This document shows, in pieces, positions 1 to 33,126 of a DNA stretch of 33,126 nucleotides. The stretch spans positions 1 to 33,126 of the forward strand of contig JAAEZN010000034.1 in assembly GCA_018222835.1 (NCBI GenBank), written 5' to 3'. Source of the stretch: Algicola sp. (lineage in GTDB: Bacteria > Bacteroidota > Bacteroidia > Flavobacteriales > Flavobacteriaceae). Positions within the stretch are counted from its first letter, which is position 1, and each line of letters begins with the position of its first letter. Below the pieces are notes generated by a model. The model searched no databases. It was given only the letters and a program-made list of their open reading frames with translations, and was not told where the DNA came from. Made by a program: the position numbers and the translations under genes.

Positions 1-1
1 T

Positions 2-1123
2 GTGTATGCCCACATCCGAAGAGGACCACTTGGGGTGGTGCTGTGTCTTGGGCCTTATAACTATCCCTTGAACGAGACCTTTGCTTTGTTGATTCCAGCT
101 ATTATTATGGGCAACACTACCATTTTTAAGCCGGCCAAGCATGGAGTTTTGCTGATTACACCACTTTTGGAGGCTTTTCAGAGCAGTTTTCCTAGAGGGG
201 TGGTGAATATACTTTTTGGTAGAGGTAGGGCCGTGGCCGCTCCGATAATGCAAACGGGTAAAGTGGATGTTCTAGCATTGATAGGGAACAGTAAATCGGC
301 CAATGCTTTGCAGGAGCAGCACCCAAAGAGCAACAGATTGCGTTTGGTTTTGGGCCTGGAGGCCAAGAACCCGGCCATTGTGCTTCCTGATGCTGAGTTG
401 GATTTGACCATAAACGAGTGTATTTCGGGAACCTTGTCCTTTAATGGGCAGCGCTGTACCGCTTTAAAGGTAGTTTATGTGCACGACGAAGTGAAAGATG
501 GTTTTCTGAAGCGCTTCGCGGAGAAAGTGGATGGATTGAAATTTGGTAATCCTTGGGATGATGGTGTGAGTTTGACACCGCTCCCCGAACCTGACAAGCC
601 AGCTTATATTCAAGAGCTGTTGGATGATGCCTTGGCGAAGGGTGCAAAGATCATCAACAAAAAAGGAGGGAAACATTTTGATAATTATATATGGCCAGCA
701 GTATTGTATCCGGTAACCAAGGATATGCGGGTGTATCAAGAAGAGCAGTTCGGACCAATAATTCCTGTGCTATCATTCCAAGATATTGAAGAGCCTTTGG
801 ACGATATGGCAGAATCCAACTACGGGCAGCAGGTAAGTTTGTTTGGTAAGGATGTATATACTTTATCTCCGTTGATCGATACGTTGGCGAACTTGGTATG
901 CCGAGTGAACCTGAACAGTTCCTGCCAACGTGGACCGGACGTGTATCCATTTACAGGAAGAAAAGATTCTGCACAATCTACATTAAGCGTGCATGATGCG
1001 TTGCGTTCGTTCTCTATTAGAACCTTTGTGGCATTCAAGGACAATAGCTTGAACGTCCAGACCGTAGAGCAATTGATGGAAGCTAAAGTGAGCAACTTTT
1101 TGAGTACCGATTACATTTTGTAA
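2..1123 (+). CDS. gapN: NADP-dependent glyceraldehyde-3-phosphate dehydrogenase (GapN), 5'-truncated by the window edge
   Basis: Non-phosphorylating GAPDH of the aldehyde dehydrogenase superfamily; the family oxidises glyceraldehyde 3-phosphate to 3-phosphoglycerate with NADP+, giving cytosolic NADPH while bypassing phosphoglycerate kinase. The visible 373 residues are the C-terminal part of a protein of about 520; the frame is open to base 2, so the first GTG is an internal valine, not a start. Visible landmarks are the cofactor-fold segment with IFKPAKHG (residues 42-48), GNSKSAN (95-101), the catalytic cysteine in [10 protein letters not shown] (Cys152) and [10 protein letters not shown] near residue 250. 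At the place where most ALDHs have the general-base Glu (E-L-G-G-K) this protein reads G-L-E-A-K (118-122), so Glu is shifted by two residues. I remember this motif as typical of flavobacterial GapN. It is followed at once by a strong terminator. Gene identity is secure; only its 5' part is missing. Confidence 0.9.
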
Positions 1124-1146
1124 GCTGAAAAGCTTTTAAGAAATAA

Positions 1147-1169
1147 AAAGCCCCGAATTTCGGGGCTTT
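1147..1169. terminator. Bidirectional intrinsic terminator between gapN and leuB
   Basis: A perfect 10-bp stem (1147-1156 with 1160-1169, core GCCCCGA/TCGGGGC) closes a 3-base loop. It is followed by a T-run on the plus strand (1167-1176, one C) and preceded by an A-rich run (1141-1149) that supplies the U-tract on the minus strand. It lies between two convergent stop codons (gapN 1123, leuB 1196), so it can end both transcripts. Confidence 0.9.
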
Positions 1170-1195
1170 CTTTTTTGGTTTTTGTATGGGGTTGA

Positions 1196-2254
1196 TTAAA
1201 TATGTTCAGCCAACCAGTTTCCAACTTCGCTGGTCTTGTATGCTTTTTCACCATCGGCAAGATCTTCGGTAACCACACCTTCGGCCAATGATTTGTTTAC
1301 TACCTCACGAATAGCTTCGGCTTCGTCCTTAAGTCCAAAAGCTGTTTCGAACATCATTGCTGCAGATAAAACGGTAGCCAATGGATTGGCAATATCTTTT
1401 CCTGCAGCTTGCGGGTAAGAACCGTGGATGGGTTCAAACAAAGATGTCTTCTCTCCCAAAGAAGCAGATGGCATTAATCCCATAGATCCAGAAATCACAG
1501 AAGCTTCGTCCGTTAGAATGTCTCCAAATAGGTTTTCGGTGATCAAAACATCGTAGGCGCTTGGCCATTGTACCAAACGCATGGCTACGGCATCCACAAA
1601 TTCGTAGGATACTTCAACTTCCGGATAGTCCTTTTCCAATTTCTGAACGGTTTCTCTCCATAAACGAGAAGTTTCCAAGACATTTGCCTTGTCCACGCAA
1701 CAAAGTTTTTTGCTACGCTGCATTGCCATTTCAAAACCTTTTTTGGCCAAACGCTCTACTTCGGCCCGTGTATAGGTACAGGTGTCGTAAGCAGTATTGT
1801 CGTTGTCCTCACGGCCTCTTTTCCCGAAATAGATTCCTCCGGTCAATTCGCGAAGAAACACTAAATCAGTTCCTTCAATACGCTTTCGTTTCAAAGGAGA
1901 CTTATCTATCAATGAAGGAAAAGTAAAAGTTGGCCTAACATTGGCGAACAACCCTAATTTTTGACGCATTTTCAACAAACCTTGCTCGGGACGTACCTTG
2001 GCAGATGGGTCGTTGTCAAATCGAGGATGACCGATAGCGCCAAAAAGAACGGCATCGGCAGCAACACAGGCTTCGTGGGTTTCGTCCGGGTAAGGTTCCC
2101 CAACCGCATCAATCGCTGCAGCACCGGTTAGGGCAGGGGTCCAACTAATTTCATGACCGAACTTCGCGGCTACGGCATCAGATACTTTTACGGCTTGGTC
2201 AATTACTTCAGGGCCAATTCCATCTCCGGCCAAGAGCGCTATGTTTAATTTCAT
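1196..2254 (-). CDS. leuB: 3-isopropylmalate dehydrogenase
   Basis: Cytosolic LeuB: NAD+-dependent oxidative decarboxylation of 3-isopropylmalate to 2-oxoisocaproate, the last step specific to leucine synthesis. The 352 residues match the usual family length. Visible motifs are the N-terminal [11 protein letters not shown] (7-17), the substrate-binding ELTGGIYFG segment (136-144), Lys189 in CVDKANVLE, the metal-site aspartates in [13 protein letters not shown] (Asp245, Asp249) and the nucleotide loop [18 protein letters not shown] (274-291), whose aspartate-containing form is that of NAD-linked LeuB rather than NADP-linked isocitrate dehydrogenase. It is the last gene of leuC-leuD-leuA-leuB, 42 bases after leuA, and shares the terminator at 1147-1169 with gapN. 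The ATG at 2254 is the only start that gives the complete Rossmann N-terminus. A 17-base repeat sits just upstream of the start. Confidence 0.97.
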
Positions 2255-2260
2255 TCTATT

Positions 2261-2277
2261 AATTATCTGTTATCAAT
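2261..2277 (-). repeat. 17-base intergenic repeat upstream of leuB (copy 1)
   Basis: AATTATCTGTTATCAAT on the plus strand, beginning 7 bases beyond the leuB start codon. It matches 16 of 17 bases of the copy beside leuD at 4450-4466. The rest of this 42-base spacer continues in the same style (CAATTATCAA at 2281-2290). I read it as a degenerate A+T-rich spacer repeat of unknown role. Confidence 0.6.
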
Positions 2278-2296
2278 AAACAATTATCAAAGTCTA

Positions 2297-3814
2297 TTAT
2301 ACTAAATTCAACATTTTTTCCGTGGCTTTGATAGCTGATACCGTTTGGTCAGAATCCAATCCACGGGTAGTAAAATCTTTTTCTTTTGCTTGCCAGGTAA
2401 TTATGGTCTCACAAAGGGCATCGGAATTACTGCCGGGAGGGATGCGCACGGCATAATCCACTAATTTGGGCAATTCCCGACCTTCTTTTTTGTACACTTT
2501 TTTCAACGCATTGATAAAAGCATCGAACTGTCCATCGCCTTGAGCGTTTTCCTCGTAGGTCTTTCCTTCAATTTCGATGGAAAGGGTAGTGGAGGGTTTT
2601 AATCCTTTGGAGTGGGTAAGCACATAAGATTTCACAAAAACCTTTTGCTGATGCAGATTATTGTCCAAAACATCGGAAATGATGTAGGGCAAATCATCTT
2701 TGGTGACGCGTTCTTTTTTATCTCCAAGTTCAATGATTCGCTCGGTAACTTTTTTGAGCTCATCATCGTTCAATGTCAATCCAAGCTCCTGAAGATTCTT
2801 TTGGATGTTGGCTTTTCCAGATGTTTTGCCCAACGCATACTTACGCTTTCTACCAAAACGTTCGGGCAACAAATCATTGAAGTAAAGATTTTTTTTACTA
2901 TCTCCATCTGCATGTATTCCAGCGGTTTGCGTAAAAACATTGTCTCCAACAATAGGTTTATTGTCAGGTATGCCAAAACCGGTGAATGCCGATACCAATT
3001 TACTCACTTTATAGAGCGACGATTCCTTTACGCCAATCTTGACTTCCGGTAAAAAATCATTGATTACGGCCACGGCACTGGCCAATGGCGCATTACCGGC
3101 ACGTTCACCCATTCCATTCACGGTAAGGTGCAATCCGTGGGCGCCGGCTTTCAACGCTTCCATTACATTGGCTACACTCAAATCGTAATCATTGTGTCCG
3201 TGAAAATCGAAATGCGTATTTGGATATCTTTCAATGATTTCCTTGAAAAACGCACCCGTTTCTGTATGGGTCAGCACACCTAAGGTGTCGGGAAGCAGAA
3301 TTCGTTTAATGGGTTGTTGGGTCAGAAAATCCAAAAACTGAAAAACGTAGTCTTTGGAATTGCGCATTCCATTGCTCCAATCCTCCAAATATACATTGGT
3401 TTCAACCCCCAGCTTTTTAGCCTCTGAAACTACATATTCAATTTCTGTAAAATGTTGTTCTGGAGTCTTTTTAAGTTGATGGGTTAAATGATTCAATGAA
3501 CCCTTTGTGAGTAGGTTCTGAACCTTAGCGCCTGCTTCTTGCATCCATTTTAAGGACACTCCGTTATCCACAAAGGTCAATACCTCTACCTTGGAGATTA
3601 GACCTTCGGCTACTGCCCATTCTGTAATGTTTTTTACCGCTTGTAGCTCTCCTTCAGAAACACGTGCGGAGGCTACTTCGATACGATCTACTTTTAGTTC
3701 TTCCAATAATAATTTGGCCAAACTTAATTTTTCGGAAGCAGAAAAAGAAACCCCGGAGGTCTGTTCACCATCTCGTAAGGTGGTGTCCATAATTTCTATG
3801 GTTCGTGTTTTCAT
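2297..3814 (-). CDS. leuA: 2-isopropylmalate synthase-type enzyme with C-terminal LeuA regulatory domain
   Basis: HMGL-like TIM-barrel acyltransferase that condenses acetyl-CoA with a 2-oxoacid; by position in the leu cluster the likely substrate is 2-oxoisovalerate, giving 2-isopropylmalate. The 505 residues comprise a catalytic barrel (about 5-280) with the signature MDTTLRDGEQ (9-18, metal ligand Asp10, catalytic Arg14), HGHND (205-209) and NGMGERAGN (233-241), then a linker, then a C-terminal LeuA dimerisation/allosteric domain (about 390-505), where leucine or isoleucine feedback acts in relatives. Enzymes of this 500-residue subtype are annotated both as LeuA and as citramalate synthase (CimA); the cluster argues for LeuA but the sequence alone does not settle substrate choice. 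It lies 30 bases after leuD and 42 before leuB, so it is co-transcribed. The start at 3814 gives the expected MKTRTIEIMDTT N-terminus. Confidence 0.85.
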   Translation of the reverse strand: MKTRTIEIMDTTLRDGEQTSGVSFSASEKLSLAKLLLEELKVDRIEVASARVSEGELQAVKNITEWAVAEGLISKVEVLTFVDNGVSLKWMQEAGAKVQNLLTKGSLNHLTHQLKKTPEQHFTEIEYVVSEAKKLGVETNVYLEDWSNGMRNSKDYVFQFLDFLTQQPIKRILLPDTLGVLTHTETGAFFKEIIERYPNTHFDFHGHNDYDLSVANVMEALKAGAHGLHLTVNGMGERAGNAPLASAVAVINDFLPEVKIGVKESSLYKVSKLVSAFTGFGIPDNKPIVGDNVFTQTAGIHADGDSKKNLYFNDLLPERFGRKRKYALGKTSGKANIQKNLQELGLTLNDDELKKVTERIIELGDKKERVTKDDLPYIISDVLDNNLHQQKVFVKSYVLTHSKGLKPSTTLSIEIEGKTYEENAQGDGQFDAFINALKKVYKKEGRELPKLVDYAVRIPPGSNSDALCETIITWQAKEKDFTTRGLDSDQTVSAIKATEKMLNLV

Positions 3815-3844
3815 TTTATAAGCCGTAGTGTTCTGGGCAATGGA

Positions 3845-4441
3845 TTACAAAGGAGTGTTTTCGGCATACTTCTCAATATCTTCTTGGATATTCAATAAAT
3901 AGTCAATATCATCAAAACCATTGAGCATATTGCCTTTTTTATAATCATTGATCTCAAAGCTTTCGCTTTCACCTGAAGCCAGAATGGTAATCTTCTGTTC
4001 GGGCAGATTGATTTCCAACTCCGTTTTTGGGTCAGCTTCTATGGCCTTGAAAATTTTGTCCAAGAACTCCGGGCTCACCTGAACGGGAAGCACACCAATG
4101 TTCAAACAGTTATTCCTAAAGATATCGGCAAAAAAACTGGAAACCACACAACGGAAACCATAGTCATATACAGCCCAAGCGGCATGCTCCCTAGAGGATC
4201 CTGAACCAAAGTTTTTACCTCCTACCAGTATTTTACCAGAGTAAATAGGGTTGTTCAATACGAACTGCTCCTTTGGTGTATCATCGGAATTGTATCTCCA
4301 GTCACGGAACAAATTATCGCCAAATCCTTTACGTTCCGTAGCTTTTAGGAATCGCGCTGGGATGATTTGGTCGGTGTCCACGTTTTCAATAGGTAAGGGT
4401 ACCGCTGAACTTGTTAGTATGTTGAATTTATCGTAAGCCAT
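3845..4441 (-). CDS. leuD: 3-isopropylmalate dehydratase small subunit
   Basis: LeuD, the small (swivelling) subunit that pairs with LeuC in the isomerisation of 2-isopropylmalate to 3-isopropylmalate through isopropylmaleate. The 198 residues are the usual length. Visible motifs are VDTDQIIPARFL (21-32), which helps form the active site, and the highly conserved GGKNFGSGSSREHAAWA region (about 74-90), followed by CVVSSFFADIFRNNCLNIGVLPV. It sits 73 bases after leuC and 30 bases before leuA on the same strand. That 73-base spacer is A+T-rich, with repeated TTATCAAT and TTTATTG words, and holds a second copy of the short repeat found before leuB. No gene is hidden in it. Confidence 0.97.
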   Translation of the reverse strand: MAYDKFNILTSSAVPLPIENVDTDQIIPARFLKATERKGFGDNLFRDWRYNSDDTPKEQFVLNNPIYSGKILVGGKNFGSGSSREHAAWAVYDYGFRCVVSSFFADIFRNNCLNIGVLPVQVSPEFLDKIFKAIEADPKTELEINLPEQKITILASGESESFEINDYKKGNMLNGFDDIDYLLNIQEDIEKYAENTPL

Positions 4442-4449
4442 TTTATTTC

Positions 4450-4466
4450 AATTATCAGTTATCAAT
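4450..4466 (-). repeat. 17-base intergenic repeat upstream of leuD (copy 2)
   Basis: AATTATCAGTTATCAAT on the plus strand, beginning 9 bases beyond the leuD start codon, differing at one base from the copy before leuB (2261-2277). It sits in the same orientation and at nearly the same distance from the start codon. It continues into related TTCAATTAACAAT sequence. Confidence 0.6.
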
Positions 4467-4514
4467 GTTCAATTAACAATGCGTTGCTAATCGTTTATTG
4501 TACATTCTTTATTG

Positions 4515-5927
4515 TTAAGCTAAAACTTCTTCTTGCATTAATTCTCTTGGGTCGGTTACTTTTCCGGTAACGGCAGCTGCTGCAGCCACCAAAGGACTTG
4601 CCAATAGGGTGCGAGCCCCTGGCCCTTGTCGTCCCTCAAAGTTCCTGTTCGAGGTACTTACGGCATATTTTCCCGCAGGAATCTTATCATCGTTCATGGC
4701 CAAACAAGCGGAACAGCCGGGCTCTCTCAATTCAAAACCGGCTTCGGTCAAAATATCCAAAATACCTTCTTCTTTAATGGCAGCTTCTACCTTGTGTGAG
4801 CCAGGAACCAACCAAGCGGTTACGTTATCAGCTTTTTTTCTTCCCTTAATTATAGAAGCAAAAGCTCTAAAATCTTCAATTCTACCATTGGTACAGCTTC
4901 CCAAGAATACAAAATCGATTGGTTTGCCAACCATAGCCTCACCTTCGTTGTAATCCATATATTCCAAGGATTTTTTGTAGGTGGCAGGAGAACCTTCAAT
5001 GCTTTCTGCCAATGGAATATCCTCGCTGATACCAATGCCCATTCCAGGATTGGTCCCAAAAGTGATCATGGGTTCTATCTCGCTGGCCTCAAAAGTCAAT
5101 TCTTTGTCAAATTGAGCATTTTTATCAGAATATAGTGTGCTCCAGTATTCCATGGCAGCATCCCAATCCTTTCCTTTTGGGGTGTATTCTCTTTCTTTAA
5201 TGTATTCAAATGTGGTTTCATCTGGAGCGATCATACCGCCACGTGCACCCATTTCAATACTAAGGTTACAAACTGTCATTCGGCCTTCCATTGACATATT
5301 TTTGAAGACGTCTCCAGCATATTCGGCAAAATAGCCAGTTGCTCCAGAAGTGGTCAGTTTGGAAATAATGAAAAGTGCCACATCTTTTGGAGTTACAGCT
5401 TTGCTCAACTCCCCATTAATATTGATGCGCAAACTCTTTGGTTTGGGCTGCATAATACATTGAGTGGACAATACCATTTCAACCTCGCTGGTTCCGATAC
5501 CAAAAGCGATGGCTCCAAATGCTCCGTGGGTAGAGGTATGGGAATCACCACAAACAATCGTCGCCCCGGGTAGTGTTATTCCATTTTCCGGACCAATAAC
5601 ATGCACAATGCCGTTTTTTTCATGTCCAAGTCCCCAGTAAGGGATGCCGTGTGCATTGGCATTTTCTTCCAAGGCCCTTAACTGATTTGCGGACAAGGGA
5701 TCCTTAACGGGCAAGTGTTGGTTTCGGGTCGGGGTATTGTGATCTGCGGTCGCAAAGGTGCGTTCTGGGTACAATACTTTTATCCCTCTATTTTTTAAGC
5801 CTAAAAAAGCTACGGGACTTGTTACTTCGTGCACCAGATGCCTGTCTATAAAGAGTACATCCGGGCCATTCTCAATATGTTTTACGACGTGCGAATCCCA
5901 AACCTTATCAAATAGTGTCTTGCTCAT
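4515..5927 (-). CDS. leuC: 3-isopropylmalate dehydratase large subunit
   Basis: LeuC, the [4Fe-4S] aconitase-family large subunit that works with LeuD on isopropylmalate. At 470 residues it is the standard bacterial length. The three cluster cysteines are visible: Cys345 in FLGSCTNGR, and Cys405 and Cys408 in [10 protein letters not shown]. Other family motifs are the N-terminal [11 protein letters not shown] (28-38), [20 protein letters not shown] (126-145) and [12 protein letters not shown] near the C-terminus. It is the first gene of the leu operon; the 201 bases between it and the recG stop (5928-6128) must hold the operon promoter. The start at 5927 gives the canonical [15 protein letters not shown]. 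Confidence 0.97.
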
Positions 5928-6128
5928 TGTGTCTTCAATATTTTGTAAGCCTACGAAGTTAAAAATTGTGTGCAGAAATGAATTTTTGTCAGTACTAAAA
6001 TTACGATGTTCAACCGCAATTCCAATGGGTTATTTTTAAAGTTAACAAATGGTAAGGGTTGATTTTCAGTTTATAACAAAGAAGTGTTGAGAATTGGGGC
6101 ATGTTCCAATTACAAACCTAAATTGCTG
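5928..6128 (-). promoter_or_regulatory. Leader and candidate promoter region of the leu operon
   Basis: This is the longest non-coding stretch in the window. On the minus strand it contains an exact TAnnTTTG box (TAGGTTTG, 6113-6120), the Bacteroidota -7 consensus. The nearest TTTG (6145-6148) is 24 bases upstream, longer than the usual spacing of about 19-21, so the promoter is only a candidate. Just downstream of the box lies a perfect inverted repeat, AATTGG (6092-6097) with CCAATT (6106-6111), 8 bases apart, which could be an operator or a hairpin at the 5' end of the transcript. If that box is used, the leader is about 180 bases long. I saw no T-box motif and no leucine-rich leader peptide. 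Confidence 0.35.
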
Positions 6129-8669
6129 CTAGCTAATATAATTCCAAATGGTTTTGTTGGCCATCATTTTGGAATAAGCATTTAAAATAGGTGCATTTTC
6201 CACTTTTTCCAATTTTGGGTCGTCTTTCAATAGTTGGATGGCATAGTAACGGGCTGTTTTCAAGATTTGATTGTCCTTTATAATATCCGCAATCTTAAGA
6301 TTGAGCATACCGCTCTGTTGCGTTCCCATTAAGTCGCCTGGTCCACGAAGTTTTAGGTCAACTTCCGCAATCTCAAAACCATCATTGGTACGTACCATGG
6401 TCTGTAAACGGGTCTTGGAATCGTCGGAAAGTTTGTTGCCCGTCATTAAAATACAAAAACTTTGTTCTGCGCCTCGGCCCACACGTCCGCGAAGCTGGTG
6501 TAATTGGGAGAGGCCAAAGCGCTCGGAACTCTCAATAATCATCACGGAGGCATTGGGAACATTCACGCCCACCTCGATTACCGTAGTTGCAATCATAATT
6601 TGGGTTTCGCCCTTTACAAAGCGTTCCATTTCATAATCCTTATCGGCAGGCTTCATTTGCCCGTGCACAATGGAAATTTGATACTCGGGCTGAGGAAAAT
6701 CACGAGCAATACTTTCATAACCATCCATTAAGTCCTTGTAATCCAAAGCTTCGGATTCTTGAATCAGTGGATATACAATATAGATTTGCCTTCCTTTTTT
6801 GATTTCATCTTTGATGAAGCCGAACACTTTCAATCGGTTACTGTCGAACCTATGCACCGTTTTTATGGGTTTTCGGCCAGGTGGTAGTTCATCTATGACC
6901 GAGATGTCCAAATCCCCGTACAGACTCATCGCCAAGGTTCTTGGAATAGGGGTGGCCGTCATTACCAAAATATGGGGGGGTATGGCCCCTCCATCCTCCC
7001 CAACGGGGAGACTATTGAGCACTTCCTCTATTCTTTTCACAACTGAATCTATGGCTCCGATGACTTCTTCATTTTTAAAACGAATTACCTTGTAACCAAA
7101 ATCGTTCAGTATGGCTGTGCGCATAGCATCAGCTTCCTTTTGCATTGGGTCGTTGTGGTATCCGCCATCAACTTCTACAATCAGTTTTTTGTGTAAGCAG
7201 ACAAAATCAACAATAAATTCATCAATAACGTGCTGTCTTCTGAACTTTGCACCTAGCTTTTTTGTCCTTAATTGCTCCCAAAGAATACGTTCTGCTTCCG
7301 TACTGTTCTTTTTGCCTTGCTGTTGGAACTCTTTTAAGATTTTATAGGTTGAAGGTCTGGCAGTTTGATATTTATACCGGATTTCTTCCACCCTCCCTTT
7401 GGGAGGGAGCTGGGGTGGGCTGCCTTTTTTCCACAATTTAGACCGTTGCGCCACACCAAAACGGTGTTGCTCGTCCACAATGGCCAAGCCGAGGTTTTTA
7501 AATTGGACTTTGTCCTCCAAAACAGCGTGGGTACCTACCAAAATGTTCAAGTTCCCATTTTCCAGTTGATTGTGGAGCAAAGTGCGCTCGGATTTCTTGG
7601 TAGAACCTGTCAATAGGGCAATTTTAACCTCCATATTCTCCAAAAGCTGCTTGAGACCGTTGTAGTGCTGTGTCGCTAGAATTTCGGTTGGGGCCATCAA
7701 GCAGGCTTGAAAACCATTGTCAATCGCCAAAAGCATACACATTAGTGCTACAATGGTCTTTCCCGAACCCACATCGCCCTGAAGAAGTCGGTTCATTTGA
7801 GCGTTGCTGCCCAAGTCGTTGCGGATTTCCTTAATAACACGTTTTTGTGCTTCGGTCAATTCAAAAGGCAAGTGGTTTTCAAAGAATTCGGTAAACTTTT
7901 CTCCTACGGCTTCAAAGGGCATCCCTTTAATTTTTTGCTTTCGCTGTAAATTTTGGGATATCAGTCGCAATTGCACAAAAAACAGCTCCTCAAACTTTAA
8001 GCGGAACTGTGCTCTGGCCAACAATTCCTGATTTTTCGGAAAATGAATATTGAAAAGGGCTGAACTCTTCGAAATCAATTTTAATTCTTCCAAAATGACT
8101 GGAGATAAGGATTCTTGAAACTTGCCTTGGCATTCCAAGAACAATTGTTGGATCATTTTACCCAACACTCTGTTGGTAATGCCAAAATTCCCCAGTTTTT
8201 CGGTCGAGGGGTAAATGGGCTGCATCACTATCTTTAATCCTTGCTGATGCTTTTGTAAGGTCTCCATTTCAGGATGGGGCATCGAGAATGCACTTCCGTA
8301 TTTGTTAACCCTGCCAAAGACCACGTAGGGTTGGTTCAGGTTTAAATTTTCCTTGATCCATTTGTGGCCTCGGAACCAAACCAGATCCATTTGTCCCGTT
8401 TCATCAACAAAAGTGGCCACTAAACGTTTTCCCCGTTTTTGCTCAACTGTTTTTATATGGACAATTTTACCTACAACTTGAACATCGGCACCACTGGGCT
8501 GCAACTGATTTATTTTGTAATAGCTCGTCTTGTCCAAATAGCGGTTAGGGAACAGATGGAGAAGGTCCCTAAAGGTCTCAATGCCCAATTCGGCCTTTAG
8601 AACATCGGCCCGGTTTGGGCCAACGCCTTTTAAATATGCTATGGGAGTTTGTAGAAAATTGGGATTCAT
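6129..8669 (-). CDS. recG: ATP-dependent DNA helicase RecG carrying an in-frame DUF559 nuclease-domain insertion
   Basis: RecG remodels stalled replication forks and branch-migrates Holliday junctions. The order is the N-terminal wedge/OB region (about 1-200), the DEAD/DEAH helicase lobe with Walker A GDVGSGKT (298-305) and motif II DEQH (399-402), motif III TATPIPRT (571-578), the C-terminal lobe with ATTVIEVGVNVPNA (694-707) and QLRGRVGRG (725-733), and the C-terminal TRCF-like hook. Total length is 846, against about 700 usual for Bacteroidota RecG. The extra 146 residues (about 417-562) lie between motifs II and III in a loop and form a DUF559 (Vsr-like PD-(D/E)XK) domain. All helicase motifs are present and no stop or frameshift interrupts the frame, so the protein is probably made and active. 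It is divergent from the M1 peptidase gene (46 bases between starts). The start MNPNFLQTPIAYLKGVGPNR is standard. Confidence 0.95.
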   Translation of the reverse strand: MNPNFLQTPIAYLKGVGPNRADVLKAELGIETFRDLLHLFPNRYLDKTSYYKINQLQPSGADVQVVGKIVHIKTVEQKRGKRLVATFVDETGQMDLVWFRGHKWIKENLNLNQPYVVFGRVNKYGSAFSMPHPEMETLQKHQQGLKIVMQPIYPSTEKLGNFGITNRVLGKMIQQLFLECQGKFQESLSPVILEELKLISKSSALFNIHFPKNQELLARAQFRLKFEELFFVQLRLISQNLQRKQKIKGMPFEAVGEKFTEFFENHLPFELTEAQKRVIKEIRNDLGSNAQMNRLLQGDVGSGKTIVALMCMLLAIDNGFQACLMAPTEILATQHYNGLKQLLENMEVKIALLTGSTKKSERTLLHNQLENGNLNILVGTHAVLEDKVQFKNLGLAIVDEQHRFGVAQRSKLWKKGSPPQLPPKGRVEEIRYKYQTARPSTYKILKEFQQQGKKNSTEAERILWEQLRTKKLGAKFRRQHVIDEFIVDFVCLHKKLIVEVDGGYHNDPMQKEADAMRTAILNDFGYKVIRFKNEEVIGAIDSVVKRIEEVLNSLPVGEDGGAIPPHILVMTATPIPRTLAMSLYGDLDISVIDELPPGRKPIKTVHRFDSNRLKVFGFIKDEIKKGRQIYIVYPLIQESEALDYKDLMDGYESIARDFPQPEYQISIVHGQMKPADKDYEMERFVKGETQIMIATTVIEVGVNVPNASVMIIESSERFGLSQLHQLRGRVGRGAEQSFCILMTGNKLSDDSKTRLQTMVRTNDGFEIAEVDLKLRGPGDLMGTQQSGMLNLKIADIIKDNQILKTARYYAIQLLKDDPKLEKVENAPILNAYSKMMANKTIWNYIS
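6985..7010 (+). repeat. Right terminal repeat and hairpin of the DUF559 element
   Basis: Read inward on the plus strand the end starts GCCCCTCCATCC, then a 6-bp hairpin CTCCCC (6996-7001) with GGGGAG (7005-7010), 3-base loop. This mirrors the arrangement at the other end (terminal GCCC, about 12 bases, hairpin). It codes for SLPVGEDGGA on the minus strand. Confidence 0.7.
7391..7420 (-). repeat. Left terminal repeat and hairpin of the DUF559 element
   Basis: The coding-strand element begins GCCCACCCCAGC and then a perfect 7-bp hairpin, CTCCC-family palindrome CCCTCCC (7391-7397) with GGGAGGG (7401-7407), 3-base loop. The composition is very GC-rich against A+T-rich surroundings. It codes for SPPQLPPKGRV. 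Confidence 0.75.
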
Positions 8670-8715
8670 CGAACTAAAATATGTAATTTGGAAGGACTTT
8701 TGATAAGATGATGGT

Positions 8716-10806
8716 ATGAAGCTGAGCCCCGCAGTTATTTTTTTCTTATTTGTGCAGTTCTTGTCCGGCCAAACTCAGGATAAAGTGGACTTTATCCATG
8801 CTGATGTTTTTATAGAGCCCATACCTGTTGAAAACCGTATTAATGGTAGCGTTACTTATCATTTTAATGTGATTGAGGATGTGGGGTCCTTTTTTTTGGA
8901 TGCGGTAAATTTGGAGTTTTCCAATGTTTCCCTTGATGGCGCCCAAGTGGATTACGATTACAATGGCAAAAGGATTACCATTAAAAACCAAATGAAAGAA
9001 GGGGGGAGTCACATCGTTTCATTGGATTATGTGGCGCAACCAAAACAAACAGTATATTTTTTAGGATGGGATGATGCGGTCAGGAACAATGAGCAAGTAT
9101 GGACCCAAGGGCAGGGGAAATATACCAGTTATTGGTTGCCCAGTTTTGACGATATGACCGAAAAGGTCGAATTTGATATTAAAATCACCTTAAAAGAGGA
9201 TTATACTGTAATCGCCAACGGGAATCTCATCAAAAAGGTAGCATTGCCTGATTCCAATGGTCATGTATGGCAGTTTGATATGGAAGAACCGATGAGTAGT
9301 TACTTGGTTGGTTTTGCCATTGGCGACTATATAAAAAAAACGATTGAATCATCCTCTGGAATACCCATTGAACTATATTATGAGCCTAAGGATAGTTTAA
9401 AGGTCGAGCCTACCTACCGATACACCAAGCACATTTTCGACTTTCTGCAAGAAGAAATCAGTGTTCCCTATCCATGGCAGAACTATAAGCAGGTACCCGT
9501 ACAGGATTTTCTGTACGCAGGCATGGAGAACACTACCTGCACCATATTTTCAAATCAGTATGTAATAGATTCCACTGCTTTTGCAGATAAAAATTATGTG
9601 AACGTAAATGCACACGAACTGGCACACCAGTGGTTTGGCAATCTGGTAACCGAAACCAGTAGCGAACACCATTGGTTGCACGAAGGTTTTGCTACATTTT
9701 ATGCTTACCTGTCGGAAAAAGACATTTTTGGAGAAGATTATTTTTATTGGAGATTGTTGGAAACGGCCGAAGCATTGAGGAACTTTTCGGAAGAGGATCA
9801 AGGCGAGGCGCTTCGTGATCCAAATGCAGGTAGTTTAACGTTTTACGAAAAAGGAGCGTGGGCATTGGTCATGCTTCAAGAAAAAGTAGGGAAGGAGGTC
9901 TTTAAAAGAGGAGTACGCAACTATTTAGACAAATTTGCCTTTAAAAACGTAACCATACCCAATTTTATAAATGAATTGGAAAAGGCATCGGGAACCGACC
10001 TTGCAGATTTTGAAGCATTGTGGTTGGAGAATCCGGATTTCCCTTTTGATGAAGCCATTTTATTTTTGAAAGAGAAAAACACTTCCATCAAAACTTATTT
10101 TAAACTAAACAAACAGATAGCCCAACAACCAGATAGTGCAGAGGTAATTTTGGCAAGAAACTGGAGTACTTTATCTTCAATCCAATTAAAGGAAAATCTT
10201 ATTTTGAACCATGGCACTGTATTGTCATCCCAGTTTTTAAGTAAAATCATTGCTTCGGGCGATGTCAAGACAAGACAGGCGGTAATACTTTCCCTAAATA
10301 AAATACCAGCAGAGCTTCGGGCAGACATTGAAGGTCTTTTACGGGATAAAAGTTACACTACCATAGAAGCGACCCTTTATCGTTTATGGACGGATTTTCC
10401 AGAGAGCAGAATCAAATACCTCAACACAACTGATGGTATAGTTGGGTTTCCCAATAAAAACATCCGATTGCTTTGGTTAACACTGGCTCTGGTAACTCCC
10501 GAGTATAATCCGGGCAAAAATGCCGTGTATTTTGAAGAGTTGAGCAGCTATACCGGTGCAGAACATCATTTTGAAACTCGAATGATAGCTTTTCAATACT
10601 TAAATAATATTGGCGGATTTACCGATACTGTGCTAAAGAACCTAGTGGAATCCTGTAGTCACCATGTATGGCACTTTAAAAAATCGGCCAGAACCATATT
10701 GAACGACTTTTTGCAATCTGACGAAAATACCGAAAGGATTAAGCGTATTTACCCTTTGCTAAGTCAAGAAGAAAAGCAATATTTGGAAAAAACTATAGGT
10801 GAATGA
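8716..10806 (+). CDS. Exported M1 family metallopeptidase (aminopeptidase N-like)
   Basis: Zinc aminopeptidase of the gluzincin M1 family, which removes N-terminal residues from peptides; the N-terminal signal peptide (residues 1-19, ending LSGQ) places it in the periplasm or at the cell surface. The 696 residues contain an N-terminal beta-sandwich (about 25-205), the exopeptidase motif AGMENTT (268-274, a GxMEN variant), the zinc motif HELAH (His300, Glu301, His304) with third ligand Glu323 in WLHEGFA, and the transition-state tyrosine Tyr377 in FYEKGAW. All catalytic residues are therefore intact. The C-terminal part (about 450-696) looks like a helical/HEAT-type domain. Its stop overlaps the next start in ATGA, so it is translationally coupled to the patatin-like gene. 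It is divergent from recG. Natural substrate is unknown. Confidence 0.93.
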   Translation: MKLSPAVIFFLFVQFLSGQTQDKVDFIHADVFIEPIPVENRINGSVTYHFNVIEDVGSFFLDAVNLEFSNVSLDGAQVDYDYNGKRITIKNQMKEGGSHIVSLDYVAQPKQTVYFLGWDDAVRNNEQVWTQGQGKYTSYWLPSFDDMTEKVEFDIKITLKEDYTVIANGNLIKKVALPDSNGHVWQFDMEEPMSSYLVGFAIGDYIKKTIESSSGIPIELYYEPKDSLKVEPTYRYTKHIFDFLQEEISVPYPWQNYKQVPVQDFLYAGMENTTCTIFSNQYVIDSTAFADKNYVNVNAHELAHQWFGNLVTETSSEHHWLHEGFATFYAYLSEKDIFGEDYFYWRLLETAEALRNFSEEDQGEALRDPNAGSLTFYEKGAWALVMLQEKVGKEVFKRGVRNYLDKFAFKNVTIPNFINELEKASGTDLADFEALWLENPDFPFDEAILFLKEKNTSIKTYFKLNKQIAQQPDSAEVILARNWSTLSSIQLKENLILNHGTVLSSQFLSKIIASGDVKTRQAVILSLNKIPAELRADIEGLLRDKSYTTIEATLYRLWTDFPESRIKYLNTTDGIVGFPNKNIRLLWLTLALVTPEYNPGKNAVYFEELSSYTGAEHHFETRMIAFQYLNNIGGFTDTVLKNLVESCSHHVWHFKKSARTILNDFLQSDENTERIKRIYPLLSQEEKQYLEKTIGE

Positions 10807-11717
10807 GGGCATTGGTGATTTCAGGAGGAGGTAGCAAGGGTGCCTTTGCGGGCGGTGTTGCCCAATTTTTGATTCAAGAGGCCAAACACGAATACGATTT
10901 GTTCGTGGGTACCTCTACGGGAAGCCTCTTAATTTCCCATTTGGCTTTGAACAAACTGGATAAGATCAAAAACATTTATTCAAATGTCAATCAGGATAGT
11001 ATCTTCAATAATTGTCCATTTATCATCAAGAAGAAACATGGAGTTGAGATTATAGCCATCAATCATTGGAATGTGATCAAAAACTTTATCAAGGGTAAAA
11101 AAACATTTGGTGAAAGCGAAAATCTCCGAAAACTGATACGTAGATCTATTACAGTGGATGAGTTCAATGAGCTAAAACACGGTAATATGGATGTGGTGGT
11201 CACGGTATCCAACCTGTCCTTGAACCAAGTGGAATATAAATCCATCAATGATTGTACTTACGATGAGTTTTGCGATTGGATATGGATTTCCTCCAATTAC
11301 ACTCCCTTTATGAGCTTGGTAAAAAAAAATGGATGTGAGTATGCGGATGGTGGATTGGGCTCCCTGGTTCCTATTGAAGAGGCCCTAAATCGCGGCGCAA
11401 CCGAAATTGATGTTGTAGTGCTGCATACCGAGGTAAACCACTTAAACAGAATGTCATCTAAAAACCCCTTTGATCTGATTACTACTATTTTTGGATTTAT
11501 GTTGGACCGCATTGAAAACCAAAATATTAGGATTGGAAAATTGGTGGCCAACCAAAAGGATGCCATTATCAATTTTTACTATACCCCAACGGTTCTCACC
11601 ACAAACTCTTTGGTTTTTAATAAGGACCGAATGACCTTGTGGTGGAAGCGTGGATATTTATATGCTAAAAACAAGAACGAGGAAACAAGTCCAATTGAAC
11701 CTGAAAAACAGGAATGA
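10803..11717 (+). CDS. Patatin-like phospholipase family protein
   Basis: Serine lipid acyl hydrolase with a Ser-Asp dyad. Visible residues are the oxyanion loop GGGSKG (8-13), the nucleophile elbow GTSTG (36-40, Ser38) and the catalytic aspartate in YADGGLGS (Asp182). The 304 residues are close to the size of small bacterial patatin proteins (the RssA/YjjU type). There is no signal peptide, so it is probably cytosolic or membrane-associated; it may release fatty acids from phospholipids, but the substrate cannot be read from sequence. The start codon overlaps the stop of the M1 peptidase by four bases (ATGA), which points to coupled translation. Its stop codon directly abuts the stop of the convergent gene that follows, with no terminator between. 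Confidence 0.9.
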   Translation: MRALVISGGGSKGAFAGGVAQFLIQEAKHEYDLFVGTSTGSLLISHLALNKLDKIKNIYSNVNQDSIFNNCPFIIKKKHGVEIIAINHWNVIKNFIKGKKTFGESENLRKLIRRSITVDEFNELKHGNMDVVVTVSNLSLNQVEYKSINDCTYDEFCDWIWISSNYTPFMSLVKKNGCEYADGGLGSLVPIEEALNRGATEIDVVVLHTEVNHLNRMSSKNPFDLITTIFGFMLDRIENQNIRIGKLVANQKDAIINFYYTPTVLTTNSLVFNKDRMTLWWKRGYLYAKNKNEETSPIEPEKQE

Positions 11718-12239
11718 TTAAGACCAAAGGTCGCTCACCTCTTTTTTAACATAGGCCAAGGCAGCGTTGGATGGAGACTCTTTCTCCATGGTCTGGTTAA
11801 GTATGTCCTCTCTAAGTTTATCTGGGGAATCGGTTTCGCTCATGCCCGCAGAACGTATAATCTGAATTGTTGTATTTTTTGCTGTTTTGATAATGTTCCA
11901 GCAGGAATCCGACATATAGATCTGTTGGGATAGATTGTGTTCAAATTCCGTTTCAATCTGCTTGATCAATAGGTTTTCATAATCACTTTTGCTTTTACCC
12001 TTCGGGGCAACACGCACAACAAGATTGTTCAATGTGATTCGCTCCAAGAAAAGCGCCATCCGTTCGTACGCCTGTAATCGGATGGGCAACGTTTCCTTTT
12101 GTGAATCTTTGTGCAACAGGAAGCGCCTACGCCCTTCTTCGTTCCTGGTGTGCAATCTAAAAAAGTAGAAGGCAACAACGCCCGTAACAACGGCTGGTAA
12201 CAAATAAGCAAATAACTGAAGGATTTGATCTCCACTCAT
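11718..12239 (-). CDS. Small membrane-anchored protein of unknown function
   Basis: I do not recognise a characterised function. The 173 residues start with one clear membrane segment (about 7-28, LLPAVVTGVVAFYFF) followed by a charged juxtamembrane stretch (HTRNEEGRRRF) and a soluble, mostly helical region of about 135 residues rich in Lys, Glu and Asn, with a conserved-looking LQAYERMALFLERI segment. This fits an N-out or N-periplasmic single-pass protein with a cytoplasmic domain by the positive-inside rule. I recall similar proteins as conserved hypotheticals in Flavobacteriaceae. It is convergent with the patatin gene (adjacent stops) and lies 76 bases from the stop of the coiled-coil gene upstream on the same strand. 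Confidence 0.75.
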   Translation of the reverse strand: MSGDQILQLFAYLLPAVVTGVVAFYFFRLHTRNEEGRRRFLLHKDSQKETLPIRLQAYERMALFLERITLNNLVVRVAPKGKSKSDYENLLIKQIETEFEHNLSQQIYMSDSCWNIIKTAKNTTIQIIRSAGMSETDSPDKLREDILNQTMEKESPSNAALAYVKKEVSDLWS

Positions 12240-12315
12240 AAGGTAGTTTGGTTTTTGTTGATTTTACACTACCTACAACGCATCAAAATTGTAAAAAGTA
12301 TTTTTTAACGAAAGG

Positions 12316-13089
12316 TTATTGACTCGCTTTAGCGCTTTCTTTGGCTTGAGCATAAAAACCTTTGTAATCTGGCTGTAATTTGATATTGATTCCTTCTTTG
12401 AAATTACCATCTTTTGCAGAAATACCTATGTTTTCCGCAGGAACTTCCAAATTGGTCACCAATTCCGAGGCAACGGAGGCCACTTGGTCGTAGGTAGGAC
12501 CAAATTCTCCTGTAATGTTCAAGCCCTCGACCTCTGCTTTAAAGTTGGGATTGGTTTTAATTATGTTGGCCACGCCCGCTAACCAAGTTTTTCCCTCCTC
12601 TGTCAGTTCGGACGAGGAATCGGAGCCAAAAAGGTTGTTCAAACTATTACTAATGGCAATTACGCCACCTTCTACAGCTACCTTGGCATTTTCCCCCAAA
12701 GTTTGTTTGATCCTTGTTAAGGAAACAATAGCTGTGGAATCGTTGGCGGATATCATATCGTTGATGCCGCTCAACTGCTTTTCTTTTCTAGCAAGGGCCG
12801 CCATAGCTTTGTTTACGTTTTCTGAGTTTTGTTTGGATAGTTCCGAAAAGTTGCTCAAGTTGCCTAAAAGAGTAGCATTGGCATCCCGCAAACTTGCATT
12901 TTCTGTTTTTAAGGCTTCAGCTTCAGCGCTGCTGGAGGATATTTCTCGTTTTGCCTTTGCCAATTCCTGCTCCACTTGCGAGATTCTGCTTTTCAGGGTA
13001 TCGATTTCAGCAAAAAGCTCACTTTTTCGTTGAGAGAAAGTACTTGTCGAAATAACCAAAAACAGAATTAGGAGTAAACTTTTTTTCAT
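12316..13089 (-). CDS. Exported coiled-coil protein, degenerate paralogue of the OmpA-type lipoprotein
   Basis: A 257-residue protein if started at the ATG at 13089, which gives a clean signal peptide (MKKSLLLILFLVISTSTFSQ); a start at 13134 would add 15 residues before it and overlap the upstream stop, so I prefer 13089. Residues about 22-115 form a coiled coil. The rest follows the OmpA-type lipoprotein at 22304-23176 segment by segment: NSENVNKAMAALARKEKQL against GAENLEKSLESLKEKDLTI, DSTAIVSL against DSVNLSLV, VAVEGGVIAIS against ISVEKGVVFVS, and NPNFKAEVEGLN against KPDFEFMVEGHT. The aspartate and arginine that bind diaminopimelate in OmpA domains are missing here, as is the lipobox cysteine. 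It is therefore probably a periplasmic protein that no longer holds peptidoglycan. It follows the glutamate-synthase-like gene by 44 bases. Confidence 0.85.
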   Translation of the reverse strand: MKKSLLLILFLVISTSTFSQRKSELFAEIDTLKSRISQVEQELAKAKREISSSSAEAEALKTENASLRDANATLLGNLSNFSELSKQNSENVNKAMAALARKEKQLSGINDMISANDSTAIVSLTRIKQTLGENAKVAVEGGVIAISNSLNNLFGSDSSSELTEEGKTWLAGVANIIKTNPNFKAEVEGLNITGEFGPTYDQVASVASELVTNLEVPAENIGISAKDGNFKEGINIKLQPDYKGFYAQAKESAKASQ

Positions 13090-13133
13090 AAGTAGCGTAA
13101 TTGTATGTTTAAAAATATTTGGGTTTAAAATCA

Positions 13134-14705
13134 TTATGCTTTTTCCATTGCCGCTTTACCACCAAGGTGTTCACAACTATAAAGCTCTTGCATGGATGCG
13201 AAAGGTACTTTCTCTTTTTGATACTTGTACACCCTTCTAATATCGCTGCTAAGATAATCATCATCCACATTTACTTGCACATCTTCCATATTAAATTGAC
13301 ATGGATGTTCATAACCGGCCGCATGGGTAATTTCCAAAAATTCTTTTTTGAAGGTATTAAAGTATTGTGCCAACCTGTCGGATTTTAAAGGAATATTGAT
13401 TCCATTTTGACGCCATTTGTTTTGGGTGGCGATTCCGGCCGGACATCTGTTGGTGTGGCATACTTGTGCCTGAATACATCCGATGCTCATCATGGCTTCA
13501 CGGGCAACATTGATGCAGTCCGCGCCCATGGCAAATGCCATGGCAGCCTTTCCAGGGAAGCCCAATTTTCCACTTCCGATAAACACGACCCTATCGGTTA
13601 ATCCATGCTCTAAAAACAACTTGTATATGGATGAAAAGCCATAAGACCAAGGAAGGGAAACATGGTCCGCGAAACTGGGCGGAGCTGCTCCTGTTCCTCC
13701 TTCGCCTCCATCAATGGTAATAAAATCCGGACCTTTGCCCGTTTTCTTCATTAAATCGGCCAGTTCTTGCCATTGGTCTATTTTCCCGATGGCGCCTTTA
13801 ATACCTACAGGCAAGCCAGTTTCCTCGGCAATGGATTCAATAAAGTCCATAAGCTCTGGTATTGTGGTAAAGGCTTTGTGCGTAGGAGGGGAGATTACGT
13901 CCTTGCCAACCTCAACACCTCGGATTTCCGCTAGTTCAGGGGTTATTTTAGAGCCCGGTAGGACACCGCCTTTTCCTGGTTTGGCACCTTGGGAGAGTTT
14001 TATTTCAATAGCTTTGATGCATGGGTTTTCATCAACCAAAACTTTTAGTTTATCCATAGAGAATCCTCCATCCCAGGATCGAACACCAAAATATCCCGTT
14101 CCAAAATGAAAAATAACATCTCCTCCTTGTTTATGATAGGGAGATAGCCCACCTTCTCCTGTATTGTGGTAAGCACCACACTTTTCTACACCTCGATTCA
14201 ACGATTCAATGGCAGCTGCCGACAAAGAACCAAAGCTCATGGCCGACACATTTATAATCGATGCCGGGCGATACGGTTTTCTACGTTTGTTATAGCCTCC
14301 CATCACTTTGGCGCAGGGCAGGAAATAGGGATGCTCGCTATTGGGATGGTCTTCCGGTAATTGGAATCCGATCATCGCATTTTTAATGAAAATATGCTGA
14401 TGTTTATAGATGTCCCTATCCGTACCAAAACCTTCGTAGTTGTTCTCCTTTTTTGCCGAAGCATAGATCCAGCTACGTTCAATCCGGTTAAAAGGTAGTT
14501 CTTCCCGATTGTTGGCCACAAAATACTGGCGCATTTCAGGTCCAATACTTTCAAGCCAGTAACGCAAATGTCCAACTATGGGGTAATTATGGCTAATGGT
14601 ATGGGCTTTTTGAATAAAGATGTCGCGAATGGCGACCAAAACTAGAAAGAGTATGACCCAGATCCACCAAGGTACATCGGCAAGAAAATCAAAAAATGCT
14701 TCCAT
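13134..14705 (-). CDS. Membrane-anchored FMN-binding glutamate synthase-family protein
   Basis: Stand-alone homologue of the FMN-binding synthase domain of GltB; in GltB this domain makes glutamate from 2-oxoglutarate and ammonia. The 523 residues begin with one membrane segment (about 12-29, VPWWIWVILFLVLVAI), then a 130-residue linker, then the barrel with SAMSFGSLS (154-162), GEGGLSPYHKQGGD (183-196), KPGKGGVLPGSKI (242-254), ITIDGGEGGTGAAP (329-342) and the iron-sulfur motif Cys410-x5-Cys416-x4-Cys421 (CIQAQVCHTNRCP), equivalent to the 3Fe-4S site of GltB. The glutaminase domain and the C-terminal GXGXG domain of GltB are absent. The actual substrate is therefore uncertain; the conserved FMN and Fe-S sites suggest a membrane-tethered redox enzyme. 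It heads a likely operon with the coiled-coil gene. Confidence 0.9.
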   Translation of the reverse strand: MEAFFDFLADVPWWIWVILFLVLVAIRDIFIQKAHTISHNYPIVGHLRYWLESIGPEMRQYFVANNREELPFNRIERSWIYASAKKENNYEGFGTDRDIYKHQHIFIKNAMIGFQLPEDHPNSEHPYFLPCAKVMGGYNKRRKPYRPASIINVSAMSFGSLSAAAIESLNRGVEKCGAYHNTGEGGLSPYHKQGGDVIFHFGTGYFGVRSWDGGFSMDKLKVLVDENPCIKAIEIKLSQGAKPGKGGVLPGSKITPELAEIRGVEVGKDVISPPTHKAFTTIPELMDFIESIAEETGLPVGIKGAIGKIDQWQELADLMKKTGKGPDFITIDGGEGGTGAAPPSFADHVSLPWSYGFSSIYKLFLEHGLTDRVVFIGSGKLGFPGKAAMAFAMGADCINVAREAMMSIGCIQAQVCHTNRCPAGIATQNKWRQNGINIPLKSDRLAQYFNTFKKEFLEITHAAGYEHPCQFNMEDVQVNVDDDYLSSDIRRVYKYQKEKVPFASMQELYSCEHLGGKAAMEKA

Positions 14706-14808
14706 TTTGGATGATTTGAAGTAGTGGTTACAAATATCAAGCCCTAATATCCAAATTCCAAATAATGGAGGATATTAGAGCCTGAAAAATATTACTTGCT
14801 ATGGTGGT

Positions 14809-16095
14809 TTATTTACTTCTGTCCAAGTAATCCAATGCAATTTCCGTCATAGCTTTTACGCCCAGTTGAAGCCCGCTATCATCAATTTTGAAATCCGGGG
14901 TGTGATGAGGAAAATGCTCATCAGGGCCTGCATTTGGGTCTTTTCCACCCAAAATATAAAAGAAGCCGGGTATTTTTTCCTGATAAAAAGAAAAATCCTC
15001 AGCTCCTGTAATAGCTTTGATCAAATGAACATTTTCTGTACCCGCTACTTCTTGAAGGCTGGAGAGTGAGCTTGCGGTAAGGTCTGGATCATTGTAAGTA
15101 ATCGGCACACCTTTGGCTATTTCCACTGTAGCTTCGGCTCTGTAGGCCTTGGCAATGGTCTCCGCCATTTCCTTCATCCTTGTATTTACCTGCTTTTGCA
15201 TATCGTAATCCAACGTTCGGATGGTTCCAACCAATTCGGCACTTTCCGGAATGATATTGTTACGAACACCACCGGAAATCTTTCCTACCGTGATTACGGC
15301 CGCCTCCTTGGTCAATTCCAATTCTCGGCTAATAATGGATTGAAAGCCATCTACTATTTTGGAAGCCACATAAATGGGATCTACACCGCCCCAAGGTTGT
15401 GAGCCGTGCGATTGTTTTCCTTTTATCTTTACAACAAAACGCTGTGCTGCTGCCAAAGCGCCTCCTGGTTTATATGCAATATGGCCAACAGGCAGGTAGG
15501 AACCAATGTGCAAACCATAAATGGCATCCACCTTGGGGTTTTCGAGAACTCCCTCTTTCACCATAAGTTCGGCACCACCTTCTTCTCCTGGAGGAGCGCC
15601 TTCTTCGGCCGGTTGGAATATAAATTTGATGGTTCCGTGTATTTTATCCTTGTTTTTGGCCAAAACCTCGGCGGTACCCATCATAATTGCAATATGGGTA
15701 TCGTGCCCACAAGCATGCATTACCCCGACTTCTTGCCCCAAAAATTCCGAAGTAACTTCAGATTTGTAGGGAAGATCGTTTCTTTCGGTAACGGGGAGTG
15801 CATCGATATCAGCTCTAAGTGCCACTACTTTTCCTGGGTGGTCACCTTTTAAAAGACCTACTACACCTGTATGGGCCACTCCGGTTTGAACATCGATTCC
15901 TAAGGATTTTAGATGCTTGGCAATTTTTTCGGCGGTTTTAAATTCCCTGTTGCTCAATTCCGGATTTTGGTGAAAATCCCGGCGCCACTCGATTACTTTT
16001 GATTCAACAGCGGCAATGTCTTTTTCGAGCCCATGGTCTTGGCCATACACGGTTAAACTTGCGGAGCATAGTGCAAGTAGTAGTATTTTTTTCAT
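14809..16095 (-). CDS. Exported M20D family amidohydrolase/carboxypeptidase
   Basis: Metal-dependent amidohydrolase related to hippurate hydrolase and IAA-amino-acid hydrolases, which cleave N-acyl amino acids. The 428 residues begin with a signal peptide (1-18, ending VYGQ). Metal-site motifs are ALRADIDALPV (92-102), MHACGHDTH (126-134, with Cys129 and His131 as expected ligands), FQPAEEG (160-166, Glu164/Glu165) and YGLHIGS (193-199, His196), with the distal His in the final PHHTPDF. The dimerisation/lid domain lies between about 205 and 315 (KIKGKQSHGSQPW). It acts outside the cytoplasm on an unknown substrate. It lies 15 bases after the DsrE-like gene and is surely co-transcribed with it. 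Confidence 0.93.
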   Translation of the reverse strand: MKKILLLALCSASLTVYGQDHGLEKDIAAVESKVIEWRRDFHQNPELSNREFKTAEKIAKHLKSLGIDVQTGVAHTGVVGLLKGDHPGKVVALRADIDALPVTERNDLPYKSEVTSEFLGQEVGVMHACGHDTHIAIMMGTAEVLAKNKDKIHGTIKFIFQPAEEGAPPGEEGGAELMVKEGVLENPKVDAIYGLHIGSYLPVGHIAYKPGGALAAAQRFVVKIKGKQSHGSQPWGGVDPIYVASKIVDGFQSIISRELELTKEAAVITVGKISGGVRNNIIPESAELVGTIRTLDYDMQKQVNTRMKEMAETIAKAYRAEATVEIAKGVPITYNDPDLTASSLSSLQEVAGTENVHLIKAITGAEDFSFYQEKIPGFFYILGGKDPNAGPDEHFPHHTPDFKIDDSGLQLGVKAMTEIALDYLDRSK

Positions 16096-16110
16096 AATTG
16101 AATAGGTTGG

Positions 16111-16650
16111 TTATAATTTAATAGGTCTATATCCATTGTTCTGCAACTGGATATTTGCCGTCATTGCAGAGAGGGCAATCTTGACTCCGGGAATCAATTC
16201 TTCCTTCGGAAGACTTCTGGTTTTGGAAGATTGTCCGCACATGATTACTTCCACACCCGCATCCAATAAACTTTCTATAAGTCCTAAGTTAGGATTGGCC
16301 ACTTCATATCTTTCTTTATATGCTTCGTTCGTTAAAAAATTTCTAGCGGCCGTACCGTGAACAATAAGTGCTGCTTTTAGCTGGGAAGCAGGGACTCCGC
16401 TTTGGGCATGCATGTTTAAAAAACGTGCAACTGTATTTATGTTCTTATTTAGTTCAGTGTCCGATTTAGGTCCATCCTTCACATCAAAAACAACTTTGAA
16501 CTCTTGCGATTTGTCGGTAATAAAGTCAGGGTTGTCTATTTCCCAGACGGCACCATGGTCTTCTATAATTGGACCAGTTTTGGTGGTTTGTGAATATCCG
16601 CAAAATGTAACGAGAAATAGAAAGAACAGAGGTAATTTTTGAAAAATCAT
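16111..16650 (-). CDS. Exported DsrE/DsrF-like family protein
   Basis: A 179-residue protein with a signal peptide (about 1-21, ending FCGYSQ) and a DsrE-like alpha/beta fold. Visible family features are VVFDVKDG (53-60), LKAALIVHGTAARN (91-104) and VEVIMCGQSSK (133-143), where Cys138 sits at the place of the reactive cysteine used by DsrE/TusD-type sulfur carriers. Exported DsrE-like proteins of this length are common in Bacteroidota and have no settled function; a sulfur-relay or redox role is only an inference from the cysteine. It is the first gene of a two-gene operon with the M20 amidohydrolase. An exact TAATTTTG box (16682-16689, minus strand) lies about 32 bases upstream of the start but lacks a clear -33 TTG partner. 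Confidence 0.85.
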   Translation of the reverse strand: MIFQKLPLFFLFLVTFCGYSQTTKTGPIIEDHGAVWEIDNPDFITDKSQEFKVVFDVKDGPKSDTELNKNINTVARFLNMHAQSGVPASQLKAALIVHGTAARNFLTNEAYKERYEVANPNLGLIESLLDAGVEVIMCGQSSKTRSLPKEELIPGVKIALSAMTANIQLQNNGYRPIKL

Positions 16651-16790
16651 TAGCTATTTAAGTTGAGTTGCTAAATATATTCAAAATTAAATCCAAATCC
16701 GAAAACGATGTTTATAAAAATTGAAAGGTAGATTTTAGCAAAAGATCAATTATAGCTAATTTCACACCTACTTTTAAAAGCTTCTGGCCC

Positions 16791-19121
16791 TTGAGTAATT
16801 TTATAGATGAATTGAACGATGCGCAGCGGGCCCCCGTACTGCATAAAGATGGACCATTAATGGTAATTGCCGGTGCCGGTTCCGGAAAGACCCGTGTGCT
16901 TACTTACAGAATAGCCCACCTAATGGAGCAGGGGGTCGATTCTTTTAATATTTTGGCATTGACCTTTACCAACAAGGCCGCACGTGAAATGAAAAAGCGT
17001 ATTGCGACCATTGTTGGGAATTCCGAGGCCAAAAACCTTTGGATGGGAACCTTTCACTCGGTTTTTGCCAAATTATTGAGGTTTGATGGCGATAAACTTG
17101 GTTATCCGAGCAATTTCACCATTTATGACACGCAGGATTCCCAGCGTTTGATTGCGTCCATTATTAAAGAAATGGGGCTGGATAAGGATATTTATAAGTA
17201 CAAGCAGGTTCAGAACCGGATTTCTTCCTATAAAAATAGCTTGATCACAGTTAAGGCCTATTTTCAAAACCCTGAGTTGATGGAGGCCGATGCCATGGCA
17301 AAGCGCCCAAGGTTGGGGGAGATATATCAAAATTATGTGGATCGCTGCTTTAAGGCAGGAGCCATGGATTTCGATGATCTTTTGTTACGGACCAATGAGC
17401 TGTTGACCCGTTTCCCGGAAGTCTTGATGAAATATCAAGACCGATTTAGATATATTTTGGTGGATGAGTACCAGGATACCAACCACTCACAATATTTGAT
17501 CGTAAAGGCTCTTTCCGATAGATATCAAAACATTTGTGTGGTAGGCGACGATGCGCAGAGTATCTATTCTTTCCGAGGAGCCAACATTAGCAATATCCTA
17601 AATTTTCAGCGAGATTACGACAATGTGGCCGTGTACCGCTTGGAGCAAAATTATAGATCTACCAAGAACATTGTAAACGCTGCCAACTCCATTATTGCGA
17701 ACAATAAGAACCAATTGGAGAAAAATGTATGGACTTCCAACGATGATGGCGGACTCATAAAAATACATCGTAGCACCACCGATGCGGAAGAAGGACGCTA
17801 TGTAGCGGGCTCCATTTTTGAGAACAAGATGCAGCTTCAGATGCAAAACGGCGAATTTGCCGTGTTGTACAGGACCAATTCACAATCCAGAGCCATAGAA
17901 GATGCGCTCCGCAAACGTGATATTCCCTATCGTATATATGGAGGCTTGTCATTCTATCAAAGAAAGGAAATCAAGGACGTTCTGGCTTATCTGCGGCTTG
18001 TGATCAACCCAAAGGATGAAGAGGCCCTAAAACGTGTGATCAATTTTCCTGCTAGGGGAATTGGCCAGACTACGATCGATAAACTTGTGGTCGCTGCCAA
18101 CCATTACGGACGCTCCATTTATGAGGTCATGGATAACCTAGATCGGCTCAACCTGAATATCAATGCCGGTACTAAACGTAAGTTAACGGATTTTGTTACC
18201 ATGATCAAAAGTTTCCAGATCATGAACGAGGGGTCGGATGCGTTTGCACTTGCCGAACATGCGGCAAAAAAAACGGGGTTGTTGCTGGAGTTTAAAAAGG
18301 ACGGTACTCCCGAAGGGATTGCCCGGATGGAGAATATCGAGGAACTTTTGAACGGTATCAAGGATTTTGTTGAAGGCCAAAAAGAGATTGTGGATGCCAC
18401 GGGAAGCTTGACCGAATTTTTGGAAGACGTGGCCTTGGCAACCGACATGGACAAAGATGTTGAGGACGACGATAGAGTTGCTTTAATGACCATCCATTTG
18501 GCCAAAGGATTAGAGTTTCCTTATGTGTATATTGTGGGGATGGAAGAAGATTTGTTTCCATCTGCGATGAGCATGAATACCCGAAGTGAACTGGAAGAGG
18601 AGCGAAGGTTGTTCTATGTGGCCCTTACCCGTGCCGAAAAGCAGGCGTTTTTGACCTATACCCAAAACCGATACAGATGGGGGAAACTTATTGATGCGGA
18701 ACCCAGTAGGTTCTTGGAAGAGATAGAGGAGAAATATGTGGAAAACCTAACGCCGGTCAATGATGGTTACCGATATAAATCCATGATCGATAAAAATATT
18801 TTTGGAGAGGTAGATAAGAGTAAGCTTCGACAGATGAAACCGAAGAACGGTACACCTCCAAGCGTTCAGAAACCCAATGAGGATCAACTTAGAAAATTGA
18901 GGAAGCTGAAGCCGGAAATATCATCACCTACAAGTTCGGTCGATATAGACCCAGGAATTATGGAAGGGGCTCGCGTGAACCATACGCGATTCGGAAGAGG
19001 GAAAATCTTGAATATTGAAGGCGTTGGAAACGATAGAAAGGCAGAAATCGATTTTGATCAAGGGGGAATTAAAAAATTATTGCTCCGTTTTGCCAAATTG
19101 GAGTTGTTGGATAATGCTTAA
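16791..19121 (+). CDS. UvrD/PcrA-family ATP-dependent DNA helicase
   Basis: Superfamily 1A 3'-5' helicase acting in nucleotide excision and mismatch repair and in removing obstacles from DNA. In order: Q-motif LNDAQRAPV (8-16), Walker A AGAGSGKT (27-34), motif Ia LTFTNKAAREM (57-67), motif II DEYQDT (225-230), motif III GDDAQSIYSFRG (252-263), motif IV QNYRST (286-291), motif V MTIHLAKGLEFPYVYIVG and motif VI EERRLFYVALTRAEK, then a linker and a C-terminal Tudor-like domain (about 720-776, VNHTRFGRGKI), which binds RNA polymerase in PcrA. At 776 residues it is a full-length UvrD/PcrA. The start is TTG at 16791: no in-frame ATG or GTG lies nearby and the TTG gives MSNFIDELNDAQ, the expected N-terminus. 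Whether to call it uvrD or pcrA is a naming matter. Confidence 0.94.
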   Translation: MSNFIDELNDAQRAPVLHKDGPLMVIAGAGSGKTRVLTYRIAHLMEQGVDSFNILALTFTNKAAREMKKRIATIVGNSEAKNLWMGTFHSVFAKLLRFDGDKLGYPSNFTIYDTQDSQRLIASIIKEMGLDKDIYKYKQVQNRISSYKNSLITVKAYFQNPELMEADAMAKRPRLGEIYQNYVDRCFKAGAMDFDDLLLRTNELLTRFPEVLMKYQDRFRYILVDEYQDTNHSQYLIVKALSDRYQNICVVGDDAQSIYSFRGANISNILNFQRDYDNVAVYRLEQNYRSTKNIVNAANSIIANNKNQLEKNVWTSNDDGGLIKIHRSTTDAEEGRYVAGSIFENKMQLQMQNGEFAVLYRTNSQSRAIEDALRKRDIPYRIYGGLSFYQRKEIKDVLAYLRLVINPKDEEALKRVINFPARGIGQTTIDKLVVAANHYGRSIYEVMDNLDRLNLNINAGTKRKLTDFVTMIKSFQIMNEGSDAFALAEHAAKKTGLLLEFKKDGTPEGIARMENIEELLNGIKDFVEGQKEIVDATGSLTEFLEDVALATDMDKDVEDDDRVALMTIHLAKGLEFPYVYIVGMEEDLFPSAMSMNTRSELEEERRLFYVALTRAEKQAFLTYTQNRYRWGKLIDAEPSRFLEEIEEKYVENLTPVNDGYRYKSMIDKNIFGEVDKSKLRQMKPKNGTPPSVQKPNEDQLRKLRKLKPEISSPTSSVDIDPGIMEGARVNHTRFGRGKILNIEGVGNDRKAEIDFDQGGIKKLLLRFAKLELLDNA

Positions 19122-19260
19122 TCTAATTTTTACTGTCAATTAAATAGAGTGCCATTGATTTGTAGGTTTTTAAGATTATCATAAAAATTGTGAGTGGATA
19201 AAATTGTTTAAATTCAGAGTCGATATTTTGAGTTTAAGGACCAAACCAACCACTTACCGT

Positions 19261-21483
19261 ATGAAAAACCTCTTTCTAAAACCTGTTTTTTTAGCTGTTG
19301 CCCTACTTGTCATTATCTTATTCGGAGTTGCAGGCTATCACTATGCCATTGGCTATCCAGCTTGGGTGACCATGGTTTTGGGAATACTCATTGGGGTTGT
19401 TTTGTTGGTCGCTATAAATCTACTGCTGTTTTGGCTTGCACCATGGGCCAAAAAAATCCCTTCGCCTTTTTTTATCTCTGTATTGGGAGGGTTGTTGACC
19501 TTGGTTATAATGAGGATGTACGCTTTTGGTTGGCCATCTCTTTTGTTTTATGGTTTAGTATTATTTGGGTTTATCTGTTTGATATTCTTTACAACAGGTA
19601 TTTGGCAAATCATTCAAAAAAAGAATGTGAAAGTAGGGGGTATTCTTGTCGTTTCGAGCATTATACTGGTTGCTTTTGGATTTTATGGATTTAATTCTTT
19701 GGATGGCGACCCCTATATGGAGTCAACCGTAGTGAATAACGGTGGAGAAATAACTACGCTAAGCGAGATAGGGATTGAAGACCCCTCGACCAAAGGAAAT
19801 TATGAAGTTGAAATTTTTACCTATGGGAGCGGCACGGATACAAAACGACCGGAATATGGAGAGGGAGTAAAAGTAAAAACCCCTACGGTAGATGCATCTT
19901 TATTGTTTCCGGATTGGAAGGGCAAAAAGAAAAAATGGCGAGAAAAGTATTGGGGTTTTGGTGTGGATAGTTTTCCATTGAATGCCCGGGTTTACATGCC
20001 CAAAGGTAAAGGCCCTTTCCCAGTGGCAATGATGGTGCACGGTAATCACAGTATGCTGGACTATTCCGATGGTGGCTACGCCTATTTGGGTGAACTATTG
20101 GCAAGTAGAGGGATTATAGGGGTTTCTGTGGACCAAAATTTTATCAACGGGCATTGGTCGGGTGATTTTAGAGGGAAAGAGATGCCCGTACGCGGTTGGT
20201 TATTGCTCAAACATTTGGAACAATGGAGAAAATGGAACCAGGATGAAGATGCCGATTTGACAGGTAAGTTGGACTTGGAAAATATTGTGCTTGTGGGGCA
20301 TTCCAGGGGCGGGGAGGCGGTGTCCATTGCTGCAGCTTTTAATGAACTGGACAGGCTGCCCGATAATGGCAATGAGAAATTCGATTTTGGATTTGGCATA
20401 AAAGGGCTCATCAGCATTGCTCCTACGGATTATAGGTACAATCGAGAGATTAGCTTAACGGACATCAATTATTTGTCCGTTCAAGGGGCATACGATTCAG
20501 ATGAGACCAGTTTTTGGGGAATGCGCCCCTATCATCGTTTACAATTCTCGGAAGATTTTGATGGATTTAAAGCAGGTCTGTATATGGATCATGCCAATCA
20601 CGGCCAGTTTAACTCCACTTGGGGCAGATCGGATTTTGGGGCTCCTATGAAATGGTTGCTTAATCTTGAACCACTGGTCACAGGCGAAGAACAACGTCAA
20701 GTGGCCAAAGTGTATGTAAGTGCTTTTGCCGAAGTTGTTCTAAAAGGAAACAAAAGTTATTTGCCCATGTTCAAAAATATGGATGTGGTCAACAATTGGT
20801 TGCCCCGTGAGACCTATAGAAGTCAGTATGCAGACAATTTTAAAAATGTTCTGGTGCACTTTGAAGAGGATATGGATTTGTCCAATGGATCCGACGGTAT
20901 TGAATTGACTGCTGATCACTTTAAGATATGGCGGGAAATGGAATTGGAGGCCAGAGATGGGGGTAGTCAACAGAACAATGCTTTGGTGCTAGGGTGGAGC
21001 TATGGTTCTGATGTTGGTCATGATTCAATTCCGATGTACTCTATTCAGATATCGGAGAAGTTGAAGAATTTTGGGGATGCGGATACCTTGGCACTTTCCA
21101 TGGCCATGGGAAACATTTCTGAGTTGGATAAGAAGAATCAGGAGAATGAAAGGTCCGAAACGCCTAAAATAGGATTCAACTTTAGTATAATGCTCAAGGA
21201 TAGCTTGGGGAACTCAGCTTCGGTCGCATTGGCAGAAAACAATAAGCTGCCAGGGGTTGTTAAAAGTAAGTTCACTAAGTTTGAGTTTTTGGATAGGGAT
21301 ATGATCGGAGATGAATCCGAAATCCAACTAAAAAGCTGTTTTGTTCCAATTTCCTCTTTCCTAAAACAGAACGATAGCCTTAAACTGAACAAGCTGAAAA
21401 GTATTCACTTGGTTTTTGATAAAGATACATTGGGCGTAGTTGTTTTGGATGATATTGGGTTTTATCAAAAAAGAACTGAATAA
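19261..21483 (+). CDS. Membrane-anchored alpha/beta hydrolase
   Basis: Started at the ATG at 19261 (740 residues), which puts a membrane segment right after MKNLFLKP; an upstream TTG at 19204 would add 19 non-hydrophobic residues and is less likely. Five hydrophobic segments (about 6-27, 33-61, 68-86, 92-115 and 125-145) form an N-terminal membrane domain, which would put the soluble C-terminal part on the opposite side from the N-terminus, probably the periplasm. The soluble part is an alpha/beta hydrolase: MMVHGNHS (oxyanion region, about 257-264), the nucleophile elbow GHSRGG (346-351, Ser348), and DHANHGQFN near residue 445, likely holding the catalytic histidine. The last 180 residues resemble no domain I know. 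An esterase, lipase or peptidase activity is possible; substrate unknown. The 139-base spacer upstream shows nothing clear. Confidence 0.85.
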   Translation: MKNLFLKPVFLAVALLVIILFGVAGYHYAIGYPAWVTMVLGILIGVVLLVAINLLLFWLAPWAKKIPSPFFISVLGGLLTLVIMRMYAFGWPSLLFYGLVLFGFICLIFFTTGIWQIIQKKNVKVGGILVVSSIILVAFGFYGFNSLDGDPYMESTVVNNGGEITTLSEIGIEDPSTKGNYEVEIFTYGSGTDTKRPEYGEGVKVKTPTVDASLLFPDWKGKKKKWREKYWGFGVDSFPLNARVYMPKGKGPFPVAMMVHGNHSMLDYSDGGYAYLGELLASRGIIGVSVDQNFINGHWSGDFRGKEMPVRGWLLLKHLEQWRKWNQDEDADLTGKLDLENIVLVGHSRGGEAVSIAAAFNELDRLPDNGNEKFDFGFGIKGLISIAPTDYRYNREISLTDINYLSVQGAYDSDETSFWGMRPYHRLQFSEDFDGFKAGLYMDHANHGQFNSTWGRSDFGAPMKWLLNLEPLVTGEEQRQVAKVYVSAFAEVVLKGNKSYLPMFKNMDVVNNWLPRETYRSQYADNFKNVLVHFEEDMDLSNGSDGIELTADHFKIWREMELEARDGGSQQNNALVLGWSYGSDVGHDSIPMYSIQISEKLKNFGDADTLALSMAMGNISELDKKNQENERSETPKIGFNFSIMLKDSLGNSASVALAENNKLPGVVKSKFTKFEFLDRDMIGDESEIQLKSCFVPISSFLKQNDSLKLNKLKSIHLVFDKDTLGVVVLDDIGFYQKRTE

Positions 21484-21587
21484 CCTGTAAACTATAACCC
21501 TTTCATTTTGGAAGTCGCGTAATCTTTGGTGCGGATATCGGGCCTGTACATGCGAACCATCCAGTATAGTTAAGTAGCATTATGTGT

Positions 21588-21595
21588 TATCTTTG
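21588..21595 (+). promoter_or_regulatory. Candidate -7 box for the YciO-type gene
   Basis: TATCTTTG matches the Bacteroidota TAnnTTTG box exactly and lies 37 bases upstream of the ATG at 21633. No clear TTG is present at the expected -33 distance, so this is a weak call. The rest of the 149-base spacer (21484-21632) shows no terminator or gene. Confidence 0.3.
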
Positions 21596-21632
21596 TTGTG
21601 ATTACCTTACCTATTAATTATTTTGAAAACAG

Positions 21633-22253
21633 ATGGCGGAGCTGATAAAACTTTATGAAGAAAATCCAAACCCAAAGCAGGTTCAAAAAGTTGTGGATGT
21701 GCTAAAAAAAGGAGGGCTTGTGATTTATCCTACCGACACGGTTTATGGTCTTGGTTGCGACATAACCAATTCAAAGGCATTGCAGCGTTTGGCAAGGATA
21801 AAGGGAGTAAAGCTGGAAAAAGCGAATTGGTCCTTTGTTTGTGCGGATTTGAGCAATCTTTCGGATTATGTTCGTCAAATCGATAGCCCTACTTTTAAAA
21901 TTTTGAAAAGGACTTTGCCCGGTCCTTATACTTTTATTCTTCCCGGAAACAATAATTTGCCCAAGGACTTCAAAAAAAAGAAGACCGTAGGAATACGTGT
22001 ACCGGATAATGCCATTGCCAGAGCATTGGTTTCTGGATTGGGCCATCCCATTGTCTCAACATCTATCTACGATGAGGACGATATTTTGGAATACACTACC
22101 GATCCAGAACTTATTTACGAAAAATGGCAAAATCTTGTAGATGTTGTTGTTGATGGCGGATATGGTGATAATGTTGCCTCGACGGTTATCGATCTTTCGG
22201 GAGATGAACCCGAGGTGATTCGCGAAGGTAAAGGAGGACTGGATATTTACTAA
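21633..22253 (+). CDS. YrdC-domain protein of the YciO type (TsaC/Sua5 superfamily)
   Basis: The 206 residues form a single YrdC/TsaC fold, which in TsaC/Sua5 makes threonylcarbamoyl-AMP for the t6A tRNA modification. Visible motifs are GGLVIYPTDTVYGLGCD (27-43), LPGPYTFIL (95-103), VGIRVPD (119-125) and a C-terminal STVIDLSGDEPEVIREG. Two features point to the YciO subgroup rather than TsaC: the NWSFVCADLSNLSDYV segment (65-80) resembles YciO, and the S-x-N motif of TsaC/Sua5 is STSIYD here (142-147), so the asparagine is lost. The Sua5 C-terminal domain is absent. Automatic pipelines usually name such proteins threonylcarbamoyl-AMP synthase, but that activity is doubtful in this subgroup. 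Followed by a strong terminator. Confidence 0.88.
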   Translation: MAELIKLYEENPNPKQVQKVVDVLKKGGLVIYPTDTVYGLGCDITNSKALQRLARIKGVKLEKANWSFVCADLSNLSDYVRQIDSPTFKILKRTLPGPYTFILPGNNNLPKDFKKKKTVGIRVPDNAIARALVSGLGHPIVSTSIYDEDDILEYTTDPELIYEKWQNLVDVVVDGGYGDNVASTVIDLSGDEPEVIREGKGGLDIY

Positions 22254-22257
22254 TAAA

Positions 22258-22281
22258 AAAAGCGGCCATTTGGCCGCTTTT
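22258..22281. terminator. Bidirectional intrinsic terminator between the YciO-type gene and the OmpA lipoprotein gene
   Basis: A perfect 10-bp stem (22258-22267 with 22272-22281, core GCGGCCA/TGGCCGC) with a 4-base loop, an A-run before it and a T-rich run after it. It lies between convergent stops at 22253 and 22304, so it can serve both genes. Confidence 0.9.
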
Positions 22282-22303
22282 CTTTTAAGCTTTAGCTTAT
22301 TTC

Positions 22304-23176
22304 TTATTTACCGGTTCCACCGATAGCTGGATCTTTCATTCCTTCTTCGATCATGTTATAGAACTGATCGATTTTTGGAAGTACTACGATACGGGTTCTT
22401 CTGTTTTTAGCTCTGTTTGCAGAAGTATTATTATCCACAAGTGGAACATAATGACTACGTCCGGCAGCTGTCATTCTAGCTGGATTTACACCAAAATCCT
22501 TTTGAAGGATCCTAACGACTGATGTTGCTCTTTTGGCACTCAAATCCCAGTTATCAGCTAGCTCGGAAGTTTTAATTGGCACATTATCGGTGTGTCCTTC
22601 TACCATAAACTCAAAGTCAGGCTTGTTGTTTACAACTTTGGCCACTTTACCAAGTACTTCTTTTGCAGCGCTGGTTACGTTGTAGCTTCCGCTTCTAAAT
22701 AACAATTTGTCGGAGATGGAAACGAACACAACACCTTTCTCAACACTGATTTCGATATCTTCATCATCCAAGTTGCCCAATACACCTTTTAAGCTCTGTA
22801 CCAAAGAAAGGTTAACGGAATCTCTCCTTGTAACGGCATCTTGAAGCTTTCTGATGGTAAGATCTTTTTCTTTAAGGCTTTCCAAAGATTTTTCAAGGTT
22901 TTCGGCACCTTTAGTAGTAAGGGTGGTCAAGTTGCCCATATTGTTGATAAGCTCTTGATTGTTTGCCTTAAGGAATGCGTTTTGATCTTCGAGGGTTTTT
23001 AGCCTAGAATCCGCAGTGGCCTTTTCTTCCAAGCAATCGTTCAATTTAACGGTTGCGGAATTCAATAGGTCTTGGGTTTCTTTGTGTTTGGCTTCTAGTT
23101 CGGAATATTTCTTTTGCGATACACAAGAAGATAAAAGAACTGTCATCGCCAATGTTCCTAGAAAAACTTTTTTCAT
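22304..23176 (-). CDS. OmpA family outer-membrane lipoprotein
   Basis: A 290-residue lipoprotein: signal peptide with lipobox LSSC (Cys18), a coiled-coil region (about 20-120), and a C-terminal OmpA-like peptidoglycan-binding domain (about 145-265). The residues that bind the diaminopimelate of peptidoglycan are visible: Asp197 in VEGHTDNVP and Arg216 in WDLSAKRATSV. Further motifs are LLFRSGSYNVTSAA (158-171) and ANRAKNRRTRIVV (253-265). It should tether the outer membrane to the cell wall, like Pal or YiaD-type proteins, with the coiled coil as spacer or oligomerisation region. The final 25 residues after the domain are low in structure. An exact TAATTTTG box (23232-23239, minus strand) lies about 55 bases upstream, without a clear -33 partner. 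A degenerate paralogue is encoded at 12316-13089. Confidence 0.93.
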   Translation of the reverse strand: MKKVFLGTLAMTVLLSSCVSQKKYSELEAKHKETQDLLNSATVKLNDCLEEKATADSRLKTLEDQNAFLKANNQELINNMGNLTTLTTKGAENLEKSLESLKEKDLTIRKLQDAVTRRDSVNLSLVQSLKGVLGNLDDEDIEISVEKGVVFVSISDKLLFRSGSYNVTSAAKEVLGKVAKVVNNKPDFEFMVEGHTDNVPIKTSELADNWDLSAKRATSVVRILQKDFGVNPARMTAAGRSHYVPLVDNNTSANRAKNRRTRIVVLPKIDQFYNMIEEGMKDPAIGGTGK

Positions 23177-23272
23177 AGTTCAAAATATAATTTAAGGATT
23201 GTTAGATTTATCAAATGTTAAGAAACTACACCAAAATTATAGAAAAACCAAGGCTCCTATATTTCGGCTTCG

Positions 23273-24274
23273 TTAATCTTTTACTAAAATGTTAAAATTC
23301 TCTACTTGATGTACGAAGTAGGACCATACTATGGATGTCGCAACATAGTACTTTAATAAAAAATTAGCTTTTTCCCGCTTTCTGTACATTTTTATAAAGT
23401 TAGCATAAAAACTAAGATGAGCTCGTAAGATGGCAAAACAGTGATCGAACTTTAACTGAAAAATAAATCGCATAGCGGCGATGCCATCCAATAGCAATCG
23501 GGCAAAAACCAAGGGGAGAGCTTTTTTTCTGGGAAGGTTCTTGGTTATGGAATAGAGGGAATTTCTAAAATTAAGGAAGGTCTTTTTGGGATTCATGTTG
23601 GATAATGTACTACCTCCTAGGTGATACACGTGACTGTGGCCTACATAATACACCTTATGTCCGGCATTTTTGGCCCTCCAGCACAAATCGATTTCTTCTT
23701 GGTGGGCAAAGTAATCCTCATCAAAACCTCCAAGTTTATGGAACACATCGCTTTTAATGAACATACAGGCACCTGTGGCCCAAAACACTTCTTTGGTGTC
23801 GTTATATTGGCCTTCGTCCTTTTCAATGGTCTGAAAAATCCTTCCTCTACAAAATGGGTAGCCGAACATATCGATAAAGCCTCCTGCGGCCCCGGCATAT
23901 TCAAAGTGGTCCCTCTTGTTCAAGTCCAGTATTTTGGGTTGGATTATGGATGCGTTCGGAAGTGTTTCAAAAGCATTTTTAACAGGCTCCAACCAATTCG
24001 GAGAAACTTCAACATCGGAGTTCAATAGACAATAGATATCTGCTTCTATGCCTTTTAGTCCATCATTGTACCCTTTGGCGAACCCGCCATTGGTGCTGTT
24101 CTGAACAATACCTACCGTAGGATAATGCTGTTTCAGAAAATCTACCGAACCGTCGGTGCTGGCATTATCCACCACGTAAATGTCGGCGCCTTGGGAATGT
24201 TCCATTACAGAGGGCAGAAACCTCTCCAATAAAGCTTCTCCATTCCAGTTGAGTATGACTACGGCGATTTTCAA
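23273..24274 (-). CDS. Glycosyltransferase family 2 protein
   Basis: GT-A fold glycosyltransferase that transfers a sugar from a nucleotide sugar onto a growing cell-surface glycan. Visible residues are VVILNWNG (5-12), VVDNASTDGS (34-43, Asp36 for nucleotide binding), TNGGFAKGYNDG (61-72), the metal-binding LLNSDVEV (83-90, a DxD variant with Asp87) and EEIDLCWR (193-200), which carries the likely catalytic base. This combination is typical of the rhamnosyltransferase/WbbL-like branch. The C-terminal 100 residues are basic and hydrophobic (LLLDGIAAMRFIFQL), suggesting peripheral membrane attachment rather than a full membrane domain. At 333 residues it is typical length. It lies 12 bases after the HsdR_N-like gene. 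No other surface-polysaccharide gene is near, so the acceptor is unknown. Confidence 0.9.
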   Translation of the reverse strand: MKIAVVILNWNGEALLERFLPSVMEHSQGADIYVVDNASTDGSVDFLKQHYPTVGIVQNSTNGGFAKGYNDGLKGIEADIYCLLNSDVEVSPNWLEPVKNAFETLPNASIIQPKILDLNKRDHFEYAGAAGGFIDMFGYPFCRGRIFQTIEKDEGQYNDTKEVFWATGACMFIKSDVFHKLGGFDEDYFAHQEEIDLCWRAKNAGHKVYYVGHSHVYHLGGSTLSNMNPKKTFLNFRNSLYSITKNLPRKKALPLVFARLLLDGIAAMRFIFQLKFDHCFAILRAHLSFYANFIKMYRKREKANFLLKYYVATSIVWSYFVHQVENFNILVKD

Positions 24275-24286
24275 AACGGTGGCAAA

Positions 24287-24733
24287 TTAACGGCTAAAAT
24301 CAGGAATATCCTCTAAAAACCTATATTTTTCATTCTCATGGTCCATTTTACAATAATAATGTGCCAGACCATTGGTCACCATAAGATACTCGGCCTTTAA
24401 TTGATAGTTGTATCGAGCTATCTGGTCAAAAACCGCTTGGGTAATGTTCACTTCGGGAGCCTTACATTCTATTAAAAGTAAAATGGAGCCATCAGGGTTA
24501 AAGACCACTACATCGTAGCGTCTTTTTAATGTGTTTACCGTTAGTTGCTTTTCCACATTCACTAGGCTCTTTGGATAATTCTTTGTGAACACCAAATATC
24601 GTAATACATGTTGTCGCACCCATTCTTCGGGTTGGAGCACTACAAATTTTTTACGTATCCCATCAAAAATGTACTGTCTATTTTGGCTATTTTTGATTCG
24701 GAACGAATAAGGCGGAAAGTTCAAATCTTGCAT
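24287..24733 (-). CDS. Small HsdR_N-type (PD-(D/E)XK) nuclease-like protein
   Basis: A 148-residue protein resembling the N-terminal nuclease domain of type I restriction subunits (HsdR_N_2 type). The PD-(D/E)XK-like core is visible: YDVVVFNPDG (73-82, Asp74) followed by LLLIECKAPE (85-94, Glu89-Cys90-Lys91), then a helical QIARYNYQLKAEYLMVTNG region (104-122). No helicase, methylase or specificity subunit is nearby, so it is not a restriction system. I recall the same small gene next to holA in other Flavobacteriaceae, which hints at a housekeeping role in DNA maintenance, but its function is not known to me. It is divergent from holA with 26 bases between the two starts, and is followed by the GT2 gene after 12 bases. 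Confidence 0.83.
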   Translation of the reverse strand: MQDLNFPPYSFRIKNSQNRQYIFDGIRKKFVVLQPEEWVRQHVLRYLVFTKNYPKSLVNVEKQLTVNTLKRRYDVVVFNPDGSILLLIECKAPEVNITQAVFDQIARYNYQLKAEYLMVTNGLAHYYCKMDHENEKYRFLEDIPDFSR

Positions 24734-24759
24734 TTTACAAAACTGGTGATATAATTTGA

Positions 24760-25761
24760 ATGGACAAAGTAAAAGAGATTGTAGGGGAAATCAATAAGGG
24801 CAATCCAAAGCCCATTTATTTTTTGATGGGAGAGGAGCCGTATTACATAGACCGAATATCCCAATACATTGCAGATAATGTACTGACCGAGGACGAAAAA
24901 GGGTTTAATCAGATGGTGCTCTATGGTAAGGACACCACGGTGGACGAAGTGGTGGCCAATGCCAAGAGATTTCCCATGATGGCAGAATACCAGGTAGTTA
25001 TAGTTAAAGAGGCACAACATCTTTCCAGAGCCATAGAAAGTCTGTCATCCTATGCCGAGAATCCCCAACTTACCACCATTCTCGTATTATGTTACAAATA
25101 CAAAAAGTTGGACAAGCGCAAAAAGCTGTACAAGACCATTAAAAAGAGTGGAGAGCTTTTTGAAAGCAAGAAATTATACGACAATCAGGTGGCCGATTGG
25201 ATCAGAAGAACCTTGGCCGGTAAAAAATATAAAATATCGCCCAAATCGTGTATTATGCTTGTGGAGTTTTTGGGTACCGACTTGAGCAAGATCAGTAACG
25301 AACTGGACAAGCTTACTCTAATTGTACCCGCCGCAACGGAAATTACCCCCGACCTGATCGAGGAACATATTGGTATTAGTAAAGACTTCAACAATTTTGA
25401 ATTAAAAAAAGCAATAGGGGAGCGGGATGTAAAAAAAGCATCTCGCATAATCGACTATTTTGCCCAAAACCCCAAGGACAATCCTTTTGTGGTCACCATT
25501 ACTCTTTTAAATACATTTTTTACGCAGCTATTGCAGTATCATGGGCTTAACGATCATTCTCCGGGCAACGTGGCCAAGGTGCTCGGGGTAAACCCATATT
25601 TTGTTAATGAGTATGTAGTGGCGGCCCGCAATTACCCTATGAAAAGGGTGAGCGGTATTTTATCCAGTTTAAGAACCCTGGATTTAAAAAGTAAGGGGGT
25701 GGGGGCCAGCAATATGGCTCAAGCTGATTTGCTGAAAGAGCTCCTTTCCGAAATTATTTAA
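24760..25761 (+). CDS. holA: DNA polymerase III subunit delta
   Basis: HolA, the delta subunit of the clamp loader, which opens the beta sliding clamp during replication. The 333 residues match the family: an N-terminal AAA+-like domain starting KEIVGEINKGNPKPIYFLMGEEPYYID (5-31 region, with the GEEPY element in place of a functional Walker A), the VVIVKEAQHLSR segment, the lid domain (about 140-205), and the C-terminal collar domain with NPFVVTITLLNTFFTQLLQYHG and LGVNPYFVNEYVVAARNYP. There is no catalytic Walker motif, as expected for delta. It is divergent from the HsdR_N-like gene and convergent with doxX, the two stop codons being only two bases apart with no terminator visible. Confidence 0.93.
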   Translation: MDKVKEIVGEINKGNPKPIYFLMGEEPYYIDRISQYIADNVLTEDEKGFNQMVLYGKDTTVDEVVANAKRFPMMAEYQVVIVKEAQHLSRAIESLSSYAENPQLTTILVLCYKYKKLDKRKKLYKTIKKSGELFESKKLYDNQVADWIRRTLAGKKYKISPKSCIMLVEFLGTDLSKISNELDKLTLIVPAATEITPDLIEEHIGISKDFNNFELKKAIGERDVKKASRIIDYFAQNPKDNPFVVTITLLNTFFTQLLQYHGLNDHSPGNVAKVLGVNPYFVNEYVVAARNYPMKRVSGILSSLRTLDLKSKGVGASNMAQADLLKELLSEII

Positions 25762-25763
25762 GA

Positions 25764-26141
25764 TTACCTCTTGTCCACGCTATATTTACCGGGCCCCAGT
25801 AACATGATTACCACAAAAATGGTTAAATAAAGCAAGGCCATTTCTTTTGTACCGAATGGATCGGAAGCATGGATAATAAATCCGGCAACAAACATGGTAA
25901 TAGCGGTAGGTATAGTGGCCCATCTGGTTTTAAAACCAATTATAATCAAAAGGGGGCATATAAACTCGCCCACTACAGTCAAAAAAAGCGAGGGGGCCTG
26001 ACCAATGCCAAATGGATTGGCAAATTGCGTGTCACCGTTGATTAGTTTCATAAGTTTAGGGTAGCCATGGGTAAGCATAAAAGCTGAGGGAACTATCCTT
26101 AAAAGTGCAAGTCCAAGGTGAATCAAAGTGTTGTTTTTCAT
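25764..26141 (-). CDS. DoxX family membrane protein
   Basis: A 125-residue protein with four hydrophobic segments (about 6-24, 50-70, 75-92 and 99-116) and the DoxX landmarks LALLRIVPSAFMLTHGYPKL (11-30) and GEFICPLLIIIGF (58-70). DoxX-like proteins are small inner-membrane proteins; some are linked to quinone-dependent or redox functions, but this one has no specific assignment. The length is normal. It lies 99 bases downstream of the E1 gene on the same strand; that spacer is A+T-rich with no convincing terminator, so read-through from E1 is possible. The start is at 26141 (MKNNTLIHLG). Confidence 0.88.
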   Translation of the reverse strand: MKNNTLIHLGLALLRIVPSAFMLTHGYPKLMKLINGDTQFANPFGIGQAPSLFLTVVGEFICPLLIIIGFKTRWATIPTAITMFVAGFIIHASDPFGTKEMALLYLTIFVVIMLLGPGKYSVDKR

Positions 26142-26240
26142 GCGGGGAAAAAATTAATCCTCGTGAAAGTATAAATTATGTTCTTAAAAACACAACTTTA
26201 ATTGATGAAAGGCACTTTTAAATTAATCTTTCAGGAATTA

Positions 26241-28652
26241 TTACCTCAATGCCGGATAGGATTGTGGGTCCGATTCGTGCATAATCTGGTACACTTTTTC
26301 AAAAATATCCTCTGCATTTGGTTTTGAAAAATAATCCCCGTCCGAAGCATATGCCGGACGATGTGCCTTTGCGGACAATGTTTGTGGCCTGCTGTCCAAA
26401 TAGCGGTATCCTCCTTGCTTTTCCACCACTTCCTGCATCAAGTAAGCCGAGCATCCACCTGGAACATCCTCATCTATCACTAAAAACCTGTTGGTCTTTT
26501 GCACGCTTTTTACCACATCGTGCTCCAAATCAAATGGCAACAAGGATTGGGCGTCGATTACTTCGGCATCAATACCTACTTCCTGAAGGTCTTGGGCAAC
26601 TTTTTCTACAATTCTAAGGGTGGAGCCGTAGGACAGTAGCGTTATGTCGTTACCTTCTTTTAGTGTTTCAACCTTACCAATAGGTGTGCAGAACTCTCCT
26701 AAGTTTTCTGGCTTCCTTTCTTTTAAACGGTATCCGTTCAAACTTTCTATGATCAAGGCAGGTTCGTCACTTTTCATCAGTGTATTGTAGAAGCCTGCAG
26801 CTTGGGTCATGTTTCTTGGAACCAGAACATACATACCTCGCAGCAAATGTACCAATCCGCCCATTGGTGATCCAGAGTGCCAGATTCCTTCCAAACGGTG
26901 GCCTCTGGTACGAACGATCAATGGAGCTTTTTGTTTGCCAACAGTTCTGTACATTAAAGTTGCCAAATCGTCGCTCAATGTTTGAATGGCATACAGGATA
27001 TAATCCAAATATTGTATTTCTGCTATAGGACGAAGTCCTCTAAGCGCCATACCTATTCCTTGCCCAATAATTGTGGTTTCGCGAATTCCTGTATCGGCAA
27101 TCCTGAGTTTGCCAAACTTCTTTTGAAGACCTTCAAGTCCTTGGTTTACATCCCCGATATTACCTGTGTCCTCACCAAAAACCAAAGCTTCGGGATATTT
27201 GGTGAACAGTTTATCAAAGTTGTCCCTAAGGATTACACGACCGTCCACTTCCTCGGTGTCTTCGGAATAGGAGGGGGCAACAGGCTCTATGGTAGTGGCT
27301 TTGTTGCCAATTTCTCTATATAGGTGCGAACCATACTCATATTCGCCATTCTTAATATAATTATCTATCCACTGTTGAAGTTGTTTTTTCTCGGGGGTAG
27401 ATTCGCCCAATAGATAGCGTAATGCTTTTCTTGATTTTGTTGCCAAGTCTTTTTTGAGGGGTTCCTCAATGGCGATCAAATCATTTTTAAGCTTTGTTAT
27501 AAAAACTCTGTTCGGACTTTTGCTAGCTGCTTGATCCAATAATTGTACCAATTCCTTTTTGGCTCGTATCTGGGGGCTTAAAAACTCGGTCCAAGCTTCT
27601 TTTTTGGCAGCTCTAACCTTTTGTTTGATTTCCCTTTCCGTTTTCTTGAGCTCTTCTTCGGTACTAATGCCGTTTTCTATGATCCACTCTCTAAAGCGCT
27701 TGTTACAGTCGTTTTCACGTTCCCACTCCAAACGATCGGAAGACTTGTATCTTTCGTGCGAACCCGAAGTAGAGTGGCCCTGCGGTTGGGTAAGCTCGGT
27801 AACATGGACAAGTACGGGAACATGTTGTTCACGGGCTATGTCCGAGGCATTCTCAAATGCATGGATAAGTGCTGTATAGTCCCATCCATTTACTTTCAAA
27901 ATTTCAAATCCCTTCTTTTCTTCGTCCCTTTGGAGTCCACTGAGCATTTCCGAAATACTACCTTTGGTGGTGTGGTATTCCGATGGCACCGAAATTCCGT
28001 ACTCATCATCCCAAATACAGATAACCATGGGAACCTGCATAACTCCTGCGGCATTCAATGTTTCAAAAAAATGCCCTTCGCTGGTACTGGCGTTCCCTAT
28101 GGTTCCCCAAGCCACCTCATTTCCGTTATTGGAGAAGTTGGTTTGGTCGATTCCTTCTACGTTTCTGTATATTTTGGATGCCTGTGCCAATCCTAACAAG
28201 CGAGGCATTTGGCCAGCAGTACAGGAGATGTCGGCACTACTGTTTTTTTGTTCGGTCAAGTTTTTCCACGTACCATCTTCATTTAAGCTGTGTGTAGAAA
28301 AATGGCCTCCCATTTGGCGTCCTGCGCTCATAGGCTCTTTTTCCAAATCGGTAGTAGCGTAAAGACCGTGGAAAAAGGATCTTGGGTCTAAATACCCCAA
28401 CGACATCATAAAAGTTTGGTCACGATAGTATCCGCTTCTAAAATCTCCATTTTGAAAAGCCCTTGCCATTGCCAACTGGGGGAGCTCTTTTCCATCTCCG
28501 AAAATCCCAAATTTGGCTTTACCGGAAAGCACTTCCCTTCGTCCCATTAAACTACATTCCCTGCTGGTAACGGCAGTCTCATAATCTTGAAGTATTTGAG
28601 TTTTGAAATCGTCAAAAGAAATATCGTTGCTAGTACTTGGATTGGGTTTCAT
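26241..28652 (-). CDS. 2-oxoacid dehydrogenase E1 component, fused alpha and beta subunits
   Basis: Thiamine-diphosphate-dependent E1 that decarboxylates a 2-oxoacid and passes the acyl group to lipoyl-E2. The 803 residues join E1-alpha (about 20-420) and E1-beta (about 470-803), normally two proteins. In alpha: GRREVLSGKAKFG, GYYRDQTFM (74-82), SAGRQMGGHFS (109-119) and the ThDP site. In beta: FGEDTGNIGDVNQGL, IRETTIIGQGIGMAL, IQYLDYIL, RTRGHRLEGIWHSGSP and LSYGSTLRIVEKVA. The ThDP/Mg motif reads GNAS (186-189) and WDDEYG (214-219) where relatives have GDG/GEG and NN. I remember this reversed pair in flavobacterial homologues, so it is probably a family trait. The substrate is likely a branched-chain 2-oxoacid or pyruvate; no E2 or E3 gene lies nearby to decide. 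A good promoter candidate lies at 28672-28703. Confidence 0.92.
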   Translation of the reverse strand: MKPNPSTSNDISFDDFKTQILQDYETAVTSRECSLMGRREVLSGKAKFGIFGDGKELPQLAMARAFQNGDFRSGYYRDQTFMMSLGYLDPRSFFHGLYATTDLEKEPMSAGRQMGGHFSTHSLNEDGTWKNLTEQKNSSADISCTAGQMPRLLGLAQASKIYRNVEGIDQTNFSNNGNEVAWGTIGNASTSEGHFFETLNAAGVMQVPMVICIWDDEYGISVPSEYHTTKGSISEMLSGLQRDEEKKGFEILKVNGWDYTALIHAFENASDIAREQHVPVLVHVTELTQPQGHSTSGSHERYKSSDRLEWERENDCNKRFREWIIENGISTEEELKKTEREIKQKVRAAKKEAWTEFLSPQIRAKKELVQLLDQAASKSPNRVFITKLKNDLIAIEEPLKKDLATKSRKALRYLLGESTPEKKQLQQWIDNYIKNGEYEYGSHLYREIGNKATTIEPVAPSYSEDTEEVDGRVILRDNFDKLFTKYPEALVFGEDTGNIGDVNQGLEGLQKKFGKLRIADTGIRETTIIGQGIGMALRGLRPIAEIQYLDYILYAIQTLSDDLATLMYRTVGKQKAPLIVRTRGHRLEGIWHSGSPMGGLVHLLRGMYVLVPRNMTQAAGFYNTLMKSDEPALIIESLNGYRLKERKPENLGEFCTPIGKVETLKEGNDITLLSYGSTLRIVEKVAQDLQEVGIDAEVIDAQSLLPFDLEHDVVKSVQKTNRFLVIDEDVPGGCSAYLMQEVVEKQGGYRYLDSRPQTLSAKAHRPAYASDGDYFSKPNAEDIFEKVYQIMHESDPQSYPALR

Positions 28653-28671
28653 AAAGTATAGAAGATTTCTG

Positions 28672-28703
28672 CAAAAATATTAAAAACGAGTCAAAATAGC
28701 AAT
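28672..28703 (-). promoter_or_regulatory. Candidate promoter of the fused E1 dehydrogenase gene
   Basis: On the minus strand ATTG (28700-28703) is followed after 20 bases by TATTTTTG (28672-28679), an exact TAnnTTTG box. The spacing and order match the Bacteroidota sigma-ABfr-type promoter (TTTG, about 19-21 bases, TAnnTTTG). The predicted RNA would start about 10-15 bases before the ATG at 28652. The rest of the 157-base spacer (to 28809) is A+T-rich with no visible gene or terminator. Confidence 0.45.
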
Positions 28704-28809
28704 AGGAGTTCGCGTTAATAAATTGAAATTACGTTAAAAATATGGCAATAAAATTTATTATTTGTTAAAAATGTAACCTAAATCAAGTCTTCAATTGTCA
28801 ATATGACAA

Positions 28810-31644
28810 TCAAAACCACTTCCTTGTAAATAGCCCGATCAGGGTTTTGGGGCTTATGGTCACTATAAAACGGATTCTTTCTTCGTAATTATTTTGGGCA
28901 ATTTCCCAGCCTCTGTTGGAATATACGGGGAAGTAAAGCTCAAAGTAATCCGTTACCAGATTTAGGCGAATTCCAGAATCGTACACAAAACGTGCATCAT
29001 CGCCTTTATTTTTGATGAAGCCCAAATCGCCATAAGCTTCCACCCATCGCCAAATATTTGTGCTTGCGTTGGTTGTGGCGATCCAATCGTTGGCAAATGG
29101 ATTTTCAAGTTGTGATTTAAACCCACCTTCGGCAATAATTACCTGTTGACTGTAAATTCCTGAACTTTCGGACCTGCCCAAATAGTTTAGATCGAACATA
29201 TAGTCGGTAGGCCTGTCCAGCGCAAAACTAAAAAAGTCCGATTCTGTTTTGTTCCTCAAAAACTTACCTGCATAAAACCGAAGGTTCAACTGTCTATTAC
29301 TTTGAAACAATTTTCTGTATTCCCACTCAAACGCTACTTTGGTAAAATCGCTAGAGTGTTGGGCATCTACAAACCAGGAGGAATAATTCAAGATATTGTT
29401 GTCCACATCGGTAAACCGCACATTCATAACGCCATAGTCCGGATCGGTATCCAATTGCCCTTCCAAATTATCATCAATATTCCGAAAAACGTTCCGATAC
29501 CGGAACAAAAGGTATTGCCTTCGGTTGGATAGTAGGTCGTGTGGGCGCCACCCAAAACTAACGGCGGGGGTTAATGTGGAAAACCTCGAATTCTCCTGAA
29601 AGTGAGACGTGGATGCCGAAAACGAATAATTGGTTACGAACAATCCTGTTTTGTTATGGTACTTACGATATCGTAAACCGGCCTTTCCTACAAAAGTATG
29701 TTCCAAAAAGGAGTAGGTAGGGGAGATGTCGTATTGGAACGGACGTTCCAAAAAGGTTTTGTTGTACAGTCGTAAGCCAGGGGTTATCCCATCATATAAG
29801 TTGAAGTTTACAATGGGCACATAAAATATCTGGTTGTAGTATGGATCCTCGGTGTCCTTAAAAAATTGAAACTTGAGCTTTTTGTTACTGGAAAAGAAAC
29901 CATTCAATGTTTTCCAGTTGTCCCGTTGGTTGAACTCTGGAATTTTTTGGTCATAGTTCAGCACTAAACGATCCTCACCTTGTCTTGGGATGGTAAAGCT
30001 TTTGGTGGTATCGATACCTGAGAACCAATAATGGGAAACCACGGAATCTTTTTCGAGCCCAAAAACGGATATGGGTACATTGGTTCCGCGCTTGTTCTTT
30101 AGAACAAAAGTGATGGAGTCCTCAGTTTTTTTAATGTTCTTTATTTTGAAGTCGATTTTTTTGTCCGTGGATACATAAGAATCAAAGAACCAATCTACTT
30201 CCTTGTCGGCAAATTTTTCAATGGTGTTACGAAAATCATTGGAGGATACTTGCTGTTTCAGTTTATAATTTTGATAAAAATCCAACAGTGTACTGTCTAT
30301 TTTGTTCTCGCCCAAATACGCCGATAGATAAGACATGCCCAGACCAGCCTTGTATCCATTGGCAATTTTTTGATTGAACTTGATAAGGGAATCGTTTCGG
30401 ACGGTAAGTGCTTGGTCAATATTTTTTCTTGCGGAAAGCATACTGAACAGGGCGTACTGCTCATTAAAGTCCATTTGCGCAAAATGGAAGTTTTTTATAC
30501 CCCAAATTTTGGATAGTTTTCCCGCCAGTTTTTGATCGGGGTAGTGCTCTTCCACATATTTTATCATAAGGTAATACCCAATGGCATCGTTTACCCAACG
30601 CTCTTCACGAGGGTTTAGGTACAAAGACTCCTTCAGGTAATTGCGGATGGCCGTTTTTAGAAATTTCATCTCAAACTGAAATTGCTCTTCATACGGCCTA
30701 ATAAAAGACGGGAGTTGACTTATGCCATACAATGGCGATTTACCATAGTCAAAATCACTTACCAAAAGGTTGCCATGGGGGTAGCTCCCTAAACTTTCTT
30801 TTAAAAACAGGGAGATTTTATTAATGGAGATGCCTTGTGCTATCTCACCATACTTATTGGATTCTATATCTGTAGTGATCGTTGCATGTTCCGTTACATG
30901 CTTGGTAAACCTATCCTCCGTGGTAAGGATGAGCTCACAATTTTTTCTTTTGTTTCCAATGAGCTGAACGTTTTGCCCGCCTGGAAACCGGGAAACACCG
31001 GACATTCGAAAATTGGACGCTATAAATAAGTTATCCGGGTAGGTGAAGTTTATCCTAGTGTCCGTTACATCGGTATAAAGATCGTCAAGGTTAATGTTGT
31101 TGTACAGTTTCCAATCACCATCAAAAACGGCAGGGGTAAAATACCAGTCCTTTAAATTGTAACCAATGTTGTTTGTATGGCCATAGCCAGTAAACTTGGC
31201 GTCGGGCAGCTTGATCGTGTAGGTAAAAAAGAGTTGAATCGATTCTCCCGGCTTAAGAACCTCGTTAAGGGAAACGGTAATATAATCCATGTTTCCGTCC
31301 CGCTTCCAATCCAACCCTGCGTAGTTTTGATCTACAATGGTCCTAATAGTTGTTTTTCCTCTCTCCCTATCTTTTGCCAAATGAAGACTACGGTTAAATT
31401 CTTCGGCAAATCTTTTGGCCAACGCAGTATTCTTGTTGGAGTACGCATGGTTCCAATCGTTAAAATACAGGGTGGAAATCCCTTTGTCCGAATGGTTTAC
31501 ATAAGTAAAATGCTGCCGTATTCGTATTTGACGGGTAGGCCCATCGAGATTTGCCACAATTTCATTGGTGTGTTGTGCCGATACGTAGGGACACAGCAAA
31601 ATAAAAAGCAGTAGATGGCCAATAAATACGAAACGATTGGTCAA
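28810..31644 (-). CDS. Outer-membrane barrel protein with an N-terminal inactive M1 peptidase-like domain
   Basis: The 944 residues begin with a signal peptide (about 1-23, ending VSAQ). Residues about 25-490 follow the M1 aminopeptidase plan: beta-sandwich with LKPGESIQLFFTYTIKLP (130-147), then a helical domain. The zinc motif HExxH is absent: the corresponding helix reads EMKFLKTAIRNYLKE (325-339), and the following WLNEGxA-type helix is WVNDAIGYY (350-358), so Asp replaces the ligand Glu. After an Ig-like linker (about 495-575), residues about 600-944 show alternating aromatic/polar strands and end in RKWF, a C-terminal Phe typical of BAM-assembled outer-membrane barrels. The gene is 10 bases after the LOG-family gene and probably co-transcribed with it and uvrA. 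Function unknown; a binding or assembly role is plausible. Not a trimmed gene: the frame is intact. Confidence 0.85.
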   Translation of the reverse strand: MTNRFVFIGHLLLFILLCPYVSAQHTNEIVANLDGPTRQIRIRQHFTYVNHSDKGISTLYFNDWNHAYSNKNTALAKRFAEEFNRSLHLAKDRERGKTTIRTIVDQNYAGLDWKRDGNMDYITVSLNEVLKPGESIQLFFTYTIKLPDAKFTGYGHTNNIGYNLKDWYFTPAVFDGDWKLYNNINLDDLYTDVTDTRINFTYPDNLFIASNFRMSGVSRFPGGQNVQLIGNKRKNCELILTTEDRFTKHVTEHATITTDIESNKYGEIAQGISINKISLFLKESLGSYPHGNLLVSDFDYGKSPLYGISQLPSFIRPYEEQFQFEMKFLKTAIRNYLKESLYLNPREERWVNDAIGYYLMIKYVEEHYPDQKLAGKLSKIWGIKNFHFAQMDFNEQYALFSMLSARKNIDQALTVRNDSLIKFNQKIANGYKAGLGMSYLSAYLGENKIDSTLLDFYQNYKLKQQVSSNDFRNTIEKFADKEVDWFFDSYVSTDKKIDFKIKNIKKTEDSITFVLKNKRGTNVPISVFGLEKDSVVSHYWFSGIDTTKSFTIPRQGEDRLVLNYDQKIPEFNQRDNWKTLNGFFSSNKKLKFQFFKDTEDPYYNQIFYVPIVNFNLYDGITPGLRLYNKTFLERPFQYDISPTYSFLEHTFVGKAGLRYRKYHNKTGLFVTNYSFSASTSHFQENSRFSTLTPAVSFGWRPHDLLSNRRQYLLFRYRNVFRNIDDNLEGQLDTDPDYGVMNVRFTDVDNNILNYSSWFVDAQHSSDFTKVAFEWEYRKLFQSNRQLNLRFYAGKFLRNKTESDFFSFALDRPTDYMFDLNYLGRSESSGIYSQQVIIAEGGFKSQLENPFANDWIATTNASTNIWRWVEAYGDLGFIKNKGDDARFVYDSGIRLNLVTDYFELYFPVYSNRGWEIAQNNYEERIRFIVTISPKTLIGLFTRKWF

Positions 31645-31654
31645 TGTGGTAGAG

Positions 31655-32347
31655 TTAAAAATTTGGACTTAGGGTTCGACCTTTATAGAAAGCATCGATT
31701 ATTTCTACAACTTCACCCTCCGTATCCGCCAATTGGATCAAATCCAAGTCTTTTGGACTGATGTTCCCTTCTTCTACCAAGGTGTTCTTTATCCAGTCGA
31801 GCAGGCCCTTCCAGAATTCACTGCCCACAAGGATTATCGGGAACGTATGTATTTTATGTGTTTGAATAAGTGTCAATGCTTCAAAAAACTCATCCAATGT
31901 CCCAAAACCGCCTGGCATTACCACAAAGCCTTGGGAGTATTTTACGAACATTACTTTTCTAACAAAAAAATAATCAAAATCAAGGCTTTTGTCTTCATCA
32001 ATAAAGGGGTTGTCGTGCTGTTCAAAAGGCAAATCTATATTTAAACCTACAGATGTGCCACCGGCCAAATTGGCCCCTTTGTTGCCAGCTTCCATAATCC
32101 CGGGTCCCCCGCCTGTAATAATACCATATCCGGCTTCGGCGATTTTTTGGGAAATCCGTACCGCTAAATCATAATATTTATGTCCGGGGCGTACACGTGC
32201 CGATCCAAAAATAGAGACACATGGTCCGATAACGCTCATTTTTTCAAACCCATTGACAAACTCGCCCATAATTTTAAATATGGCCCAAGAATCGTTTGTT
32301 TTTATCTCATTCCATCCTTTAGAATGCTGTTCTTTCCGCATTTGCAT
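31655..32347 (-). CDS. LOG/TIGR00730 family Rossmann-fold protein
   Basis: Member of the LOG family, whose characterised members release free bases from nucleoside 5'-monophosphates (cytokinin-activating phosphoribohydrolases, PpnN-like nucleosidases). The 230 residues contain SIFGSARVRPGHKYYDLA (45-62), ITGGGPGIMEAGNKGA (77-92), the conserved RKVMF (130-134) and PGGFGTLDEFFE (145-156), equivalent to the family motif PGGxGTxxE with Glu153 and Arg130 as likely catalytic residues. The N-terminal 40 residues are an extension common in bacterial type-II-like members. Probably a cytosolic nucleotide hydrolase. It lies 14 bases after uvrA and 10 before the barrel gene, suggesting one operon, without an obvious functional link. 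Confidence 0.9.
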   Translation of the reverse strand: MQMRKEQHSKGWNEIKTNDSWAIFKIMGEFVNGFEKMSVIGPCVSIFGSARVRPGHKYYDLAVRISQKIAEAGYGIITGGGPGIMEAGNKGANLAGGTSVGLNIDLPFEQHDNPFIDEDKSLDFDYFFVRKVMFVKYSQGFVVMPGGFGTLDEFFEALTLIQTHKIHTFPIILVGSEFWKGLLDWIKNTLVEEGNISPKDLDLIQLADTEGEVVEIIDAFYKGRTLSPNF

Positions 32348-32361
32348 AGTTTTATAGTGTT

Positions 32362-33126
32362 TTAAACTGCGTGTTTTATTTTCTGTTTTGTGTTCTCCAA
32401 TTCTTTCTTCAAGAACTTGGCGGTATAGCTTTTCTTGTCTTTTGATATCTCTTCGGGAGTGCCTTTGGCAACAACAGTTCCGCCGCCTCTTCCACCTTCA
32501 TATCCAATATCGATAACATGGTCCATCATTTTTATTACATCCATATTATGTTCTATTACCAAGATGGTATTGCCTTTGTCCACTAATTGGTTCAGCACTT
32601 CCATAAGTACCCTGATATCTTCAAAATGAAGACCGGTTGTTGGTTCGTCGAGGATGTAAAAAGTGTTTCCGGTGTCACGTTTGGACAGTTCCGTGGCCAG
32701 TTTGACCCGTTGTGCCTCGCCACCGGAAAGGGTAGTGGACTGTTGCCCCAATGATATATAACCCAAACCTACATCTTTTATTGTCTTAAGTTTACGATGG
32801 ATTTTTGGAATATTCTCAAAGAAATCCACTGCTTCGTTAATGGTCATTTCCAATACGTCCGCTATGGATTTTCCCTTATATCGAATCTCCAAAGTTTCCC
32901 GGTTGAATCTTTTTCCGTTACAGGTCTCGCATTCCACGTAAACATCCGGTAAAAAGTTCATCTCAATTACTTTGAGCCCGCCTCCTTGGCAGGTTTCGCA
33001 ACGCCCGCCCGCAACATTAAAACTGAACCTACCGGGTTTGTAACCTCTAATGGTCGCTTCGGTTGTTTTGGAAAACAAGGAACGGATTTCACTAAAAACC
33101 CCGGTATAGGTTGCCGGATTGGATCG
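32362..33126 (-). CDS. uvrA: Excinuclease ABC subunit A, C-terminal part (5' end beyond the window)
   Basis: UvrA is the damage-recognition ATPase of nucleotide excision repair. The frame stays open to base 33126 and continues in the neighbouring sequence, so the gene is cut by the window edge; the TTG at 33078 is an internal leucine. Translation from the edge begins [16 protein letters not shown], a hallmark of UvrA. Then come the C-terminal zinc finger CETCQGGG and [15 protein letters not shown], the ABC signature [12 protein letters not shown], Walker [16 protein letters not shown], the H-loop [14 protein letters not shown], and [20 protein letters not shown]. This is about a quarter of the usual 930-950 residues, with a normal C-terminus. 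The next two genes follow after 14 and 10 bases. Confidence 0.96.

Follow-up and report, generated by a model that had tools for sequence, protein, structure and literature searches.

An in-frame DUF559 nuclease domain in the RecG helicase of Algicola sp. as a probable copy of a homing-type element family in core proteins of Flavobacteriaceae

The recG gene of Algicola sp. (assembly GCA_018222835.1, contig JAAEZN010000034.1; the whole stretch of DNA analysed, called the window, has 33,126 nucleotides) encodes a helicase of 846 amino acids with an in-frame block of 148 residues inserted between motifs II and III. Here it is proposed that this block is probably one of a family of selfish elements of the homing type, which, judging from sequence comparison, would reside unspliced in the linkers of their host proteins as a tolerated domain. 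The element is described, with the same good but incomplete confidence, as a DUF559 (Vsr/EDxHD-like) nuclease frame between inverted, hairpin-forming G/C-rich ends, open throughout in one reading frame. At the level of the sequences, both the movement of the insert and the selection on the nuclease are demonstrable, and it is presumably DUF559 itself that drives the movement.

Homing nucleases in conserved genes usually depend on a self-splicing intron or intein, as stated in the accessible part of a published account (PMC3943268), and the accessible portions of the openly licensed literature (CC0, CC BY, CC BY-SA) yielded no description of unspliced DUF559 inserts in core proteins. The nuclease described here appears to persist unspliced in many core proteins from several Bacteroidota families. 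If true, selfish DNA would have a further means of surviving in essential genes, tolerated domain insertion would have examples in nature, and some of the Pro/Gly-rich indels that recur in conserved proteins would be explained as scars; the question of whether a homing element can live unspliced becomes directly testable.

Architecture of the RecG insert

The DUF559 domain (PF04480) was identified in the insert with Pfam (E 4.5e-33, 113.8 bits against a cut-off of 20.6), having around it the RecG wedge, DEAD, Helicase_C and RecG_dom3_C domains (Table 1). This agrees with the first-pass annotation, made from the letters of the window, which had placed such a domain in frame inside RecG at this position. 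Relatives with an empty site read WHK-NQT-PPHILVMTATP where the window reads WKK-[148 residues]-PPHILVMTATP, a net gain of 435 nt or 145 amino acids. The copy in the window has all six catalytic-type residues (E/D/E/D/H/D), whose match to Vsr-type active sites was made with the residues listed for Caulobacter VsrA in the accessible part of its description (PMC12907096). Besides DUF559, the only Pfam match of the insert is the overlapping nuclease family MTES_1575, below its cut-off, and a search of the 148 residues with Pfam found no separate DNA-binding domain. There is no ATG ahead of the nuclease core in the insert, and an internal GTG (GRVEE) is present; as read from the sequence, this GTG could start a free nuclease, and the nuclease is likely made only as a fusion product.

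The element ends are G/C-rich palindromes that are translated as Pro/Gly-rich linkers. The left (5') end is present as a single copy in its own genome and has inverted-partner counterparts at other sites, and the right (3') end is partly retained in the scar alleles of relatives. The same genome has a second DUF559-like match (C33), which was rejected as a second copy, its sequence reading as that of a Vsr-type endonuclease.

Removal of the block as an intein after translation, or as an intron before it, would account for an in-frame position near conserved motifs and for the kinship with a homing nuclease. Both were rejected, and their probability is close to nil, because no Hint domain was found among the Pfam matches at E up to 0.01 and no intron family at E up to 1 between positions 6700 and 7700 of the window, where an sRNA scoring below its threshold (18.4 bits versus 36.7) is the sole RNA-family match at the site. 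With no splicing apparatus present, the homing-type element would therefore stay in the finished protein, its retention being deduced from the absent splicing domain.

Table 1. Features of the recG fusion gene and its insert (positions in the window)
Feature	Position	Strand	Basis
recG fusion gene, 846 codons and stop	6129..8669	-	Open frame; RecG domains flank the insert
RecG residues 1-415, to the loop after motif II (DEQH)	7425..8669	-	Aligned with empty-site relatives
Inserted block, residues 416-563, replacing 3 residues of relatives	6981..7424	-	Site empty in 46 of the 58 genomes read
DUF559 nuclease core, residues 447-551	7017..7331	-	Pfam PF04480 and genome search
Catalytic-type residues E460, D488, E499, D501, H505, D514	7128..7292	-	Kept in 119 of 122 in-frame copies
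Element left (5') end: hairpin arms 7391-7397 and 7401-7407, outer arm	7391..7421	-	Sequence
Element right (3') end: outer arm, hairpin arms 6996-7001 and 7005-7010	6984..7010	-	Sequence
RecG residues 564-846 and stop, starting PPHILVMTATPIPRT (motif III)	6129..6980	-	Aligned with empty-site relatives

Filled, empty and scarred alleles among relatives

The recG site is filled in six, empty in 46 and occupied by short in-frame leftovers in six of the 58 junctions read, which come from 57 genomes of a 60-genome sample of the window's genus (G002, G013 and G037 being unreadable) plus G063. A search with the insert protein located the insert in the RecG of 6 of the 71 genomes of the genus. The leftovers, such as WKKGSPNSSEDGGAIPPHIL, retain bits of one or both element ends, and each of them may, from its sequence, be a deletion scar or a single inserted end. 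On a host tree obtained by a quick method, the well-supported branches force at least seven changes between the empty and non-empty states. The sites in methionine synthase and leucyl-tRNA synthetase are likewise filled in only some genomes of the genus, 2 and 5 of the 70 searched, respectively, and the reading frame is intact in all junctions read (58 for RecG, 30 for MetH and 30 for LeuS). As judged from these alleles, the RecG insert is a mobile insertion and not a fixed fusion.

The reading of the block as a protein-coding, in-frame insertion in a tolerant loop, advanced in the first-pass annotation, is supported by the empty and scarred sites, and the artefact of assembly that it had named as fatal to this reading is excluded by the same insert at the same place in the six genomes of the genus, in Maribacter and in other Flavobacteriaceae. 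Its proposed check of mobility also came out in favour, the near relatives being neither all filled nor all vertical and several pairs having inserts much less diverged than their hosts. Its statement that RecG of Bacteroidota has no domain here has to be corrected, since other Flavobacteriaceae RecGs do have a DUF559 insert.

Divergence of the inserts and of their hosts

In the Maribacter pair L070/L071, the insert is 96.2% identical and recG 78.2% identical, the identity dropping abruptly to 81 and 80% in the 60-nt bins next to the insert; the synonymous difference of the insert is 0.14, compared with 0.66-0.91 in 104 host windows of equal length. Two pairs from the genus of the window, L005/L007 and L006/L007, have insert synonymous differences of 0.18 and 0.22 against host-window minima of 0.52 and 0.60, respectively. 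Sequence comparison thus demonstrates that the insert has passed between species unaccompanied by its host gene. The insert falls below every host window, by more than 0.05 and in pairs that share sequences and are not independent events, in 16 of 351 RecG pairs, 12 of 465 LeuS pairs, 9 of 136 MetH pairs, 1 of 21 HsdR pairs and none of 21 IleS pairs. It lies above every host window in one RecG, nine LeuS and three HsdR pairs, and in no MetH or IleS pair, and these more diverged inserts count against homing.

The contrast is absent in most pairs, and the protein distances of host and insert correlate (Spearman 0.78, 351 pairs), so older vertical descent is mixed in. A first count, in which the insert pS was not below that of the host in 61 of the 73 RecG pairs with host pS <0.65, speaks against a general rule of inserts being less diverged than their hosts, and the window-based test, with 16 low and 1 high among the RecG pairs, limits the contrast to some pairs. 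Vertical inheritance with loss and occasional homologous recombination of recG alleles, with no special mobility, could still explain most of the older pairs, in keeping with the correlated distances, the many pairs without contrast and the scars that show loss. For the insert as a whole, this account is very unlikely; recombination would carry flanks, yet the identity of L070/L071 falls at the insert edge, two sister copies occupy two sites in one methionine synthase, and the sharp edges together with the host-window test already contradict it.

Homing by break repair usually leaves co-converted flanks. Co-conversion of the flanking host sequence was not visible at the insert edges when identity was read in 60-nt bins, which counts against homing by break repair. 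Among the RecG pairs listed where it was computable, the dN/dS of the insert is 0.05-0.20, indicating a nuclease under purifying selection as a protein.

Related inserts in other core proteins

Genomes of the phylum (395) and of the family Flavobacteriaceae (397) were searched with a profile built from 11 inserts. In the family, the best 54 matches (at least 154 bits) are all in open frames of at least 573 amino acids, one of them containing a stop, and most of the matches listed below 138 bits are stand-alone frames, a split in score that is favoured by a profile built from in-frame copies. The 127 domain-bearing frames (duplicates included) comprise LeuS (34), RecG (33), MetH (19), IleS (7) and HsdR (7), LeuS and MetH having two insert sites each; these numbers describe 100 fetched stretches plus the earlier loci, chosen for an open frame of about 300 amino acids or more with at least 20 listed frames of 250-600 amino acids left out, and are not a census. 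Further hosts, named like the others from NCBIfam and Pfam matches of representatives, are PglX-like, HemF, IcmF, RecB-like, HsdM-like, ValS, HemD, HisF and single cases. The matches for the RecB-like, HsdM-like and PglX-like hosts are below the cut-offs of NCBI, those of L172, L177 and L178 are sub-threshold methyltransferase matches only, and L166 and L171 matched no host family in NCBIfam or Pfam. One methionine synthase (L196) has two copies in a single protein, at the two sites. The terminal fusions, found with HemF, HemD, HisF, RnhA, HisD, PurL-like and FGase proteins, may correspond to read-through of stand-alone genes rather than to insertions. Six duplicate loci were dropped for the counts of 122 in-frame copies, a number that already includes one more for the second MetH copy of L196, and nearly all of these conserve the six acidic/His positions together (Table 1).

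On a tree of 142 domains, 31 changes account for the site labels, compared with a minimum of 25 and a mean of 97.2 for shuffled labels; the tree has modest support, being made by a quick method from 140 columns, with long branches flagged and 59 of the 138 inner branches open. The RecG inserts form one group, except L075; the MetH group also includes the second-site copies and a copy from an M23 peptidase, and a RecB-like copy falls among the LeuS copies. Of the 20 stand-alone copies on the tree, 18, nearly all from the genus of the window, are separate from the in-frame copies of housekeeping genes. On this sequence evidence, the site clades are what is expected of elements that keep returning to one site and occasionally found a new one.

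A search of other housekeeping proteins, as advised in the first-pass annotation, thus finds DUF559 inserts also in LeuS, MetH, IleS and ValS, and the insertion is not specific to RecG. The suggestion that its point was to put a nuclease on a fork-remodelling enzyme is not supported, because members of this family are also found in leucyl-, isoleucyl- and valyl-tRNA synthetase and in methionine synthase, to which such a rationale does not apply. A host-adapted fusion, in which the nuclease would give RecG or other hosts a useful activity such as fork or restriction-like processing, would suit the purifying selection on the insert and the fact that several hosts are DNA enzymes (RecG, HsdR, PglX-like, RecB-like). 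It is nonetheless highly improbable in view of the patchy presence within one genus, the occurrence in tRNA synthetases and methionine synthase, and the movement of the insert without its host.

Hairpin ends and dispersed repeats

The left end common to the two MetH sites is AGCCCCCC..CCCCC-AAA-GGGGGAGC, and the right end is its inverse. An inverted flank pair was detected in 70 of the 122 inserts at p<0.02 against shuffles, including 7 of 27 RecG inserts and 14 of 31 at LeuS site 1, and its restriction to these 70 inserts counts against the homing explanation. The inverted orientation of the flanks was better than the direct one in 95 inserts, tied in 6 and worse in 21, and for 92 of 122 inserts the own flank pair scores better than 20 flank pairs taken from other sites do on average. 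Among the stand-alone DUF559 copies, inverted flanks were detectable as a pair in 6 of 20. The inverted-flank signal is due in part to each hairpin being self-complementary.

The MetH-type end is dispersed in 44 of the 397 Flavobacteriaceae genomes, and the reversed-pattern control in none. In-frame copies occur in 22 of these 44 genomes versus 22 of the 353 others (Fisher p 1.6e-12, relatedness ignored), or in 19 versus 22 (p 6e-10) when setting aside three genomes whose only copy is an element end; any DUF559 is found in 34 of the 44 versus 89 of the 353 (Fisher p 2.2e-11, relatedness ignored). G840 has an element of about 162 bp that possesses both ends and no DUF559 (L324), and L325-L327 have single ends in frame within or at the end of other genes; that ends also occur without DUF559 counts against the homing explanation. 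The RecG-type end is a single copy in its own genome. The LeuS-like end pattern, searched in 70 genomes of the genus, is not clearly above its reversed control, although single genomes differ (11 versus 1 in G001), and this pattern is too short by one base for the RecG-type end and hence no test of it. The LeuS site also accommodates other palindromic repeats.

These repeats are what would be expected if a palindromic repeat (REP/MITE-like) were moved in trans by another hairpin-acting enzyme, with DUF559 as cargo or accessory and the one-gene site preference due to the tolerance of the sites. This reading is unlikely but has to be taken seriously, as it would accommodate the dispersal of the MetH-type end against an empty control, the two-ended DUF559-less element and the single ends in or beside other genes, the sharp edges of the inserts, the 10 of 44 repeat-bearing genomes without a DUF559 match at E 1e-25, and the use of the LeuS site by other repeats. 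Against it stand the co-occurrence of the repeats with DUF559, the site-specific clades, which are not expected from a generally targeted transposase, and the RecG-type ends that are single in their own genome.

Proposed cycle of the element

According to the homing explanation preferred here, the elements would settle in core proteins at variable linkers, which mostly adjoin conserved motifs, and would persist in the finished protein as a tolerated domain whose ends act as Pro/Gly-rich linkers. The nuclease, made within the host protein, would cut or nick empty alleles that arrive by DNA transfer or persist, and repair would then copy the element into the cut allele; internal deletion, or recombination with empty alleles, would remove the element again. 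The RecG, MetH and IleS sites are linkers between windows that are among the most conserved of their genes (share of positions as well conserved 0.05, 0.03 and 0.02, respectively), as would be required by a nuclease that recognises conserved flanks. At the main LeuS site, the left flank shows no special conservation (share 0.56) and does not fit. The sharp edges without visible co-conversion and the DUF559-less ends leave room for a transposition-like mechanism acting at the hairpins. A wider proposal, offered tentatively and with less than even expectation, is unspliced homing by a Vsr-type nuclease, framed by hairpin repeats that are translated as the linkers, that has gene-specific sites in core genes, becomes a permanent host domain and also drives the dispersed hairpin repeats of Bacteroidota, in the role that the RAYT transposase has for classical REPs.

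Relationship to known nucleases and mobile elements

By sequence, the closest proteins of known structure are 3hrl (E 5e-27) and the homing endonuclease I-Bth0305I, 3r3p (E 5e-6). The nearest folds found with Foldseek are again 3hrl and 3r3p (E 6.5e-5 and 3.0e-4 for I-Bth0305I) and, more weakly, E. coli Vsr (E 0.03). The insert modelled alone is predicted to form a Vsr-like domain (mean pLDDT 76), and the AlphaFold model of the whole RecG fusion, from an alignment of 11 rows, is too poor to interpret (pLDDT 52.8, pTM 0.27).

Like inteins, the inserts bear a nuclease in frame near conserved motifs of core proteins; unlike them, they are without a splicing domain. Rickettsia palindromic elements are also found in frame in protein genes and are retained in the product, and they are short and without a nuclease domain; the likeness lies in a palindromic element inserted in frame, its retention in the mature product being in our case presumed. 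Homing genes fused to fungal mitochondrial rps3 or atp6 likewise have the nuclease frame joined to the host frame, unspliced. Those are LAGLIDADG enzymes, mostly at gene ends, whereas the inserts described here are internal, bacterial and in many unrelated genes. REP/REPIN and MITE repeats resemble the element ends as short hairpin repeats, single and in inverted pairs, with their dispersal in genomes matched by the MetH-type end, but here the pair frames a nuclease gene and the ends begin with a run of C, not with the GTAG/CGTC tags given for REPs in the accessible part of the source (PMC3733652).

With the EDxHD homing endonucleases, the insert shares the profile and fold match to I-Bth0305I and a patchy, site-specific distribution beside conserved coding sequence. 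Movement into empty alleles of one site, as known for these enzymes, is also found for the insert at the level of its alleles, with the nuclease as the presumed moving agent. In contrast, the known EDxHD enzymes are intron- or intein-encoded or free-standing and have long DNA-binding regions, according to the accessible part of PMC3943268, and the insert is a catalytic domain only, which stays in the host protein. The DUF559/Vsr-like nucleases (3hrl, which is NGO0050, E. coli Vsr and Caulobacter VsrA) have the same domain and catalytic-type residues; the known ones are separate genes, and here they are in-frame inserts. In the portions of these reports that were available, a Thermosynechococcus DUF559 gene was called a member of the EDxHD homing family in 2022 (PMC9403480) and the Caulobacter DUF559 protein was treated as a mismatch-repair nuclease in 2026 (PMC12907096). 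The homing-endonuclease model of PADLOC matches the insert weakly (E 9.4e-6), beside two other nuclease/defence models, and the matches to PHROGs are also weak. As to a viral source, 75 stretches among viral contigs fit a pattern, and one of them encodes a relative with 44% identity over part of the domain.

DUF559 hosts and element ends

The proteins that carry an in-frame DUF559 domain are repeatedly restriction-modification enzymes, namely HsdR and methyltransferase-like proteins, and a functional link between the domain and these hosts is conceivable. In the tree, the DUF559 domains of HsdR form two separate groups. The domain was also found in frame ahead of the starts of unrelated proteins, which are either biosynthetic (HemF, HisF, and HemD) or RNase H; these cases may be real fusions or may reflect an upstream gene that merely shares the frame. 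Element ends lacking DUF559 were present as well, both paired and single.

Loci with in-frame DUF559 domains, element ends without DUF559, and the additional match in the Algicola sp. genome
Feature	Locus	Position
HsdR with DUF559 domain	L230-L232, L165, L167-L169	
Methyltransferase-like protein with DUF559 domain	L160-L163, L170, L172, L177, L178	
DUF559 in frame, ahead of HemF start	L175, L179, L180	
DUF559 in frame, ahead of HisF start	L173, L176	
DUF559 in frame, ahead of HemD start	L226, L227	
DUF559 in frame, ahead of RNase H start	L181	
Two-ended element without DUF559, ~162 bp	L324	about 871-1032
Single end without DUF559, in frame within membrane-protein frame	L325	about 1041-1063
Single end without DUF559, lengthening a C-terminus	L326	about 952-974
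Single end without DUF559, in frame close to start of metH frame	L327	about 1040-1066
DUF559-family match	L003	G000:C33:30891-31016

The sole further DUF559-family match in the Algicola sp. genome (L003) reads, from its sequence, as a stand-alone Vsr-type endonuclease.

Other repeats and a divided recG

Other in-frame palindromic repeats also occupy the LeuS insertion point in LeuS of Flagellimonas genomes (L299-L323), where the repeats translate as LDAERSRSDQ, VTSSAVEKP or SEKLRVSESENSELKTQNS, and LeuS of the Algicola sp. genome itself (L311, G000:C107) has LDAERSRSDQDVTSSAVEKSQES at this point, which looks like a hotspot of in-frame repeats from unrelated families. Separately, recG of genome G050 (L261) is divided over two open frames of 206 and 530 aa, the split being either a frameshift or a sequencing error.
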